Under the pieces are notes generated by a model. It saw nothing but the letters and a program-made list of their open reading frames with translations. It made no database searches and was not told the DNA's origin. Position numbers and translations under genes: made by a program. From a bacterium A37T11 (GTDB taxonomy: Bacteria; Bacteroidota; Bacteroidia; Sphingobacteriales; Sphingobacteriaceae): 64,000 nucleotides of DNA. The stretch covers positions 1-64,000 of the forward strand of contig FOBR01000027.1 in NCBI GenBank assembly GCA_900109895.1, given 5' to 3'. Of the stretch, positions 1-64,000 are shown piece after piece (the first letter of the stretch is position 1; each line of letters opens with the position of its first letter).

Positions 1-440
1 CCATCCAAAATCCAGACTTCGTGTGGCTCAATCGAGTGTGGGAAAAGGGAATGGAGCAACTTATCATCAGTGATGATGGGAATGCTTAATCCAGCTAACC
101 CCTTTCCAAATTTACCCCCAAACCAGTCATCCACTGCCTGCTTGAATTCATAGGTAACCCAATAAAATTGAAAATGCGCTTTGAATTTATCCTGCAAGGC
201 GATCATTTCGGGTAGCTTTTCGATACATCCTGGACAATGGGTAAACCCAAAGTCCAGAATGACGAGCTTATCGCCAAAGTTTCTGAGGCTGACGTTCTCC
301 TTGTCGATGCTTTTATCCCGATATTGAATCACATTTTTAATGGCTAGATCAGGAACGGAATCTCCAACTTGAAGAATTTTTTGAGCAAAAGTTTTAACGA
401 ATCCCGATAGGATGGCGATAATTAATAGCGCTATTTTCAT
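1..440 (-). CDS. TlpA-like thioredoxin-fold protein, 3' end cut by window edge
   Basis: The frame is open from an ATG at 440 to base 1 (146 codons), so the C-terminus lies outside the window. Residues 1-19 form a short signal peptide ending in Phe-Ala-Gln, which predicts export to the periplasm. A thioredoxin-fold core follows, with the redox motif Cys69-Pro-Gly-Cys72 in a FTHCPGC context, and the visible part ends in a VWILDG strand typical of the TlpA/AhpC-TSA family. It lies 18 bp after the SusD gene on the same strand and probably belongs to the same operon. Thioredoxins of this type are frequent partners of SusC/SusD loci in Sphingobacteriales; the redox substrate is unknown. The family call is firm, the role is inference. 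Confidence 0.85.
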   Translation of the reverse strand, partial: MKIALLIIAILSGFVKTFAQKILQVGDSVPDLAIKNVIQYRDKSIDKENVSLRNFGDKLVILDFGFTHCPGCIEKLPEMIALQDKFKAHFQFYWVTYEFKQAVDDWFGGKFGKGLAGLSIPIITDDKLLHSLFPHSIEPHEVWILD

Positions 441-458
441 ATGAGAAAATAATTGTCA

Positions 459-1814
459 TTAACGAGCGTTCTGTTGAGCCCCGCTAAGAGTTACAGCACT
501 TTCCGGGATCAGTAATGCATACCTTAAATCATTAGGTGGCAATTCTGAAATAGTTCCGTCTATCGAACGTTTTATAGTAATCGCAAATGCTGGCTCTAAA
601 TTCAACCGCCGGAGATCCCACCAGCGACGATTCCCTCTAAATGCCAATTCTTTTCTGCGTTCATGAAGTATAGTCGTAAGGGCTTCCACCTGTTCAATAA
701 AATTGTACGGCTGAAAGCTACCAGACTTATATCGCTTTACTAATAAACCATTTAATATACTACTAGCTTCTTTAAGATCATTTAATCGTGCCGCACATTC
801 TGCTTTTATAAGGTACATTTCATCCACGGATATTCCACTAAATAGGGTTTGAGAGGTATTTCCATCATATTGACCTTTAAAATAATGAGTACCGTCGACA
901 TTTGCTTGATAAAAAATATTTTTTCGCAGATCATTCTGTTGATACGATAAGTATAACAATGAATCAACTCTACACCCGGTAGTGCTGAATACAGTAGTAT
1001 ATGTGAGACGGGACTGATAAAGCATTTCAATATTTCCATTTGTGATGGGTGTACGGGAATTGCTATCTAACGTATTAAAATCCAGTAAGGTGTTTTCTAT
1101 TTTCAGACTAGAATCAGCGTACGATTCAGCCAATTTCCACTCTTGCATTTGCAAATATACACAAGCAAGAGCGGCATAAGCTGCCGCCTTACTAGGCCTA
1201 GTGGCAGGACTGTTTATGGCTGGAAGATATTGACAAGCTGCTTTTAAATCGTTCGCAATCCAGTCATAGGTATTTTTTAATGTCGACCGTACAGTTGGAT
1301 CGTTAATGTCAGATGTTTTCTTAAAGGGCATCCCTAAAGATTCATCATTCTTTCCATTTTCAAAGGGTACAGTATATATTTGTGCTGCTGAAAACAACGA
1401 CCATCCTCTTACAAAATATGCTGCCCCTTTAATCGAACTATAGCTTGATTCTCTATTGCTTTCTGACACCCTATCTATATTATCCAACACTGTATTAGCC
1501 ATATATATCTTTGTATAGTTATTCTGCCAATCGGCATCAAACCTTACACCAGGATTCCAATTATATACGCCTTGAAATAAAGTAGATATATTGGGTAAAA
1601 AAGAGGCATTAATATAATAATCGTCACATCCGACATCTCCGGCGATTGGGTCTTGCCTATTTATAGTTTGATCGTTATCAAGCAATGCTTGTAGATCATT
1701 TAAACTTTCTGGAATTACTAAAGACTTATCTGGCTTGGCATCCAGATATTTTTTGCAAGAAGAAGCGAAGATCGATAATGCTAATATCAGTAGGGATAAA
1801 TATGTATTTTTCAT
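459..1814 (-). CDS. SusD/RagB family nutrient-binding outer-membrane lipoprotein
   Basis: A 451-residue protein with a lipoprotein signal peptide whose lipobox ends at Cys20 (ASSC), then the SusD-typical start KKYLDAKPD. The middle holds the alpha-helical TPR-like scaffold (for example residues around AAAYAALACVYLQMQEW). The C-terminus carries the RagB/SusD signatures RRKELAFRGNRRWWDLRR and a late IPESA...QN motif. SusD proteins sit on the cell surface as the lid of the SusC channel and bind the glycan or peptide ligand. The gene follows susC by 38 bp and precedes a thioredoxin gene. At 451 residues it is at the short end for the family. No glycoside hydrolase is visible nearby, so the ligand cannot be inferred. 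Confidence 0.95.
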   Translation of the reverse strand: MKNTYLSLLILALSIFASSCKKYLDAKPDKSLVIPESLNDLQALLDNDQTINRQDPIAGDVGCDDYYINASFLPNISTLFQGVYNWNPGVRFDADWQNNYTKIYMANTVLDNIDRVSESNRESSYSSIKGAAYFVRGWSLFSAAQIYTVPFENGKNDESLGMPFKKTSDINDPTVRSTLKNTYDWIANDLKAACQYLPAINSPATRPSKAAAYAALACVYLQMQEWKLAESYADSSLKIENTLLDFNTLDSNSRTPITNGNIEMLYQSRLTYTTVFSTTGCRVDSLLYLSYQQNDLRKNIFYQANVDGTHYFKGQYDGNTSQTLFSGISVDEMYLIKAECAARLNDLKEASSILNGLLVKRYKSGSFQPYNFIEQVEALTTILHERRKELAFRGNRRWWDLRRLNLEPAFAITIKRSIDGTISELPPNDLRYALLIPESAVTLSGAQQNAR

Positions 1815-1852
1815 GCTATTTTTCTAATTTCTATAGTTTATAACTGAGAGCT

Positions 1853-4800
1853 TCATAAATTTGCTCTAATTCCAAATCCAATGGATCGTGGAATTCGAAT
1901 ACCATTGGCTGTGTCCGGATCAATTCCTTCTTTATTTGCTTTCCAAATGATACCAATGTTATTAATATAAGAATAGATCTGTAATCCGGACAGGTAAATT
2001 GATTTTGCGAATCGATCTTTTAAGTGATACGATAGGTTACAATCCTGTATCCTTATATTATCTCCCTTAATGATATTTGTGGATGAATAGGCATAAAACT
2101 GATCTCTATAATTGTCTGCCGGAAATACCATTGAAGGCACATTTGTGTGTTTTTCATCTCCGGGTGCCTGCCAACGCTTTTCATAATCAGAATGTTCCAT
2201 TGCGCCATTAAATAGGGCTGTGTAATTTATGGATGGTTTTCTGAGCACATAATCAAAGTGATAGGCAATGTTAACTGATAATTCAATTGACTTATAGGTA
2301 AATGTATTCAACCAGGAACCATTGTAAAGTGGCAAGGAAGATCCAGCATTAACAATATCTTGCCATTGACCCTGATTGATAATGGTTGAATAATCTTTAC
2401 TTACCTTCCCATCCACATATCCTTGCGGGTCGCCATTCATGGGATCCAGCCCCGCCCATTTATAAGCGAAGATGCTATAAAAATTTGAGCCTTCGATGGG
2501 TGAAGTGGAACCTCCACCGACATAAGCTGATGGGAAACTTTGCTTAAGGTAATATCTGGACACCACCGTTTTATCATACGAAAAATTGAGGGAAGATAAC
2601 CAGTTGAATGCCCGATTAATAATGCTTGCAGCCAAATTAACATCAAGCCCCCTTCCTCTTAATGATGCGGCATTCTTTGTCAACGTAGGTGAACCGGTAG
2701 CTGTAATATCAGCCGGAACTCCTGATATTAAATCCGTAGAATTTTTAAAGTAATATTCGATGTAACCTGATATAATTTGATTCTTTAATGCGAAATCCAA
2801 TCCAATATTATGCATCGCCACTTGTTCCCATCTCAACGAAGGATTTGCATAACTTCCTATTGTTGCATAAGGAAGGTTTGTTATTCGTCCTGAACCCACA
2901 GTTCTAAATATCAATGTAGGTAATGCCGTTAATTGATTATTCACATTCCCACTTCTGCCATACGTATATCGTAATTTAAGAGACGGTAAAAATGAGCTGC
3001 TGTAGAACTTTTCATTAGACAAATTCCATGCTCCTCCCATTGACCAAAGAGGTACCCCTTTTTGATTGGTCTTAACCCCAAATAAATTCGACTGGTCTCT
3101 ACGAACACTACCAGATACCGTATATTTATCACTAAAGTAATAAGATGCATTGGCATACATGGACACAAAACGATTGAGCAATTGCGTAAGCTGAACGGGA
3201 TTAGGAATAATATCAGTATATTGCAGATTATCATAGGTCTGATAATAATTTAAAAAATCCACGTTTTTAGCAAACGTAAGTGTATTGTCGTCATAGCCAT
3301 ACAGCCGATCACTTTGGTAATTAGTTTGACTTTGCTTTAACTCAAAACCTGCAATAGCTGCTATTTTATCCTGCTTAAAACTTTGTGAATAATTAAGCTG
3401 AACTCTTCCTGAATGAGAATTAATTGTACCCTGAGAACGATCTAATATACCTCCCATGGGAACAGAATAATTAATAGACGTTGCACCAATTGCTGTAAAT
3501 AGATTGATTAAATTTCGCGTAAAATAGCTATCTAAATTGTGATTTTCCCTGCCTGTAGATATAGATGACTCATATTGATAACGGCCTTCAATATTTAAAA
3601 AAGAAGTGATCTTATAGGTAGCGGCTAAATTAGCCAACCAATCATTATTTTTACTCTTGTTGTCGTTATTGGCCAATTCATTAAGGGGGCTATAGTTCCA
3701 GTCCAGTAGTCTGCCAGCTCCGGCAGTGTCCGTAAACGCCTTGGAATAATCCTGTGGAATATATGAATTATTTCCATCAGCATCTTTCAGTTGGGCATAC
3801 GGATAGAGATCTGTCCTGCTATAATTTCTAGTCTGCACCAACGAACCACCAAGTGAGTTATTTTGAGCCTTACTATTGGTATATTGTAATGCCAGGCTAA
3901 TATCCAATTTATCCGTAGTCTTGTAATTGGTTTGATTTTTAAAGGTAAACCTTTGCGTTTGATTGCCCACCAGGCTTGCCAAGCTTTTATCGTACCCAGC
4001 GGATACGTAATAATTAACGGCCTTGTCTCCGCCCGAAAGATTAAGGGCATATTGTTGGTCCACATTTGTTCGGTAGAGGTATTTCAGATAGTCATTCCGT
4101 ACATCAAGGTTCCGCAACTGATTGATCTGCGACTCGGCATCTGCTTCGGTGATCAATTTTTTCCTTTCATCCTGAAGGATAAGCGCTACTGGAGATACGA
4201 TTGGGTAGTTAAAGGTGTTTGACAATGCACCATCAAAAGCGCCATTTTTAAATAAGAATTCTTCTACATCAATATAATCAGAGGTAGACATTTGTTTGGC
4301 AGCAAGCAGATCGGGTTTTTCCTTAAGATTAACGGATGAACTTGCCGAGATCTTCGATTTCTCCTGATACTGACCTTTCTTGCTGGTAATGACAATGACT
4401 CCATTGCCGGCACGTGCTCCCCAAATCGAAGTGGGCGCCCCGTCTTTTAAAATCGTAATTGACTGAATATCATTAGGATTTATATTTTCTATGTCTCCGT
4501 CATAAGGAAAATTATCCAGGATAATGAGTGGTTTGGCTATTTCGGATGATAAAGTGCTAATACCTCTTATCGTAAAGTTTTCTACACTTGAATTTTTTAT
4601 ATCAAAATAAACCCCCGGCGTCAGATTTTCAATGCGGCTGATGATGTCGCTGCTGATCTTCCGTTCGATTAATTTTTGGCCGACTTTGTCGAAGGCGGCA
4701 GTCCCGCGTTCCTTGGACAACACTTGGTATCCATTGCTCACCACATCCACCTCATCCAACGATGCCTCTGCGCGTTGCAGTATAATGGTAGTGAGGTGAT

Positions 4801-5410
4801 CGGATATAGGTACTTCACGCGTGGCGAAACCGAGATAGGAAATTTGCAGGGTGGCGTTGTCTTCGACGCCTCTTAAGATGAATTCCCCATTTTTGTTGGT
4901 GAACGTGGCGCGCGAGGTGCCTTTAACGCGGATGGTAGCGTTTTCTAAGGGTGTGCCGATGGAGTCGGTGACGCGGCCGGTGATGGTTTTCCCGTCCTGC
5001 GACGGGACTCCTCGTTCCTCGTCGGTTGCCCTACCACCAACTATAAAAAAATCTTTTACCTTGTCCACCATTCCTTTCTCCTTCTCTTTAATCAGAATAG
5101 TTTGTTTTTCGATCGTAAAGGTAAAGGGTTGTCCTTCCACGCATTTTTCCAACACTTCCGTTAGCCCGGCATGCACAAAATTGGCATTGACCTGGCGCAG
5201 GTCGTCTAATTTTTTGGCGGAGTAGAATACTGAGTAATCGGTTTGTTCTTTGATCGCTAAAAAGATATCTTTAAGTGTTGCGCTTTTCTTTTTGATGGTA
5301 ATATAAGGCTGCGCCAGCGTCGCTGCGCTGACCTGCATAATGGCAACTAATACAATAACGGATGTAATATTAACCCGCATAAGCACTCCTTTCGTAAATT
5401 TTATATACAT
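1853..5410 (-). CDS. SusC/RagA family TonB-dependent transporter with STN signalling domain
   Basis: The 1185-residue outer-membrane transporter has a signal peptide ending at TLAQ (residue 34), an STN domain at about 43-110, a carboxypeptidase-regulatory-like domain at about 143-212 (ITGRVTDSIGTPLENATI), a TonB plug at about 240-350 (LIILDNFPYDGDIENINPNDI, then ILKDGAPTSIWGARAGNGVI) and a C-terminal beta-barrel. The STN domain normally contacts a FecR-type anti-sigma factor, and such a gene lies just upstream, so this receptor probably both imports and signals. Two starts are possible: ATG at 5410, which gives the long N-region common in STN-type SusC proteins, and ATG at 5380, which has AAGGAG five bases upstream. 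I keep 5410. The 199-bp leader up to fecR holds strong hairpins and a possible antisense RNA. Confidence 0.95.
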   Translation of the reverse strand: MYIKFTKGVLMRVNITSVIVLVAIMQVSAATLAQPYITIKKKSATLKDIFLAIKEQTDYSVFYSAKKLDDLRQVNANFVHAGLTEVLEKCVEGQPFTFTIEKQTILIKEKEKGMVDKVKDFFIVGGRATDEERGVPSQDGKTITGRVTDSIGTPLENATIRVKGTSRATFTNKNGEFILRGVEDNATLQISYLGFATREVPISDHLTTIILQRAEASLDEVDVVSNGYQVLSKERGTAAFDKVGQKLIERKISSDIISRIENLTPGVYFDIKNSSVENFTIRGISTLSSEIAKPLIILDNFPYDGDIENINPNDIQSITILKDGAPTSIWGARAGNGVIVITSKKGQYQEKSKISASSSVNLKEKPDLLAAKQMSTSDYIDVEEFLFKNGAFDGALSNTFNYPIVSPVALILQDERKKLITEADAESQINQLRNLDVRNDYLKYLYRTNVDQQYALNLSGGDKAVNYYVSAGYDKSLASLVGNQTQRFTFKNQTNYKTTDKLDISLALQYTNSKAQNNSLGGSLVQTRNYSRTDLYPYAQLKDADGNNSYIPQDYSKAFTDTAGAGRLLDWNYSPLNELANNDNKSKNNDWLANLAATYKITSFLNIEGRYQYESSISTGRENHNLDSYFTRNLINLFTAIGATSINYSVPMGGILDRSQGTINSHSGRVQLNYSQSFKQDKIAAIAGFELKQSQTNYQSDRLYGYDDNTLTFAKNVDFLNYYQTYDNLQYTDIIPNPVQLTQLLNRFVSMYANASYYFSDKYTVSGSVRRDQSNLFGVKTNQKGVPLWSMGGAWNLSNEKFYSSSFLPSLKLRYTYGRSGNVNNQLTALPTLIFRTVGSGRITNLPYATIGSYANPSLRWEQVAMHNIGLDFALKNQIISGYIEYYFKNSTDLISGVPADITATGSPTLTKNAASLRGRGLDVNLAASIINRAFNWLSSLNFSYDKTVVSRYYLKQSFPSAYVGGGSTSPIEGSNFYSIFAYKWAGLDPMNGDPQGYVDGKVSKDYSTIINQGQWQDIVNAGSSLPLYNGSWLNTFTYKSIELSVNIAYHFDYVLRKPSINYTALFNGAMEHSDYEKRWQAPGDEKHTNVPSMVFPADNYRDQFYAYSSTNIIKGDNIRIQDCNLSYHLKDRFAKSIYLSGLQIYSYINNIGIIWKANKEGIDPDTANGIRIPRSIGFGIRANL

Positions 5411-5413
5411 TTG
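5406..5413 (+). promoter_or_regulatory. Possible -7 box for an antisense transcript
   Basis: TACATTTG fits the Bacteroidota -7 consensus TAnnTTTG on the plus strand, opposite the start codon of the susC gene. I see no TTG at the expected -33 spacing. Part of the match comes from the reverse complement of the start codon itself, so it could be chance. It is listed because a plus-strand terminator lies about 100 bases downstream. Confidence 0.3.
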
Positions 5414-5418
5414 GACAC

Positions 5419-5521
5419 ATGTTTAGTGTAATAAATGATTGTTTCCTACAACGTTTTTCCTGAACATTCCTGCCTGGCAGGATATAGCCGGTGGTGTTGG
5501 TCGCACTGCCGGCTTTTTTTT
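5419..5521 (+). ncRNA. Putative cis-antisense small RNA opposite the susC leader
   Basis: No plus-strand gene explains the terminator at 5486-5521, which lies between fecR and susC. A -7-like box at 5406-5413 would start a transcript near 5419, giving an RNA of about 100 nt fully complementary to the susC 5' leader. In Bacteroides, DonS and related cis-antisense RNAs occupy this position between an anti-sigma gene and a susC homologue and repress the locus. Seen: the terminator and the box. Inferred: the transcript, its 5' end and its role. Confidence 0.4.
5486..5521 (+). terminator. Rho-independent terminator without an upstream plus-strand gene
   Basis: An 11-bp stem (AGCCGGTGGTG with CACTGCCGGCT, two G-T wobbles) encloses a 7-base loop and is followed by eight T on the plus strand. 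The minus strand carries the A tract before the hairpin, so the polarity is clearly plus. It lies in the fecR-susC gap. Confidence 0.65.
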
Positions 5522-5555
5522 ATCAGGTGCATTTTCCCTGTTTTCTGTTTTTAGT

Positions 5556-5588
5556 TTACCTCCATTTTTTGGTATGGTTAATATTCAT
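5556..5588 (-). CDS. Ten-codon leader ORF with a strong ribosome binding site
   Basis: It begins 21 bases after the fecR stop codon, has GGGAGG seven bases before its ATG, and encodes MNINHTKKWR followed by TAA. A strong Shine-Dalgarno sequence is unusual here, because most genes in this window have none. It may be a leader peptide or the relic of an older susC 5' end, since SusC N-termini often look similar. Expression is unproven. Confidence 0.25.
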   Translation of the reverse strand: MNINHTKKWR

Positions 5589-5609
5589 TTTCGTACCTCC
5601 CTTATGCTT

Positions 5610-6713
5610 TTATTTCCGGTATACTTTTACATTTCTTCCATTGACCTCAAAGCGGATATCCCCTACTTGCTGCATCATATCCAGCAGGATGGCTACGTTG
5701 TCATACCGGGATAGCGTCCCTGAAAAGGTTTCGGAATCGGGTATCTGTTCTGCATAGGATACTTCAAAATTGTACCACCGGGCCAGTTTGCGTAAAACGG
5801 CTTGTACGGGTTCTTTGGTAAAGACAAACTCGCCGTTCTTCCAGCTGATGGCTTCATCCAGGTCGGCTTGCTGCTTGGTGAGGCCGCCGTTTTCCTGTAG
5901 GGTGGATTGCTCGCCGGGCACCAGTGTGATACTTTTTCCCTGTAAATTAGCTACCAGTACCGATCCGCTGGTGAGCGTGGTTTGAATAGTTTTATTTTCC
6001 GCATAAGCCTCGACATTAAAAGAAGTGCCCAGCACAGAAATTTCCTGGTTTTTACTGATCACATTAAATGGTTTGGACTTGTCTTCTTTAATTTCGAAGT
6101 AGGCTTCGCCTTCTAAAGAAACTGTTCTGGTATCGCCGCTGAAGCGGCTTGGATATGTTATGGTGGATTGGGCGTTGAGCCAAACTTTGGTACCGTCTTC
6201 GAGTATGATTTGGTATTGGCCGCCTTTGGGAGTGGACAATGTTAACATCGTACTATTTACGATTGCTTTTGCTTTGATTGCTGTTCCATCATTATACTTT
6301 ATGTCTTCGTCATTGATTTGGATGCCGGCTTTGGCGCTGTCGAGACTTATTTTACGGCCGTCGGCCAGGGTGAGTACGGCCCTGTTGCTGCCGGGCTGGA
6401 AGCCGGTTTGTTTGGTGTTTTGCTTGTAGTAATAAAATGTGATGCCACAGGCTATTAATAGAATTGCTGCCACTTGTACCCATCGGTTGGTATAGAGGGG
6501 CCGGGGTTTTTTTGATAGGGGCTGGTCTTTTTGGGCGATTATTTTTTTAAATACATCGTGTTTAATCTGGTCATAGTCCCAATCGGCCAGTGCTTCAGCT
6601 TTTTGACGGGCAAAGTAGTCATTATTCCAGGATTCAACGAGCGCGCGTTCTTCGGCCGTGCAGTCTCCTTTGAGGTACCTCCTGACTAATGCTATGACTT
6701 CTTTTCGTTTCAT
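5610..6713 (-). CDS. FecR-family anti-sigma factor
   Basis: A 367-residue single-pass inner-membrane protein. The cytoplasmic N-terminal part (about 1-75) should bind the sigma factor, a membrane helix spans about 78-96 (WVQVAAILLIACGITFYYY), the periplasmic FecR domain covers about 155-260 (LSTPKGGQYQIILEDGTKVW then FNAEAY-like FNVEAYAENK), and a DUF4974-type C-terminal domain ends the protein (about 290-367). It lies 61 bp after the sigma gene and upstream of susC, the standard sigma/anti-sigma/SusC trio in which ligand-bound SusC signals through its STN domain to release the sigma factor. Length and order are normal. Confidence 0.95.
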   Translation of the reverse strand: MKRKEVIALVRRYLKGDCTAEERALVESWNNDYFARQKAEALADWDYDQIKHDVFKKIIAQKDQPLSKKPRPLYTNRWVQVAAILLIACGITFYYYKQNTKQTGFQPGSNRAVLTLADGRKISLDSAKAGIQINDEDIKYNDGTAIKAKAIVNSTMLTLSTPKGGQYQIILEDGTKVWLNAQSTITYPSRFSGDTRTVSLEGEAYFEIKEDKSKPFNVISKNQEISVLGTSFNVEAYAENKTIQTTLTSGSVLVANLQGKSITLVPGEQSTLQENGGLTKQQADLDEAISWKNGEFVFTKEPVQAVLRKLARWYNFEVSYAEQIPDSETFSGTLSRYDNVAILLDMMQQVGDIRFEVNGRNVKVYRK

Positions 6714-6774
6714 TCTATAGGTATAACAAATAAGTCGAGGGTAGGTACTAAAGGTTTTTAAAAAAAATATTTTC

Positions 6775-7323
6775 TCAAAGCCCTAAATGGAGGCGGATGC
6801 GCTTTAGCGCATTCGTGATGTGGTTTTTTACCGTGAAAACTGAAATATTCATTTTTACGGCTATTTCTTTATGGCTGAGCTGTTGGTTCCGGCTTAGTTC
6901 AAATACCTGCCGCATTTTTTCGGGCATGGACCCCACTTCTTCTTCGATCAGTTGGTGAAGCTGGTGGGTTCGGGCCAGTTGATCGGCCTCAGGCACTGCA
7001 TTATCCATATAGGAAGTCAGATCGGTCAAGTGATCTGCCTTTAGTTTGTCTTTGGCGATGACATTTAAGACCTGGTTGCGTACCAGCGTATATAAATAAG
7101 CAGACAACTGGGTATCTGGCGATAATTTGGGCGATTTTTCCCACAATTTTACAAAAGTATTTTGCAGTACATCCCGGCATTCCTCTTCATCATGCAGCAT
7201 TCGTTGCGCATAACGCAGCAACACCCCCCAAAAACGCTCATAAATTTCGGCAAACGCTCGCTCATCGCCCTTTTTTAATAAGGTAAGCAACTGTTGATCT
7301 GCGTACGAGCGATAATCTGCCAC
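6775..7323 (-). CDS. ECF RNA polymerase sigma factor (Bacteroidota SusC/FecR type)
   Basis: The 182-residue protein contains sigma region 2 at about 22-90 (FAEIYERFWGVLLRYAQRML, then DVLQNTFVKLWE) and region 4 at about 122-176 with a helix-turn-helix (LSHKEIAVKMNISVFTVKNHITNALKRIR). It lacks regions 1 and 3, as expected for ECF factors. The start codon is GTG at 7323. It is the first gene of the sigma-fecR-susC-susD-thioredoxin run and should drive the locus when released from the anti-sigma factor. A TAnnTTTG box lies 19 bases upstream of the start. Confidence 0.95.
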   Translation of the reverse strand: MADYRSYADQQLLTLLKKGDERAFAEIYERFWGVLLRYAQRMLHDEEECRDVLQNTFVKLWEKSPKLSPDTQLSAYLYTLVRNQVLNVIAKDKLKADHLTDLTSYMDNAVPEADQLARTHQLHQLIEEEVGSMPEKMRQVFELSRNQQLSHKEIAVKMNISVFTVKNHITNALKRIRLHLGL

Positions 7324-7342
7324 TTGATTTAAGTTTGTTTCA

Positions 7343-7350
7343 CAAATCTA
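7343..7350 (-). promoter_or_regulatory. Possible -7 promoter box of the ECF sigma gene
   Basis: TAGATTTG on the minus strand matches TAnnTTTG and lies 19 bases before the GTG start. No convincing -33 TTG is present. Confidence 0.35.
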
Positions 7351-7493
7351 TTATATATTTTGATTACTTTTTGAAAAAAATGAAAAAAAATTTAGTGATG
7401 AACTTAATTTGGATTTTTTACATATGTTTCGAATTTCCCCCATGTAGCGCTATGGGTATGAATTGCGTTTTAAAGCAAATCAAATTATGTTAT

Positions 7494-8447
7494 ATGAAAT
7501 TTTACAGCATTTATTCTTTATTCATTTTTGCAGTCCTGTTGGGTAGTTGTAGTAAGGATAATTCGACACCTAATAATGGTCCTTTGGCTGCCGGATACTC
7601 CATTCTGGTCAATAACGGTCAAGTGCTTGTGAGCGGTTTTTTAAGTGAAAACGGCCGGGTAACCACCAGATATTGGGTGAATGACAAAAAAGTCGATTCA
7701 ACCGGTTTTACGGGTCTTGTTGGGAACCAATCCATTTTCCGGGTGGCCGTTGACGATCAATTCAGAACTGGGTATACCTATAAAGACAATGCAGGCGTCA
7801 TTCAAAGCTATCGTTTTAACCAGGGAACTGGTGCCGAAAACGGCCACATATTTTATTATCTAAACAATTCGATGGTGCGGATGAATAACGACAGCATCGG
7901 TATTTTGTCTACCGTTTCTTTTCACGATAATACACCCATATTTGCCGGTTCATTGGGTGTACTTATAAATAATGCGATGAACAGATCGATACAACCTAAA
8001 ACCGCCTTTGTGTGGGACGGTCATTCTCCGATCAATGAGTTGGTGCGTCCGGAACAAAGCACGCTGTTTTGGGGGGTTAGCGCTGTTTATGCTGTTGGTA
8101 CCAATGAAGTGTATGTAGGCGGCTTATGCGGCATACCTATGTACTGGAAAAACTCCGATCCAGTTGTGCTGGATAGCCGTTATGGAGAAGTTTGGCAAAT
8201 TACCAAATCAGGCCCGGATGTGTATGCAGTAGGGTTATTGAATAAACACAATTCAAACAGCACAGGGCATACCGCCTGTTACTGGAAGAACGGCACGCTA
8301 TACGAACTTGAGGATAATGCGCAAGCATATGCTATATGTATTGACGGGGAAGATGTCTATATATCCGGGGCTGTTGGGAATGTTCCCGTAAACTACCATC
8401 CATGTTATTGGAAAAATGGCGTAAGGGTTGACCTGCCGATGATTTAA
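7494..8447 (+). CDS. Lipoprotein with predicted beta-propeller-like repeats, function unknown
   Basis: From ATG 7494 the 317-residue product has a clean lipoprotein signal with Cys19 (LLGSC) followed by SKDNS; the frame stays open upstream but that extension would bury the signal peptide. The body contains recurring short motifs of the type W-x-N and YWKNG (around TRYWVNDKK, MYWKNSD, CYWKNGTLYEL, CYWKNGVRVDL) alternating with EVYVGG, DVYAVG and DVYISG strands, about 50 residues apart. This periodicity suggests beta-propeller blades. It is divergent from the sigma factor gene. I do not recognise a named function; a surface or periplasmic binding role would be a guess. Confidence 0.8.
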   Translation: MKFYSIYSLFIFAVLLGSCSKDNSTPNNGPLAAGYSILVNNGQVLVSGFLSENGRVTTRYWVNDKKVDSTGFTGLVGNQSIFRVAVDDQFRTGYTYKDNAGVIQSYRFNQGTGAENGHIFYYLNNSMVRMNNDSIGILSTVSFHDNTPIFAGSLGVLINNAMNRSIQPKTAFVWDGHSPINELVRPEQSTLFWGVSAVYAVGTNEVYVGGLCGIPMYWKNSDPVVLDSRYGEVWQITKSGPDVYAVGLLNKHNSNSTGHTACYWKNGTLYELEDNAQAYAICIDGEDVYISGAVGNVPVNYHPCYWKNGVRVDLPMI

Positions 8448-8486
8448 AGATATAACTTTTGTTCTATTGCGGCCTGGCAAGGGACC

Positions 8487-8526
8487 TGATAATTTTACAG
8501 CATTATTAAACTTTGTAAAATTATCA
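8487..8526. promoter_or_regulatory. 13-bp perfect inverted repeat next to a start codon
   Basis: TGATAATTTTACA (8487-8499) and TGTAAAATTATCA (8514-8526) are perfect reverse complements separated by 14 bases. The right arm ends two bases before the ATG at 8529. In RNA it would fold over the ribosome binding region; in DNA it could be an operator. There is no T tract, so it is not a terminator. Confidence 0.5.
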
Positions 8527-8528
8527 TC

Positions 8529-9149
8529 ATGAGAACTATTAATTTACTTTATTTAATGTTGTTCCTGCCAGTTTTTGCCCTGGCACAAACTGAACGAAAG
8601 GGTACCTATGGAAGTATTTCTGCGGCCTACGGCACTTATTCCATTGATTTGTATGCGTATGCTGGCGGAAGTGACCTTTATAACGACCAGGATTTTTCAG
8701 GGCCTGTGTTTTCCCTGGGCATTGAAACAAAATCTGCCTGGCAGAAAAACAAATTTGTGTTTGACGTGGGCGGCGAGTTATCTGCCGGATTGGGGATTAA
8801 AAAAACCAGCGTGTCCAGTGGCAACTACCACACGAGTAACAGCGGTGGGCATTTGTATGGAATAAACGCCTTGCTAAAAGCGGGGTATCTGGTTGCTGAA
8901 AGTGGCAAGGTAGTTCCTTTATTCGGTCTAGGCCCATACTATGACTTCATTACCCAAGGCGGTGATAGTGATGATAATTCTATATACGGCTTGCAAGGTT
9001 TTGTGGGGGTTGATCTTTCTGTCTCCAAGTTTGTGATTACCCCACAGCTGAATTTTGGTCTGGCCAGCTGGGGAGGTTCTGAAAGTATGGACCAAAATGG
9101 CCAGCCATCCAAATTTGAGGGGGGCGTAAAGTTTGCTTATAAATTTTAA
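8529..9149 (+). CDS. Outer-membrane beta-barrel protein, PorT-like
   Basis: A 206-residue protein with a signal peptide ending ALAQ (about residue 20). The rest alternates amphipathic strands with Gly/Ser/Asn-rich turns (for example FVFDVGGELSAGLGI, VVPLFGLGPYYDF, FVITPQLNFGLAS) and ends in an aromatic residue (KFAYKF), all typical of a small eight-stranded outer-membrane barrel. No specific family motif beyond this is visible, and the substrate or role is unknown. The start codon is overlapped by the stem of a 13-bp inverted repeat, which suggests post-transcriptional or operator control. A terminator follows at 9201. Confidence 0.8.
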   Translation: MRTINLLYLMLFLPVFALAQTERKGTYGSISAAYGTYSIDLYAYAGGSDLYNDQDFSGPVFSLGIETKSAWQKNKFVFDVGGELSAGLGIKKTSVSSGNYHTSNSGGHLYGINALLKAGYLVAESGKVVPLFGLGPYYDFITQGGDSDDNSIYGLQGFVGVDLSVSKFVITPQLNFGLASWGGSESMDQNGQPSKFEGGVKFAYKF

Positions 9150-9200
9150 GGGGATTATAGGTTTTTTGTTTGTTTAGTATTTTTTGTTCTAAGTGAAAAA

Positions 9201-9226
9201 GCCCCAGCTTACGCTGAGGCTTTTTT
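9201..9226 (+). terminator. Rho-independent terminator, probably bidirectional
   Basis: GCCCCAGC and GCTGAGGC pair with one mismatch around a TTAC loop, followed by six T. A run of A precedes the stem, so it can also serve the tRNA gene transcribed from the other strand. Confidence 0.75.
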
Positions 9227-9227
9227 G

Positions 9228-9300
9228 TGATCCCGCTGGGATTCGAACCCAGGACCCATACATTAAAAGTGTATTGCTCTACCAGCTGAGCTACGGAATC
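9228..9300 (-). tRNA. tRNA-Lys (anticodon TTT)
   Basis: The minus-strand sequence folds into a full cloverleaf. The acceptor stem GATTCCG pairs with CGGGATC (one G-T pair) and is followed by discriminator A. The D stem is GCTC/GAGC, the anticodon stem ATACA/TGTAT encloses the loop CTTTTAA, and the T stem CTGGG/CCCAG encloses TTCGAAT. The anticodon TTT reads lysine codons. CCA is not encoded. Confidence 0.97.
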
Positions 9301-9338
9301 ATTTTATTAGAACAACTTCCCTTTTTTTGAAAGTGGTG

Positions 9339-9369
9339 CAAAGATAGAATTATCAGGCTATACGTGCAA
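9339..9369 (-). promoter_or_regulatory. Promoter of tRNA-Lys
   Basis: On the minus strand TTG (9369-9367) is followed by a 20-base spacer and TATCTTTG (9346-9339), a full match to the Bacteroidota -33/-7 pattern. Transcription would begin about 33 bases before the tRNA. Confidence 0.6.
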
Positions 9370-9414
9370 GGAATAATTTAAAATATATGCAAATTATTTA
9401 TATTTTATTCATAA

Positions 9415-10287
9415 TTAAGTATTTATTCCTTTTACAATTCGTTCTGCCCCTTGCATATCGGTGTAAACACTAACCTCACTGAAACCCATACTACGAAATA
9501 GTGAGGCCGTTTCCTGCCCAAACCGACGATTAATTTCTACGTAGATACGCCCTCCCGGCTTTAGCTGCTGCCGTGAATAGTGTGCTATTTGACGATAGAA
9601 CAAAAGCGGGTCATTTTCCGGTACAAACAGCGCCAGGGATGGCTCCTGTTCTTTGACGTGCGCTTCCATGCCCAATTGTTCAGATGGGGTAATATAGGGA
9701 GGGTTGCTCACAATGACATCAAACAGTGGCATGGTGGATGGAAGGCTATTCGGGTCCAGAATATCGGCCTGCAAAAATTGAACAGCGGCCGAAAGGTTTT
9801 GAGCATTTTGCCTTGCTACCTCCAAAGCCGTTGTTGAAATATCCAAGGCATATACGACAGACCCTGGCAATTGTTTTTGGAGGGCGATGGCTATGCAACC
9901 GCTGCCTGTGCCAATGTCCAGGATGTGCAGGTCCTGAGCATTGGCGCGATAATCCTGTATGATTTGATCGGTCAATTCTTCAGTTTCTGGCCGTGGTATA
10001 AGCACGGCTTTATTTACCTGAAACAAGTGCCCCATAAACCAGGCATTTCCCAATATATACTGCACGGGTATGCCTTTTTTTAGTTCGGTAAGTACTTCAT
10101 TTAAACGATGTATAATGTAATCTGTTAATGGTTTATCTTTTTTACTTAAATAATCACTTTCATCATTCCCCATCAAATCTGATAGAATATGGCGCACGAG
10201 GCTGCGAGCTTCAGCAGGGTCATAATTGTCTTTAAGCTGCTCCGTATATAGGCTTTCGAAATGTCGGATACTTTGGTTCATTTGCAT
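9415..10287 (-). CDS. prmC: Peptide chain release factor N5-glutamine methyltransferase
   Basis: PrmC (HemK) methylates the glutamine of the GGQ motif in release factors, using S-adenosylmethionine. The 290-residue product has the N-terminal helical domain (1-75), the conserved PVQYILG and IPRPETEELTD stretches, SAM motif I DIGTGSG at 124-130, and the catalytic NPPY at 195-198. The frame can start at 10305, but that ATG lies inside a TAnnTTTG promoter box, so ATG 10287 (or 10281) is the likely start. It is head to head with ribD. Confidence 0.93.
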   Translation of the reverse strand: MQMNQSIRHFESLYTEQLKDNYDPAEARSLVRHILSDLMGNDESDYLSKKDKPLTDYIIHRLNEVLTELKKGIPVQYILGNAWFMGHLFQVNKAVLIPRPETEELTDQIIQDYRANAQDLHILDIGTGSGCIAIALQKQLPGSVVYALDISTTALEVARQNAQNLSAAVQFLQADILDPNSLPSTMPLFDVIVSNPPYITPSEQLGMEAHVKEQEPSLALFVPENDPLLFYRQIAHYSRQQLKPGGRIYVEINRRFGQETASLFRSMGFSEVSVYTDMQGAERIVKGINT

Positions 10288-10298
10288 AAGAATATTGG

Positions 10299-10306
10299 CA
10301 AACATA
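10299..10306 (-). promoter_or_regulatory. -7 promoter box of prmC, overlapping an upstream ATG
   Basis: TATGTTTG on the minus strand matches TAnnTTTG and contains the ATG at 10305, so that codon is probably not transcribed in full. The next in-frame ATG lies 11 bases downstream. Confidence 0.45.
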
Positions 10307-10330
10307 CAATAACGTTATCAAAGTAAAAAT

Positions 10331-10338
10331 TATCTTTG
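10331..10338 (+). promoter_or_regulatory. -7 promoter box of ribD, leaderless arrangement
   Basis: TATCTTTG fully matches TAnnTTTG and is followed by exactly six bases and then the ATG at 10345. Transcription would start at or next to the start codon. The in-frame TTG at 10336 is part of the box and is rejected as a start. Confidence 0.5.
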
Positions 10339-10344
10339 TGCACA

Positions 10345-11394
10345 ATGGATGGACATGAAATCTATATGCGGCGTTGCCTGGATCTGGCCGCGTTGGGTAC
10401 TGGCTTGGTAAGCCCCAATCCGATGGTGGGTGCGGTTGTGGTGTATAATAACCGGATTATAGGTGAGGGATGGCACCAGGCTTTTGGCGGTCCGCATGCT
10501 GAGGTACATGCCATAAATGAGGTTATGGATAAGTTTAGCAACTATGCTGAAATATTCAAAAATTCAACACTTTATGTAAATCTTGAACCATGCGCTCATT
10601 ATGGCAAAACCCCTCCTTGTGCCCGGCTTATTGCTGAACATCAACTAAAGCGGGTGGTTATTGGCTGCCGGGATCCTTTTGATGCTGTAAATGGAAAAGG
10701 CATTGCTTTGTTGCAGGATGCACGTGTAGAGGTGATAGAAGGGGTATTGCAAAAGGAGTCTGAATTCCTGAACCGGCGGTTTATAACCCGCGTGCGACAG
10801 CACAGGCCTTATGTTATTTTGAAATGGGCACAGACCGCTGATGGTTATTTTGCCCCGGATGATGGCAGCCAGCAATGGATCAGCAGCCCTCAGGCACAAC
10901 AGATGGTGCATCGCTGGCGTAGTGAAGAAGATGCCGTTTTGGTAGGTAAAAACACGGCTTTGATAGATAATCCCCGTCTTAATGTTCGTGCATGGAATGG
11001 ACGCAACCCGTTGCGCATTGTCATTGACAAAAACCTGGAGGTTCCGTCAACCCATCATCTTTTGGATGGGTCCATCCATACATTGGTTTTTAATGCCTTG
11101 AAAAGCGATTGGAGCGAAAACCTCAAATACATTTCCCTTGAAAATTTTGACTTATATCTTCCACAACAAATCCTTTATCAACTTTATTTAATGGATGTAC
11201 AATCGGTCATTGTGGAAGGCGGGTTGCACACGCTGAAGGCTTTTACAGATGCGGGATTATGGGATGAGGCCCGCATTTTTAAAGCTCCTTTGACCTGGGG
11301 AAAGGGCAAATTAGCTATTAACTTAAAAGAAAGTAATTCTGTAAATCAGAAAGTTGGTATAGATAACCTAACTATTTACTATAAGTCAAAATGA
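10345..11394 (+). CDS. ribD: Bifunctional riboflavin biosynthesis deaminase/reductase RibD
   Basis: RibD carries out two steps of riboflavin synthesis: deamination of the pyrimidine from GTP, then NADPH-dependent reduction of the ribose side chain. The 349-residue protein has the N-terminal zinc deaminase domain with His51-Ala-Glu53, Cys83 (EPCAHYGKTPPC) and Cys92 as zinc and catalytic residues, and a C-terminal RibD reductase domain from about 145 (RPYVILKWAQTADGYFAPDDGSQ cut here for length, and IVEGG near 290). It starts an operon in which the next two genes overlap by ATGA. No FMN riboswitch is present upstream; the promoter appears to leave no leader. Confidence 0.95.
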   Translation: MDGHEIYMRRCLDLAALGTGLVSPNPMVGAVVVYNNRIIGEGWHQAFGGPHAEVHAINEVMDKFSNYAEIFKNSTLYVNLEPCAHYGKTPPCARLIAEHQLKRVVIGCRDPFDAVNGKGIALLQDARVEVIEGVLQKESEFLNRRFITRVRQHRPYVILKWAQTADGYFAPDDGSQQWISSPQAQQMVHRWRSEEDAVLVGKNTALIDNPRLNVRAWNGRNPLRIVIDKNLEVPSTHHLLDGSIHTLVFNALKSDWSENLKYISLENFDLYLPQQILYQLYLMDVQSVIVEGGLHTLKAFTDAGLWDEARIFKAPLTWGKGKLAINLKESNSVNQKVGIDNLTIYYKSK

Positions 11395-12263
11395 TCTACG
11401 TTCTTTTAAGTGTTTTGTGCAGTGTTTCGGTATCGGTGGTTATTAAATTGGCCCGGAGATACTCGGTAGATGTACAACAAATGATTATTTGGAATTATCC
11501 GGCCGCGGTGTTGTTGACCGGTTATTTTTTGCATCCGGATCCCGGCAGCGTTTCCTGGAACCTGGCCCCTACCTTAATTTACCTGGCCTTGGCAGTATTG
11601 CTTCCGGGTATCTTTGTGGCGACTGCGCAATCCATCCGCTATACGGGGATGGTACGCACGGAGGTGGCCCAACGGTTATCGTTATTCCTGCCGCTCATCG
11701 CCGCCTTTACCATTTTTCAGGAGAAGCCGGAGCCACTTAAAATTTTGGGGATTGTGGTGGGTATTGCGGCGATTGTTTGCTCAATTAATTGGAAAGGGGG
11801 TAAAAGCTGGCGTACGGGCAGCAAAAATAGTTGGTTGTACCCACTGATTGTATTTGCTGGAATGGGCCTCATTGACGTGCTTTTTAAACAAATTGCGTTG
11901 AACAAGGCGGTGCCTTATACCACTTCCATGTTCTTGGTGTTTTTTTTGGCTATGCTGGCAGCCGGTGGATATTTGGCTTATCTGTTATTAGTAAAGAAGA
12001 GACGTTTCTCGGTTTCAGGGATGTGCGGAGGCTTAATTCTTGGCGCTTTTAATTTTTGCAACATTCTATTTTATATGAAAGCCCACAGGGCCATTGCTGG
12101 TAATCCATCCCTTGTTTTTTCGGGAGTTAACATTGGCGTAATCGTTTTTGGTACGTTGGTTGGCGTGTTCATTTTCCGTGAAAAATTAAGCTTGCTAAAT
12201 AAGATTGGCTTGGTACTGGCCGTTGTTTCTGTGCTGATTATTTATTTTTTACGGATTGGATGA
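11391..12263 (+). CDS. EamA/DMT-family membrane transporter
   Basis: A 290-residue integral membrane protein with about ten hydrophobic helices in two similar halves, the pattern of the drug/metabolite transporter superfamily. Features include an N-terminal half ending in FLPLIAAFTIFQEKPEPLKILG and a C-terminal half ending in FGTLVGVFIFREKLSLLNKIG, the duplicated EamA signature. The ATG overlaps the ribD stop codon (ATGA), and its own stop overlaps the next start, so the three genes are translationally coupled. The neighbour ribD raises the possibility of flavin or purine-related transport, but nothing in the sequence proves a substrate. Confidence 0.88.
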   Translation: MIYVLLSVLCSVSVSVVIKLARRYSVDVQQMIIWNYPAAVLLTGYFLHPDPGSVSWNLAPTLIYLALAVLLPGIFVATAQSIRYTGMVRTEVAQRLSLFLPLIAAFTIFQEKPEPLKILGIVVGIAAIVCSINWKGGKSWRTGSKNSWLYPLIVFAGMGLIDVLFKQIALNKAVPYTTSMFLVFFLAMLAAGGYLAYLLLVKKRRFSVSGMCGGLILGAFNFCNILFYMKAHRAIAGNPSLVFSGVNIGVIVFGTLVGVFIFREKLSLLNKIGLVLAVVSVLIIYFLRIG

Positions 12264-12877
12264 GCTTATTTGAGGATACATACCTAACGATTGAACAGGA
12301 GGCGGAAGGTCAATTTAAGGATAAGGGCAGTAAATTTATAGCTTATGCATCCCCAATTAATCACGAGGGGCAGGCCAAAGAGTTCTTAAATCGGATAAAA
12401 GCAGCGCACCCAAAGGCAAGGCACCATTGCTGGGCGTTGCGATTGACTCCTGACCGAAGTATTTTTAGGATCAACGACGATGGCGAACCTTCCGGCACGG
12501 CCGGTCGCCCCATTTTGAATGCCTTGCTTTCTGCCGATCTGACAAATATTATGGTGGTGGTGGTACGATATTTCGGCGGCACGTTATTGGGTGTGCCAGG
12601 TTTGATCAATGCCTACAAAACAGCTGCCAAAGCGGCATTGGAAGCGGCAACGGTGGTTAGCCGGGCGCTAACTGATTTTTACAGGGTTGAATTTGCATAC
12701 GATAGAATGAACGATGTGATGCGCTTGGTGAAAGAGGAAGATTTAGTGACCGAAAAACAAAGTTTTGAAAGCCAATGTAGCCTGGAATTAGGCATCCGGA
12801 AGTCAAAATTGAATGTAATATTGGGAAAACTGGATAAAATGGAGGGGGTTAATGTGGTATTTATAGCTAGCAGGTGA
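12260..12877 (+). CDS. YigZ/IMPACT family protein
   Basis: The 205-residue protein has the UPF0029/IMPACT N-terminal domain, with the family signature RINDDGEPSGTAGRPIL at about 73-90 and VVVRYFGGTLLGVPGL at about 99-114, plus a short C-terminal DUF1949-type domain. Family members are conserved but poorly defined; the eukaryotic relative IMPACT modulates GCN2 signalling and bacterial YigZ has been linked to translation or peptide metabolism without a settled activity. Its start codon overlaps the stop of the transporter gene. Confidence 0.92.
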   Translation: MSLFEDTYLTIEQEAEGQFKDKGSKFIAYASPINHEGQAKEFLNRIKAAHPKARHHCWALRLTPDRSIFRINDDGEPSGTAGRPILNALLSADLTNIMVVVVRYFGGTLLGVPGLINAYKTAAKAALEAATVVSRALTDFYRVEFAYDRMNDVMRLVKEEDLVTEKQSFESQCSLELGIRKSKLNVILGKLDKMEGVNVVFIASR

Positions 12878-12946
12878 AATAGTCTTTAACATAATTTTAA
12901 CACACAAGCTATTAAACCATTTGATCCGCAAACACTCTATTCTTCC

Positions 12947-12970
12947 AAACAACCATATATGGGTTGTTTT
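12947..12970 (+). terminator. Possible terminator of the ribD operon
   Basis: AAACAACC and GGTTGTTT form a perfect 8-bp stem around a 7-base loop, followed by only a short T run (TTTTATA). It lies 70 bases after yigZ and 19 before the next gene, so it could equally be a leader hairpin. Confidence 0.4.
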
Positions 12971-12987
12971 ATAAAAAGAGTAGAGAA

Positions 12988-13452
12988 ATGAAAAAGATGT
13001 TATTATCAGTTGCGTTGATCATTGGAATGGGCGCAGCAGGGTTTGCACAAGAAGCAGACAAAAAAGAACATGGGCATAAGCCAAAAAGCCCGGAAGAAAT
13101 GGCTCAGGCCCAAACAAACAAATTAGCCGAGAAGCTTTCTTTAAATGATGACCAGAAAAAGAAGGTGTATGCCCTCAAACTTGAGCGTAGCAAAAAGTTT
13201 GCGAACGAAATGAAGGGAAAACACGAAGAAATGATGGGGAAACGGGATGAAATGCTAAAGGACCAACAGGCTGAGGATGAAAAATTGGAACAAATTTTAA
13301 CTCCGGCCCAAAAGGAAAGTTACGAGAAGCTGAAAGCTGACCGGAAAGAAAAAATTCATTCCATGCAAGGAAAGGGAAAGCGAATGGGGAAACGCCCTGG
13401 CAGAATGTATGACCTCCCGGGCAAAAGGGACAGTTCAAAAGTGATAAACTAA
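12988..13452 (+). CDS. Spy/LTXXQ-like periplasmic helical protein
   Basis: The start at ATG 12988 gives a 154-residue product with a signal peptide (MKKMLLSVALIIGMGAAGFAQ). The mature part is highly charged, rich in Lys, Glu and Met, and contains two LTXXQ-like segments, LSLNDDQKKKVYAL and LTPAQKESYEKL. This is the pattern of the Spy/CpxP/DUF4890 group of periplasmic helical proteins, whose best known member is a chaperone. The His-rich segment KKEHGHK near the N-terminus could bind metal. A terminator follows directly. The family is reasonably clear; the client or signal is unknown. Confidence 0.85.
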   Translation: MKKMLLSVALIIGMGAAGFAQEADKKEHGHKPKSPEEMAQAQTNKLAEKLSLNDDQKKKVYALKLERSKKFANEMKGKHEEMMGKRDEMLKDQQAEDEKLEQILTPAQKESYEKLKADRKEKIHSMQGKGKRMGKRPGRMYDLPGKRDSSKVIN

Positions 13453-13457
13453 ACCGA

Positions 13458-13484
13458 GGCCAGCAAAATGCTGGCCTTTTTTTT
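13458..13484 (+). terminator. Rho-independent terminator
   Basis: A perfect 7-bp stem GGCCAGC/GCTGGCC with a 5-base loop is followed by eight T, six bases after the stop codon of the Spy-like gene. Confidence 0.9.
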
Positions 13485-13491
13485 ATCTTTG
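13484..13491 (+). promoter_or_regulatory. -7 promoter box of the hydroxyacyl-CoA dehydrogenase gene
   Basis: TATCTTTG matches TAnnTTTG and begins in the T tract of the preceding terminator. It implies a start near 13497 and supports ATG 13513 over the in-frame upstream codon at 13468. Confidence 0.45.
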
Positions 13492-13512
13492 CCCTACCAA
13501 TTTAAGACAATT

Positions 13513-14358
13513 ATGCATCATATTTCTGTGATAGGTTCTGGCACGATGGGCAATGGTATTGCGCATACCTTTGCTTTATTTGGCTTTGAGGTGGCGTTGG
13601 TAGATATTTCGCAAGCCGCTCTTGACAGGGCGATTTTAACCATCGAATCCAATTTGGAAAGGCAGGTTAATAAGGGTGCGATTGATAGTGCCGCTAAAAT
13701 ATCGGCTTTGAGACGCCTCCATCCGTATAATCATTTGAAAGATGGCGTTGCTGATGCAGATTTAGTAGTGGAAGCGGCAACTGAAAATGAAAAAATAAAA
13801 CTGGATCTCTTTACCTCCTTGGATGGGTTTTGTAAACCGAAAGCTATTTTGGCATCCAACACCTCTTCCATATCCATTACGAAGATTGCCTCGGTTACCA
13901 GCCGGCCTGAACAGGTAATTGGTATGCACTTTATGAACCCGGTACCGCTTATGAAATTGGTTGAAGTGATAAGAGGCTATTCCACCAGCGACGTGGTGAC
14001 AAAAAAAGTACTGGATGTGGCTATATTGCTTGAAAAAACGCCGGTGGAGGTGAATGACTATCCAGGTTTTGTGGCTAATCGCATTTTAATGCCAATGATC
14101 AATGAGGCCATTTATACGTTATTTGAAGGGGTAGCCACCGCAGAAGCCATTGATGCCGTGATGAAATTGGGTATGGCTCACCCCATGGGGCCGTTGCAAT
14201 TGGCCGATTTTATAGGTTTGGATGTTTGCTTGTCCATTATGCGTGTATTGCACGAAGGTTTCGGCCATTCAAAGTATGCGCCTTGCCCATTGTTGGTCAA
14301 TATGGTGCAGGCCGGTAAACTTGGAAAAAAAACCAAGTCCGGTTTTTTTACTTATTGA
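13513..14358 (+). CDS. 3-hydroxybutyryl-CoA/3-hydroxyacyl-CoA dehydrogenase
   Basis: A 281-residue NAD-dependent enzyme that oxidises 3-hydroxyacyl-CoA to the 3-keto form, or runs in reverse in butyrate-type pathways. The Rossmann motif GSGTMGNGIA lies at residues 8-17. The central domain has the NTSS motif (ASNTSSISI), the catalytic-His segment IGMHFMNPVPLMKLVEV, and the C-terminal helical domain has the conserved DYPGFVANRILMPMINEA and KKTKSGFF end. The length is that of the single-function dehydrogenase, not the multifunctional FadB. It stands alone between two terminators, so its pathway partner is elsewhere. Confidence 0.93.
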   Translation: MHHISVIGSGTMGNGIAHTFALFGFEVALVDISQAALDRAILTIESNLERQVNKGAIDSAAKISALRRLHPYNHLKDGVADADLVVEAATENEKIKLDLFTSLDGFCKPKAILASNTSSISITKIASVTSRPEQVIGMHFMNPVPLMKLVEVIRGYSTSDVVTKKVLDVAILLEKTPVEVNDYPGFVANRILMPMINEAIYTLFEGVATAEAIDAVMKLGMAHPMGPLQLADFIGLDVCLSIMRVLHEGFGHSKYAPCPLLVNMVQAGKLGKKTKSGFFTY

Positions 14359-14378
14359 ACGTGTTTTTTTAATTAAAT

Positions 14379-14415
14379 AGACCAGGCATCGGCTTTTTAT
14401 GACCCCTGGTCTTTT
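14379..14415 (+). terminator. Probable terminator between convergent genes
   Basis: AGACCAGG and CCTGGTCT form an 8-bp stem around an 18-base loop, followed by four T on the plus strand and an AT-rich stretch on the minus side. It separates the dehydrogenase gene from the convergent regulator gene. Confidence 0.6.
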
Positions 14416-14446
14416 AATGAAAGTTATACTATACCAGCTAGCGCTT

Positions 14447-15217
14447 TTAATTTTTTAAACTGTCTACTTGTTTCTGCATCTGTGCCATCATGTTTGTCAA
14501 ATTTTCAAGCGTTGGTTCAGAAGTGGGATCGGGAAAATGGGTACTGATAAATGCTTTGGCTTTCCACACTTCTAAAACATCATTGGAGGCTACATAATAG
14601 GGATCATAGGTCTTGTTATCGGATACTAATTTAAATCCTTTGTCTTCCCTGAAACGGTGGGCAATTCGTTTATAAACGATTCCTTCATTTTTTGAAATGA
14701 CCACATAAGTTTCGCCGGGTTTTACATCGTGCCAGTTTTCAACATATTCACTGATGACAATGGTGCCTGGTTGTAGCGGCAGCATGGAGTCGCCTTTTAA
14801 CTCAAAAGCCCTATAGGTGCCTTGCCGAAACATGGGTAAGCTGAACTTGGGTAATTCACTCACAAATTCCGGATCGGCATAACCGTTTAAATAACCGGCG
14901 CTGGCTTTGACCGGCACCAATTCAATGTTCTCTTGGTTATCATTGTTAACGGTCAGGCTCAAAACCCGGATATTGGAACCGGAACTCTTTGTAACAGGCT
15001 TCCACTTTTCATTGATCTTATCATGGGCCAATTCATCCATGGTAATCTCAAAAAAATGTGCCATTTTCTTTAGCAGCTCATAGTTAGGTTCTGCCCTATT
15101 CTCTTCATACGCACCAACAGAAGATCGCTTAATACTCATTAAATCAGCAAATTGTTGTTGCGTAAGCCGTTTTTTTCTCTTCCGCAGGAACTTAAGGTTT
15201 GATGCAAAATTTGACAT
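14447..15217 (-). CDS. XRE-type regulator with LexA/CI-like S24 self-cleavage domain
   Basis: A 256-residue DNA-binding regulator. Residues 6-62 form an XRE helix-turn-helix (LTQQQFADLMSIKRSSVGAYE). From about 100 an S24 peptidase fold follows, with a candidate Ala107-Gly108 cleavage bond (ASAGY), the nucleophile Ser144 in GDSMLP, and the base Lys183 in VYKRI. The 37-residue bond-to-Ser and 39-residue Ser-to-Lys spacings resemble LexA, so RecA-stimulated self-cleavage is plausible. A Leu/Met-rich C-terminal tail (about 235-256) is extra. It is divergent from a GIY-YIG-like gene, and two inverted TAATAGTTTT copies lie between them as likely operators. No phage genes are near, so a cellular damage-response role is more likely than a prophage repressor. 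Confidence 0.9.
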   Translation of the reverse strand: MSNFASNLKFLRKRKKRLTQQQFADLMSIKRSSVGAYEENRAEPNYELLKKMAHFFEITMDELAHDKINEKWKPVTKSSGSNIRVLSLTVNNDNQENIELVPVKASAGYLNGYADPEFVSELPKFSLPMFRQGTYRAFELKGDSMLPLQPGTIVISEYVENWHDVKPGETYVVISKNEGIVYKRIAHRFREDKGFKLVSDNKTYDPYYVASNDVLEVWKAKAFISTHFPDPTSEPTLENLTNMMAQMQKQVDSLKN

Positions 15218-15240
15218 TTTTTTAAATTTTATTTGTTTTG

Positions 15241-15287
15241 ACTAAAACTATTAGTATCATTGTGCCAATAAAGTTAGTAATAGTTTT
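15241..15287. promoter_or_regulatory. Paired operator-like repeats in the divergent intergenic region
   Basis: AAAACTATTA (15244-15253) and TAATAGTTTT (15278-15287) form an inverted pair 24 bases apart. The first copy sits inside the palindrome ACTAA-N5-TTAGT (15241-15255). The position, between a self-cleaving repressor gene and its divergent neighbour, suggests autoregulatory binding sites. Confidence 0.5.
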
Positions 15288-15321
15288 TGACTTCACAAAT
15301 TTTTAGTTAATTTTTTTTAAT

Positions 15322-15597
15322 ATGAACAGATTCATCTATATCCTGACTGATTGCAAACGGAAAAGCCTGCATGTGGGAATGGCTGCCGACCTGTTACATA
15401 CCGTGACGTTTTACCGGGAAAATGCCCATTTGTTTTTTGACGCTGCCATAAATCCTACGCGCTTGGTCTATTTTGAGGAATTGACGGACGATACTACGGC
15501 CTGTGCTCGCTTTAACCAGTTACAGCGGTTTACCCGAATGCAAAAGGAACGCCTTATCCGTGCGGTCAATGTAAATTGGGTGGATTTAATTCAGTAA
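15322..15597 (+). CDS. Small GIY-YIG-like protein, active site degraded
   Basis: The 91-residue protein follows the small GIY-YIG outline: an N-terminal YIL strand, HVG in place of YIG, then the C-terminal pattern LVYFEEL...NQLQRFTRMQKERLIRAVNVNWVDLI that matches the usual LVYYEEF...EKQLKGWSRxKKxxLI...NPxWxDL. Compared with active nucleases, the Arg after the YIG strand is missing (DLLHTVTFYR) and the metal-binding Glu of the REKQLK helix is replaced (RFNQLQ). It is probably not a nuclease. It is divergent from the S24 regulator and probably shares its operators. Confidence 0.7.
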   Translation: MNRFIYILTDCKRKSLHVGMAADLLHTVTFYRENAHLFFDAAINPTRLVYFEELTDDTTACARFNQLQRFTRMQKERLIRAVNVNWVDLIQ

Positions 15598-15605
15598 AAA
15601 ACCGC

Positions 15606-15613
15606 TATCTTTG
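15606..15613 (+). promoter_or_regulatory. -7 promoter box of nuoA, leaderless arrangement
   Basis: TATCTTTG fully matches TAnnTTTG and ends five bases before the ATG at 15619, so the transcript should begin at or next to the start codon. Confidence 0.5.
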
Positions 15614-15618
15614 TTCCC

Positions 15619-16119
15619 ATGGACGATGTTGCGCAGACAACGGAATTTGGCAAAGTTTTACTCATTGGCATTTGCGGCACCTTATTGGTGCTTTTTACGT
15701 TGTGGCTTGGTAAATTGATAGCGCCTGCTAAACCAAGTAAAGAGAAACTTAGCACCTATGAATGCGGTGAAGAGCCACAAGGTACTGCCTGGATCCAGTT
15801 TAACGCCCGCTTCTATTTAATAGCCCTTGTTTTTTTATTGTTTGATGTGGAGATGGTCTTTATTTTTCCCTGGGCCACTGTGTTCGGACAACCTTCTCTT
15901 TTGGCAATGGATAACCGGTGGGGTGTATTTACGTTGCTTGAGATGTTTACATTTATCGGTATTTTGTTGATCGGGTTAGTGTATGTATGGAAAAATGGTG
16001 ATTTGGAATGGATCAAACCAAAGCCTCAAAAGCCGACCGTATCAGTTAATATTCCGGCCAGTGCATACGATAAACTGAACAAGGAAGTTCATATTGTAAA
16101 ATCGGGAGGTGTTTTATGA
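15619..16119 (+). CDS. nuoA: NADH-quinone oxidoreductase subunit A
   Basis: NuoA is one of the small membrane subunits of respiratory complex I. The 166-residue protein has three hydrophobic helices (about 12-34, 66-90, 104-125) and the family signature [20 protein letters not shown], in which the Cys of ECG is a hallmark, followed by [15 protein letters not shown]. It carries a longer hydrophilic C-terminal tail (about 126-166) than the Escherichia coli protein. Its stop overlaps the nuoB start (ATGA). The other complex I genes do not follow. Confidence 0.97.
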
Positions 16120-16628
16120 GCGCTGGTAACCAACCCGAAAGCCAAGGCATAGTAGTGGCTAAATTAGACGACCTGTTAAATTGGGCCCGTCTGTCATCTT
16201 TATGGCCGGTAAGTTTTGGTATTGCCTGCTGTGCCATCGAGATGATGGGTTCCATGGCAGCAACTTACGACCTTGACCGGTTTGGTGTTTTTCCGCGCCC
16301 TTCGCCTCGTCAATCAGACGTTATGATCATAGCCGGTACGGTTACGTTTAAAATGGCTGACCGCATCAGGCGTTTATATGCACAAATGCCGGAGCCAAAA
16401 TATGTAATATCGATGGGTTCATGCGCTAATTGTGGGGGTCCTTATTGGCAGCATGGCTATCATGTGGTGAAAGGGGTAGATCGTATTATTCCGGTGGATA
16501 TTTATGTGCAGGGATGCCCGCCTCGACCGGAAGCATTGATCGGGGCTTTTATTGAACTGCAGAAAAAGATTGAGAAAGAACACTTACTAAAAGATAAGTT
16601 ATATACAAACAACGAATCCGTAACTTAA
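16116..16628 (+). CDS. nuoB: NADH-quinone oxidoreductase subunit B (cluster N2 subunit)
   Basis: NuoB holds the last iron-sulfur cluster (N2) that passes electrons to quinone. The 170-residue protein has all four ligands: Cys38 and Cys39 ([11 protein letters not shown]), Cys103 (GSCANCGG) and Cys134 (VQGCPPRPE). The loop [16 protein letters not shown] is also conserved. It is translationally coupled to nuoA by a 4-bp overlap. The next gene is purK (stop and start share one base), not nuoC, so the complex I operon is split in this genome. Confidence 0.97.
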
Positions 16629-17770
16629 TGATAAAAGACTTTTATGGTGATTTGAGGTTAGGCATTTTAGGCGGTGGCCAGTTGGGACGTATGCTAATTC
16701 AGGAAGCGATTAGCCTGAATGTAAATGTGTATGTACTTGATCCGGATCCGGATGCTCCCTGTAAAAACTTATGCGAGCGTTTTGTTTGCGGCCGGCTGGA
16801 CGATTATGAAACGGTTTACCAATTTGGGAAACAGTTGGATATGCTAACCATTGAAATTGAAAAGGTAAATGTGGATGCCTTGGAGAAACTGGAAGAGGAA
16901 GGGGTATTGGTTTATCCGCAGGCCAGGGTAATCCGCCTGATTCAGGATAAGGGTTTGCAAAAGCAGTTTTTTAAGCAAAACGATATTCCTACAGCCCCTT
17001 TTCAGCTGCTAAACTCAAAAGAAAGCCTGCGCGATGAACAGTTGATACCTCCATTTATTCAAAAATTGCGCAAGGATGGGTATGACGGTAAAGGCGTACG
17101 GAAAATAGTGACCGAAGCTGATTTTAAAGACGCTTTTGATGCTCCTAGCGTGATTGAGGAATGGATAGATTTTAAAAAAGAGATTGCTGTAATCGTTTCA
17201 CGCAATGATAGTGGTGATATAAAAGCCTTCCCTTGCGTGGAGATGGAATTTAATCCGGATGCCAATTTGGTGGAGTTTTTGATTTCTCCGGCGGCCCTCG
17301 ACCCCGGAATTCAGGCGCGTGCAGAAGAATTAGCAATTAAGATAGCCGAAGATTTGCAGATTGTAGGGCTGCTGGCTGTTGAAATGTTTCTGACCAAAGA
17401 CGGTGCTATTTTAGTAAATGAACTGGCTCCCCGCCCCCATAACAGCGGGCACCAAAGTATTGAAGGAAATTATACTTCTCAGTTTGCACAGCATTTGCGC
17501 GCTATTTTTAACTTGCCTCTGGGAAATACGGAGGTGCGTTTGCCTGCGGTGATGATTAACCTGCTTGGTAGCGATAACCACGAAGGCCTGGCCCGCTATG
17601 AGGGATTGGAGGAATCAATGGCGATAGAAGGAGTTTATGTGCACCTGTATGGAAAGAAATTTACAAAGCCTTTCCGTAAGATGGGGCATGTTTGTATTAT
17701 CCACGAAGACCGGGAGGCTGCGATTAATAATGCACGAAAGGTTCAGGGTTTGATTAAAGTTATTGTTTAG
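16628..17770 (+). CDS. purK: 5-(carboxyamino)imidazole ribonucleotide synthase
   Basis: PurK makes N5-CAIR from AIR, bicarbonate and ATP in purine synthesis. The 380-residue ATP-grasp enzyme has the N-terminal pre-ATP-grasp motif GILGGGQLGRMLIQEA, the DKGLQKQFFKQNDIPTAPF loop, KLRKDGYDGKGV, the metal-binding VNELAPRPHNSGH stretch and a C-terminal HLYGK segment. Length is normal. Its ATG overlaps the nuoB stop by one base and purE follows after five bases, so the two purine genes are cotranscribed with nuoAB. Confidence 0.97.
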   Translation: MIKDFYGDLRLGILGGGQLGRMLIQEAISLNVNVYVLDPDPDAPCKNLCERFVCGRLDDYETVYQFGKQLDMLTIEIEKVNVDALEKLEEEGVLVYPQARVIRLIQDKGLQKQFFKQNDIPTAPFQLLNSKESLRDEQLIPPFIQKLRKDGYDGKGVRKIVTEADFKDAFDAPSVIEEWIDFKKEIAVIVSRNDSGDIKAFPCVEMEFNPDANLVEFLISPAALDPGIQARAEELAIKIAEDLQIVGLLAVEMFLTKDGAILVNELAPRPHNSGHQSIEGNYTSQFAQHLRAIFNLPLGNTEVRLPAVMINLLGSDNHEGLARYEGLEESMAIEGVYVHLYGKKFTKPFRKMGHVCIIHEDREAAINNARKVQGLIKVIV

Positions 17771-17775
17771 ATTAT

Positions 17776-18285
17776 ATGAGTTCAGAAGAGCAACCGCTGG
17801 TTGGTATTATTATGGGCAGTAAATCAGACCTGCCGGTATTGCAGGAAGCTGCCTTGGTGCTGAAGCAATTGGAAATCCCTTTTGAGGTAAGCATCGTATC
17901 GGCACACCGCACACCCGACCGGATGTTTGGTTATGCTAAAAATGCAGCATCTAAAGGCCTGAAGGTTATTATTGCCGGGGCGGGCGGTGCTGCGCACCTG
18001 CCGGGAATGGTGGCAGCCATTACACACCTGCCGGTGATTGGCGTTCCCGTAAAATCGTCCAATTCCATTGATGGGTGGGATTCTGTTCTATCCATCCTGC
18101 AAATGCCCAACGGAATTCCTGTAGCAACTGTTGCGTTAAATGCGGCAAAGAACGCAGGCCTTCTGGCTGCTCAGATCCTTGCAACGGCCGATGCGGACTT
18201 GAGTGTAAAATTAATAGCCTATAAAGATAGCCTGCGCAACCAGGTGGAAGAAATGGCTGCTGAAGTTGAAAGTATAAAATTTTAA
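17776..18285 (+). CDS. purE: N5-carboxyaminoimidazole ribonucleotide mutase
   Basis: PurE converts N5-CAIR, the PurK product, to CAIR. The 169-residue protein has the class I signatures IMGSKSDLPVLQEAA, SAHRTPDRM (active-site His) and AGAGGAAHLPGMVAA, and SILQMPNGIPVATVA near the end. It directly follows purK. The stop overlaps the stop of the convergent ppx gene in a shared TTAA. Confidence 0.97.
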   Translation: MSSEEQPLVGIIMGSKSDLPVLQEAALVLKQLEIPFEVSIVSAHRTPDRMFGYAKNAASKGLKVIIAGAGGAAHLPGMVAAITHLPVIGVPVKSSNSIDGWDSVLSILQMPNGIPVATVALNAAKNAGLLAAQILATADADLSVKLIAYKDSLRNQVEEMAAEVESIKF

Positions 18286-19169
18286 GTTACATCCGGAAAA
18301 TTTTTTTCGATCAGGGTTTGTACCATGCCGTCGGCCAGGCCAATGCGGGGTATATATAGGGTGCGCATATTTACCCATTTCATCAAGGTAATGAATATTT
18401 CGCAGGCCGGAATGATCACGTCAGCCCGGTCATCGTTCAGGCCAAGGACATGAATGCGGTCTTTCAGGGTGAATGCATTTAAATATTCATAAGTGGCTTT
18501 CAGTTTGGCAAAGGTGAGCGGCTTTTCTACATTTTCATTGGCAATGCGGGCTATTTTATTGATGTTGCCCCCGGTGCCTACCCCAATCACTGTTTTGAGT
18601 TTGCCAGCGTATTTTTTTACCCAACATTTCATAGCCGCCCAGGTTTCATCTTTGTCTTGATTATCCAGGATGCGGATGGTGCCAATATCAAAGGAGCGTG
18701 ATGCGATGAGTTCTGTATTGGAAAATAGGGAAAGCTCAGTACTGCCGCCACCTACATCAATATACATCACTGTTTTTTTTCGGTCAAATTGTTTTTCCAA
18801 ATGGCTGTTGTAAATCATGGTGGCTTCCTGGTTGCCATCAATGATGGTTAGCTTGATACCTGTTTTGGCAACTTCCTGGATGACGCTGTCCCCGTTTTTT
18901 GCTTCGCGCATGGCTGAAGTGGCACAGGCCATATAGTCTGTCACCTGATATACATCCATCAGGTTCCGAAAGGCGGACATGGTTTTTGCCAGGTCTTCTT
19001 TTTTACGGTCAGAGATATATTTATGCAGAAACGCGTCGTCTCCTAAACGCAAGGGCACACGGATCAGGGTGTTTTTTTTAAAGGAAATGACTTTTCCATT
19101 TTTTATGATATCGGCAATCAGCAGCCGAACTGCATTTGAGCCTATATCTATAGCAGCGTATCGTAGCAT
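18282..19169 (-). CDS. Ppx/GppA-family exopolyphosphatase
   Basis: The 295-residue protein has the ASKHA-fold phosphatase motifs: YAAIDIGSNAVRLLIADI at the N-terminus (phosphate 1 loop), YIDVGGGSTELSLF (phosphate 2 loop) and VIGVGTGGNINKIARI. It is the short form with only the two N-terminal domains and lacks the C-terminal HD-like part of E. coli Ppx. It lies two bases after ppk on the same strand, so the pair makes and breaks inorganic polyphosphate, or hydrolyses pppGpp if the GppA activity dominates. Confidence 0.93.
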   Translation of the reverse strand: MLRYAAIDIGSNAVRLLIADIIKNGKVISFKKNTLIRVPLRLGDDAFLHKYISDRKKEDLAKTMSAFRNLMDVYQVTDYMACATSAMREAKNGDSVIQEVAKTGIKLTIIDGNQEATMIYNSHLEKQFDRKKTVMYIDVGGGSTELSLFSNTELIASRSFDIGTIRILDNQDKDETWAAMKCWVKKYAGKLKTVIGVGTGGNINKIARIANENVEKPLTFAKLKATYEYLNAFTLKDRIHVLGLNDDRADVIIPACEIFITLMKWVNMRTLYIPRIGLADGMVQTLIEKNFPDVT

Positions 19170-19171
19170 GT

Positions 19172-21235
19172 TCAGGATTTGTTTTTTAAATAATCGTAAA
19201 TAGCTGTTTGGGAGCGATGTGGGGGTTCCTTTTTGCCATTTATATATTGGTTGTTATTCTTTGCATTTATGTCTCTGGCTTTGGTGTTATCCTGAAGCTG
19301 CAAAAAAATCATGTGCCTAATCTCTTGTTTTATAGCGGGGTCTTTAATAGGGAAGGCAACTTCTACCCTTCGGTCAATGTTACGTGTCATGAGGTCGGCT
19401 GAGGCCAGGTAAACCAATTCATTGCCTCCGTTGCCAACTATCCAAACGCGGGCATGTTCCAGAAATCGGTCAACAATGCTGCGCACGCGTATATGCTCGC
19501 TGTAGCCGGGTAGCCCCGGAATTAAACAGCACATGCCTCGGATGATTAAATCGATCTGCACCCCGGCATTATTTGCTTCGTAAAGTTTGGAGATCATCCC
19601 TTCATCCGAAAGGCTGTTCATTTTAAGGATGATATACGCGTTTTTCCCTGCTTTGGCATGGGCTATTTCCTGATTTATTAACTTGTATAATTTGGGCCTC
19701 GTTTCAAGTGGTGACACGATAATGGCTTGATAACCTTTATAAAAAGTATTGCGGTCCAGCCCCCGGAATAATCGCCTCAGATCGCTGGTTATTTCTTTAT
19801 TGACGGTAAATAAACTGTGATCGCAATAGATTCCGGCAGTTTTTTCATTAAAATTGCCGGTTGCCAGATTGGCATAATGAACCAGTTTACCTTTTTCTTT
19901 TCTGGTAACCAGGCAGATTTTGGAGTGTACCTTATAATCGGCGATACCGGTATTGACCGTAACTCCGCCTTCTTCCAAACGGTTACTCCAATAAATATTG
20001 GCTTCTTCATCAAAACGTGCTTTCAATTCAAGCAGGCAGTTTACCTTTTTTCCGTTGGATGCGGCATTGATGAGGGCATTGATGACGCGCGAATTTTCTG
20101 CAAGCCGATACAGGGTAATATGGATTTCCGTTACTTTTGGATCAATAGCTGCCTCCCTTAAAAAGTGTACGATGTAATCAAAAGATTGATAAGGCAAACT
20201 GACCAGGTAATCCCGCTTGACCATCTGGCTAAATATGCTCTGACCAAGATCAAGGCCTTTTACAGGAAGTGGCGGCATGGGTTTGTACTCTAAACTTTTA
20301 TCGCCTACATTGGGGAAACTGACAAAATCTTTAAAATTGTGATACCTGTTGCCTGGGATGAGCGCTTCCTGTGACAAGTTCATCTGATCAACCAGGTAGG
20401 TTAACATATCTAAAGGGATACTACTATCGTATAATAAGCGCATTGGCTTTCCTTTGGATCTTTTCTGCAGGCTTTTAGCCAATATATCGATAAATTTACC
20501 ACTTACATTGGCATCGATATCCAGTTCAGCATCCCGGGTGAGCTGAATGGTATAGGCCTCTATACTATCGTGCTGAAAGATAAAGAACAGCTCATCCAGA
20601 CAGTAACGAATGATGTCATCCAGTAATATTATAAACTTTAGATCATTGGTTTCTGGCAGGACCAAAAAACGGCTTAGGATCTTGGTTGGCACTTCAACGA
20701 GTGCAAATCGCTTTTTTTGCTTGCGGGTTAATTTGACCAGAAAATAAATACGACGGTCTTTGAGTTCAGGAAAAGGCCTTTTGCTGTCTTTTTCAAGCAT
20801 AATGGGTACCAGTCGTGGCAACACGCTCGCCCGGAAATAATTCCTGACAAACTCGCCGCGCGATACGTTGAGTTGCTGTTCATTGATGATGAATATGCGG
20901 TGAAGCTCGAGTTCTTTAATTATTTCATGTTCATAAAGGTAATCAAACCGGCGCTCCAGGCGAATAACGACCTCTTTAATTTCGCCAAGTACTTTCCTTG
21001 GATTAAAGCCCAGTAATTCTTTGGTTTTTGCGTTGATGTTTTCCAGACGATTCAGTGTAGCCACCCTTACTCTGTAAAATTCATCCAGGTTAGCCGAGAA
21101 GATAGCCAGGAAACGCAGGCGTTCAATGAGCGGAACATTTTTATCTGCCGCCTCCTGGAGTACGCGCTCGTTGAAGTACAACCAGCTGATCTCCCTATTA
21201 ATGATGGGTAGTTTTTCTTTCACCGTTGTTAACAT
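19172..21235 (-). CDS. ppk: Polyphosphate kinase 1
   Basis: PPK1 transfers the gamma phosphate of ATP to a polyphosphate chain. From ATG 21235 the protein has 687 residues; the in-frame TTG at 21259 only adds eight residues. The N-domain begins INREISWLYFNERVLQEA, followed by FLAIFSANLDEFYRVRVA. The phosphorylated His is His437 (YKVHSK, E. coli His435), and the third conserved His is His594 (FLEHAR). The second catalytic His of E. coli (His454, YAHIGTGN) is Asn456 here (YANLATGN), possibly a clade variant. It forms an operon with ppx. Confidence 0.96.
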   Translation of the reverse strand: MLTTVKEKLPIINREISWLYFNERVLQEAADKNVPLIERLRFLAIFSANLDEFYRVRVATLNRLENINAKTKELLGFNPRKVLGEIKEVVIRLERRFDYLYEHEIIKELELHRIFIINEQQLNVSRGEFVRNYFRASVLPRLVPIMLEKDSKRPFPELKDRRIYFLVKLTRKQKKRFALVEVPTKILSRFLVLPETNDLKFIILLDDIIRYCLDELFFIFQHDSIEAYTIQLTRDAELDIDANVSGKFIDILAKSLQKRSKGKPMRLLYDSSIPLDMLTYLVDQMNLSQEALIPGNRYHNFKDFVSFPNVGDKSLEYKPMPPLPVKGLDLGQSIFSQMVKRDYLVSLPYQSFDYIVHFLREAAIDPKVTEIHITLYRLAENSRVINALINAASNGKKVNCLLELKARFDEEANIYWSNRLEEGGVTVNTGIADYKVHSKICLVTRKEKGKLVHYANLATGNFNEKTAGIYCDHSLFTVNKEITSDLRRLFRGLDRNTFYKGYQAIIVSPLETRPKLYKLINQEIAHAKAGKNAYIILKMNSLSDEGMISKLYEANNAGVQIDLIIRGMCCLIPGLPGYSEHIRVRSIVDRFLEHARVWIVGNGGNELVYLASADLMTRNIDRRVEVAFPIKDPAIKQEIRHMIFLQLQDNTKARDINAKNNNQYINGKKEPPHRSQTAIYDYLKNKS

Positions 21236-21321
21236 ACAAAAAAATGCGTTAGTTAACAAAAATGAATTATTAATGTTAACTACGCATTAAGATATTATTA
21301 GCAAAAAATAGATTACAGAAC

Positions 21322-22059
21322 TTACGCTTTTGACGTGGTCCCGCCCTCTTTTTTGTTTGCTGGTTGAGCAACTTTTGTTGGTGCTTTGGCCTTTGCTGCA
21401 GTTTTTTCGACGGGCGCTGGTTTTGCTTTTACTGTTCTTTTAGCTACAGGTGGCTTAACAGGTTCATCGTTTGACGGTGTCGTTGCAGAACCTAAGCTCT
21501 TGGTTGCTGTTTTTTTAACAGGTACGGAAGCAGCAACGGGCTTTGCGGAAGCAGCGGGTTTTGCGGAAGCAGCGGGTTTTACAGTAGCAGTAGGCTTTGC
21601 GGAAGCAGCGGCCTTTATAGTCGTAGCGGGCTTTGCCGGTGCTTGGGCTACGGGAGCTTTTGGCTTCCTAACCGTGGCTTTTGCCTTTGCGCCAGTCAAA
21701 TCTTTGGCACTTTTCACCACAGATGTACCCACCTTTTTTACCGAGGTAACATCCACGGCGGCAAGCGCTTTTGACACTTCTTTCTTGGCTACCTTTGCAA
21801 CTTGTTTTTTGGTAGCTTTTGCCTTTTTCTTGCTTTTCTTTTCGGCTTCTTTAGCCTTTTCTTTGATGGTGTTACCTATATCAGATAATTTATCTGAAAA
21901 TTTGCCCGCCAAGCGTTTACTAACGCGTTTTACATCATCTGCAAAAGCTTCAGCATTTTGTCCCAAATTGGACAAAACTTCTGAAAAGCGTTCGCTTAAT
22001 GTGGCTTCAATGTGACTTTTATCACCTTTTTTTACTTTTTTATCTTTTTTCTTTGCCAT
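21322..22059 (-). CDS. Lys/Ala/Pro-rich histone H1-like protein
   Basis: From ATG 22059 the product has 245 residues and no signal peptide. Residues about 10-70 form a helical domain (SHIEATLSERFSEVLSNLG, then KRVSKRLAGKFSDKLSDIG), then a run of Lys/Ala/Glu coiled-coil-like sequence, and from about 135 a low-complexity tail of the type S/T-x-K-P-x-A repeated at least five times, as in histone H1 tails and bacterial HctB/AlgP-like proteins. The composition predicts nucleic-acid or polyphosphate binding; the ppk gene is the next gene downstream. The role is inference. Confidence 0.8.
   Translation of the reverse strand: MAKKKDKKVKKGDKSHIEATLSERFSEVLSNLGQNAEAFADDVKRVSKRLAGKFSDKLSDIGNTIKEKAKEAEKKSKKKAKATKKQVAKVAKKEVSKALAAVDVTSVKKVGTSVVKSAKDLTGAKAKATVRKPKAPVAQAPAKPATTIKAAASAKPTATVKPAASAKPAASAKPVAASVPVKKTATKSLGSATTPSNDEPVKPPVAKRTVKAKPAPVEKTAAKAKAPTKVAQPANKKEGGTTSKA
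21541..21630. repeat. 18-bp tandem repeat inside the Lys/Ala/Pro gene
   Basis: Five 18-bp units run in phase with the reading frame; the units at 21541 and 21559 differ only at the first base, and the unit at 21595 differs from them only at its ends. Each encodes a six-residue S/T-x-K-P-x-A block. Such near-identical copies can vary in number between strains. Confidence 0.75.
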
Positions 22060-22178
22060 GAACAATACTCATTTACAGTTTGTTATAATGTTAATAATGG
22101 GCGCAATTTAAAAAAAAATTATTTTAATTGAAAATTTTTTATAGCGACAGAATCATAGATTAACACAAACCATGCCTA

Positions 22179-23216
22179 TTAAAGGTTATTCCAGTTCTTT
22201 TGTTCAAGGATCTCTAATTGCCAGATAATTTGATCTGGCTTTATGGGATAGGGCTCATTTTTCCGGATCTGTTCATACACTGCTTGAAAAAGCCCGGCAT
22301 AATTCCCTTTAAGGCCTTCTCTGAATTTCAATTCCTTACGGTTGTTGTCGTGTATAATGGTCAAAAGCCCCTCCTGCCCTGCGGGTTCTATACCGTATCC
22401 GTCTTGTGTTGGTAGCATTTCCTGATCTAACTGGGTTTCCTGCACATCTGCCCGTGACTTTTGAAAAGATCCTTTGGTGCCGTGTATGACATATGCTGGC
22501 AAAGGTTGCGCAACCAATAAGCTGGTAGTAACATACACGGTTGGCCCCGGGTGGTAACTCAAAATCAGGGATCCAAAGTCATCCACTTCTGACCCTTCCC
22601 TATTGATCGTGTTAATTTTTATGCTTTTATCTGGCTTGCCAAATAAACAGATTACCTGATCCAATAAATGGGAAGCAAGGTCGTAAGTAACTCCGCTGGC
22701 AGGTATAGGAATTTCCTTAAATAGTTTAGGGCCTTTTTCTTTCCGGTAACGGTCAAAACGAACATGAAATTCAATAATATTTCCGAGCACACCTGTGTTC
22801 AAAACCCGTTGCACAATTCTAAAATCACTGTCCCATCGCCGGTTATGAAACACCATCAGGTGCTTTTGCTGTTGTTCGGCCAGTTCAAATAATTCCTTAG
22901 CCTCAGCACTGGTAGGCGCGCAAGGTTTTTCTACTAATACATGCTTACCAGCTAATAAGGCTTTTTTTGTATAATCTACATGGGTGTCATTTGGTGTATT
23001 GACAATAACCAGTTCAATTTTCGGATCGTTGATCAGCTCGTCTACACTATTATAACTGATGATGTTCGGGTATCGTTCCTGTGCCTTTTTCTTGGTTCGC
23101 TCTGTAACGGCCCGCAGCGTAAAATGCTTGTTACTGTCTGTAAGTGGGGCATGAAACACCCTTCCCGACATACCGTATGACAAGATTCCTGTGATAATTG
23201 GTTTACTTACTGACAT
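22179..23216 (-). CDS. Gfo/Idh/MocA-family oxidoreductase
   Basis: A 345-residue NAD(P)-dependent dehydrogenase. The N-terminal Rossmann fold starts TGILSYGMSGRVFHAPLT, an atypical glycine loop in which the SGRVFHAP stretch matches the YdgJ/YhhX/YvaA-type branch. The catalytic EKP motif lies at about 96-98 (VEKPCAPTSAEAKEL), and the C-terminal alpha/beta domain begins near 130 (VFHNRRWDSDFRIV). Members act on sugars or inositols; the substrate is not predictable. It precedes the histone-like gene on the same strand with a 119-bp gap, so cotranscription is unclear. Confidence 0.93.
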   Translation of the reverse strand: MSVSKPIITGILSYGMSGRVFHAPLTDSNKHFTLRAVTERTKKKAQERYPNIISYNSVDELINDPKIELVIVNTPNDTHVDYTKKALLAGKHVLVEKPCAPTSAEAKELFELAEQQQKHLMVFHNRRWDSDFRIVQRVLNTGVLGNIIEFHVRFDRYRKEKGPKLFKEIPIPASGVTYDLASHLLDQVICLFGKPDKSIKINTINREGSEVDDFGSLILSYHPGPTVYVTTSLLVAQPLPAYVIHGTKGSFQKSRADVQETQLDQEMLPTQDGYGIEPAGQEGLLTIIHDNNRKELKFREGLKGNYAGLFQAVYEQIRKNEPYPIKPDQIIWQLEILEQKNWNNL

Positions 23217-23244
23217 GGATTATAATAGTGTATAGTAGCTCGGT

Positions 23245-23775
23245 TTATTTAGCTAATTCTTCTTTAAGTTTTTCCATTTTTGGAAGTTGGAGCCGTGCAT
23301 AGGCATTTAAGCCCGGAAGCGTATTTTCAGACACGACCTCAAACTGTTCGGTTAATTCTTCCTGGGTTTTTAATGCTTCTTTTAAGTAGGCTGCCTCATT
23401 AAAGGCTACGCTATCTTTACCGCCAATGGCTGCGGGTACTTCAAAGGCTGGCATACCGGGATCCGGAAGGAGCACGTGGTTTTTTTCGGCCAGACTGTAA
23501 ACCGTGGGCAGGATGCTGTCATAGGTACTGGCTATTTGACCTGCCAATTCTTTAACACTGGCAGACGTATTAAGGGAGCCTACAAATTTGGCCAATTCTG
23601 CACCGTGGGAGGCTTTTTCGTAGGTGGTTTTAAAAAAACGAAATCCTTCGGTGTCAACCCCGGTAACGTTATTACGCAAGTGGTTATTGGTGGTAAAATA
23701 GCCTGATCTGCCACAGGAACTCAAAAAATTTACCCCGGCAAAAAGAGCTAAACTATATAATGCTGTCTTCTTCAT
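23245..23775 (-). CDS. DUF4142-like lipoprotein
   Basis: A 176-residue product with a lipoprotein signal peptide (Cys21 in FLSSC). The mature part is mostly helical, with FFKTTYEKASHGAELAKFVGSLN followed by VKELAGQIASTYDSILP, the two-helix pattern of DUF4142 (ferritin-like helical bundle). It lies 28 bp upstream of the oxidoreductase gene on the same strand. Function is unknown; DUF4142 proteins are periplasmic and often stress-associated. Confidence 0.75.
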   Translation of the reverse strand: MKKTALYSLALFAGVNFLSSCGRSGYFTTNNHLRNNVTGVDTEGFRFFKTTYEKASHGAELAKFVGSLNTSASVKELAGQIASTYDSILPTVYSLAEKNHVLLPDPGMPAFEVPAAIGGKDSVAFNEAAYLKEALKTQEELTEQFEVVSENTLPGLNAYARLQLPKMEKLKEELAK

Positions 23776-23877
23776 GAATCGTATAATTTTTTAAAATATG
23801 AAATGCTCAGCAATAGTACTGAATTATCTTATTTTTTTAAAACCTATGGCCATTTTTTTCTCTATGCCATATCATTT

Positions 23878-26454
23878 TTACGCCAAATTGCGCCCGGCAT
23901 TAACCACTCCATAAACGGTTCTTGTGATTAATTTATTATAGATCGTATAGTTGGGATCTGTTACAGGAAGCGCATTGAGTTTTTGAATAGCAAAATGCTG
24001 AATCACTAAAAGCGGCAGCACTATCCGCTCACGGATAGCAATGGAATGGCGGTCAACCGGATAATGTTCCATTAGTTTTTCGCTGCGGCTTAATTTCAGG
24101 GTATATTGCAATGAGAGGTCATATTCTGCCTTTAATTGTCTCCAAAATGCACCATAGGTTTGGTCATTCTCCAAATGTGCTGTAATGTCAAAATTGGATT
24201 TGGACATAGACATCATACAATTGTCAATAATCGTATTAAACATGCCGGATGTATCATATAATTGCTGCACTTCATCCCATTTTCCTGCCTCTTCTGCTTT
24301 CTTTAATGCCGTGCCTACACCATAGAATCCAGGTACATTTTGTTTAAGCTGGCTCCAGGCTGTGACAAAACTGATGGCCCGGAGGTCTTCTAATTTGAGT
24401 TCTGACCCTGAATTTCGCTTTACCGGCCTGCTACTGATATTGATTTCAGATAGGAATTTTAACGGGCTTAGATCTTCAAGGTACGAGAGGAACAGTGGAT
24501 GATGCCTTAATTGCATGAACACCTCATGGCTGTTGGCCGCCATTTGGTCAAATAACTGTTTTTGATCTTCACGCAGTGTATCGCCTGGTTTGGGGCTGAT
24601 TCCTGAAACCAGGCCTGCGTGCATCAATTCTTCAATATTATATAAAGCAGAATCAACTGAGCCGTATTGACTACTGATGGTTTGCCCCTGAATGGTGAGC
24701 TGTATGTGGTCATTGGCTATTTCACGGCCCATGGAGGCGTAAAAGCGTTGGGTTTTGCCACCGCCACGGGCAGGTGGGCCTCCCCTGCCATCAAAAAAGG
24801 TGAGATCGACGTGATACTTTCTTGCCATGGAGGTAAGTTCAATCTTGGCTTTGTAAATAGACCAATTGGCCATGAGATATCCGCCATCTTTGGTGCTGTC
24901 AGAAAATCCAAGCATAATGGTTTGCCGCTGATTCCGTAAGGAAAGATGTTTTTGATAGGATGCATTGGTGTAAAGTGCTTCCATGACAGCGGCTGCGCGC
25001 TTAAGGTCGTCCACCGTTTCAAACAAAGGCACAAAATCAATACGTAAGTCGTTTTTCTTCCAACCGCTCCAAAGGAACAATTCCATCAGCTGAAGGATGT
25101 CTGAGGCCTGCTGGCAATTACTGATGATAAAACGATGGGCAGCCCGCTCTCCGCCGGCTTTCTGGATATGTTTTAAGAGTTTAATGGTATCAATGGTATC
25201 TTTTACCAAAGGTTCCGTGGCTTTGGCGGCATCTACATCAAGCTCTTTGTATGTCAGCTTATCAGCCTTATCGGCTTCATTTAGTTGATCGAAATCTGCG
25301 GGGATTTCTGTTTCGCTAGCATAAGCCGTCCGAAAAAAGGCATGCGTTTTCCGGAGAACACTGCTGTCTTGCCGGATATCCAGTGCGGCAAAATGGCATC
25401 CAAATGTTTTAACTTTTAAGATAAGATCATTTACAACGTCTACAAAGAGGCCATCGTGATAATCGCGCAGAACACGCCGGATGTTTTCAAGATTAGAAAT
25501 GATGGTGTCGGTTTCATTTTCCGGAAATTCCTGCGGGTTAAAACTATTTTCGTAAAATAGCTCCTGCAGTTTGTCCATGTATTTTTCGACGCCTTTAAAG
25601 GTAATACGCCGCCTTAATACTCTAAAATCACGGTAGTAACAACGAAATAAAACGGTACGTAGCAGGCCAGAGACCTGCCTGGTACTTTCTACCGTTACAT
25701 TTGGGTTGCCGTCCCGGTCGCCTCCAGGCCAGAATCCAAGTTCTACAAGCTGTTTATCATCCTGTACGGCAATGTCAAATTCTTCTTCAATACGGCCTTT
25801 TATATCAGAGGTCACCTTATAAAATACATTTTCAAGAAACCAGGCCAGGCTAACGGCTTCGTCAACGGGGGTTGGGCTTTTCTTTTTTAAAAATGGGGTT
25901 TTCCCTAACTGCTGCAATAATAAATGAACAGTATTGATATCATTTTTTTTGAGGGCTTCTGTCAGGTCAGTTATGATGGCCAGGACCGTACCGGGATAAA
26001 ATTGGGTTGGATGCGCGGTAAGTACCAGTCGCAATGAAAAATCTTCCAACCGCCCTGATATGGCTTTTTGTAACTCAGGATTATTTTCGGTTTGTGATAA
26101 TAACTTTTCAAGTGATCCGCTTTCAGCACTCCGGCCTACTTTGGTAAGCGATGAGTCTTCAATGGCATCAAACAGCACCACCTGCCGTTCGATATACTGT
26201 ATTATCCTAAAAAGAAGGTCAAAACGGTCTGTTTCCTGTACATATTGTTCATACTGGCCAAAAAAACTACTGATGATCACTTCGGGATTTAATTTTTGCC
26301 GCACGCCGTCTTCACAATGCTTGGTAAAAAACGGCAATAACGTCCCGGTATGTTTAACCCTGTAAAAGGGCAGGGTTAAAAACAGACTGTTAAACAACTC
26401 AAAGCGGGTAACCACTTCGTTGTGATAGATCGATTCTTTTTTGTTTAGCTTCAT
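23878..26454 (-). CDS. ppc: Phosphoenolpyruvate carboxylase
   Basis: PEPC forms oxaloacetate from PEP and bicarbonate to refill the TCA cycle. The 858-residue protein contains the catalytic His148 in LTAHPTQ, the WPGGDRDGNPNVT motif, LGFSDSTKDGGYL with the catalytic Lys, FFDGRGGPPARGGG with the PEP-binding Arg loop, and the SSQYGS stretch. The usual Glu of AHPTE is Gln here, and the C-terminus ends in VVNAGRNLA, not the common MRNTG, while Arg-Asn is kept. The length is slightly short, as expected for the Bacteroidota branch. Confidence 0.96.
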   Translation of the reverse strand: MKLNKKESIYHNEVVTRFELFNSLFLTLPFYRVKHTGTLLPFFTKHCEDGVRQKLNPEVIISSFFGQYEQYVQETDRFDLLFRIIQYIERQVVLFDAIEDSSLTKVGRSAESGSLEKLLSQTENNPELQKAISGRLEDFSLRLVLTAHPTQFYPGTVLAIITDLTEALKKNDINTVHLLLQQLGKTPFLKKKSPTPVDEAVSLAWFLENVFYKVTSDIKGRIEEEFDIAVQDDKQLVELGFWPGGDRDGNPNVTVESTRQVSGLLRTVLFRCYYRDFRVLRRRITFKGVEKYMDKLQELFYENSFNPQEFPENETDTIISNLENIRRVLRDYHDGLFVDVVNDLILKVKTFGCHFAALDIRQDSSVLRKTHAFFRTAYASETEIPADFDQLNEADKADKLTYKELDVDAAKATEPLVKDTIDTIKLLKHIQKAGGERAAHRFIISNCQQASDILQLMELFLWSGWKKNDLRIDFVPLFETVDDLKRAAAVMEALYTNASYQKHLSLRNQRQTIMLGFSDSTKDGGYLMANWSIYKAKIELTSMARKYHVDLTFFDGRGGPPARGGGKTQRFYASMGREIANDHIQLTIQGQTISSQYGSVDSALYNIEELMHAGLVSGISPKPGDTLREDQKQLFDQMAANSHEVFMQLRHHPLFLSYLEDLSPLKFLSEINISSRPVKRNSGSELKLEDLRAISFVTAWSQLKQNVPGFYGVGTALKKAEEAGKWDEVQQLYDTSGMFNTIIDNCMMSMSKSNFDITAHLENDQTYGAFWRQLKAEYDLSLQYTLKLSRSEKLMEHYPVDRHSIAIRERIVLPLLVIQHFAIQKLNALPVTDPNYTIYNKLITRTVYGVVNAGRNLA

Positions 26455-26487
26455 CAGAATTTATTTCATTTTACCGGCACAAAGTCG

Positions 26488-26495
26488 CAAATATA
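26488..26495 (-). promoter_or_regulatory. Possible -7 promoter box of ppc
   Basis: TATATTTG on the minus strand matches TAnnTTTG, 33 bases before the ATG. No clear -33 element. It lies in the 214-bp divergent region between ppc and the FUSC gene, which is otherwise AT-rich without other structure that I can see. Confidence 0.4.
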
Positions 26496-26668
26496 ACATA
26501 TTATTTACTTTTTAAACCTTTATTTAGCATAATTGCAAATTGCATTAAGTTTTGTTAAAATTAAGTAAAACATTTATTGTTTTCTATAAAAATATTTTAA
26601 ATAAAACAGGCATGTAAATTGTGTAAAGCCTGTATATTTATATGCGTATATTCGCAGTTTAGTACATA

Positions 26669-28822
26669 ATGAAGCAAGCCCGCGAAATTAAGCAATTTTT
26701 ATATAGCCAATATTTTGCCGATGGACTGCGCATCGCTTTCGGTGCACTATTGCCTGCTTTATTATTTTCTTATTTCGGAAGCCTGCAAATAGGCATTGCG
26801 GTATCGCTTGGAGCACTGAATACCAGTATTCCAGATACGCCCGGTCCAACCAGCCACCGCCGCAATGCAATGCTGATTACGATGTTGTTGTTATTCCTCA
26901 CGACAACGCTTACCATGGCCATTAATGACCATGTATTATGGCTTGGATTGGAGATTTTAGTACTGAGTTTTGTGTACTCCATGTTTGCGGTGTACGGAAC
27001 AAGGGCTGCCGCGGTGGGTACTGCGGCTTTGTTAACCTTGGTACTTAACTCAGATCACCTGGGCCATGCTGGGCAACATTTGCTGGTGCAATCATTATAT
27101 ACGGCTGCGGGAAGTGTTTGGTATGTTCTGCTAAGCCTCTCGCTTACCCAATTCAGGCCTTATCGGTTAGCCCAGCAGTCATTAGCTGTTTCTATGCGCC
27201 ATTTGGCTACATATTTACGTATTAAGGCCGATTTTTATCATACGGGCAAGGATGCTGAAACGAATTACAGACGGCTTATTGAGCAACAGATCTTGGTTCA
27301 TGAACACCAGGAAGAAGTGCGTGAATTGTTATTTAGGGGCAAGCTGAGCGTAAAAGATACTACCAAGATAGGAAGGCTGCTGATCCTTATTTTTTCAGAC
27401 ATGGTTGACCTGTTTGAGCAAAGTATGGCCACTCATTATGATTATGGAGCTATCAGTAAAACTTTTGGCCATACGCCAGTTCTTAAAGAGTTCCGCGTTA
27501 TTATTATTCGCCTGGGCAATGAACTGGACAATCTTAGCTATTATATTAATGCCAACCAACTTCCAAAACCAATCTATCAATTTAAACCGGCTCTTGAAAG
27601 ACTGAAAGCTGATATTGATCAGGTAGAAGCTACTTATGGTTTGAATACCCTTGCTTTAAAAAAGATATTGATTAATGTACGGAACATTGCCACCAGGCTT
27701 GACAATGTCTACCAGTATTTTAATCTGAATAACAATCAACGGCCACAAAATGAAGAAGACCTTAGTAAATTTATATCGCATCAGGATTTTGATTTTAAGA
27801 TATTCCGCGACAACCTTACCTTAAATTCCAACATTTTCCGTCATGCGCTCCGTATGTCGATTATGATGATAACTGGGTACGCCCTCTCGCAGCTAATCCC
27901 ATTAGGACACCATAGTTATTGGATCTTAATGACGATCATGGTGATCCTGAAGCCGGGATTTAGCCTAACCAAGCAGCGCAATTACCAACGATTGGCCGGT
28001 ACTATCATCGGTGGTCTCGGCGGAATCATCATTTTAGTGCTTGTAAAAAATGAAACGGCCTTATTTATTATCCTGATGGTGTTTATGGTATGTGCTTACA
28101 GTTTTACACGCCTTAATTATATTGTCAGCGTTATTTTTATGACGCCTTATATCTTGATCATGTTTAGCTTTTTGGGGCTTAGTACATTTACTATCGCAAG
28201 GGAACGTGTGCTTGATACTTTGCTGGGAGGTTTCCTGGCATTTATATCCAGTTACATCGTTTTTCCCAGCTGGGAAAGTAAGGAGGTGCAAAACAATATG
28301 CAGAAACTGCTGGTGGCTAATTATCAGTATTTGTTTCAGGCTTTACAGCTTGTTGCCGGTCAAAACGTCACAATAACGGCTTATAAACTGGCCCGAAAAG
28401 CGGTGTATGTGGAAACGGCAAATATGGCGAGTGCTTTTCAGCGGATGATAACCGAACCTAAGAATAAACAAAAAAATACCAGTGAGCTTAACAAATTTGT
28501 TGTATTCAACCACATTTTGTCATCTTACTCGGTTCCTTTTTTACTGGCAGTGAAGCAAACCGACCAACAAAGGTTAACTGGCGAGCATGTTAAATTGCTA
28601 AGACAAATACTTGCGCTGCTATCGCAAAGTATTCGTATGCTGAACCCGAAGAGTGAGTGGGGAACATTTAAAGAACCTGAAATACAAATTCCGGAAATTC
28701 CGGAGGATAACAGGGTTGGCACGGAAGAAACAAAACTAATTACCGAGCAACTCAATTTCCTGAAACGTCTTGCTGCGGACATATATAAAATTTGTGAAAA
28801 ATTTAATATAGCCCAGCAATAA
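26669..28822 (+). CDS. FUSC/YccS-family inner-membrane protein
   Basis: A 717-residue protein with two hydrophobic blocks of about six helices each (about 20-165 and 390-530), separated and followed by cytoplasmic helical domains. The second block has the FUSC signature (SYWILMTIMVILKPGFSLTKQRNYQRLAGTIIGG, shown here only in part by position 417-450). This architecture matches YccS and the aromatic-acid exporter AaeB. It probably exports or partitions small organic acids, but the substrate is unknown. It is divergent from ppc; TATATTCG at 26647-26654 is a near-match promoter box. Confidence 0.88.
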   Translation: MKQAREIKQFLYSQYFADGLRIAFGALLPALLFSYFGSLQIGIAVSLGALNTSIPDTPGPTSHRRNAMLITMLLLFLTTTLTMAINDHVLWLGLEILVLSFVYSMFAVYGTRAAAVGTAALLTLVLNSDHLGHAGQHLLVQSLYTAAGSVWYVLLSLSLTQFRPYRLAQQSLAVSMRHLATYLRIKADFYHTGKDAETNYRRLIEQQILVHEHQEEVRELLFRGKLSVKDTTKIGRLLILIFSDMVDLFEQSMATHYDYGAISKTFGHTPVLKEFRVIIIRLGNELDNLSYYINANQLPKPIYQFKPALERLKADIDQVEATYGLNTLALKKILINVRNIATRLDNVYQYFNLNNNQRPQNEEDLSKFISHQDFDFKIFRDNLTLNSNIFRHALRMSIMMITGYALSQLIPLGHHSYWILMTIMVILKPGFSLTKQRNYQRLAGTIIGGLGGIIILVLVKNETALFIILMVFMVCAYSFTRLNYIVSVIFMTPYILIMFSFLGLSTFTIARERVLDTLLGGFLAFISSYIVFPSWESKEVQNNMQKLLVANYQYLFQALQLVAGQNVTITAYKLARKAVYVETANMASAFQRMITEPKNKQKNTSELNKFVVFNHILSSYSVPFLLAVKQTDQQRLTGEHVKLLRQILALLSQSIRMLNPKSEWGTFKEPEIQIPEIPEDNRVGTEETKLITEQLNFLKRLAADIYKICEKFNIAQQ

Positions 28823-28839
28823 ATCAACAATTTGTTCGC

Positions 28840-29445
28840 CTATTTTAAAAAGGATGCAGCTGCAGGCCCCTGATTAAATAAAAGGTCTACAATACTTAAA
28901 TGGGGTATAAACCCATTTCGGGGTTCGAAAACCTGAAAATAGGGTTTAATTGATGGTATGGGCGGTAAAACCTTCGGGTGAATCAATTGCCGGTAATCGG
29001 GGGTTTGGGGCTCATAGCTGTCCGTGTATTGATAATTTCCATTTATTTTGAGCAATTTTAACAGCAGTTTGAAAAATGTTTCATTCCAGTCAAAAAGAAA
29101 AGTTGGTTTTTTTTCATAAAGCGGGGCGAAATCGTCCTCGTAATACTCAAAATAGGCTGAACGGCGGTAGCTGGTTTGCAAACTCATCCAATGCAGACGC
29201 TGCCAGTTACTTTCATAGCTAATCCTTACATCTTTTACCGCTGTATGCACTTTTGATCCTTTAACAACAGGAACGATGAGGTCAAGCACACCATTTGGCG
29301 AATGAATGCTTGCCCTGTTGCGGTAGGTTTGCTTTGGAAAATGCTCGTTTTTTTCGATCTGTACATTACCCGAAGCAGCTAAGAACAGGGAAAAATAAGG
29401 AATTGGCGGAAGATAAAATATGGGTAAAATAAGGCCTTTCTCCAT
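28840..29445 (-). CDS. WbqC-family protein
   Basis: The 201-residue protein begins with the family-typical PIFYLPPIPYFSLFLAA, followed by KQTYRNRASIHSPNGVLDLIVPVVKG and the WQRLHWMSLQTSYRRSAYFEYYEDDF stretch (about 83-108). WbqC proteins occur in O-antigen and envelope loci; the fold resembles a radical-free, nucleotide-sugar-related enzyme and the reaction is not settled. It is divergent from a lipid A acyltransferase gene, which fits an envelope role. Confidence 0.9.
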   Translation of the reverse strand: MEKGLILPIFYLPPIPYFSLFLAASGNVQIEKNEHFPKQTYRNRASIHSPNGVLDLIVPVVKGSKVHTAVKDVRISYESNWQRLHWMSLQTSYRRSAYFEYYEDDFAPLYEKKPTFLFDWNETFFKLLLKLLKINGNYQYTDSYEPQTPDYRQLIHPKVLPPIPSIKPYFQVFEPRNGFIPHLSIVDLLFNQGPAAASFLK

Positions 29446-29506
29446 AAATGCAACGAATAAAAATAAATTTTGCAGCGAAAATAAGGATAAAATAAGATAT
29501 TTGTGC

Positions 29507-30367
29507 GTGAATCGGATAATTACAGCCTGTATATACTTGCTATCCCTATTACCTTTTTGGCTATTATACCTGCTGGCAGATCTTATTTATCTGGTCCTAT
29601 ATTATATAGTCAGGTATCGAAAAGGGGTGGTAAGGCAAAATTTAGCTAATGCTTTTCCGGAGAAAACCGCAGAAGAACGCCACAAGATTGAACGGAAATT
29701 TTATCGCTTTCTGGCCGATTTGGTTGTGGAATGCCTTAAAATGCCCACTATGAGCCTTGACGAAGTTGCTAAGCATATAAAGCTTACTAATCCGGAAGAA
29801 ATTTTACAATATATTAAGAGTGGCAGGTCAGTAATTGGGGTTACGGGGCACTACGCAAATTGGGAATTTGCGATCTATGGGGTTAGTCTTATGGCCATTG
29901 ATCCTTTTTTGGTAATTTACAAGCCGCTTTCAAATAAGCCTTTTGAGGAGATATATAATAAGATAAGAGGCCGCTTTGGAGCTATTTTGGTACCGATGAA
30001 ACAAACCCTCAGGAAGATCGTAGAGTATCGGAAATTTCCGCATATCAGTATTTTTGTAACTGACCAGACGCCGGGAAAACATGATAACAGCCATTATATA
30101 CAGTTTCTGAACCAAGAAACCTTGGTTTTTTTGGGTTCTGAGAAAATTGCGCGGATAACGGATAGCCCGGTGGTGTATTGCCATATTGACCGCGTAAAAA
30201 GAGGTCATTATTCCTGTACATTTACCACCTTATCCAGTAATCCGACTGAAACAGCTGAATTTGAAATCACTCATCTGCACAGTAAATTTTTAGAAAATAT
30301 CATCCGGCAAAAACCCGAACTTTGGCTATGGAGTCACCGGCGATGGAAACACAGTCCTTCCAAATGA
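29507..30367 (+). CDS. LpxL/HtrB-family lipid A acyltransferase, GTG start
   Basis: Adds a secondary acyl chain to lipid A at the inner membrane. I start at GTG 29507 because the product VNRIITACIYLLSLLPFWLLY then aligns with the family N-terminus; the ATG at 29420 would overlap the divergent WbqC gene and add 29 polar residues. The 286-residue protein has an N-terminal membrane helix, RQNLANAFPEKTAEE, the catalytic H-x4-E motif in TGHYANWEFA, and DQTPGKHDNSHYIQFL. A GATATTTG box lies three bases before the GTG. The stop overlaps the next start by four bases. Confidence 0.88.
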   Translation: MNRIITACIYLLSLLPFWLLYLLADLIYLVLYYIVRYRKGVVRQNLANAFPEKTAEERHKIERKFYRFLADLVVECLKMPTMSLDEVAKHIKLTNPEEILQYIKSGRSVIGVTGHYANWEFAIYGVSLMAIDPFLVIYKPLSNKPFEEIYNKIRGRFGAILVPMKQTLRKIVEYRKFPHISIFVTDQTPGKHDNSHYIQFLNQETLVFLGSEKIARITDSPVVYCHIDRVKRGHYSCTFTTLSSNPTETAEFEITHLHSKFLENIIRQKPELWLWSHRRWKHSPSK

Positions 30368-31398
30368 GTAGTTATCCTAAAGTTGCGGTGGTTATTTTAA
30401 ATTGGAATGGCCGGTTTTTCCTGGAAAAATTTTTACCTTCTGTGTATAACAGTACCTACCCCAATTTGGCGATTATTATTGGTGATAATGGCTCAACTGA
30501 TGATTCCGTTGAATTTATTAAAAATTTATATCCTCGCATTCAATGGGTACTGAATGGCGAAAACTTTGGTTTTGCAGGGGGATATAACCGGGTGCTTGAA
30601 CAGGTTAAGGCCGATTATTTTGTCCTGCTTAATTCGGATGTGGAAGTTACCCCCGGATGGATTGAACCGGTAATTCAATTACTGGAAACTAACCCCACTA
30701 TTGCGGCTGCCCAGCCGAAGGTCCTGAATTTTTACCAACGGGACACCTTTGAGCATGCAGGTGCGGCTGGAGGCTTTATCGATCGGTATGGATTTCCATT
30801 TTGCCGGGGGCGCATACTAAATGTGCTTGAAAAAGATGAAGGACAGTACAATGATTCGTGCGAGATTTTTTGGGCTACCGGTGCCGCCTTATTTATCCGA
30901 AGTTCCTGCTGGAACAGCATAAAGGGTTTTGATAGTGATTTTTTTGCGCATATGGAAGAAATTGACCTTTGCTGGCGGTTAAAAATGCAAGGACATCGTA
31001 TTTGGTATTGTGGTGAATCGGTAGTTTATCATGTTGGCGGGGGCACGTTGCAAAAAGAAAATCCGTTTAAAACCTATTTAAATTTTAGGAATAACCTTTT
31101 TATGCTGCAAAAGAACCTCCCTTTTTTAAGAGCCATCCTGATTATTAGCATTCGTTTGTGGATTGATCTGCTTGCGATGATCCGTTTTTTTGCGGAGGGA
31201 AAAAGAAAGGATGCCCGGGCAGTGAGCAAGGCACATGTAAGTTTTTTTCGATTTTTCTCTAAAACGGCCTCCAAACGAAGTAACCGCGGCCAGGAATCAG
31301 CCCGGCTAATTGGTTATTACAAGGGTTCAATAATTTGGGCTTTTTTTGCGAGCGGTAAAAAAACATTTAGCCGTCTGAATACCAAAAAATTTAAATAG
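30364..31398 (+). CDS. Family 2 glycosyltransferase
   Basis: ATG 30364 overlaps the acyltransferase stop (ATGA) and gives a 344-residue product. It has the GT2 GT-A fold: VAVVILNWNGRFFLEKFLPS, GDNGSTDDSVEFI, the nucleotide-sugar site FVLLNSDVEV (SDV in place of DxD) and the acceptor region HMEEIDLCWRLKMQGHRIWY. A hydrophobic segment near 258-275 could attach it to the membrane. The branch resembles rhamnosyltransferase-type enzymes. Coupling to the lipid A acyltransferase suggests lipopolysaccharide or other envelope glycan synthesis. Its 3' end overlaps the convergent aroQ by 8 bp. Confidence 0.93.
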   Translation: MSSYPKVAVVILNWNGRFFLEKFLPSVYNSTYPNLAIIIGDNGSTDDSVEFIKNLYPRIQWVLNGENFGFAGGYNRVLEQVKADYFVLLNSDVEVTPGWIEPVIQLLETNPTIAAAQPKVLNFYQRDTFEHAGAAGGFIDRYGFPFCRGRILNVLEKDEGQYNDSCEIFWATGAALFIRSSCWNSIKGFDSDFFAHMEEIDLCWRLKMQGHRIWYCGESVVYHVGGGTLQKENPFKTYLNFRNNLFMLQKNLPFLRAILIISIRLWIDLLAMIRFFAEGKRKDARAVSKAHVSFFRFFSKTASKRSNRGQESARLIGYYKGSIIWAFFASGKKTFSRLNTKKFK

Positions 31399-31810
31399 CT
31401 AATAAATATTCAATGGCCAGGCGATAACTATCTAAACCGAAACCACAGATAACTCCTTTACAATTTTTTGCTAAGTACGAATGATGCCTGAAGGCTTCAC
31501 GGGCATATACATTTGATATATGTACCTCAATAACCGGCGAAGTGATTGCGGCGATGGCATCTGCTAAAGCCAAGGAAGTATGTGTATAGGCGCCGGCATT
31601 AAGAATAATGCCATCTGCTGAAAATCCATCCGCATGGAGCTTATCTATCAGTTGCCCCTCATGGTTGCTCTGAAAATATTCAAAGCTGACAGATGGATAT
31701 TTTTCTTTCCATAATTGGTAATAGTTGTCAAAATTGCTGCTACCGTAAATTCCGGGTTCACGGGTTCCCAACAAATTGAGATTCGGGCCATTGATAATGA
31801 TGATCTTCAC
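31391..31810 (-). CDS. aroQ: Type II 3-dehydroquinate dehydratase, GTG start
   Basis: AroQ removes water from 3-dehydroquinate in the shikimate pathway. The 139-residue protein has the type II signatures INGPNLNLLGTREPGIYG (catalytic Arg17 and Tyr22), QSNHEGQLIDKLH, LNAGAYTHTSLALADAI and EVHISNVYAREAFRHHS (catalytic His near 100). The start codon is GTG at 31810. A complete promoter lies directly upstream, with only four bases between the -7 box and the GTG. Confidence 0.96.
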   Translation of the reverse strand: MKIIIINGPNLNLLGTREPGIYGSSNFDNYYQLWKEKYPSVSFEYFQSNHEGQLIDKLHADGFSADGIILNAGAYTHTSLALADAIAAITSPVIEVHISNVYAREAFRHHSYLAKNCKGVICGFGLDSYRLAIEYLLAI

Positions 31811-31814
31811 AGGA

Positions 31815-31845
31815 CAAACATAGTTATAAATGCCTATAAAAACAA
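31815..31845 (-). promoter_or_regulatory. Promoter of aroQ, leaderless arrangement
   Basis: On the minus strand TTG (31845-31843), a 20-base spacer and TATGTTTG (31822-31815) match the Bacteroidota pattern in full. The GTG start codon begins four bases after the box, so the mRNA should begin at the start codon. Confidence 0.6.
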
Positions 31846-31973
31846 TATCGAGATATTTTACGATAAACTTGCGGGTATTCCGTTTATACTTTTTGCTAAA
31901 ACGGTTTATGATTTTGTAAAGTATTTTATAACTTGCAACCGTTCCTTATAAATCCTAATTTGTCAATTAAAAA

Positions 31974-33392
31974 ATGAAGAGGAGAACTTTTATTCAACAT
32001 ACAGCCGCGCTAGGTGCGGGTATTGCAGCATCAAAACTTTCATGGGCATCCCCGCTGCAGGGCTTTCCGGTGGTACGATTTACCAAAGACAAACGGCACT
32101 TTAGCAGCCACGCTGTCGAAAAAGCTATTGACATTTTTCAAAAAAAGGTTGCCGATAAAGAGCTGGGTTGGCTGTTTAACAACTGTTTTCCGAATACGTT
32201 AGATACTACCGTTTACCCGGAAAATAAAAGCGGGAAGCCCGATACGTATATCATTACCGGTGATATTGACGCCATGTGGTTGCGTGACAGCAGTGCGCAG
32301 GTGTGGCCTTATCTGCAATTTGTTCACGAAGACGCGAAACTTAAAGAACTCATAGCAGGAGTAATCAATCGGCAAAGTAAAAATGTGATTCTGGATCCTT
32401 TTGCCAATGCGTTTTATAACGATCCGAAAAAGGTGGGCGAATGGGGCACAGACCATACAGATATGAAAGCAGGCATCCATGAACGCAAGTGGGAAATTGA
32501 CTCCCTTTGCTATACAATCAGGCTGGCCTACCGCTACTGGAAGGAAACAGGTGATACAGCTCCCTTTGATGACAATTGGCTGTTGGCACAAAAAACCATC
32601 ATAAAGACGTTTAAAGATCAGCAACGAAAGGCCGGAAAAGGCTCTTACCATTTTCAACGCTCCACTCCAAATGCTACTGATACACTCACCATGAGCGGTT
32701 ATGGCTATCCGGTAAATCCTGTAGGTTTAATCTGCTCAGCATTCCGTCCCAGCGATGATGCCACGGTCTTTTCGTTCCTGATACCTTCGAACTTATTTGC
32801 GGTGGTTAGTTTACGTCATTCTGCCGAAATGCTTCGTGAAATTTTGAAAGCGACAGATACGGCTTCAGAAGCTTCGGCCCTGGCGGATGAAGTAGAACAG
32901 GCCGTAAACAAATATGGCATTATTGAACACCCAACCCACGGCCGTGTTTACGCCTTTGAAGTAGATGGTTTTGGTAGTTACCTCATGATGGATGATGCCA
33001 ATGTACCCAGTTTGCTTTCGCTTCCGTATTTGGGGGCCGTTGAGGTGAATGATCCTGTTTATCAGAAAACACGGGCTTACATCCTCTCAGAACATAACCC
33101 GTTTTATTTTAAAGGCACTGCTGCCGAAGGTATCGGTGGGCCACATGTAGGGCAGGATATGATATGGCCTATGGCTATTACCATGCGGGGCCTTACATCT
33201 ATTGAGGATGAAGAAATTGCCGCATGTATTAAAACACTGCGTAACACACATGGTGATACGGGCTTTATGCATGAAACCTTCCATAAAGATGACCCGAAAA
33301 AGTTTACCCGTAGCTGGTTTGCCTGGGCCAATACACTGTTTGGTGAATTTTTATGGAAAACCTTCCAGGAAAAGCCTCATTTGCTTAGCTAG
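31974..33392 (+). CDS. GH125 exo-alpha-1,6-mannosidase, exported
   Basis: A 472-residue glycoside hydrolase of family 125 (the Mug157 family), which removes terminal alpha-1,6-mannose. The N-terminus has a twin-arginine-like signal (KRRTFIQHTAALGAGIAASK). Family motifs are TYIITGDIDAMWLRDSSAQVWPYL near the N-terminus, HERKWEIDSLCYTIRLAY, DDATVFSFLIPSNLFAVVSLR and the C-terminal MHETFHKDDPKKFTRSWFAWANTLFGE. Length is normal. It stands alone; no other mannan-active gene or SusC/SusD pair adjoins it, so it probably works with genes elsewhere. Confidence 0.95.
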   Translation: MKRRTFIQHTAALGAGIAASKLSWASPLQGFPVVRFTKDKRHFSSHAVEKAIDIFQKKVADKELGWLFNNCFPNTLDTTVYPENKSGKPDTYIITGDIDAMWLRDSSAQVWPYLQFVHEDAKLKELIAGVINRQSKNVILDPFANAFYNDPKKVGEWGTDHTDMKAGIHERKWEIDSLCYTIRLAYRYWKETGDTAPFDDNWLLAQKTIIKTFKDQQRKAGKGSYHFQRSTPNATDTLTMSGYGYPVNPVGLICSAFRPSDDATVFSFLIPSNLFAVVSLRHSAEMLREILKATDTASEASALADEVEQAVNKYGIIEHPTHGRVYAFEVDGFGSYLMMDDANVPSLLSLPYLGAVEVNDPVYQKTRAYILSEHNPFYFKGTAAEGIGGPHVGQDMIWPMAITMRGLTSIEDEEIAACIKTLRNTHGDTGFMHETFHKDDPKKFTRSWFAWANTLFGEFLWKTFQEKPHLLS

Positions 33393-33421
33393 GCTGCAAG
33401 CATCAATTGGGTAATTTTACG

Positions 33422-33429
33422 TATTTTTG
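33422..33429 (+). promoter_or_regulatory. -7 promoter box of murI, leaderless arrangement
   Basis: TATTTTTG matches TAnnTTTG and is followed by exactly six bases and ATG 33436. The in-frame TTG at 33427 is inside the box and is rejected as a start. Confidence 0.5.
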
Positions 33430-33435
33430 CCACGT

Positions 33436-34257
33436 ATGGGACCCATTGGTATATTTGATTCCGGATACGGCGGATTGACTGTATTTAAAGAGATTGTTAA
33501 AAAACTTCCCCAATATGATTATATCTATTTGGGCGATAATGCGCGTGTGCCATACGGTACCCGTTCATTTGAAACGGTCTATGAATACACGCTGCAGTGT
33601 GTGGAGCAGCTTTTTAGCTTGGGCTCACATATGGTGGTCCTGGCCTGTAATACAGCGTCGGCAAAGGCACTTCGAAGTATTCAGCAGAATGATCTTCCCA
33701 ACTATACCGATCTACGGAAGGTATTGGGAGTGATCAGGCCAACTGCTGAAATCGTTGGTTCATACAGCCAAAGCAAACAGGTAGGGATATTGGCTACAAA
33801 CGGCACCGTCAAGTCGGAGTCGTATGTGCTTGAAATCCATAAATTCTTTCCAGAGGCCCGGGTATTTCAACAGGCATGCCCCATTTGGGTGCCGCTGGTT
33901 GAGTCCAATGAAATAAATAATGCCGGTACGGAGTATTTTGTAGAGAAATCCATTAAGGCCTTATTGGCCCAGTCAGGCGCGATTGACACCATCATCCTCG
34001 CCTGTACCCATTATCCAATTTTATTACCGCTAATTAAAAAATACACCCCTCCCCATATCCGCATCATTTCGCAAGGCCCGTTGGTGGCCGATAGTTTTGC
34101 TGATTATTTGTACAGGCATCCGGAGGTGGAAGAACTTTGCAGTAAAAATGGGAATAGAAAATTCTACAGCACAGACGATGCTACCAATTTTGAAGAGAAA
34201 GCAGCGATCTTTTATGGAATACCCGTATCTGCCACCCAACTAAAAGTTGATTGTTAA
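33436..34257 (+). CDS. murI: Glutamate racemase
   Basis: MurI makes D-glutamate for peptidoglycan. The 273-residue protein has IGIFDSGYGGLTVF at the N-terminus, the first catalytic Cys71 in VVLACNTASAKAL and the second, Cys191, in IILACTHYPILLPL followed by His193. YLGDNARVPYGTRS is also conserved. The start is chosen from the promoter box, which leaves no leader. It stands between the GH125 and S9 peptidase genes without an obvious functional link. Confidence 0.96.
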   Translation: MGPIGIFDSGYGGLTVFKEIVKKLPQYDYIYLGDNARVPYGTRSFETVYEYTLQCVEQLFSLGSHMVVLACNTASAKALRSIQQNDLPNYTDLRKVLGVIRPTAEIVGSYSQSKQVGILATNGTVKSESYVLEIHKFFPEARVFQQACPIWVPLVESNEINNAGTEYFVEKSIKALLAQSGAIDTIILACTHYPILLPLIKKYTPPHIRIISQGPLVADSFADYLYRHPEVEELCSKNGNRKFYSTDDATNFEEKAAIFYGIPVSATQLKVDC

Positions 34258-34281
34258 TCGCAACATTACTTAAATTCTGTT

Positions 34282-37083
34282 ATGCTCCGTTGTAAAATTA
34301 CTCTGACTATTTTAATGACAAGCTTTCTCAGCCCATCGCTTGCACAGAAAAAACCCCTTGATCACAGTGTATATGACGGCTGGCAAAGTATTGGCCAATC
34401 GGCGATCAGTAAAAATGGACATTTTATTATGTATACTGTAGAGCCACAGCAAGGCAACGGGTACCTGAATGTGACCGACCCTAAAAACCAACTGCTCAAG
34501 AGTGTGCCACGGGGTTACAAGGCAAAATTTGCTGGTGAGACTTATAATAAAATGGTATTTCTGATCAAAGCTCCCTACGACACAGTTCGGCAGGCTCGCA
34601 TAAAAAAGAAAAAACCGAAAGATATGCCATTGGATTCGCTGGGCATACTGAACATGGATAGTTCATTACTTGTTAAAAAAGCCAATGTCAAAAGCTATCA
34701 AGTACCTGAAGATTCTTCTGAATATATGGCATGGTTAAGTTGTGAGCGAGCGAAAGACACTGTGCTCCATGTATACCATTTGGTTACGGGCTGGGACAGT
34801 ACATTTACTCGTGTGGATGATTTTCTCTTTAGTAAAAACGGGCAGTCCCTGCTGTTCACCAAGAAAGCTGCAGAAAAAGATACCCTTGGCCAGGATGCGG
34901 GTGTTTATTTGTTTGATATTAAAAGCAAATTTCTACGGCAAATAAGCCGCGGAAAGGGCACTTACAAGCAATTAGCCTTTGATGAGCTGGGACACCAAAT
35001 AGCTTTTGCTGCGGAAAAGAGACCTGAAAAAGATCTCCAAAAACCCTTTAGCCTCTATTATTATACGACCGGCATGGATACGGCGAAAATTATTTCTGCA
35101 GTTAACAGTACCGGCATGCCTGCAAATTGGCAGGTAAGCGGCGATGGGCAGATTCGCTTTAGCAAGAATGGACAACGGCTTTTTTTTGGTATTGCTCCCA
35201 TTCCGCGGGTAAAAGACACCACCTTGGTTGATTTTGAGCATGCAAAATTGGATATCTGGACCTGGCAGGACGATTACTTGCAACCCCAACAACTAGCCCG
35301 TCTTAAAAAAGATCCTAGCAAAAGTTACTTAAGCGTTATTAACCTTCGTCAGAGTTTTATAACGGTTCCTTTGGCGGATGAGTCGCTGCCTGATACTCGC
35401 CTCACAATGGATGCCAATAATGAATATGTTTTGGGGATGACAGACGTAGGCCATCGAATAGAAGGGCAATGGTTAGGTAATACTTACCAGGATATTTACT
35501 GCATTTCAAGCTACACCGGCAAGCGCATAAAAGTGGCAGAACACGTTCGCGGAACTGTAAGTTTGTCGCCCGCAGGAAATTTCATTCTGTGGTTCAACGA
35601 GCCTGACAGCAGCATATATAGTTACCAGATTGCCCGCGGTAAGACAGTTAAACTGAACCATGACCTGCCTGTAAGTTTCTTTGATGAAGATAACGATGTG
35701 CCTGACCTACCCTTTGCTTACGGGGTTGCGGGATGGAATAAAACCGAAGATCGGGTTTATATTTATGATAAGTACGATATATGGGCGTTTAACCCAATGG
35801 GGCCTGAAAGATCATTAATTAGCAACGGTGCAGGGAGAAGCCAGCAGCTCACCTTCCGGTTTGAGCTTCCGGAAGTCAATAACGCAGAAAATGGCAGGCA
35901 GCAGTTAGCATTATGGATTGACGAAGAAAAGCCGATTTTGTTATCGGCCTTTAATCACCTGACGAAGGAACAAGGCTTCTATGCCCTACCAAAAAAGAAG
36001 AAGAGCTGGCTTTCAATCAAATCAGGTAAAAATCCTGATCCGGAACTTTTAGTGATGGGCCCTTATCATTACTCGCAGGTAAAAGCGCCGTTAAACAGTC
36101 CTTTTTATACCTATACTAAAGAAAATTATCAGCAGACGCCTGACCTATATTTTTCTGCAAATTTTAAGGATGAACAAAAACTAAGCGCAATTAACCCCTG
36201 GCAACAAAATTATAATTGGGGAACCGCTGAACTGGTGAAATGGACAACCCCTAAGGGCCATGCAGCCGAAGGCATATTATATAAGCCCGAAGATTTTGAC
36301 CCTGCAAAAAAATATCCGGTCATTGCTTATTTTTACGAAAAACTAAGCGATGGATTGTACAATTATATTCCACCTGCCCCCACTCCTTCCCGCCTAAATA
36401 TTTCATATTTTGTGAGTAATGGATACTTGGTGCTGGCTCCGGATATTCAGTATGAAACCGGATATCCAGGCAGATCTGCAGAAGAATACGTCAATTCGGG
36501 CATGCAAGAATTAACAAAAAATAGCTGGGTAGACAGTGCACATATGGGCATCCAGGGGCAAAGTTGGGGCGGATATCAAGTGGCGCATCTCATTACGCGT
36601 ACAAATAGGTATGCCGCAGCATGGGCGGGCGCACCGGTGGCCAACATGACCTCCGCTTATGGAGGCATCCGCTGGGAATCGGGGGTGAACCGCCAATTTC
36701 AATATGAGCATACTCAAAGCCGTATCGGGGCAACTCTCTGGGAAAAACCAGAACTGTATATTGAAAACTCACCGCTTTTCCATTTGCCGAATGTAAAAAC
36801 TCCTTTGGTGATCATGAGCAATGACGAGGACGGTGCTGTCCCTTGGTATCAGGGCATTGAGCTTTTTACCGGTTTAAAGCGTTTAGGAAAGCCTGCTTGG
36901 TTGCTTCAATATAATGGAGAGGCTCATAACTTGGTGCAACGGCAAAATAGAAAAGATATCCAGATACGCGAGCAACAATTTTTTGACCATTACCTGAAAG
37001 GTAAACCAGCACCCGTTTGGATGGAAAAAGGTATTCCCGCTACCCTGAAAGGTATTGATTGGGGTTTTGATTTGGCGAAATAA
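34282..37083 (+). CDS. S9-family prolyl-oligopeptidase-type serine peptidase, exported
   Basis: A 933-residue protein with a signal peptide (MLRCKITLTILMTSFLSPSLAQ). The long N-terminal part (to about 640) has repeated strand patterns consistent with a beta-propeller gate. The C-terminal alpha/beta-hydrolase domain holds the nucleophile Ser761 in GQSWGGYQ, an acidic residue around Asp850 (NDEDGAVPW) and His882 (GEAHNL). These form the catalytic triad of S9 peptidases of the DPP/acylaminoacyl-peptidase type. It probably cleaves peptides in the periplasm. Larger than most family members because of the long propeller region. Confidence 0.92.
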   Translation: MLRCKITLTILMTSFLSPSLAQKKPLDHSVYDGWQSIGQSAISKNGHFIMYTVEPQQGNGYLNVTDPKNQLLKSVPRGYKAKFAGETYNKMVFLIKAPYDTVRQARIKKKKPKDMPLDSLGILNMDSSLLVKKANVKSYQVPEDSSEYMAWLSCERAKDTVLHVYHLVTGWDSTFTRVDDFLFSKNGQSLLFTKKAAEKDTLGQDAGVYLFDIKSKFLRQISRGKGTYKQLAFDELGHQIAFAAEKRPEKDLQKPFSLYYYTTGMDTAKIISAVNSTGMPANWQVSGDGQIRFSKNGQRLFFGIAPIPRVKDTTLVDFEHAKLDIWTWQDDYLQPQQLARLKKDPSKSYLSVINLRQSFITVPLADESLPDTRLTMDANNEYVLGMTDVGHRIEGQWLGNTYQDIYCISSYTGKRIKVAEHVRGTVSLSPAGNFILWFNEPDSSIYSYQIARGKTVKLNHDLPVSFFDEDNDVPDLPFAYGVAGWNKTEDRVYIYDKYDIWAFNPMGPERSLISNGAGRSQQLTFRFELPEVNNAENGRQQLALWIDEEKPILLSAFNHLTKEQGFYALPKKKKSWLSIKSGKNPDPELLVMGPYHYSQVKAPLNSPFYTYTKENYQQTPDLYFSANFKDEQKLSAINPWQQNYNWGTAELVKWTTPKGHAAEGILYKPEDFDPAKKYPVIAYFYEKLSDGLYNYIPPAPTPSRLNISYFVSNGYLVLAPDIQYETGYPGRSAEEYVNSGMQELTKNSWVDSAHMGIQGQSWGGYQVAHLITRTNRYAAAWAGAPVANMTSAYGGIRWESGVNRQFQYEHTQSRIGATLWEKPELYIENSPLFHLPNVKTPLVIMSNDEDGAVPWYQGIELFTGLKRLGKPAWLLQYNGEAHNLVQRQNRKDIQIREQQFFDHYLKGKPAPVWMEKGIPATLKGIDWGFDLAK

Positions 37084-37092
37084 GTGAATAGG

Positions 37093-37123
37093 TTTGGTTT
37101 GTTGGATTAATTGTCGATTTTTG
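37093..37123 (+). promoter_or_regulatory. Promoter of the SpmA-SpmB fusion gene
   Basis: TTTG (37093-37096), a 19-base spacer and GATTTTTG (37116-37123), one base off TAnnTTTG at each of its first positions at most, place the start near 37129. This supports ATG 37141 over the in-frame TTG at 37111. Confidence 0.4.
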
Positions 37124-37140
37124 ACGAGAAATCACAAATC

Positions 37141-38373
37141 ATGGCATTAAATTATGTTTGGGTAAGTTTCTTTTTAATCGCCTTTATCGTGGCGTTGGTC
37201 AAACTAATTTTCTTTGGAGATACGGAGGTCTTTCAAAAAATTGTCACGGCCCTGTTTGAAATGGCCCAGACCGGCGCAACCACATCTTTGGGACTTATCG
37301 GAATGATGACCTTTGCGCTGGGCATCATGAAAATTGGGGAGCGCGGGGGGATGATCAATTTATTTGCCAGGGCTGTAGGGCCATTTTTTAATAAATTGTT
37401 TCCTGAAATACCTAAAAACCACCCCGCTTTCGGTTCAATTTTGATGAATTTTTCGGCCAACATGCTGGGGCTTGATAATGCGGCCACACCGCTTGGCCTG
37501 AAAGCCATGAAAGAGCTGCAGGAGCTCAATCCTAACAAAGAGACCGCCAGCAATGCACAGATCATGTTCATTGTGCTGAATGCATCAAGCCTGGCCTTAC
37601 TACCCATCAACATCATGGCCTACCGTCAGGAAGCTGGTGCCAAAGACCCTTCAGATATTTTTATGCCCATTTTATTGGCCACCTTTTTTTCCACATTGGT
37701 TGGGTTAATTATGGTAGCCATTTATCAACGCATCAACTTATTTAACCGGGTAATATTGGCCTATATAGGTGGGCTCACCCTGATTATCGGCTGTCTGTTG
37801 GCCTATTTTTCTTCATTGCCTCAGGCAGAAATTGCTGCTATTTCCAAAGTTTCCGGGAATCTTATTTTATTCGGTCTTTTTGTGTCGTTTATCGCCCTAG
37901 CCCTTTTTAAAAAAATCAATGTATATGACGCCTTTATCGATGGTGCTAAGGAAGGTTTTGACGTAGCGGTCAAGATTATTCCCTATCTGGTAGGTATTTT
38001 GGTAGCCGTAGGGGTGTTTAGGGCTTCAGGCACGCTGGATTATTTAGTTCAAGGCATTAGTCACCTGGTGGCCTGGATGGGTTTTGACACTCGTTTTGTA
38101 GAAGCCTTACCTGTTGCTTTTATGAAACCACTTAGCGGCAGCGGTGCCCGGGGCTTGATGGTTGAACTAATGAATGCCCGCGGTGCTGACGATTTTGCTT
38201 CCCGCGTGGCATGCGTAATACAGGGATCCACCGAAACCACTTTTTATGTTTTGGCTGTTTACTTTGGATCAGTGGCCATCAAAAAAACGAGGCACGCGCT
38301 TCCTTGTGCGCTGATCTCAGAACTTGCCGGCGTCATAGCGGCCATTATTATAGCATACATATTTTTTGGCTAG
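37141..38373 (+). CDS. SpmA-SpmB fused nucleoside-recognition-domain membrane protein
   Basis: The 410-residue protein has two nucleoside-recognition (Gate) domains in tandem. The first half resembles spore maturation protein A (ALGIMKIGERGGMINLFARAVGPFFNKLFPE, motif near 60-90, and MNFSANMLGLDNAATPLGLKAM). The second half resembles SpmB (GAKEGFDVAVKIIPYLVGILVAVG and PLSGSGARGLMVELM, then QGSTETTFYVLAVYFG). It has about eight to ten membrane helices. Non-sporulating Bacteroidota carry this fused form, so the role is not sporulation; transport of a small molecule is likely but unproven. Confidence 0.9.
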   Translation: MALNYVWVSFFLIAFIVALVKLIFFGDTEVFQKIVTALFEMAQTGATTSLGLIGMMTFALGIMKIGERGGMINLFARAVGPFFNKLFPEIPKNHPAFGSILMNFSANMLGLDNAATPLGLKAMKELQELNPNKETASNAQIMFIVLNASSLALLPINIMAYRQEAGAKDPSDIFMPILLATFFSTLVGLIMVAIYQRINLFNRVILAYIGGLTLIIGCLLAYFSSLPQAEIAAISKVSGNLILFGLFVSFIALALFKKINVYDAFIDGAKEGFDVAVKIIPYLVGILVAVGVFRASGTLDYLVQGISHLVAWMGFDTRFVEALPVAFMKPLSGSGARGLMVELMNARGADDFASRVACVIQGSTETTFYVLAVYFGSVAIKKTRHALPCALISELAGVIAAIIIAYIFFG

Positions 38374-38412
38374 CTTTCAGCGTTAAAAAAGAGTAATAAT
38401 TATGTTTATATC

Positions 38413-39945
38413 ATGCAAGAAATAGCCGCCCATAAAATCTTACAACCACTTATTACGGCACAGGATGTAAAAGTGATAAAGGAAGGGCAAACCATTTTTG
38501 AAAATTTAAATTTTAATTGGGTTCCCGGTGAAAATTGGGCCATTGTAGGCAGTTCAAATGCACTTAACAGCCAATTTTTGCAAGTTATGATGGGACGCCT
38601 ACCGGTCAGTCAGGGGCGTATCCATGCTTATTTTGCCACAGATTACCTGGCCATGAATGCCGATGACGGTAAATTTCATAGCTACCGTGATCTCATTGCT
38701 TACGTTTCGCCTCAACATCATTTTAAAAGCAAAAATAACACGCAGGATTTCTATTACCAGCAACGATTTAATAGCAGCGATGTGGGGGAGGCATTAACGG
38801 TATTAGAATACCTAAAGGCAACCGTTATTACCAGGGATAGGTCTTATTGGAATGTTGAGCGGGTACTTGATCTGTTCCAATTAGAAAAGCTGATCGATAA
38901 ATCAATTATCACCCTTTCAAATGGTGAAAGCCGCCGCTTAATGCTGGCAGCTGCACTGCTCCGTAATCCTTCTTTGCTGCTTATGGATAACCCTATGGTT
39001 GGCCTTGACCGGGAAACCAGAGCACAATTTGGTAAAATATTAGCTATAATAGCACAATCAGGGATTTCCATAATGATGGCTACTTCTCCACAAGAGATTC
39101 CTGATATAATGAATCGCGTAGGTATATTGCACGAAAAAACATTTTACGAACAGGTAAACCGATCAACCTTCAATGCCAACAATTTTACTTTTTTAATGGA
39201 GCAACCTGCTGGCACCGATTTGGATCAGACCGTATTTGCCGGTCTGGGTTTAAATAATAAGGTAAGCAGTTTCAGGTATATTATCCAAATGCGCGACGTA
39301 ACTATCAAATATGGCGAAAAGGTAATTTTGAATAAAGTTTCCTGGGAAGTTAAATCCGGTGAATGCTGGGCATTACGCGGACAGAATGGCGCTGGTAAAT
39401 CAACCTTGCTTAGCCTTATTAATGGCGATAATCCGCAAGCATATAGTAACGACATTTCACTATTTGATCGTAAGCGCGGCTCAGGAGAAAGTATTTGGCA
39501 GATTAAAAAAAATATCGGTTTTGTTTCACCAGAGCTTCATCAATTTTTTCCAAAAACTCAATCATGCCTGCAGGTTGTGCTATCCGGACTTTTTGATACT
39601 TCAGGCCTATTCCGCACGGTCACTGAGCATCAGAAAGTGTTGGCATTGCAATGGATGAAGGCTTTTGGTATTGACCATTTGGCCGGAAAAAGACTATCCC
39701 AAGTGCCCTTAAATATGCAGCGCCTTTGCTTGCTGGCACGGGCCCTTATCAAAAACCCAGCTTTATTGATCCTGGATGAGCCTTGCCAAGGCCTGGATCA
39801 CCAGCAGCGCGATTTTTTTAAGGCGATGGTCAGCACAATTTGCCGAACTAGTCACAATACATTAGTTTATGTAAGTCACTATCTGGAAGAAATACCGGAT
39901 GTGGTTGATCATTTCATTACTCTTGAAAAAGGTATTAGGATTTGA
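38413..39945 (+). CDS. Tandem ABC ATPase, ModF/PhrA-like, with asymmetric ATP sites
   Basis: A 510-residue soluble protein with two ABC domains and no membrane segment, as in ModF/PhrA-type proteins. The first domain (about 1-260) has a degraded Walker A (IVGSSNALNS, no Lys), a good signature LSNGESRR, and Walker B LLLMDNPMVGLD with Asn at the catalytic Glu position. The second (about 290-510) has an intact Walker A GQNGAGKST and Walker B LLILDEPCQGLD, but a degraded signature (LSQVPLNMQR). Together they would form one complete ATP site. The next gene begins after four bases. Substrate or partner unknown. Confidence 0.88.
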   Translation: MQEIAAHKILQPLITAQDVKVIKEGQTIFENLNFNWVPGENWAIVGSSNALNSQFLQVMMGRLPVSQGRIHAYFATDYLAMNADDGKFHSYRDLIAYVSPQHHFKSKNNTQDFYYQQRFNSSDVGEALTVLEYLKATVITRDRSYWNVERVLDLFQLEKLIDKSIITLSNGESRRLMLAAALLRNPSLLLMDNPMVGLDRETRAQFGKILAIIAQSGISIMMATSPQEIPDIMNRVGILHEKTFYEQVNRSTFNANNFTFLMEQPAGTDLDQTVFAGLGLNNKVSSFRYIIQMRDVTIKYGEKVILNKVSWEVKSGECWALRGQNGAGKSTLLSLINGDNPQAYSNDISLFDRKRGSGESIWQIKKNIGFVSPELHQFFPKTQSCLQVVLSGLFDTSGLFRTVTEHQKVLALQWMKAFGIDHLAGKRLSQVPLNMQRLCLLARALIKNPALLILDEPCQGLDHQQRDFFKAMVSTICRTSHNTLVYVSHYLEEIPDVVDHFITLEKGIRI

Positions 39946-39949
39946 AAAG

Positions 39950-40702
39950 ATGACTGAAACTGCTTACGTAAAGACGTGGTCTAAAGATGGCTTAACCACC
40001 ATCACTTTTTATCATCCATCACATAACGCTTTGCCTTCTGATATTTTGAGCTCATTGGCAGAAAGCCTTATCAAAACTGGAAATGACCCTGCCTGCAAAC
40101 TTATCTTATTGCAAAGCGCCGGCGACAGCACATTTTGCGCCGGTGCCAACTTTGATGAATTACTGACCATTGCCGATGAGGCCTCCGGAAAAGTTTTTTT
40201 TTCAGGTTTTGCTAAAGTGATCAATGCCATTCGTCAAGTTCCGCAATTCGTTATTGGCCGTGTGCAGGGTAAAGCAGTTGGAGGTGGCGTTGGCTTGGCC
40301 GCGGCCTGTGATTACTGTTTTGCGGTTGAAAATGCAGCGGTTAAACTTAGTGAACTCAGTATTCACCTTGGTCCGTTTGTGATCTCTCCCCCGCTTAAAC
40401 GCAAAATAGGCCTTTCAGCTTTTACAGAACTTAGCCTTAACCCAACCCGATTTTTTGAAGCCCAATGGGCAGAAAAAAAAGGATTATTTAACCAGTTATT
40501 TGAAAATTATCAACTGATGGATGGGGCTATTGGCGATTTCTGTCAACTTCTGCTCGAAAAAAATGCCGGTGCGCTCTTTGCCCTTAAAAAAGATCTTTGG
40601 ATGGGCACGGAGCATTGGGATACCCTGCTTTATGAACAGGCGGCAATTAGCGGGAGATTAGTACTTACCGATGAATGCAAAACCTGTTTGAACAAAAAGT
40701 AA
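39950..40702 (+). CDS. Enoyl-CoA hydratase/isomerase-family protein
   Basis: The 250-residue product starts at ATG 39950, four bases after the ABC gene stop. Crotonase-fold features are the oxyanion-hole segments FCAGANFDEL (about 72-81) and GKAVGGGVGLAAACDY (107-122). The first catalytic Glu of typical hydratases (GGGCEL) is Gly here, while Glu135 (SELS) fits the second. This pattern occurs in isomerase- or methylglutaconyl-type members, so simple enoyl hydration is not assured. It may act in branched-chain amino acid breakdown, which is inference. Confidence 0.85.
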   Translation: MTETAYVKTWSKDGLTTITFYHPSHNALPSDILSSLAESLIKTGNDPACKLILLQSAGDSTFCAGANFDELLTIADEASGKVFFSGFAKVINAIRQVPQFVIGRVQGKAVGGGVGLAAACDYCFAVENAAVKLSELSIHLGPFVISPPLKRKIGLSAFTELSLNPTRFFEAQWAEKKGLFNQLFENYQLMDGAIGDFCQLLLEKNAGALFALKKDLWMGTEHWDTLLYEQAAISGRLVLTDECKTCLNKK

Positions 40703-40775
40703 TTTTCATCAGTTTTTCGTCATTTTGACTTATTTGCGTATTTGGTCAATAAATATTTTGTTGTTTTGTACCCGA

Positions 40776-41354
40776 ATGAACGTTCAATTAGAAAGTTTAA
40801 CAGAAAAAAAGAAGGCAATCTTTGAAAGCACTCTTGAATTGATCCAAGAATTTGGCTTTCACGGAACGCCAATGAGTGAAATTGCTAATCGGGCCAACGT
40901 AGCTGCCGGCACGATTTACCATTATTTTTCATCAAAGGATGATTTAATCCTGGAACTATTTAAATATGTTAAAACAAACGATCAGGAAGCAACGTTTAAA
41001 CAAGAAGATTTAACTAAATCCTTTGGAGAACGTTTTAGGATAATTTGGATCAGGTCTTGCAAATTTTATATGGAGCATCCCGAATATTTAAGCTTTATGG
41101 AACAGTTCTATTGCTCACCTTATTTAAAAAAAATAAAAAATGATAATTTGCGGGATCAGCATGATTTTAAGGAGTTAATCAGTTTAGGTGCCGAAAAAGG
41201 GTATATTAAAAAGCTAGACGTACAAATTATTGCATCTGTTTTTTGGGGTAGCATCACTGCAACCGCTAAAAGACACCATCATGGACATCATCACATCAAT
41301 GAAGAAAACCTTTCTGATCTTTCCGGTATAATCTGGGACGGACTCAGAATTTAA
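40776..41354 (+). CDS. TetR/AcrR-family transcriptional regulator
   Basis: ATG 40776 gives 192 residues. The N-terminal TetR helix-turn-helix spans about 8-55 (IFESTLELIQEFGFHGTPMSEIANRANVAAGTIYHYFSSKDDLI, with the recognition helix ending GTIYHYF). The C-terminal ligand domain has a His-rich stretch near its end (RHHHGHHH), which might bind metal. It heads the TolC-adaptor-RND operon 45 bp downstream and is probably its ligand-responsive repressor. Confidence 0.93.
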   Translation: MNVQLESLTEKKKAIFESTLELIQEFGFHGTPMSEIANRANVAAGTIYHYFSSKDDLILELFKYVKTNDQEATFKQEDLTKSFGERFRIIWIRSCKFYMEHPEYLSFMEQFYCSPYLKKIKNDNLRDQHDFKELISLGAEKGYIKKLDVQIIASVFWGSITATAKRHHHGHHHINEENLSDLSGIIWDGLRI

Positions 41355-41399
41355 TTAAATATGCCGCACATCTCATAATTATATATGTTTATAAAGGAT

Positions 41400-42743
41400 A
41401 TGAAACCCCTCTTTTTTTTAATAATTGTATTGTTTGCCGCCCCATGGCTGTATGCCCAGACTCCGGTAAACCAACAGGCCTCTATTCCGGCCAGCCCCAC
41501 CTTGCAGGATTTTGTAAATTATGCGCTTGCAAATCATGCCAATGTGCAGCAGGCACTGATTGATGAGGAAATTGGTGAACGTGACATTGCAGCTGCCCTA
41601 TCCGGTTGGTTCCCTCAGATTTCTGCTAATGGAAACTATAATTATAATGTAAAGACGCCAACCACGGTTTTTGGAGATCAAGTGATTTCACTGGGTCAAA
41701 AGCACAGTACCAATGTTACTTTTCAGGCAGACCAAAAGATCCTGGATCCATCCCTTTTACAAGCATCCAAAGCTGCCAAATATGTTAGACAGCAAAATGC
41801 ACAGAACACTCAAAACTGGCGTATTAATACCGTAGTCTCGGTTAGTAAAGCCTATTATGATGTGTTGTCTTCCGAGGAACAACTCAATATTATCAAGGAA
41901 AACATTGCACGAATACAAAAGCAATTAAGTGATGCTAAAGCGCGCTACCAGACCGGCATTGTTGATAATACGGATTTTAAGAGAGCCCAGATTACACTAA
42001 GCAATTCTCAAGCTGATTTAAAAAGAACTCAAGAAGAGCTAAAATATAAATATGCTTACTTAAAAGAACTGATTGGACTTAATGGCGAAGTGGGTTTTAA
42101 AGTTTCCTTTGATAACAACAATATGGAAAGTGAGATTGCTTTGGATACAATGCAACAAATAAATTATGAAAGCCGTATTGAATATCAACAATTGCTGACC
42201 CAAAGGAAATTACAGCAAATAAATACACAGTATAATAAGTGGACGTTTTTACCCACCCTATCTGCTTTCTATAACTATGCGCTGGACTATCGGAATAATG
42301 CTTTTAAAAACATGTTTGACCGTGACTATCCAAGTTCAGTCGCAGGACTCACGCTAAGTTTACCTATTTTTCAAGGGACTAAACGTCTCCAGGAAATTCG
42401 GAAATCCAAATTGCAGGAGCAACGTGTGGATTGGGACATCGTAAATTTGAAAAACCAGATCAATACCCAGTACCAAAGTGCTATGGCAACGTATAAATCC
42501 AACCTGAATGATTGGAAGACCGCCAAGCAAAACGTGGAGCTGTCAAAGGAAGTATATGGAACTATCAAATTACAATATGACGAAGGCATTAAGACCTATC
42601 TTGACCTGATGACGGCCGAGACAGACCTACGTACAACGCAGATTAACTATTTAAATGCACTTTATGCTGTTCTTTCGGCCAAGATGGATGTAGAACAGGC
42701 TTTGGGGACGGTCTATATTAATGATACCCCTAATCTACGCTAA
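41400..42743 (+). CDS. TolC-family outer-membrane efflux protein
   Basis: From ATG 41400 the product has 447 residues with a signal peptide ending YAQ; ATG 41385 would add five residues. It has the duplicated OEP pattern of long coiled-coil helices (about 120-210 and 330-420), including AKARYQTGIVDNTDFKRAQITL and LQYDEGIKTYLDLMTAETDLRTTQ, typical of TolC trimers. It is the first structural gene of the tripartite pump and supplies its outer-membrane channel. Confidence 0.95.
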   Translation: MKPLFFLIIVLFAAPWLYAQTPVNQQASIPASPTLQDFVNYALANHANVQQALIDEEIGERDIAAALSGWFPQISANGNYNYNVKTPTTVFGDQVISLGQKHSTNVTFQADQKILDPSLLQASKAAKYVRQQNAQNTQNWRINTVVSVSKAYYDVLSSEEQLNIIKENIARIQKQLSDAKARYQTGIVDNTDFKRAQITLSNSQADLKRTQEELKYKYAYLKELIGLNGEVGFKVSFDNNNMESEIALDTMQQINYESRIEYQQLLTQRKLQQINTQYNKWTFLPTLSAFYNYALDYRNNAFKNMFDRDYPSSVAGLTLSLPIFQGTKRLQEIRKSKLQEQRVDWDIVNLKNQINTQYQSAMATYKSNLNDWKTAKQNVELSKEVYGTIKLQYDEGIKTYLDLMTAETDLRTTQINYLNALYAVLSAKMDVEQALGTVYINDTPNLR

Positions 42744-42796
42744 AAACATATTATATTATAAATTTAACAAGAAAAAGCAATAATAATAACAAGGAT

Positions 42797-43933
42797 ATGA
42801 ACAGTAAGTCTATAGCAGCCATTTTATTAGCCGGGGGTGGTTTTTTAGCTTCTTGCGGCAACAAGCAGGCCGGTACTCAAATGCCCGGACCGAAGGTCGT
42901 CCAGGTGACAAAGGACGTTGTAACTGAAGAATTGGTTACCGGTACAGACAATTATCCAGGATCGGTGGTTCCCTTGAAACAAACTGAACTTAGGGCTGAA
43001 GTAAATGGTTACATCACCAGCATTCTTGTTGCAGACGGTGCTTCAGTATCACAGGGCCAGGCCTTGTATGAAATTGATAAAACAAGATATGCAGCCGCAT
43101 TGGATCAGGCCAAGGCTGCGCTTGAAATTGCCCAGGCAAACTATGCAAAGGTGGGCAAAGATTTGCAGCGATATCAAAAATTGGCTGAACAGGATGCCAT
43201 CGCCAAACAGACCCTTGATTATGCTGGGACAGATTTAAATAACGCCCAAGCTCAGGTAAATTCTGCTAAAGCTGCCTTGGTGACCGCCCAAACAAACTTG
43301 GACCGTTCGGTTATCCGGGCACCATTTGCTGGTACTATTGGCATTTCTCAAGTTCGAATGGGGGCATTAGTCAGTGCCGGCACTACCCTCATCAATACTA
43401 TATCAAGCGTAAATCCTATAGCTGTTGATCTGCCTGTGAACCAAGATGACATTCAGCGGTTTGTAGAATTGCAAAAAAGCAAATCAACATTAACTGATTC
43501 CATCATAACACTTCAGTTAGGATCACAAATGTATACCCATCCAGGGTCGATATCTACAATAGACCGGGCAGTTGACCCTAATACAGGTACCATTACTGTT
43601 AGAGTTGTTTTCCCTAATCCTGAAGGTTTGCTTAGAGCAGGCATGAATGCAAATGTTCGTGTATTGAACAAACAACCGCAGAAACAGTTAGTCATTCCTT
43701 ATAAAGCAGTTGTTGAGCAGCTAGGAGAATATAACGTTTACACAGTATCTGACAGCAGTACAGCTGTTCAAAAACGTGTGAAGCTTGGAATCACTGACGC
43801 GGACAAAATAGTGATAGAAGATGGCTTAAAATTGGGTGATACCATTATTACGGATGGCATCATTAACCTGACCAATGGTGTAAAAGTGACCGATCAGGCA
43901 CCACAACCAGCTGCTGCACCAACAAAAAAATAA
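42797..43933 (+). CDS. RND efflux periplasmic adaptor (membrane fusion) lipoprotein
   Basis: A 378-residue lipoprotein (Cys20 in FLASC). It has the lipoyl/barrel-sandwich hybrid split around a helical hairpin: ELRAEVNGYITSILVADGASVSQGQALYEID, then a coiled hairpin (about 100-165), then SVIRAPFAGTIGISQVRMGALVSAG, and a C-terminal beta-barrel and membrane-proximal domain (LRAGMNANVRV, KQLVIPYKAVV). It bridges the RND pump and TolC. It follows the TolC gene by 53 bp. Confidence 0.96.
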   Translation: MNSKSIAAILLAGGGFLASCGNKQAGTQMPGPKVVQVTKDVVTEELVTGTDNYPGSVVPLKQTELRAEVNGYITSILVADGASVSQGQALYEIDKTRYAAALDQAKAALEIAQANYAKVGKDLQRYQKLAEQDAIAKQTLDYAGTDLNNAQAQVNSAKAALVTAQTNLDRSVIRAPFAGTIGISQVRMGALVSAGTTLINTISSVNPIAVDLPVNQDDIQRFVELQKSKSTLTDSIITLQLGSQMYTHPGSISTIDRAVDPNTGTITVRVVFPNPEGLLRAGMNANVRVLNKQPQKQLVIPYKAVVEQLGEYNVYTVSDSSTAVQKRVKLGITDADKIVIEDGLKLGDTIITDGIINLTNGVKVTDQAPQPAAAPTKK

Positions 43934-43956
43934 TTTAATTAAGCAACGGATTTAAG

Positions 43957-46900
43957 ATGATTTCTGAAGTATTTATAAAACGACCTGTTACTGCTATCGT
44001 TGTATCCATATTACTCGTACTGATAGGAGCATTGTCTATCCTTTCCTTACCGATCAGTCAATACCCAGATATTTCTCCTCCAACAGTTACAGTTACTGCA
44101 ACTTATACGGGTGCTGATGCACAGACGGTGGAACAAACGGTAACAACACTAATAGAAAGCCAGATTAACGGAACACCGGGAATGACCTACATGACCTCCA
44201 ACAGTACTTCTGATGGTCGTTCATCCATTACGGTTACTTTTGACGTAGGAACTGATATTGATATTGCTACTTTGGACGTTCAGAACCGGGTAGGTATTGC
44301 TGAGCCAGCGTTACCAGAGACGGTAAGAAGATTAGGGGTAGTAACCAGGAAAGCGAATACAGATATTTTAATGTTTGTAGGTTTGGTTTCTCCCAAAGGT
44401 TCTCACGACGATAAGTTTTTATCAAACTACGTCAATTTGTATGTAAAGGATGCATTACTTCGTGTCAAAGGTGTAGGTGATGTGCAAGCTTTTGGTCAAC
44501 CTTTTAGTATGCGCATCTGGCTAAATGCCGATAAATTGACGCAATTAGGTTTGACTCCTGCAATTGTCAATGCCGCCATTGCCGAACAAAACGTACGCAT
44601 ACCTGGAGGTACTGTAGGAGCAAGTCCACAAAATAATGATCAAGTATTTGAATATTCGGTTATTCTGGATGGCGATTTATCCACAGAAGAACAATTTAAA
44701 AACATTGTGGTTAAAACGAATACAGATGGTTCTATTGTTTATCTTAAGGATGTCGCTCGTATAGAGTTAGGAGCATTTGCTTATTCTACAGGAACTAAAG
44801 TGAGTGGGCAAACCTCTTCCATGATGGCTGTAAGTCAAATGCCGGGGGGAAATGCTGTTGAAACTGCCGAAGGTATCTATAAAGCCTTTGATGAACTGAA
44901 AAAATCTTTTCCTCCAGATGTGAATTATGTGGTAGCTTATGAAACCGTATCGGTAGTAAAAGCATCCATCAGCGAAGTAATACATACGCTGGTTGAGGCG
45001 TTGATCTTGGTGACTATTGTGGTATTCCTGTTCCTCCAAAGCTGGAGAGCTACATTAATTCCCGTTTTAGCCATACCAGTATCCATTGTTGGTACATTTA
45101 TCTTTTTCACCATTCTCGGCTTTTCTATTAATAACCTGACCATGCTTGCATTCGTGCTCGCTATTGGAATAGTGGTGGATGATGCCATTGTGGTGGTGGA
45201 GGCCGTGCAGCATTACATAGATAATGAACATCTGGATGCTAAAGCAGCCACACTAAAAGCAATGAAGGATATTACAGCACCGGTTATTGCCATTGCACTT
45301 ATCCTTGCCGCGGTGTTTGTACCTGTTGGCTTTGTTCCGGGGATGGTAGGACAGTTATATCAGCAGTTTGCTATAACAATTGCTGTATCTGTATTGTTGT
45401 CGGCTTTTATCGCACTTTCACTAACACCGGCTCTTTGTTCTCTTTTATTGGTTCCCATGCACCTTGATAAAGATTCCAAAGGCATAAACCAAGCATTTTA
45501 TCGATTTAATACTTGGTTCCACCGGGTTACAAATAGTTATTCAAACGGGGTTAAAAGGGCAGTAAAAATAACGCCATTGGTTTTAATCATATTGGTATGT
45601 ATCTATGTAGGTACTATTGGTTTGTTTATTAAAAAGCCGAGTGGATTTATACCGGATGAAGACAATGGGGCATTTTTGATGGGTATTGGTCTTCCAGAAG
45701 CAACTTCGATGGCAAGAACCAAACTCCTGATGGATTCAATATCTGTAAATATACGCAAGATGGCTCCTGAAATACAAACTGTGGGAGAAATTGCTGGTAT
45801 TAACATATTGAACAGATCCTTTAAATCAAACGCAGCTACTTTTTTCGTCCAATTAAAGCCCTGGGAAGAAAGGCATCGGACCGCCAAAGAAATTATCGGA
45901 CAGATTCAAGGAGCTTATGCTAACAATAAAGAGGCTAAAGTTATTGTTGTGGCTCCTCCAGCTATTCCAGGCTTAGGTGTGAGTGGTGGATTTTCCATGC
46001 ACTTACAAGACTTAAAAGGATCTCAAATTAAAGAGTTTGAAGGTATGGCCTGGAAATTTTTGGGAGCAGCCAATCAACGCCCAGAAATAGCAATGGCTTA
46101 TACGCTATTTAACACTAATACTCCAAACTACCAGCTACACATCAATCGGGACCAAGCTCAAAAAATGGGTGTAGGTATTGGGGATATTTATAACACCATA
46201 TCTACTTATTTCGGTAGTGCATATATTAATGACTTTATAAAGTTCGGTCGAAATTTCAGGGTGGTGTCTCAGGCGGATACTTCCTACCGGATGGACATTC
46301 GGGATTTAAATAAATTATACGTTAACAATAAACAAGGAGTTCCAGTTCCTCTAACTACGTTGGTAACTTATAAAACAATAGAAAACCCTTCCATCATTAA
46401 CCACTTTAACATTTTCAGATCCATTGAGATCAACGGTGCAGCAGCTCCTGGTTATAGTAGTGGTGACGCGATGAAAGCGCTTGAAGAGGTGGCAGCACAA
46501 ACGCTTACGGATGGATATACCTATAGCTATGCAGGTATCAGTTTGCAAGAAAAGGAATCAGGTAATGCTACAGGCCAAATCTTTGCTCTATGTATTGTAT
46601 TTGTATTCTTGCTGCTGGCTGCATTGTATGAAAGCTGGTCCGTACCATTTTCTATTCTGCTGTCGGTACCTCTGGGTGTATTTGGTGCCATTGTAGCTCT
46701 TACCTTACTACCTGGACTAGATAATAACGTCTACGCCCAGATCGGGTTGGTAACCATTATTGGGTTGGCCGCAAAAAATGCCATTCTAATTGTGGAATTT
46801 GCAAAGGAAAGGGTTGATATGGGCATGCCGCTATTAGCTGCCACTATTGATGCCGTCAAGCTTCGTTTAAGACCGATTGTGATGACGTCTATGGCCTTTA

Positions 46901-47133
46901 TTTTGGGTATTATCCCATTAATGCTTTCATCAGGCGCTGGTGCTGTAGCCCGCAAGACCATTGGATGGACGGTATTTGGTGGGATGACTGCCGCCACATT
47001 GCTGGCTATTTTTATTGTACCCGTACTGTTTATATTCATAACCAGAATGGCTTATGGCAAAAAAGGATTGGCCGATTTAGAAGCCAAATATAATCCTGAC
47101 GAGCATAAGGATATGCTTCACTCAGAAGACTAG
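43957..47133 (+). CDS. HAE1/AcrB-type RND efflux permease
   Basis: The 1058-residue inner-membrane pump starts with the HAE1 signature FIKRPVTAIVVSILLVLIGALSI and has twelve membrane helices and two large periplasmic loops. The proton-relay pair Asp408-Asp409 lies in GIVVDDAIVVVEAV (E. coli AcrB Asp407-Asp408). Further motifs are FVPVGFVPGMVGQLYQQFAITIA and the second-half GLAAKNAILIVEFA. It works with the upstream adaptor and TolC protein to expel hydrophobic compounds. The operon ends at a 19-bp hairpin 48 bases downstream. Confidence 0.97.
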   Translation: MISEVFIKRPVTAIVVSILLVLIGALSILSLPISQYPDISPPTVTVTATYTGADAQTVEQTVTTLIESQINGTPGMTYMTSNSTSDGRSSITVTFDVGTDIDIATLDVQNRVGIAEPALPETVRRLGVVTRKANTDILMFVGLVSPKGSHDDKFLSNYVNLYVKDALLRVKGVGDVQAFGQPFSMRIWLNADKLTQLGLTPAIVNAAIAEQNVRIPGGTVGASPQNNDQVFEYSVILDGDLSTEEQFKNIVVKTNTDGSIVYLKDVARIELGAFAYSTGTKVSGQTSSMMAVSQMPGGNAVETAEGIYKAFDELKKSFPPDVNYVVAYETVSVVKASISEVIHTLVEALILVTIVVFLFLQSWRATLIPVLAIPVSIVGTFIFFTILGFSINNLTMLAFVLAIGIVVDDAIVVVEAVQHYIDNEHLDAKAATLKAMKDITAPVIAIALILAAVFVPVGFVPGMVGQLYQQFAITIAVSVLLSAFIALSLTPALCSLLLVPMHLDKDSKGINQAFYRFNTWFHRVTNSYSNGVKRAVKITPLVLIILVCIYVGTIGLFIKKPSGFIPDEDNGAFLMGIGLPEATSMARTKLLMDSISVNIRKMAPEIQTVGEIAGINILNRSFKSNAATFFVQLKPWEERHRTAKEIIGQIQGAYANNKEAKVIVVAPPAIPGLGVSGGFSMHLQDLKGSQIKEFEGMAWKFLGAANQRPEIAMAYTLFNTNTPNYQLHINRDQAQKMGVGIGDIYNTISTYFGSAYINDFIKFGRNFRVVSQADTSYRMDIRDLNKLYVNNKQGVPVPLTTLVTYKTIENPSIINHFNIFRSIEINGAAAPGYSSGDAMKALEEVAAQTLTDGYTYSYAGISLQEKESGNATGQIFALCIVFVFLLLAALYESWSVPFSILLSVPLGVFGAIVALTLLPGLDNNVYAQIGLVTIIGLAAKNAILIVEFAKERVDMGMPLLAATIDAVKLRLRPIVMTSMAFILGIIPLMLSSGAGAVARKTIGWTVFGGMTAATLLAIFIVPVLFIFITRMAYGKKGLADLEAKYNPDEHKDMLHSED

Positions 47134-47180
47134 CTTTTTTTAAGTTATACGTTTTAAGTTATAAGTTAAGAAAATGCTGG

Positions 47181-47221
47181 AATAATAAAGGCCTCGTGAT
47201 GTTCACGAGGCCTTTATTATT
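47181..47221. terminator. Long perfect bidirectional terminator hairpin
   Basis: A perfect 19-bp inverted repeat (47181-47199 and 47203-47221) with a 3-base loop and a GGCCTCGTGA core flanked by AT pairs lies between the convergent RND and DUF2147 genes. Both flanks are T-rich in the right orientation, so it can stop transcription from both sides. Confidence 0.8.
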
Positions 47222-47278
47222 ATAATTCGATTTAGACCAGACTAAAAAACAATTCTTAATCCATCCATAATTCATCAT

Positions 47279-47725
47279 CTATAATGCATCATTAACCCGT
47301 TTCCAAATTTCAGTGCGACCTAGAAAACTAAATCCGATATACCCTCTAATTTGAAGTGTATTTGAATCTTTCAAGGTCATTTTGCATTTGTAGATCTTTC
47401 CAGATTTTGGATCATATATTTCCCCGTCATCCCATACATTCTCTCCTGCGTAGGAAAATTTCCGCAAAATTTCCAACCCAAGGATATGCCGGTTCCTTAA
47501 AGTAGGGTCCGGATTGCCCTCATCCAGTTTTGGGTTTCCATTTTTATCATTCATATTTTTCAGCCAATATAGTTTTCCGTAAAACTTATTATCACGTTCA
47601 TATATTTCCAATCTTCCTTCCTTAGTAGGATTTTCCCATTTCCCCGCTATGGCATCTTTTGACTGAGCACTGAGTAACTGCGTCATAAAAAAAACGAAAT
47701 TTGCTAATACTAAGTATTTTTTCAT
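47279..47725 (-). CDS. DUF2147-family periplasmic protein
   Basis: A 148-residue protein with a signal peptide ending LSAQ. The mature domain follows the DUF2147 plan: IAGKWENPTKEGRLEIYERDNKFYGKLYW, NPDPTLRNRHILGLEILRKF, GEIYDPKSGKIYKCKM and LQIRGYIGFSFLGRTEIWKR at the end. The fold is a small beta-barrel. Its function is unknown. It is transcribed towards the RND operon. Confidence 0.9.
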   Translation of the reverse strand: MKKYLVLANFVFFMTQLLSAQSKDAIAGKWENPTKEGRLEIYERDNKFYGKLYWLKNMNDKNGNPKLDEGNPDPTLRNRHILGLEILRKFSYAGENVWDDGEIYDPKSGKIYKCKMTLKDSNTLQIRGYIGFSFLGRTEIWKRVNDAL

Positions 47726-47865
47726 ATCCGGTTTGATTTATTTAAAAGACCCTACGAATTCCAGCAGACAAAATATATGCCTAAAAAATCAAGGCAATGA
47801 TTAACCCAAAAAATTTTTAAATTACCTGGGTTACCTTTTACAAATTGCCGTATTAAAAAGTAATT

Positions 47866-47879
47866 AAACAAATTTGTTT
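47866..47879. promoter_or_regulatory. 14-bp perfect palindrome upstream of a small lipoprotein gene
   Basis: AAACAAATTTGTTT reads the same on both strands and ends 24 bases before the ATG at 47904. Its place fits an operator, although AT-rich palindromes of this size can arise by chance. Confidence 0.3.
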
Positions 47880-47903
47880 GAACAAAAATTAGAAATTAAC
47901 AAA

Positions 47904-48113
47904 ATGAAAAATTTATTTAAATTAGCTTTTTTAGGCGTAGCAATTACTTTAGGCGCTGCTTCTTGCGGTGGATCTGGCAGCACAAGTACTGAAGCAACAA
48001 CTGATTCTATCGAATCTTCTGTTGATTCATTAACTGATGCAACAACTGACACCATTGATTCTATCGGATCAGCTGTTAAAGATACTGTTGATTCTGCTGC
48101 TAAAGCTAAATAA
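47904..48113 (+). CDS. Small Asp/Ser/Thr-rich lipoprotein
   Basis: ATG 47904 gives 69 residues: a lipoprotein signal with Cys21 (GAASC) and an acidic, low-complexity tail made of short repeats such as TDSIESSVDSLTDATTDTID. The three- to four-residue spacing of Ile/Val/Leu suggests one amphipathic helix, like Lpp-type or entericidin-type small lipoproteins. A terminator follows directly, so it is a single-gene unit. I do not know its function. Confidence 0.75.
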   Translation: MKNLFKLAFLGVAITLGAASCGGSGSTSTEATTDSIESSVDSLTDATTDTIDSIGSAVKDTVDSAAKAK

Positions 48114-48155
48114 GCTTATCAGCTTAAATTTTAAGGAATTTATTCCATAATTTGG

Positions 48156-48185
48156 AAAGGCCGCTTACATCAAGCGGCCTTTTTT
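48156..48185 (+). terminator. Rho-independent terminator
   Basis: An 11-bp stem with the GGCCGCTT core and a 5-base loop is followed by T residues, 43 bases after the stop of the small lipoprotein gene. Confidence 0.85.
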
Positions 48186-48209
48186 ATGCTCATACTTTCT
48201 CTAAATCTG

Positions 48210-49445
48210 TTAAGTTTCCAGGAAATCCAGATCCTTGTTAAAGCTTTCTTTAAGCTGCGTCAATGCATAAATGGCGATAAATGTTAGCAAGAAGATCATA
48301 ATGTAACCCGCTGTAAGGATGTTATAACGTTTTACAAAAATCTCAAACAAAAAAGTGCTTGGTATAAGAGCCCCTCTTACAAAGTTTGGGGCGGTGGTGG
48401 TAACAGTAGTCCTCAAATTTGTTCCAAACTGTTCTGAAGAAATTGTTACAAATGTGGCCCAGTAACCAACCGAAATCCCCATGAAAAACGCGAGCCAGTT
48501 AAATGCTTCGCTGCTTATCCCTTCATTGCTCAGATACAAAACCGAACTTATAAGGATTAAAACTTGAAATATAAATACGGCCAGCTTTCTGGATTTAGTA
48601 AGCTGCGCTAATAATCCCGCAAAAATATCCCCTAATGAAATGCCAAGGTATGTAAACATAATACCTTTACCTGCGCTTAGTGCTACCGGAGCACCCAGCG
48701 CTTTCCCAAATTCAGGAGCTTGCGTCACGAAAATACCCACTACAAACCAAATGGGCAACCCAATTAGAAGGCAATACAAGTATCGCAGAAAGCGCTCACG
48801 GTTAGAAAACAACATACTCAGCTTTCCTTTTACCACCTCTTTATGGGCTACCTCCTTAAACATGCCCGATTCAAACGTACCCAACCGCAAAATAAGCAGA
48901 AAAAGCCCCATACCTCCGCCAGTAAAATAAGCCGTCCGCCAATTAAAATGCTCAGCAACATAAAAAGCTACAATAGCCCCCAGCACGCCTACTCCTGCTA
49001 TCAGCATGGTGCCATATCCCCGTTTATTCCGGTCCATACTCTCACTTACCAAGGTAATGCCAGCACCCAATTCACCTGCCAGGCCAATTCCCGCAATAAG
49101 CCTGACAATAGCATAACTGTGAATGTCCTGGACAAGTCCATTGGTCATATTTGCCAGCGAATAAAGTAAGATGGATCCGAAAAGTACCTTTACCCGACCA
49201 TATTTATCACCAATTATTCCCCATATTATACCTCCAAGCAAAAGGCCTCCCATTTGCATGTTGAGCACATATTCACCACTCGTACGCATGTCAGCATCGG
49301 CAACATTCAGATCGTGAAAACTGGGCACACGGACAATGGAGAAAACGACCAGGTCGTATATATCCACTAAATAACCTAAGGAAGCTACAATAACCAAAAA
49401 CAGAATATTCTTTTTTTTGCTTATGGGAATAGAATCAACTACCAT
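48210..49445 (-). CDS. MFS transporter, metabolite:H+ symporter type
   Basis: A 411-residue protein with twelve hydrophobic helices. MFS motif A appears as GDKYGRVKVL after helix 2, and the loop RLIAGIGLAGELGAGITLVSE in helices 4-5 matches the sugar/metabolite:H+ symporter branch (ProP/ShiA-like). Helix 1 carries DIYDLVVFS, common in that branch. The substrate is not predictable. A TAACTTTG promoter box lies upstream. Confidence 0.92.
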   Translation of the reverse strand: MVVDSIPISKKKNILFLVIVASLGYLVDIYDLVVFSIVRVPSFHDLNVADADMRTSGEYVLNMQMGGLLLGGIIWGIIGDKYGRVKVLFGSILLYSLANMTNGLVQDIHSYAIVRLIAGIGLAGELGAGITLVSESMDRNKRGYGTMLIAGVGVLGAIVAFYVAEHFNWRTAYFTGGGMGLFLLILRLGTFESGMFKEVAHKEVVKGKLSMLFSNRERFLRYLYCLLIGLPIWFVVGIFVTQAPEFGKALGAPVALSAGKGIMFTYLGISLGDIFAGLLAQLTKSRKLAVFIFQVLILISSVLYLSNEGISSEAFNWLAFFMGISVGYWATFVTISSEQFGTNLRTTVTTTAPNFVRGALIPSTFLFEIFVKRYNILTAGYIMIFLLTFIAIYALTQLKESFNKDLDFLET

Positions 49446-49468
49446 GTAAATTTGCAGTTTATGAAAGG

Positions 49469-49476
49469 CAAAGTTA
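49469..49476 (-). promoter_or_regulatory. Possible -7 promoter box of the MFS gene
   Basis: TAACTTTG on the minus strand matches TAnnTTTG, 23 bases before the ATG at 49445. No clear -33 element. Confidence 0.4.
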
Positions 49477-49547
49477 GCGTATAATGTGTAAATATTTTAC
49501 CGTATATATAGGAATGTAATAAAAATTCTCTGTAACTTTAACTCGTT

Positions 49548-50015
49548 ATGAAGGTATCAGAAAGAACCCTGAAATGGGTGATGCGCCTATACCCACCCTT
49601 TTTTTTTCAACGAATTTGGGTTCAGCGCTTCCATAAGGGGTTTACCGGGGTAGACGTAAAAATCAACAAAAGTCTGTTTAACCGAAATTACAATGCATCC
49701 ATTTTCGGAGGAACCATTTATGCGGCTTCTGATCCTTTTTACGCCTTATTATTTGATCAATTAAGCCGGCGCATGGGTTATAAAACGCGTGTATGGTTAA
49801 AGAGCGCATCTATACAGTTTATAAAACCGGGTGTTTCCTCTCTATTTTTCACCATAAGCCTTAATGAGGCGGACATTAAAGATGCATTAAACATACTGGA
49901 GCATGGCGGAAAATTTGTTAAAACATTCCCCATAGAGATCAAAGATAGTGAGGGCACGCTATGCGCAACGGTATTAAACGAAGTATATGTCAGAAACCTG
50001 CGGTATACGGGCTAA
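49548..50015 (+). CDS. DUF4442 hotdog-fold protein
   Basis: A 155-residue protein matching the DUF4442 branch of hotdog-fold (PaaI-like) thioesterase relatives: LKWVMRLYPPFFFQRIWVQRF, then NYNASIFGGTIYAASDPFYALLF, in which a GG-x-h-x-x-x-D pattern replaces the usual catalytic helix, and KSASIQFIKPG. The activity is unproven; acyl-CoA or acyl-thioester binding is a family-based guess. TAACTTTA seven bases before the ATG is a near-match promoter box. Confidence 0.85.
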   Translation: MKVSERTLKWVMRLYPPFFFQRIWVQRFHKGFTGVDVKINKSLFNRNYNASIFGGTIYAASDPFYALLFDQLSRRMGYKTRVWLKSASIQFIKPGVSSLFFTISLNEADIKDALNILEHGGKFVKTFPIEIKDSEGTLCATVLNEVYVRNLRYTG

Positions 50016-50036
50016 CTATTAATATTTAAACGACAG

Positions 50037-50672
50037 ATGAACATAAAAACACTGATACTGCAAGGCGAAGGGGAACGATTGGATTTCAAAAATAAGATTA
50101 GCAATGCGGGTAAAATTGCTAAGACCTTAGTTGCATTTGCCAACCATAAAGGAGGTAAATTGCTTGTTGGGGTGGCCGACAATGGAGCTATTAAAGGGGT
50201 CAAATCAGAAGATGAGGAAAAATATATGCTTTACCAGGCTGCCACCTTATATTGCCGGCCGATAATTGAACCCCGCTTTGAAGAAGTGTATATTGATGAC
50301 AAGATTGTATTGATCGTTGACATCCCGGAGAGTAATACCAAACCACACTATGCCCTGAGTGATGATCATAAGTGGTGGGTTTATGTTCGTGTCAAAGACA
50401 AAAGTGTGCTGGCAGGAAAGGTGGTGGTAGATGTGTTAAAACGAAAAAACAAGGTGGAGGGAGTATTTATCTCCTATTCTGAAAAAGAAAAAAACCTGTT
50501 GCAATACCTGGAGCAAAATGAACGGGCGATTTTACCTGAACTGTGTAAACATTTAATGATGTCACGTCGCAAAACCCAGCAGTTGCTAGTCAATCTAATC
50601 CTTAGCGGTAACATCAGGGTACATTTTAATGAGCGGGAAGAATTTTATACCGCTGAACCGTTAGCTAGCTAA
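50037..50672 (+). CDS. AlbA_2 (Schlafen-like) domain protein with C-terminal helix-turn-helix
   Basis: The 211-residue protein starts with an AlbA_2 domain (about 8-120): EGERLDFKNKISNAGKIAKTLVAFANHKGGKLLVGVADNG, of which the FANHKGG and GV-DNG motifs are diagnostic. The C-terminal part (about 150-205) looks like a winged helix (ILPELCKHLMMSRRKTQQLLVNLILSGNI). AlbA_2 domains bind nucleic acid or nucleotides and are found in regulators and in some defence proteins. It lies 21 bp after the DUF4442 gene. The longer form found in divergent AAA-like regulators lacks here. Confidence 0.85.
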   Translation: MNIKTLILQGEGERLDFKNKISNAGKIAKTLVAFANHKGGKLLVGVADNGAIKGVKSEDEEKYMLYQAATLYCRPIIEPRFEEVYIDDKIVLIVDIPESNTKPHYALSDDHKWWVYVRVKDKSVLAGKVVVDVLKRKNKVEGVFISYSEKEKNLLQYLEQNERAILPELCKHLMMSRRKTQQLLVNLILSGNIRVHFNEREEFYTAEPLAS

Positions 50673-50700
50673 ACCGGGCGCTGTTCTCAATTTATTTAAT

Positions 50701-50708
50701 TAATTTTG
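50701..50708 (+). promoter_or_regulatory. -7 promoter box of the lipoprotein-SCO-cytochrome operon
   Basis: TAATTTTG matches TAnnTTTG and lies 28 bases before the ATG at 50737. No clear -33 TTG. Confidence 0.4.
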
Positions 50709-50736
50709 TCCATAGTTTAAATTTATAAACAAATAT

Positions 50737-51168
50737 ATGTTAAAAATATCATTGGGTACACTGGTTCTGGGTTACTCGCTGCTTGTTTCGGCTTGTGGTG
50801 GGGGCGCCAAAGAGGAGAATGCCAAATTGGAGAAGGAAGTTTTGCAAGCACATGATAGCATCATGGCTTACATGGGCGACTTTAACCACAAAAGTATGAA
50901 GATAGACAGTATTCTTCAAAACTTAGATAGTTTGAAAGCTGCAGACGCCAGCTTGGATACTGCAGCGAAGCGTGCAGATCTAGCTAGCATTAAGCTTAAG
51001 CTTGACGATGCAAATGAGGCCATGACAGACTGGATGCATAAATTTGAACCCGACCAAAGTGGCCACCCGGATGACGAGGTGAAAAAATACTTGCAGGGCG
51101 AAAAAGCAAAACTGGATGTTTTAAAACGGCAGTTTGACGCTGCAAAACTAGCTTCCGATAAGCTATGA
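50737..51168 (+). CDS. Helical lipoprotein linked to SCO and cytochrome c genes
   Basis: A 143-residue lipoprotein (Cys20 in VSAC). The mature part is a long coiled-coil-like helix region with regular Leu/Ile/Met spacing (ENAKLEKEVLQAHDSIMAYMGD) and an HKSMKID segment; a second part, AMTDWMHKFEPDQSGHPDDEV, contains a conserved W-M-x-x-F motif seen in Bacteroidota proteins sometimes labelled viral A-type inclusion. His and Met residues could bind copper, which would suit the neighbouring SCO protein, but that is inference. The stop overlaps the SCO start (ATGA). Confidence 0.78.
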   Translation: MLKISLGTLVLGYSLLVSACGGGAKEENAKLEKEVLQAHDSIMAYMGDFNHKSMKIDSILQNLDSLKAADASLDTAAKRADLASIKLKLDDANEAMTDWMHKFEPDQSGHPDDEVKKYLQGEKAKLDVLKRQFDAAKLASDKL

Positions 51169-51797
51169 GGATAATTTGCTATGTCGCTGCACTTTATTTG
51201 CTAGCGGCATGTACGGACAACCCGGCAAAAAAGTTACCTATCCTTGGACAGCGCCACCCTGTAAGCAAAGTGGTGGATGGCAAAACTGTAATTGACACGA
51301 TCTATCAAACCATACCTTCCTTCACCTTTTTAAACCAGGATAGCGTAGCGATCAATGACCATACGCTGGATAATAGTGTATATATTGCCAACTTTTTCTT
51401 CACCTCCTGCCCCAGCATCTGCCCTACAATGCAGCGTAACCTATTAAAAGTTTATCAAAAGTATAAAGGTCGCAAAGACGTGCGGTTTATTTCGCACAGT
51501 ATCGACTTCAAATACGACACACCTTCCAGGCTAAAAAAATATGCCGATAAGCTTGGGGTGGAAGGCACTCAGTGGGAATTTGCGGCTGGAAGCAAACAGA
51601 GCATATATGGTTTGGCTGAAAAGTATATGGTTTTTGCTACCGAAGACGCCAATATACCCGGTGGTTATGACCATAGCGGCTACCTGATTCTTGTAGATAA
51701 GGATAAACACATTCGGGGTGCCTATGACGGAACCAATGAAGACCAGGTTAACCTGCTACAAAAAGACCTGGCTACGCTTTTAAAAGAATATCAATAG
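51165..51797 (+). CDS. SCO1/SenC/PrrC-family copper chaperone lipoprotein
   Basis: SCO proteins deliver copper to, or reduce, the CuA site of cytochrome oxidase. The 210-residue lipoprotein (Cys16 in LAAC) has the CxxxC motif Cys82-Pro-Ser-Ile-Cys86 and the copper-ligand His170 (GGYDHSGYLILVD) on a thioredoxin fold. It is coupled by ATGA to the upstream lipoprotein and is four bases from the cytochrome c gene, which supports a role in respiratory oxidase assembly. Confidence 0.94.
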   Translation: MRIICYVAALYLLAACTDNPAKKLPILGQRHPVSKVVDGKTVIDTIYQTIPSFTFLNQDSVAINDHTLDNSVYIANFFFTSCPSICPTMQRNLLKVYQKYKGRKDVRFISHSIDFKYDTPSRLKKYADKLGVEGTQWEFAAGSKQSIYGLAEKYMVFATEDANIPGGYDHSGYLILVDKDKHIRGAYDGTNEDQVNLLQKDLATLLKEYQ

Positions 51798-51801
51798 CAA
51801 A

Positions 51802-52260
51802 ATGACCTTCAAAAATGTGGTATATGGCCTGTTGACCCTGTTAGCAGGCTTTATTATTTTTAATGCATGCCAAAGCCCCGAAGAGCTGGATAAGGCCCGC
51901 TTTTATGTTAATGGAAAAACTTTGTATGAAGCACATTGTCAAAACTGCCACGGCGGCCAGGGAGAAGGGCTCGGAAAGCTATATCCCCCACTCTCTGATA
52001 CCACTTCATTAAAGGAAAACCACCATCAGTTAGCTTGTTTTATTAAAAATGGACTCTCAGGCATCCGGCAGATCGGCGGAAAGACTTTTGATACCGAAAT
52101 GCCGGCCAATCCGCGCTTATCGGATGTAGAAATCGCTTACCTGATCACTTATATTAGCAATTCATTTGGAAACAATCTCGGCATCAAGCGAGATTCTACC
52201 GTCAGGAAGGAACTGATGCAATGCCAACACAAAAAGCTATCTTTGGCGGTATATGATTGA
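51802..52260 (+). CDS. Class I cytochrome c lipoprotein
   Basis: The 152-residue protein has a lipoprotein signal (Cys23 in FNAC) and one haem site Cys46-Gln-Asn-Cys49-His50 (YEAHCQNCHGGQGEG), with Met100 (TEMPANPRLSDVEIAYLITYI) as the likely distal ligand. This is a membrane-anchored monohaem cytochrome c that could pass electrons to the oxidase served by the SCO protein. The end overlaps the rnhA start by 8 bp. Confidence 0.93.
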   Translation: MTFKNVVYGLLTLLAGFIIFNACQSPEELDKARFYVNGKTLYEAHCQNCHGGQGEGLGKLYPPLSDTTSLKENHHQLACFIKNGLSGIRQIGGKTFDTEMPANPRLSDVEIAYLITYISNSFGNNLGIKRDSTVRKELMQCQHKKLSLAVYD

Positions 52261-52714
52261 ACTATTTACCGATGGTGCTTCCAGTGGTAATCCGGGGCCA
52301 GGTGGCTATGGAGCTATCCTGCGTGCAGGAAACCATTATAAAGAGCTCTCGGCGGGATTCCGCAAAACCACCAATAACCGGATGGAACTCATGGCCGTAA
52401 TTGTCGGGCTTGAATCTCTTAAAAAGCCCGGCATGGATGTGACGATTTATTCCGATTCGAAGTATGTGATTGATGCCGTAGAGAAAGGCTGGGTATTTGG
52501 ATGGCAAAAAAAAGGATTTGAAGGCAAGAAAAATCCGGATTTATGGCAACGGTTCCTGAAAATATACCGCCTGCACCAGGTAAAGTTTGTTTGGGTGAAA
52601 GGGCACGCTGGCCATCCGGAGAACGAGCGCTGCGATGAACTGGCGGTACAAGCCTCCAAAAACAAGGAAGCATGGCTGATCGACGGAGTTTTTGAACGTT
52701 CTCCCCAAACCTGA
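52253..52714 (+). CDS. rnhA: Ribonuclease HI
   Basis: RNase HI cuts RNA in RNA-DNA hybrids. The 153-residue protein carries the four metal ligands Asp7 (LFTDGASSGNPGPGGYG), Glu45 (NNRMELMAV), Asp68 (IYSDSKYV) and Asp128 (NERCDELA), plus the catalytic-loop His118 (KGHAGHPEN). It has no membrane or signal segment, so it is cytoplasmic although it overlaps the cytochrome gene by 8 bp, which suggests simple operon packing. Confidence 0.96.
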   Translation: MIELFTDGASSGNPGPGGYGAILRAGNHYKELSAGFRKTTNNRMELMAVIVGLESLKKPGMDVTIYSDSKYVIDAVEKGWVFGWQKKGFEGKKNPDLWQRFLKIYRLHQVKFVWVKGHAGHPENERCDELAVQASKNKEAWLIDGVFERSPQT

Positions 52715-52759
52715 TCCCGTCTGCCACACGTAAAAAATGAACAAGGCCCTACAATAAGG

Positions 52760-52790
52760 TTGGCACTTTGCAATTAATTGGTGATATTTG
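52760..52790 (+). promoter_or_regulatory. Promoter of the A-type Fe-S carrier gene
   Basis: TTG (52760-52762), a 20-base spacer and GATATTTG (52783-52790), one base from TAnnTTTG, place the start near 52796. This rejects the in-frame TTG at 52778 and supports ATG 52814. Confidence 0.5.
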
Positions 52791-52813
52791 TATCAACAGA
52801 AAAGGAAAATGGT

Positions 52814-53140
52814 ATGATTACCGTAACAGAAAAAGCAAAAGAACGGATCGAAGAGATCTTACAGGGCGCCCAATACGACCCTTCTTATTTTGTACGAGTG
52901 TCGGTAGACAGCGGTGGCTGCTCTGGTTTAACCTATAAACTGGATTTTGACAACCAAGAGAAAAAGGGCGACCAATTTTTTGAAGATAAAGGCATTAAGC
53001 TAGGGCTTGATATAAAGTCATTCTTATATCTGGCAGGTACAGAACTGGATTTTTCTGACGGGCTGACCGGAAAAGGATTTACCTTTAATAATCCGAATGC
53101 TTCCCGTACGTGTGCCTGCGGAGAAAGTTTTGCTGTCTAG
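52814..53140 (+). CDS. A-type iron-sulfur carrier (HesB/IscA/ErpA family)
   Basis: ATG 52814 gives 108 residues. The three conserved cysteines are Cys36 (SGGCSGLTYKLDF), Cys100 and Cys102 (SRTCACGESF), which bind an iron-sulfur cluster for transfer to target proteins. It has the family's FNNPNA segment before the Cys pair. It stands alone without other isc or suf genes. Which of IscA, SufA or ErpA it matches cannot be decided from the sequence. Confidence 0.95.
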   Translation: MITVTEKAKERIEEILQGAQYDPSYFVRVSVDSGGCSGLTYKLDFDNQEKKGDQFFEDKGIKLGLDIKSFLYLAGTELDFSDGLTGKGFTFNNPNASRTCACGESFAV

Positions 53141-53152
53141 GTCATTACCTGA

Positions 53153-54016
53153 ATGACTCTTGCCGAATTTAAAGCACTGAATATTCCGGTTACGGATAGC
53201 CATGTACACCTTTGGGATACAGAACTCTTAAGTTACCCATGGCTTGCTGAAGTACCTGCTATTCAGAAAACCTTGAGCTTGTCCCATTTTCAGGAAGCCT
53301 CAGCAGCCATTCCACTTGCAAAACTGATTTTTATGCAATGTGAATGCTTGCCTGAGCAGTATGTACGGGAAGTTGAATACATCACTGGGCTGGCGGCAAC
53401 GGATGATAGGCTTACAGGCATTATCAGCTGGTTTCCACTTGAAGCAGTCAATGCTGCTGAAGAACTGGCGCTACTGGCAAAGAATCCGTTGATCAAAGGC
53501 ATCCGCCGTTTGGAGGAGTCGCCTGCATCACTCTATAAAAACCCTGAATTTACAAGTCGTTTAGGGTGGCTTTCTCAACACAAGCTCAGTTTTGATATTT
53601 GTTTAAAAAGCCACCAGCTTCCGGCTGCGATCCATTTGGTAGATAAGGCTCCTGAAGTTGATTATATGCTGGATCACTTGGGCAAACCCGAAATTCTAAA
53701 TCAAGAATTTCGTCAATGGTCAGACGCCATTCGCATCCTGGCCCAAAACCCGCAGGTATATTGCAAAGTTTCTGGTTTGGTAACCGAGGCAGACTTACTT
53801 AATTGGAAAACGGATGACCTTCGCCCCTATTTTGATTATGCAGCCGATCAGTTTGGTCCAGACCGCTTGGTCTTCGGAGGAGACTGGCCTGTGGTGACCC
53901 TGGCTACGAGCTATGCAACCTGGATAGAGACTTTGCTGGACCTATGCCGGGATTTTTCGCCCGCAGACCTGGATAAATTGTTTTCGCAAAATGCGAAACG
54001 CTTTTATCGCGTTTAG
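53153..54016 (+). CDS. Amidohydrolase_2-family hydrolase (lactonase-like)
   Basis: A 287-residue TIM-barrel hydrolase with the metal motif His18-x-His20 (VTDSHVHLWD), the VDYMLDHLGKPEI strand and the terminal VFGGDWPV motif (Asp244). This pattern matches the Amidohydrolase_2 (PF04909) branch that includes L-fucono- and L-rhamnono-lactonases. It lacks a signal peptide. It lies 12 bp after the Fe-S carrier gene. A sugar lactone is the likely substrate, which is inference. Confidence 0.9.
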   Translation: MTLAEFKALNIPVTDSHVHLWDTELLSYPWLAEVPAIQKTLSLSHFQEASAAIPLAKLIFMQCECLPEQYVREVEYITGLAATDDRLTGIISWFPLEAVNAAEELALLAKNPLIKGIRRLEESPASLYKNPEFTSRLGWLSQHKLSFDICLKSHQLPAAIHLVDKAPEVDYMLDHLGKPEILNQEFRQWSDAIRILAQNPQVYCKVSGLVTEADLLNWKTDDLRPYFDYAADQFGPDRLVFGGDWPVVTLATSYATWIETLLDLCRDFSPADLDKLFSQNAKRFYRV

Positions 54017-54039
54017 AACCCTAGCCGCAGCTTTCAATT

Positions 54040-55095
54040 TCAGCTTTCCTGTTCATAAAACAGCTTGTAAAAGTTCATCCTTTTTTCCTCATCAAAACCT
54101 TTTTCAAGCCATTCGCGCTTTCCATGCACATAAATGTGGAAGTTTTTATCCAATTTCAAAATGCTTTTATAGCTGGCTGCTTTCTTTTTAACAGCCTGAC
54201 CTGAAATTTCAAAGCTATTGCCTAAAGGACTATCAAATTCCGTTTCAAATGCCTCCTTATAGTCTTTAAACAAACTAACTGCAGCCGGATTACCCAATAC
54301 CACCTCATTGAACTGATCCTGTTCAAACATTTCATTCTCTTTAAAGTAATTTAAGGAGCGATTCAACAAGTCTATTTTGTCTGCCTTTTCCATCACAAAT
54401 GCCTCGTCCAGCTTTTCAGTTACAAAATGTTTATACACATCCAGGTAATTGGATGTCTGGTTAAACTCATCATTGCGTATACGTACCTGCAAAAAATCAT
54501 CCTTCCAATAAACAGCCTCCTGTTGGCGGTTGGTCTGGTCAACGGCCAGTACCTTAAACCCTTCAGCCGTATCCGTATTCAGGATCAAGCAACCTTTGTC
54601 CAGTTTGTGGATGTTTATAGCCTCCTCTTCATAGTCAACCTTAAAGGCATCTTTCTCTGGATATACTTTTAAATAGGTTTCTTTGGTTTCCGATTTAAAA
54701 ATACCGATGGCCTCATGCAGTTCGCCCTCCAACTGCACATTTTCAAAATGCACCACATATACTTCACCAGGTTTGATCTTTGGGTGGTTGGAGGCATCGT
54801 ACAGGTGCTTACTTACCTGCTTACTCAATTCATGAAATTCAGCACCATCATCAAATAAGGATTTTGAAAAATAATAGAGCTCATTGAGCGATAACTCCCC
54901 ATTGGGGTGATAAAAGCGATACACCTCATTCACTTTTTCAAACGGACTCAGAAAATATTGCATCAGCAATTTTGGCAACAGTTCGTCAGTAAGCGATACC
55001 GGATGATCAGACAACACAAGCCCTTCATTAAGCTGTTTATTGCCTACCCGGTGGATGGAGAGTTTTGCCAAAGAGGCCTCAAAATAGGATAACAT
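54040..55095 (-). CDS. Nucleoid-associated protein, NdpA/YejK family
   Basis: The 351-residue protein matches the 37-kDa nucleoid-associated family: an N-terminal ISIHRVGNKQ-like strand (KLSIHRVGNKQLNEGLVLSD), VYVVHFENVQLEGELHEAIGIFKSE, and a C-terminal part ending EKGFDEEKRMNFYKLFYEQ. YejK of E. coli, its best known relative, associates with the nucleoid. It is cytoplasmic and monocistronic. Assignment is by pattern memory; a domain search would confirm it. Confidence 0.85.
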   Translation of the reverse strand: MLSYFEASLAKLSIHRVGNKQLNEGLVLSDHPVSLTDELLPKLLMQYFLSPFEKVNEVYRFYHPNGELSLNELYYFSKSLFDDGAEFHELSKQVSKHLYDASNHPKIKPGEVYVVHFENVQLEGELHEAIGIFKSETKETYLKVYPEKDAFKVDYEEEAINIHKLDKGCLILNTDTAEGFKVLAVDQTNRQQEAVYWKDDFLQVRIRNDEFNQTSNYLDVYKHFVTEKLDEAFVMEKADKIDLLNRSLNYFKENEMFEQDQFNEVVLGNPAAVSLFKDYKEAFETEFDSPLGNSFEISGQAVKKKAASYKSILKLDKNFHIYVHGKREWLEKGFDEEKRMNFYKLFYEQES

Positions 55096-55151
55096 GTTCG
55101 ATAAATTTGGGCCAAAGTTAAAACATTATCCCAAACCGGCCCGGTGGGAAC

Positions 55152-55592
55152 CTACTTATCAAACTTCTTTTTAATATAATTGACCAGGGATGGGTTGGTT
55201 AAATCTTCCATATCACTCAGCTCAAGTTCAAGCGCTTTATTGCTTAATTGAATTTCCAAAAGCGATATAAACAACGAGATTACAAAAAATAACAAGCTCA
55301 AAAAAAACAGGATCTCTGAAAGATCGGGCTTTTCCAGAAAAATGGTCAGCATGCATAAAACACAGCTCACAAAACTCAATACTCCAAAAGCCTGCATGTT
55401 TTTAATAAGACGCAGCCGGTATCGCAAATTGCGTATCTGACCATGCAATGCGCCGCTATCATTATGCTCCAGATATTTGGTGTGCAGACTCCGCACCAAG
55501 CTAGCCAAGGCCAGAAATCGATTCGTATAAGCAAGCATAATGAGGCTGATTGCTGGGAAAAGTAATGCAGGGGTAGTAACCGTAAGACCCAT
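55152..55592 (-). CDS. DUF2721-family membrane protein
   Basis: A 146-residue protein with three hydrophobic segments (about 4-25, 68-90 and 93-115). The FPAISLIMLAYTNRFLALASLVR start is characteristic of DUF2721, and a conserved RIRLIKN-like RLRLIKNMQAFG follows. Function is unknown. Its ATG at 55592 is 37 bp from the divergent trpS-side ORF region and 106 bp from the trpS start. Confidence 0.85.
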   Translation of the reverse strand: MGLTVTTPALLFPAISLIMLAYTNRFLALASLVRSLHTKYLEHNDSGALHGQIRNLRYRLRLIKNMQAFGVLSFVSCVLCMLTIFLEKPDLSEILFFLSLLFFVISLFISLLEIQLSNKALELELSDMEDLTNPSLVNYIKKKFDK

Positions 55593-55683
55593 TCTATTCT
55601 GTAACTTAAAGAAATAAACCTAATTTTATTGATTCAAACCTACAACAAAAATTACACATACCCTATACCTCAAAACTATTTCT

Positions 55684-55691
55684 TATTTTCG
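55684..55691 (+). promoter_or_regulatory. -7 promoter box of trpS, leaderless arrangement
   Basis: TATTTTCG, one base from TAnnTTTG, is followed by exactly six bases and ATG 55698. It argues against the in-frame upstream start at 55629. Confidence 0.4.
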
Positions 55692-55697
55692 CGGCAT

Positions 55698-56693
55698 ATG
55701 GAAACAGTGGTCAGTGGAATCAGGAGCACCGGAAAATTGCATTTAGGCAATTATTACGGCGCCATCACCAATTTTCTGGAAATGCAGAACCAATATCGGT
55801 GTTTTTTCTTTATCGCCGACCTGCATTCGCTCACCACGCACCCCACCCCGCATGATTTGCAAAGTAACGTGAGGCAGGTGTTGGTAGAATACCTTGCTGC
55901 AGGCATAGACCCTGAAAAAGCCACCATCTATATTCAATCGGACGTTATTGAAGTGGCCGAGTTGTACTTGTACTTAAATATGAACGCTTATTTGGGAGAG
56001 CTTGAGCGGGCCACCTCTTTTAAGGATAAAGTACGGGCCAACCCCGACAACATTAATGCAGGCCTTCTTACCTATCCGGTTTTAATGGCTGCTGACATAT
56101 TGCTGCACAAAGCTACTAAGGTACCCGTCGGTAAAGATCAGGAGCAACACCTGGAAATGGCCCGCACCTTTGGCAATCGTTTTAACCGCCTTTACAAACA
56201 GGAATACTTTCCAGAACCCTATGCCTACAATCATGGTAAACAGTTGGTCAAAATTCCAGGGCTTGACGGCAAAGGAAAGATGGGAAAGTCAGAAGGCGAA
56301 GCCAATGCGGTATATCTGTCAGACGATGCGGAAACGATCCGCAAAAAAGTGATGAAGGCTGTTACAGACAGCGGCCCAACAGAGCCAAACCAAACCAAGC
56401 CGGACTATATACAAAATTTATTTGATATTATGAAGGTAGTGTCACCAGAAGACACACTGCAGCATTTTGAAAACCTTTATAACCGCTGCGAAATACGCTA
56501 TGGTGATTTTAAAAAGCAGCTGGCTGCCGATATGATCAGTGCTACAGCAGAAGTTCGTGAAAGAATTCATGCAATATCAGCCGATGATGCTTATATTCGC
56601 AAAGTAGTTGAACAAGGGGCCGAAAAAGCACACGAGAGTGCCCGCTCAACCCTTAAAGATGTCAGGGAATTAATCGGAATCAGAAAATTTTAA
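55698..56693 (+). CDS. trpS: Tryptophan-tRNA ligase
   Basis: A class I aminoacyl-tRNA synthetase that charges tRNA-Trp. From ATG 55698 it has 331 residues. The HIGH-like motif is TGKLHLGNYYGAI near the N-terminus, and the KMSKS loop is KMGKSEGEANAVYL. DLHSLTTHPTP and PVGKDQEQHLEMARTFGNRFN are further TrpRS signatures. The upstream in-frame codons from 55629 would add 23 residues before VVSGIRSTG and are unlikely given the promoter box. Confidence 0.96.
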   Translation: METVVSGIRSTGKLHLGNYYGAITNFLEMQNQYRCFFFIADLHSLTTHPTPHDLQSNVRQVLVEYLAAGIDPEKATIYIQSDVIEVAELYLYLNMNAYLGELERATSFKDKVRANPDNINAGLLTYPVLMAADILLHKATKVPVGKDQEQHLEMARTFGNRFNRLYKQEYFPEPYAYNHGKQLVKIPGLDGKGKMGKSEGEANAVYLSDDAETIRKKVMKAVTDSGPTEPNQTKPDYIQNLFDIMKVVSPEDTLQHFENLYNRCEIRYGDFKKQLAADMISATAEVRERIHAISADDAYIRKVVEQGAEKAHESARSTLKDVRELIGIRKF

Positions 56694-56705
56694 GGTTGCA
56701 ACCGC

Positions 56706-57323
56706 ATGCAAATAGCTATTGTTGGAAATATAGGAGCTGGAAAAACAACACTTACAGAACTGCTTGCAAAACATTTAGGCTATGAGCCGCAATACGAAGC
56801 GGTAGAAGACAACCCCTATTTGGAAGACTTTTACAATGACATGAAGCGCTGGTCTTTTAACTTGCAAATCTACTTTTTAAACAGCCGCTTCAGGCATTCC
56901 ATCAGTCTTCAGCATAAAGACAAAAACATCATTCAGGATCGTACCATCTATGAAGATGCCTATATCTTTGCAGACAATTTGCATGATATGGGCCTGATGA
57001 CCTCACGTGATTTTGAAAACTACAGCAGCATCTTTGAGAGTGTCATTTCCTATATTAAACCACCTGACCTGCTGATCTACCTAAGGGCCTCCGTACCCAC
57101 ACTGGTAAATAACATCCAGCTACGCGGCCGGGAGTACGAAATAGGTATACGCATTGACTACTTATCCAAGCTCAATGAAAAATATGAAAAATGGATTAAT
57201 AACTACAAGGAAGGGAAGCTACTGATTATAGAAAAAGATAACCTTGATTTTGCCCACAAACCAGAAGATTTGGGTTACATTCTACAATTAATTGACCGTG
57301 AACTGAACGGTCTTTTTAAATAA
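56706..57323 (+). CDS. Deoxynucleoside kinase
   Basis: The 205-residue protein has the P-loop GNIGAGKTT at 7-15, the DRTIYEDAYIFA motif (DRS-like) and the LID-type LRGREYE region, which define the deoxynucleoside kinase family that phosphorylates dA, dG or related nucleosides. It follows trpS by 12 bp and precedes kdsB by 27 bp. It is cytoplasmic; the base preference is not predictable from motifs alone. Confidence 0.93.
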   Translation: MQIAIVGNIGAGKTTLTELLAKHLGYEPQYEAVEDNPYLEDFYNDMKRWSFNLQIYFLNSRFRHSISLQHKDKNIIQDRTIYEDAYIFADNLHDMGLMTSRDFENYSSIFESVISYIKPPDLLIYLRASVPTLVNNIQLRGREYEIGIRIDYLSKLNEKYEKWINNYKEGKLLIIEKDNLDFAHKPEDLGYILQLIDRELNGLFK

Positions 57324-57350
57324 CCATCCGGAACTTTAAAAGAATTATTC

Positions 57351-58103
57351 ATGGCTCATAACATCATCGGGATCATCCCAGCCAGGTATGCAAGCAGCCG
57401 CTTCCCCGGAAAGCCCCTGGCAGACATTGCCGGTAAAAGCATGATCCAGCGGGTATATGAACAGGCAAGTAAAGCTCCCAGCCTATCCCTGGTAATGGTA
57501 GCTACCGATGATGAACGCATAGCAAACCATGTACACTCCTTTGGCGGAAAAGTGATCATGACAGCCTCCAGCCACCAAAGCGGCACAGATCGCTGTGCAG
57601 AAGTACTGCAGGCCTATAAAAATCATGACATTGCTATCAACATCCAAGGTGACGAACCTTTTATAGATCCCGCCCAAATAGAATTATTAATTTCATGCTT
57701 TAATACAGACCAAACCCAAATAGCCACCCTTATCAAGCGCATCCACAGCAATGAAGAGCTTTTTAATAAAAACACCCCCAAGGTGGTTATCAACCAGCAC
57801 AAAGAGGCCATCTATTTCAGCAGGGCTACCATACCTTACCAGCGTAATGCTCCGGAAAATGATTGGCTCAGTCATCATACTTATTATAAACATATTGGCA
57901 TATATGGTTATCGCGCAGCCATTTTAAAAACATTGACCGGGCTGCCCATCTCCCCCCTTGAACGCACAGAAGCACTTGAACAACTGCGTTGGATTGAAAA
58001 CGGTTATCGCATACAAACTGCCGAAACTACCCTTGATACCCATGCTGTTGACCAGCCCGATGACATTGACCGGGTTTTGCTTGCCGTAGCTCATAAATTA
58101 TAG
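57351..58103 (+). CDS. kdsB: 3-deoxy-manno-octulosonate cytidylyltransferase
   Basis: KdsB activates Kdo with CTP for lipopolysaccharide inner-core synthesis. The 250-residue protein has the N-terminal CTP-binding loop IIPARYASSRFPGKPL, VMVATDDERI, SGTDRCAEV, NIQGDEPFIDP and the C-terminal HIGIYGYRAAIL and PLERTEALEQLRWIENG motifs. Length is normal. Its presence implies Kdo-containing lipopolysaccharide, in line with the lipid A acyltransferase at 29507. Confidence 0.97.
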   Translation: MAHNIIGIIPARYASSRFPGKPLADIAGKSMIQRVYEQASKAPSLSLVMVATDDERIANHVHSFGGKVIMTASSHQSGTDRCAEVLQAYKNHDIAINIQGDEPFIDPAQIELLISCFNTDQTQIATLIKRIHSNEELFNKNTPKVVINQHKEAIYFSRATIPYQRNAPENDWLSHHTYYKHIGIYGYRAAILKTLTGLPISPLERTEALEQLRWIENGYRIQTAETTLDTHAVDQPDDIDRVLLAVAHKL

Positions 58104-58201
58104 AAAGACCCGCTCTTTTGTCTTAATATTAGCACACCTGATCGATTAGAGCAATTTTCATATTTAATTATAAATCAAATAATTATATTATTATTACTTT
58201 T

Positions 58202-58230
58202 TTTGGCTTACAACTTGCACAGTATGTTTA
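58202..58230 (+). promoter_or_regulatory. Possible promoter of the outer-membrane barrel gene
   Basis: TTTG (58202-58205), a 17-base spacer and TATGTTTA (58223-58230), one base from TAnnTTTG, would start transcription near 58236, about 30 bases before the ATG. The surrounding gap from kdsB is strongly AT-rich. Confidence 0.4.
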
Positions 58231-58265
58231 ACAAATTATATGAATTTAATTAAATACTAAGGATA

Positions 58266-58898
58266 ATGAAAAAAGTAATATTAGCTGCAACGGCTTTAAT
58301 TTTTAGTGTGGGTGCTTTCGCCCAAAGCCAGGACTTGGGTTTTGGAGTCAAAGCAGGCGTTAACTTTCCAAAATATAGTTTTGGAAGTGGCGATAATTCA
58401 GCAGAAACAAAGGCTGCTACCAATTTTTTTGTAACGGCTTACTTAGATGCCCCTATTTTTACAGATTATCTGTACATCCAGCCAGGCGTATCCTACCAAG
58501 GTAAAGGAGCCAAGTTTATTGATACAGAAGAGGGTGAATACAAGCAAAACACCAGCTGGATTGAAGTACCTATCAATGTGGTATTTAAAGTTCCTACCGG
58601 AACTGCCGGTCATTTCTTTGTAGGAGCAGGACCTTACATTGGTTTCGGTATTAGTGGAAAAAACAAATTATCTGATAAAAATGGCAACTCATCAGAAATT
58701 GGTGATTTTAAATTTGGCAAAGACAAAAGCTTAAAATCCACTGATTTTGGCTTTAACTTTTTAGCTGGCTACCAGCTTACAAGTGGCCTTATCATTAATG
58801 GTGGTTATGGTCTTGGTATCACTGACCTTGCTCCTGAATCACGCGGTGTGAAACAAACCAACCGCGTATGGTCTATTGGCCTCGGATTTGGAATTTAA
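58266..58898 (+). CDS. Porin/PorT-family outer-membrane beta-barrel protein
   Basis: A 210-residue protein with a signal peptide ending GAFAQ. The mature part is a small barrel of the OMP_b-brl_2 (PorT-like) family: LGFGVKAGVNFPKYSFG, YIQPGVSYQGKGAKF, HFFVGAGPYIGFGISGK, FGFNFLAGYQLTSGLIINGGYGLGI and an end in FGI. Such proteins are common in Bacteroidota without a known ligand. It has its own promoter-like region and terminator, so it is a single-gene unit. Confidence 0.92.
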   Translation: MKKVILAATALIFSVGAFAQSQDLGFGVKAGVNFPKYSFGSGDNSAETKAATNFFVTAYLDAPIFTDYLYIQPGVSYQGKGAKFIDTEEGEYKQNTSWIEVPINVVFKVPTGTAGHFFVGAGPYIGFGISGKNKLSDKNGNSSEIGDFKFGKDKSLKSTDFGFNFLAGYQLTSGLIINGGYGLGITDLAPESRGVKQTNRVWSIGLGFGI

Positions 58899-58922
58899 TA
58901 ACACAACAATATGTTAAAAAAG

Positions 58923-58951
58923 GCGTCCTTTAACTAAAGGGCGCTTTTTTT
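58923..58951 (+). terminator. Rho-independent terminator
   Basis: GCGTCCTTT and AAAGGGCGC pair as a 9-bp stem with one G-T wobble around a 4-base loop, followed by eight T, 25 bases after the barrel gene stop. Confidence 0.85.
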
Positions 58952-58965
58952 TGGGATTATTTTTT

Positions 58966-58973
58966 TATGTTTG
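58966..58973 (+). promoter_or_regulatory. -7 promoter box of the cytochrome-propeller gene
   Basis: TATGTTTG matches TAnnTTTG. It contains the in-frame TTG at 58971, which is therefore unlikely to be the start; ATG 58995 lies 21 bases after the box. Confidence 0.45.
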
Positions 58974-58994
58974 GCTCAGATAACTAAACAAACT

Positions 58995-61607
58995 ATGTTC
59001 AAAATAGAGCTAAATATCCTTTACGGCATCCTGTTAATATTGGGTATCCGTTACGTATCTCCCGTTGGGAAACCCCTGCCACCAGACTCAGATAAACCCG
59101 GACTCCGGATAGATACCTTTGCCGGACCCGACCTCACTCCCAGCCCTGCCTGCCTGGCGGTAGCGGCTACAGGAGAAGTTTTTGTGGGCGTTGACCGTAT
59201 CGGTTCACTAGGCAAAAAACCCGGTCAGGGAGCCATTATCCGCCTAATAGACCGGGATAACGACGGAAAAGCCGATGAACACACCCAGTTTGCCCTAGTG
59301 GACAACCCACGGGGAATCCTAGCCATCGGAGATCAGGTATTTGTTCTCCATACTGTATTTAAAGACTCCCTTGCCACCGGCATGGATCTGGTTGTTTTTG
59401 ATGATAAAGACCATAATGGCCTAGCCGACGGAGACCCCAAGACCCTGGTGCGTCACATGAGTTCCACCAAATACTTACAAGAGCGCGGCACGGACCATGC
59501 TACAAACGGCATACGCATGGGCATTGACGGCTGGATCTATATCGCTGTGGGCGATTTTGGTTTTCATGATGCTGTAGATGCAGCCGGCGACAGCCTTACC
59601 ATGATGGGTGGAGGTATTGTACGCGTACGGCCGGACGGTACCGAAATGGAAATGTATACCCATGGCTTGCGCAACATCTATGATGTAGCCATTGACCCCT
59701 ATATGAACATCTTTACGCGCGACAATACCAATGACGGTGGCGGCTGGAATATACGGTTCAGCCATCAAATACAGTCAGGGGAATATGGATACCCGCTCCT
59801 GTTTAAGCACTTCACCGAAGAAATTATCCCTGCCCTGGCAGACTTAGGCGGTGGTTCAGGTACCGGCGCCCTGTATATGGCTGAACCCTCCTGGCCTGCT
59901 CCCTATAATAACGTACCCATGATGTCTGATTGGGGAACTAATCATCTATATATCCATCGCCTAAGCCCGGACGGGCCTACATTTACGCAAAAAGATGAAG
60001 AATTCATTAAAATACCGCAAATCACCGATGTAGATGTGGATGGTTCAGGCCGTATGTACCTTTCTGCCTGGGACGGCGCAGGATATTCCGGCAGCCCTGA
60101 CAAAGGTTTTGTGGTACGTGTCGTTCCAGAAGGCTGGAAATACTCGCCCTACTCAGGCCTACAACAAGCCAACGTAACTTCACTGGTCGATCAGCTTAAA
60201 TCGGCAAGTGCCGTGGCGCGACTTGATGCACAACAGGCGTTGCTAAAATTCCCTTCAAATGTAGCTGGTGCTGCAGCTTGGGGCGTTGCCAGCAATACCT
60301 CGCTTCCGCTGGCCAATCGGGTAGCAGGCATTTTCACCTATGCTCAAGTAGCAGGAGAAAGTGCAATCGACAATCTTGTACTACTTACCCAGGACAAAGC
60401 TGTCCAAGAATTTGCACTCCGTGCGCTAACAGACCGAAAACCCTTTCTAAAGAATGTCCCGATCGGCCCCTTTCTTAGCGGAATAAAAGACAGCGATTTA
60501 CGCGTACAGGCTACTTCGATCATCAGCCTGGGCCGCCTTGGGCGTGGGGAAGCCATTCCTGCCCTATTACAGGTTAAAGTGCCAGCCAGTTTTGTCGCAC
60601 CGCCGTCCGAAGCAGAAGGACCCCATGCCACGCCTAACGCTGCCATCGTCCTGCCTCACCTGGCCGTCAGGGCACTCCTCAGCCTGCATGCTACCGATGC
60701 CTGTTTAGCAGCCATCGGCGGCCCTAATACTACGCTGGCCCTGTGGGTTCTGCGCTATGTACATGAACCAAAAGCGGTCAACGGGCTCATAAATGCCTAC
60801 CGTCACAGCGCTGATCCGGCATTGAAAAAAAACATCCTGACCACCTTAACACGGTTGTATAAAAAAGAATTCAATTATCAGGGGGTTACCTGGTGGAGCA
60901 CCCGTCCGGACGGACACGGCCCCTATTACAATCCCATTGATTGGGAAATGTCGCCCGCCATAAAAACCTTTCTACGCCAGGCAAAACTCCGGGCAACCAA
61001 TACCCAAAAATCCTATATCGCTTTACTGAATGAAAAACAACAAATAGACCTTCCAGAACTGGGAAATATACTTCCAAAAACTACGGAAGCGAAAAAAGCG
61101 GCCAAAGTTGACCTCAATGCCATTAAAAGCAAAAAAGGCCAGGTTGGCAAATCATCCATCGAAGATGTTATGCTGGCCATCGCCAAGATCAAGGGAAATC
61201 CTGCTACCGGCAAGGCACTCTTTACCAGGCAAGGGTGCGTCGCTTGCCATAGCATTACCAAAGGGCAAAAACTGATTGGGCCATACATGGGCCAGATCGG
61301 TAACATTATGAATAAGGAGCAGATCGCCGAATCGATCTTAAAACCTAATGCATCCATTTCCCAAGGTTTTGCGACCAATATGATCACGGCCAAAGGGGGC
61401 AAATCGTATATGGGATTTGTTACTGCTGAAAATGCCCGGCAATTGATCCTGCAGGATATGGCCGGCCAATCCACCACTATTAAAACCGCCGATATCCTGA
61501 CCCGGAAAGAATTGCCGACCTCCATGATGCCGACCGGCCTTGCCAATGCACTCTCTTATGAAGAATTGGCATCCCTGGTTGAATTTTTATCCCAACAGAA
61601 GAAGTAA
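58995..61607 (+). CDS. Beta-propeller/HEAT/cytochrome c dehydrogenase-like protein
   Basis: The 870-residue exported protein starts with a membrane or signal segment (about 8-25). A beta-propeller of the PVC-type membrane-bound dehydrogenase domain follows (about 35-380; RLIDRDNDGKADEHTQFA, TDVDVDGSGRMYLSAWDG), then HEAT-like helical repeats (about 395-640), and a C-terminal cytochrome c domain with Cys748-Val-Ala-Cys751-His752 and a likely distal Met in TSMMPTGL. These modules suggest sugar or alcohol oxidation linked to the respiratory chain. The substrate is unknown. It ends three bases from the convergent DUF3999 gene. Confidence 0.88.
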   Translation: MFKIELNILYGILLILGIRYVSPVGKPLPPDSDKPGLRIDTFAGPDLTPSPACLAVAATGEVFVGVDRIGSLGKKPGQGAIIRLIDRDNDGKADEHTQFALVDNPRGILAIGDQVFVLHTVFKDSLATGMDLVVFDDKDHNGLADGDPKTLVRHMSSTKYLQERGTDHATNGIRMGIDGWIYIAVGDFGFHDAVDAAGDSLTMMGGGIVRVRPDGTEMEMYTHGLRNIYDVAIDPYMNIFTRDNTNDGGGWNIRFSHQIQSGEYGYPLLFKHFTEEIIPALADLGGGSGTGALYMAEPSWPAPYNNVPMMSDWGTNHLYIHRLSPDGPTFTQKDEEFIKIPQITDVDVDGSGRMYLSAWDGAGYSGSPDKGFVVRVVPEGWKYSPYSGLQQANVTSLVDQLKSASAVARLDAQQALLKFPSNVAGAAAWGVASNTSLPLANRVAGIFTYAQVAGESAIDNLVLLTQDKAVQEFALRALTDRKPFLKNVPIGPFLSGIKDSDLRVQATSIISLGRLGRGEAIPALLQVKVPASFVAPPSEAEGPHATPNAAIVLPHLAVRALLSLHATDACLAAIGGPNTTLALWVLRYVHEPKAVNGLINAYRHSADPALKKNILTTLTRLYKKEFNYQGVTWWSTRPDGHGPYYNPIDWEMSPAIKTFLRQAKLRATNTQKSYIALLNEKQQIDLPELGNILPKTTEAKKAAKVDLNAIKSKKGQVGKSSIEDVMLAIAKIKGNPATGKALFTRQGCVACHSITKGQKLIGPYMGQIGNIMNKEQIAESILKPNASISQGFATNMITAKGGKSYMGFVTAENARQLILQDMAGQSTTIKTADILTRKELPTSMMPTGLANALSYEELASLVEFLSQQKK

Positions 61608-61610
61608 AAT

Positions 61611-62858
61611 TCAGGGAACTTTTCGCATCATCCGGATAGAGAAAATACCCAGCAACAGCACCATGATCACTATAATAGCCCAAAGCCAGGCCTTATTCGT
61701 GAACAGGGGTGCTGCTGCTTGCTCCCCGCCAGGGGCAGTGGTTTGCTCTTCTCCCAGTGTGAGTTCGGGTAAAACCTTGGGGATTTTGACAGTAAACTGT
61801 GCAATATCGTATTGCGGCGCTTCCGCATTGGCTTTGCCATATACCAAATAATAGGTGGCTGGCTGTGTAAAGCGGGCAATTAGCTCCTGCACATAGCCCT
61901 TTACTTCAATTGGCCCGATAGATAGCGGCTGGTTGTCCTGCTCATCGATGGTCACCTTTATTGTTTGCAGCAGGGTGCTGGGAAACGTAAATTCATTTTT
62001 TTCCAATGAATTTAAAGTGCCATTGGTTAGTGTATTAAAGTCATATATCCACCCTTTTTCAGTCTTTATACTGTCTGTAAGGTAGCTAATGGTGACAGGC
62101 CGGTAATAATCCAGGCTATCCCTAACAGCTACTTTTAAGTAACTTGCCCGCACGGCGGTTGGTAACCGTACCGTTATGTCCCGTTGTTTTGTCTTTTTAT
62201 TTATTGGGGTTAGGGATACTTTGACGGGAAACGTCCGATATACGCCTTCGGTTGATTCCTGCCTGTACAATTGCGCAGATAACTGTCCGGGATCTTCAGC
62301 ACCAGGAATCAGTATGCGGAAATAGCGGTATACCGATGGAGGAAACGATAACGTGGTGAATCGAAAATCGGTCAGGGCATTTTTGATAGAAACGATGCGG
62401 TAGTTATTCAACAGCGTAAACCACTCCTGTTGGTCCTGGCTACCTTCCAGCTTTACCTTCCAGTCAAAATTTGTCGGTTTGAGCTCAAGCGTTATTTCAT
62501 TTATCGGGTCTGCTGAAGGCACTTCAAAAGTAAAGTAGTGACCTTTATCATTGCTACTGCTGTTCAGCTGCCTAAACGTGATCTCCTTTTTTGCTACCTT
62601 ATTGTTGGCTTCCTTTAATAAGTAAGGCGCCTCAATGGTATCCTTGCCCGCCGTAATTCCAATTATCCTTATATCCGATAGGTCTTCGGATGCCTTTTTA
62701 AATAAGCCGTCTGGCAGCACCAGGCGGTTCCATTGACCCTCAATGCCCGAAATCTGCCGCTGGTAGCGGTAGCCTGGTATCTGCCCCTGAACATGAAGGC
62801 TGCTGCATATCAACAGCACCGCGCCTAAACTAACTCTTACTTTCATCAGCAACTTCAT
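61611..62858 (-). CDS. DUF3999-family exported protein
   Basis: A 415-residue protein with a signal peptide (ending HVQGQ), a large extracytoplasmic beta-rich region, and a C-terminal membrane helix (about 384-404, AWLWAIIVIMVLLLGIFSI) followed by RMMRK. The mature start YQRQISGIEGQWNRLVLPDGLF resembles DUF3999. The ATG at 62858 overlaps the end of the DUF2339 gene by 29 bp (or 62846 by 17). The two families occur together in many genomes, so they probably form one envelope unit of unknown function. Confidence 0.85.
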   Translation of the reverse strand: MKLLMKVRVSLGAVLLICSSLHVQGQIPGYRYQRQISGIEGQWNRLVLPDGLFKKASEDLSDIRIIGITAGKDTIEAPYLLKEANNKVAKKEITFRQLNSSSNDKGHYFTFEVPSADPINEITLELKPTNFDWKVKLEGSQDQQEWFTLLNNYRIVSIKNALTDFRFTTLSFPPSVYRYFRILIPGAEDPGQLSAQLYRQESTEGVYRTFPVKVSLTPINKKTKQRDITVRLPTAVRASYLKVAVRDSLDYYRPVTISYLTDSIKTEKGWIYDFNTLTNGTLNSLEKNEFTFPSTLLQTIKVTIDEQDNQPLSIGPIEVKGYVQELIARFTQPATYYLVYGKANAEAPQYDIAQFTVKIPKVLPELTLGEEQTTAPGGEQAAAPLFTNKAWLWAIIVIMVLLLGIFSIRMMRKVP

Positions 62859-64000
62859 CGGCAATTGTGTTTTTAAATTTATTATACAAAAAGGAAATAA
62901 TCAGCAGTAAAATACCCAACGACACAAAGACCACCGTTTTAGCAATTGTACTTAAATAGGCAATGTCATAAATAAAAAGTTTCACCAGCGTAATGCCAAA
63001 TAAAATCATGGCGCCAATCCGCAGGTGTATTTTCCGTTTCCATATTCCCAATACAATCAGCAATAGCGAATAAATGCCCCATAAAATGCTCAAACCTAAT
63101 TTGTATGCGGCCGTTGAACCGGCTATGTCCAACCAATTTATCAGTTCACTGCTTGCTATCCAAAGCAGGGTTACGTGCAGTAAAATCTCGTATTCCAAGC
63201 GTAGTCGTGGTTTGATGTAAGCTTCCTTCAGGTATCGGTAAGTGGTCCAGAGCGAGAAAGCGACAAACAGGTAGGATAGATACCGTAAGCCAATATTAAT
63301 CCAACCATGCTGGTAGTATTGCCCATTTGTTTGCGCCAGGTAAGACAACCGCAATTCACTGAGCGCATATAATCCGGCACTTAAAAACACCAGTATTGCC
63401 ACTACTTGGAGCACCAGATTGATCCAGCCAAACGCTTCATTTTTAAATTTACGTTGGTTAAACAACGCCAAAACCGAAAGGAACAACAGTGAATAAAGGA
63501 CAGTCCATAGCTGGCCAAAATACATCAGGTCAGTATTGTAATAATATGTTGGATAGTCTTGGGTTTTTGAACCAATGCGCAACTCAGAATCGCTGTATCG
63601 TTGCTCCCAATAATGGCTTATTTCATGATAAAATGCCGAGTAAAGCGCAATCGCTAATACCGTAGGTAACAAAAAGGACAAAATACGATACAACCCTTTG
63701 CGTGCTGTGAGCGAAGAAGGATATGCCGGATTGACGTGCCATTTATTAATAAATGCAAAGGCCAGGATAAATAATATCGAACTTAAAAATTGCACATTAA
63801 GCACGGGGGTAAGCCTAACATCCGTAGCACTATGCGCAATATACCCGTACACAACCCGCCAATCCTGGCAAATACTGATGAAGGCCAGTAACATTATCGG
63901 GTAGGACAACACCTCATACAAGGCCACCTTTTTGACCCTGCCTATCCAGAACAACAGCAAAGCCTCCCCTGCCCACAGTAAAGTTACCCAATGCCCATCT
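62830..64000 (-). CDS. DUF2339-family polytopic membrane protein, 5' end cut by window edge
   Basis: The frame is open from base 64000 to the stop at 62830 (389 codons), and no natural start is needed: upstream codons read GHWVTLLWAGEALLLFWIGRV, which matches the interior of DUF2339 proteins. About ten or more membrane helices are visible. DUF2339 proteins are usually much longer (several hundred residues more), so the N-terminal half lies outside the window. It overlaps the DUF3999 gene. Function unknown. Confidence 0.88.
   Translation of the reverse strand, partial: DGHWVTLLWAGEALLLFWIGRVKKVALYEVLSYPIMLLAFISICQDWRVVYGYIAHSATDVRLTPVLNVQFLSSILFILAFAFINKWHVNPAYPSSLTARKGLYRILSFLLPTVLAIALYSAFYHEISHYWEQRYSDSELRIGSKTQDYPTYYYNTDLMYFGQLWTVLYSLLFLSVLALFNQRKFKNEAFGWINLVLQVVAILVFLSAGLYALSELRLSYLAQTNGQYYQHGWINIGLRYLSYLFVAFSLWTTYRYLKEAYIKPRLRLEYEILLHVTLLWIASSELINWLDIAGSTAAYKLGLSILWGIYSLLLIVLGIWKRKIHLRIGAMILFGITLVKLFIYDIAYLSTIAKTVVFVSLGILLLIISFLYNKFKNTIADEVADESKS

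Follow-up and report, generated by a model that had tools for sequence, protein, structure and literature searches.

The window, that is, the whole analysed stretch of 64,000 nucleotides, carries near its beginning a susC homologue followed by a susD homologue, with a fecR anti-sigma gene and an ECF sigma factor gene upstream. The gap between fecR and susC is 199 bases in length and has minus-strand genes on both sides, while the features predicted within it lie on the plus strand. The features are as follows.

459-1814, minus strand: susD homologue, after susC (SusD-like_3 and SusD_RagB)
1853-5410, minus strand: susC homologue, first ATG at 5410-5408 and alternative ATG at 5380 (CarbopepD_reg_2 and Plug; STN under the cut-off)
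5406-5413, plus strand: promoter box TACATTTG, matching the Bacteroidota -7 box TAnnTTTG and overlapping the first susC ATG
5418-5521, plus strand: predicted antisense small RNA of about 104 nt, its 5′ end placed 4-5 nt past the box and its 3′ end placed in the T tract
5419-5426, plus strand: putative closing stem, 5′ arm, 8 pairs with 5460-5467 in the minimum free energy fold alone
5460-5467, plus strand: putative closing stem, 3′ arm, in the minimum free energy fold
5468-5482, plus strand: extra hairpin between the closing stem and the terminator, absent from the family consensus
5486-5514, plus strand: terminator stem-loop, 12 pairs including an outer A-T (11 without it), loop of 5
5514-5521, plus strand: T8 tract, whose first T pairs with A 5486
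5610-6713, minus strand: fecR anti-sigma gene (PF04773 and PF16344)
6775-7323, minus strand: ECF sigma factor gene, upstream of fecR (Sigma70_r2 and Sigma70_r4_2)

The first ATG of the SusC frame lies 10 codons ahead of a second one, which stands immediately before the signal peptide (MYIKFTKGVLMRVN...; window 5380-5410). Many paralogues also have an N-terminal extension before the signal-peptide ATG, and it is longer in several of them. Since the upstream ATG overlaps the promoter box, the susC start codon and the antisense promoter may constrain each other. Beyond the sigma factor gene, the plus-strand frames at 7335-8447 and 8529-9149 have no Pfam match at E 0.001. Farther away, a 10-pair terminator with a T tract at 13456-13478, between the plus-strand frames 12964-13452 and 13468-14358, is apparently an ordinary sense-strand terminator.

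The initial annotation had noticed, between the two minus-strand genes, an 11-bp stem with eight T on the plus strand and a TAnnTTTG box upstream of it. Both are readily seen in the sequence, and the stem gains a twelfth pair when the outer A-T is counted. Among 32 terminator-like sites in window 1-14000, this terminator ranks first both in its number of pairs and in its number of G-C pairs, and the strand-neutral hairpin finder described below counted two G-U and no A-C wobbles in its stem. For the plus strand of 5406-5521, the folding energy is -39.2 kcal/mol (z -4.86), and none of 200 shuffled sequences folded equally well; the fold of the gap's minus strand is less striking (z -2.07). The predicted RNA would lie wholly inside the gap, with its 5′ end about 8 nt upstream of the first susC ATG. 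This agrees with the size of about 100 nt that was proposed for the putative transcript; whether it would be fully antisense to the susC leader depends on where susC transcription starts.

Is such a terminator common in the fecR-susC gaps of this genome? The assembly (5.09 Mb, 97.5% complete) yielded 91 FecR_C matches, 11 of which were dropped as frames of 442-1250 aa adjoining a listed FecR. A SusC-like frame comes next in all the 80 FecR loci kept. With about 80 such anti-sigma genes in its 5.1 Mb, the genome has one roughly every 64 kb. Each gap was taken to reach from the stop codon of fecR to the first start codon of susC, and a single rule was applied to both strands; intrinsic terminators antisense to fecR and susC were found in 46 of the 80 gaps, and sense-strand terminators in none. 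For gaps of 60-260 nt, an antisense terminator is present in 43 of 68 fecR-susC gaps versus 3 of 36 gaps between other co-directional frames (Fisher p 3e-8), the latter being drawn from the remainder of the window and from ten stretches of 20 kb. These control gaps have a sense terminator in five cases, and two of their three antisense cases carry a sense one too. Twenty dinucleotide-shuffled sets of 78 gaps (two loci with long gaps being omitted) gave 0 to 4 antisense terminators, compared with 45 in the real ones. A terminator arising by chance is thus ruled out by the polarity, the shuffles, and the control gaps. The covariance model R2 described below (E 0.05) added 13 loci, so that the RNA was found in 59 of the 80 FecR loci; among the 21 other gaps, 11 are 75 nt or less and 10 are longer. 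Separately, it was found that an inverted repeat, AGACGT...GCGTCT (or GGCGTC), lies on the sense strand upstream of the terminator's A tract in eight loci (L047, L053, L056, L060, L067, L068, L070, and L081). It is perhaps an operator or a part of a promoter.

The wobble pairs indicate from which strand the hairpins would be copied. A hairpin finder that gives G-U and A-C the same treatment, and is therefore neutral as to strand, detected 59 hairpins. In the antisense reading, the 44 hairpins with a T tail (at least five T in the next eight antisense-strand bases) have 57 G-U versus 2 A-C wobbles, and all 59 hairpins together have 78 versus 15. Such a G-U bias would benefit an RNA copied from the antisense side and would be of no use to a sense-side RNA. 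The box points to the same strand. TAnnTTTG is the housekeeping box consensus according to a passage of PMC7366714, and it was found 43-115 nt ahead of the hairpin in 33 of the 46 loci, versus a mean of 4.5 and a maximum of 13 in 200 shuffles and none on the other strand. The box is not a mere echo of the susC start codon, because the ATG-to-box register varies among loci (offsets -3, -2, and +2) and no ATG is near the box in four of them. No clear -33 element was seen in the antisense promoter regions. A motif search for a sense-strand susC promoter across the gaps recovered for the most part the stems of the RNA itself and the start region. A small protein was also considered and rejected, as 25 of the 46 RNAs have no closed ATG frame and the longest frame has 19 codons.

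In addition to the terminator hairpin, a second pairing was revealed, which links the 5′ end of the RNA, just past the box, with the base of the terminator. The optimal pairing in 25 of 41 loci is between letters 2-7 nt past the box and a 3′ partner that stops 3-7 nt short of the terminator; GGATAG pairing with CTATCC and GGGTT pairing with GGCCC are examples. The two arms pair better within a locus than between loci (mean score 17.3 versus 12.4), and none of 20000 permutations reached this difference. This test used 41 of the 46 loci, the five others having no box, and TAnnTTTA was accepted where TAnnTTTG was missing. Allowing G-U pairs gave the closing stem a higher score than allowing A-C pairs in 33 of the 41 loci and a lower score in 2. 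A plain DNA search with the gap gave short matches in only 2 of 59 other genomes, so a covariance model was used. In a MAFFT alignment (A1), the variants of the hairpin were shifted by one base, so a smaller seed (A2) replaced it, and a first model, R1, was built from 10 loci. With an E limit of 1, R1 matched 51 times across 90 sources; one of these matches is in a control stretch (L091, E 0.38), and five are partial and fall on the other strand, inside the hairpin, which is nearly palindromic. The locus search with R2 covered 60 FecR loci of the genome (the window being L028) and 29 loci of relatives; the other 20 FecR loci of the genome were covered by R1 and by the whole-genome searches. 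Searched against the whole genome, R2 had 42 matches at E up to 1, and each of them closely follows a different FecR gene, on the strand opposite to it.

In an alignment of 36 rows, changes on both sides were found in 18 of the 22 pairs (shuffle mean 11.0), and the covariation score was 0.534 versus 0.222 for shuffled and at most 0.114 for slid alignments. With 82 rows, the score was 0.626 versus 0.247 shuffled and at most 0.111 slid; two-sided changes were then found in all 22 pairs, a count that says little alone because the shuffle mean was 17.9. When only 29 loci from 29 other genomes were used, 20 of the 22 pairs had two-sided changes, with a score of 0.554 versus 0.244 shuffled and at most 0.127 slid. 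These pair counts and scores come from model-fitted alignments, which favour the structure, and the permutation test is free of that bias. Searched against Rfam at the gathering score, the whole window gave one tRNA only, and the permissive matches in the gap had E values of 0.99 and 1.9.

How well does the window copy itself fit the family? R2, which was trained without the window, matches 5409-5522 with 33.1 bits (E 0.012 in the whole-genome search). In the pairing test, the closing stem of the window scored 11.5, which is under the cross-locus mean of 12.4. A further model, R3, forces another register of the closing stem here, leaving several pairs unformed, and does not align the pairing of 5419-5426 with 5460-5467. 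The extra hairpin at 5468-5482 sits roughly where R3 expects the 3′ arm. Because of the R3 mismatch and the low pairing score, I claim for this copy the box, the terminator, and membership in the family by place and model score, but not the stem. Its box and terminator are strong and typical of the family; its closing stem is weakly supported.

The RNA family is not confined to one genome. In the taxonomic family of the window's genome, 34 of 61 genomes match at E 0.01, including the genome itself. One locus was inspected in each of 29 other genomes of that family, and in all the 29 loci the RNA lies between fecR and susC in antisense orientation. Matches were also obtained in 81 of the 101 genomes of a second sample, all of the same taxonomic family. 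Another 39 loci were inspected, including five of the window's own genome, one repeat of a place (L138), and some from three other families of the class; both genes lie on the opposite strand in 38 of them, and only susC in one (L145). A scan of the phylum gave matches in at least 18 of 395 genomes, including the window's own and eight of its family, a floor since nine candidates were scored per genome. A search with the N-terminus of susC found six related loci, which were used to reach four named genomes, Parabacteroides massiliensis, Carboxylicivirga linearis, Labilibacter sediminis, and Galbibacter pacificus. These four gave 15 matches at E up to 1; 11 lie beside both genes, 2 beside only susC, and 2 beside neither (E 0.32 and 0.50). 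The members in these genomes belong to the orders Bacteroidales, Marinilabiliales, and Flavobacteriales. In P. massiliensis, of the order Bacteroidales, all seven R3 matches are antisense in a fecR-susC gap.

In the scans made without any model, in the two genomes below and in the class sample, the gene after fecR was counted as susC by its position, with no domain test. P. massiliensis has 48 FecR_C matches, some of them in SusC frames, and 23 loci were scanned; 8 of these gaps have an antisense terminator, all with the box, and none has a sense terminator. The closing stem of P. massiliensis is weakly supported (229 of 20000 permutations, 10 loci). In G. pacificus, 4 of 7 gaps have an antisense terminator and none a sense one. 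The initial annotation had proposed that related gaps be compared for conserved terminator polarity and compensatory changes. The polarity in these two genomes is the same as in the window's genome (46 of 80 gaps against none), and the stems have compensatory changes. The named genomes also bear out the occurrence of such an RNA outside Bacteroides, which had been thought worth noting.

In a 38-genome sample of the class, R3 at E 0.01 had no matches in the nine other FecR-bearing genomes, and a 54-nt match in a genome without FecR_C (G551) is probably due to chance. A de novo scan of seven of these nine genomes, which left out G046 and G557 as well as two FecR loci of G554 and one locus that ended before the next gene (L241), found antisense terminators in two genomes. 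One (G167) has them in 5 of 6 gaps and the other (G382) in 4 of 15, one of the four also having a sense terminator; the five remaining genomes, with mostly tight gaps, have them in 0 of 14. Thus, the RNA family is not universal.

The initial annotation had compared the element to DonS. DonS RNAs are marked by the housekeeping -7 box TAnnTTTG and an intrinsic terminator, and their loci carry ECF sigma and anti-sigma genes. Such antisense RNAs of Bacteroides PULs were reportedly described by Cao et al. in 2016 (J Bacteriol 198:2410). According to passages of later papers, the DonS-type RNAs are 78-128 nt in length, divergently encoded, and antisense to susC homologues, with several per genome and ten DonS-like RNAs annotated in B. 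thetaiotaomicron (PMC7366714). DonS-like RNAs that PMC7366714 names in that species include BTnc009, BTnc055, BTnc077, BTnc249, and BTnc123. The same kind of passages state that DonS represses its locus in B. fragilis by a mechanism that is not known (PMC7366714, PMC11697453, PMC10994844). The comparison was apt in place, size, box, and terminator. The RNA is antisense to the 5′ region of susC in the window and in the 42 genome matches, SusC-like frames follow fecR in all 80 loci, the length of about 104 nt predicted from the box and the T tract falls within the DonS range, the box and the intrinsic terminator are both present, and the sigma factor and fecR genes lie upstream of susC. There are also differences. 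The window's genome carries the RNA in 59 of 80 FecR loci. The window family differs from DonS, as far as DonS is known here from those passages, by its covarying closing stem and by its range across Bacteroidales, Marinilabiliales, and Flavobacteriales. It also matches no Rfam family. Given that the seven R3 matches in P. massiliensis all stand in the same context, common descent with DonS is plausible.

The multicopy paralogous RNAs FopS and GibS are also alike, in that they have a sigma-ABfr promoter and FopS acts at susC start regions, according to a passage of PMC11697453. In the same passage, FopS gives bands of about 65 and 70 nt and acts in trans with RbpB, whereas the copies of the window family are antisense to their own susC. 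FopS blocks the start of susC translation near position -6 in B. thetaiotaomicron (PMC11697453, in part). An RRM protein partner such as RbpB was not found here; neither RRM_1 nor Hfq proteins were detected in the 97.5% complete genome, with no RRM_1 matches, while the control for the RRM_1 search was positive in Bacteroides ihuae. Thus, the RbpB link of Bacteroides is not transferable, and the RNA, if it works, does so without both proteins. In a member of Flavobacteriaceae, Flavobacterium psychrophilum, antisense RNAs have been mapped as well, and the text sections of PMC9723704 considered here tie none of them to fecR-susC gaps. At the level of titles and abstract openings, the literature on point consists of the Bacteroides work and one flavobacterial transcriptome. 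The kind of RNA is known from Bacteroides; what is new here is the wider range and the covarying architecture.

On what would such an RNA act? Like the multicopy FopS, the paralogues (the GGATAG subfamily) might act in trans, their targets being the susC leaders of sister loci or other mRNAs. The 5′ sequence common to 16 selected and aligned paralogues would suit this, and FopS RNAs are described as binding susC start regions in trans (a passage of PMC11697453). Yet the most conserved letters are those of the closing stem, the loop that would be free to pair varies more between loci, and a trans regulator would not need to lie antisense beside its own FecR in 42 of 42 model matches; I regard this as unlikely. 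The element might also be a mere terminator that halts stray antisense transcription from susC before it reaches fecR and the sigma factor gene, with the RNA as a by-product. Its polarity would fit, and many antisense RNAs of B. thetaiotaomicron may be spurious (PMC7366714, in part), but neither a box at a preferred distance nor a covarying closing stem is needed for that, and this is improbable too. That the element serves the fecR-susC mRNA, as a structured leader or a processing stem, is very improbable and is rejected on wobble polarity, for although the position is that of a would-be leader or intercistronic region and the sense strand folds partially (z -2.07), the hairpin wobbles are polarised 57 to 2 to the antisense strand, the closing stem prefers G-U in 33 of 41 loci against 2, and the T tract and the box are both on the antisense strand.

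A discrete, putative antisense RNA gene at 5406-5521 is well supported by the polarity, the box, the wobbles, the covarying stem, and the genomic context. I consider it quite probable that it is a cis-antisense gene for an RNA of about 104 nt, with a dedicated copy in most fecR-susC gaps, which represses its own susC-susD operon. The housekeeping sigma factor would transcribe the RNA from the TAnnTTTG box overlapping the susC start, and transcription would run against susC toward fecR and stop at the intrinsic terminator. Under uninduced conditions, the RNA may pair with the leader of susC immediately before the start codon, or the antisense transcription may oppose transcription into susC, or both. 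Once FecR releases the ECF sigma factor, transcription of susC would override the RNA. Cis repression of its own operon while FecR holds the ECF sigma factor is suggested by the repression by DonS and by the action of FopS at the susC start. From the sequence, I infer the transcription of the RNA, its ends, its pairing with the leader, and the repression of susC.

More broadly, I lean towards an old and undescribed family of Bacteroidota, with one structured cis-antisense RNA per ECF sigma/FecR/SusC locus and a promoter over the susC start codon that would give each uptake operon its own brake; DonS would be its Bacteroides branch, and here it would work without Hfq or an RRM protein. The covariance model's inspected matches lie almost all in one genomic context, so the family can be searched for now in existing Bacteroidota RNA-seq data. 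SusC/D loci under an ECF sigma factor and FecR are a main means of food choice in Bacteroidota. The RNA family is probably a widespread brake on nutrient uptake. If most such loci carry a private antisense RNA, an RNA-level brake would be a general layer of control rather than a peculiarity of Bacteroides.
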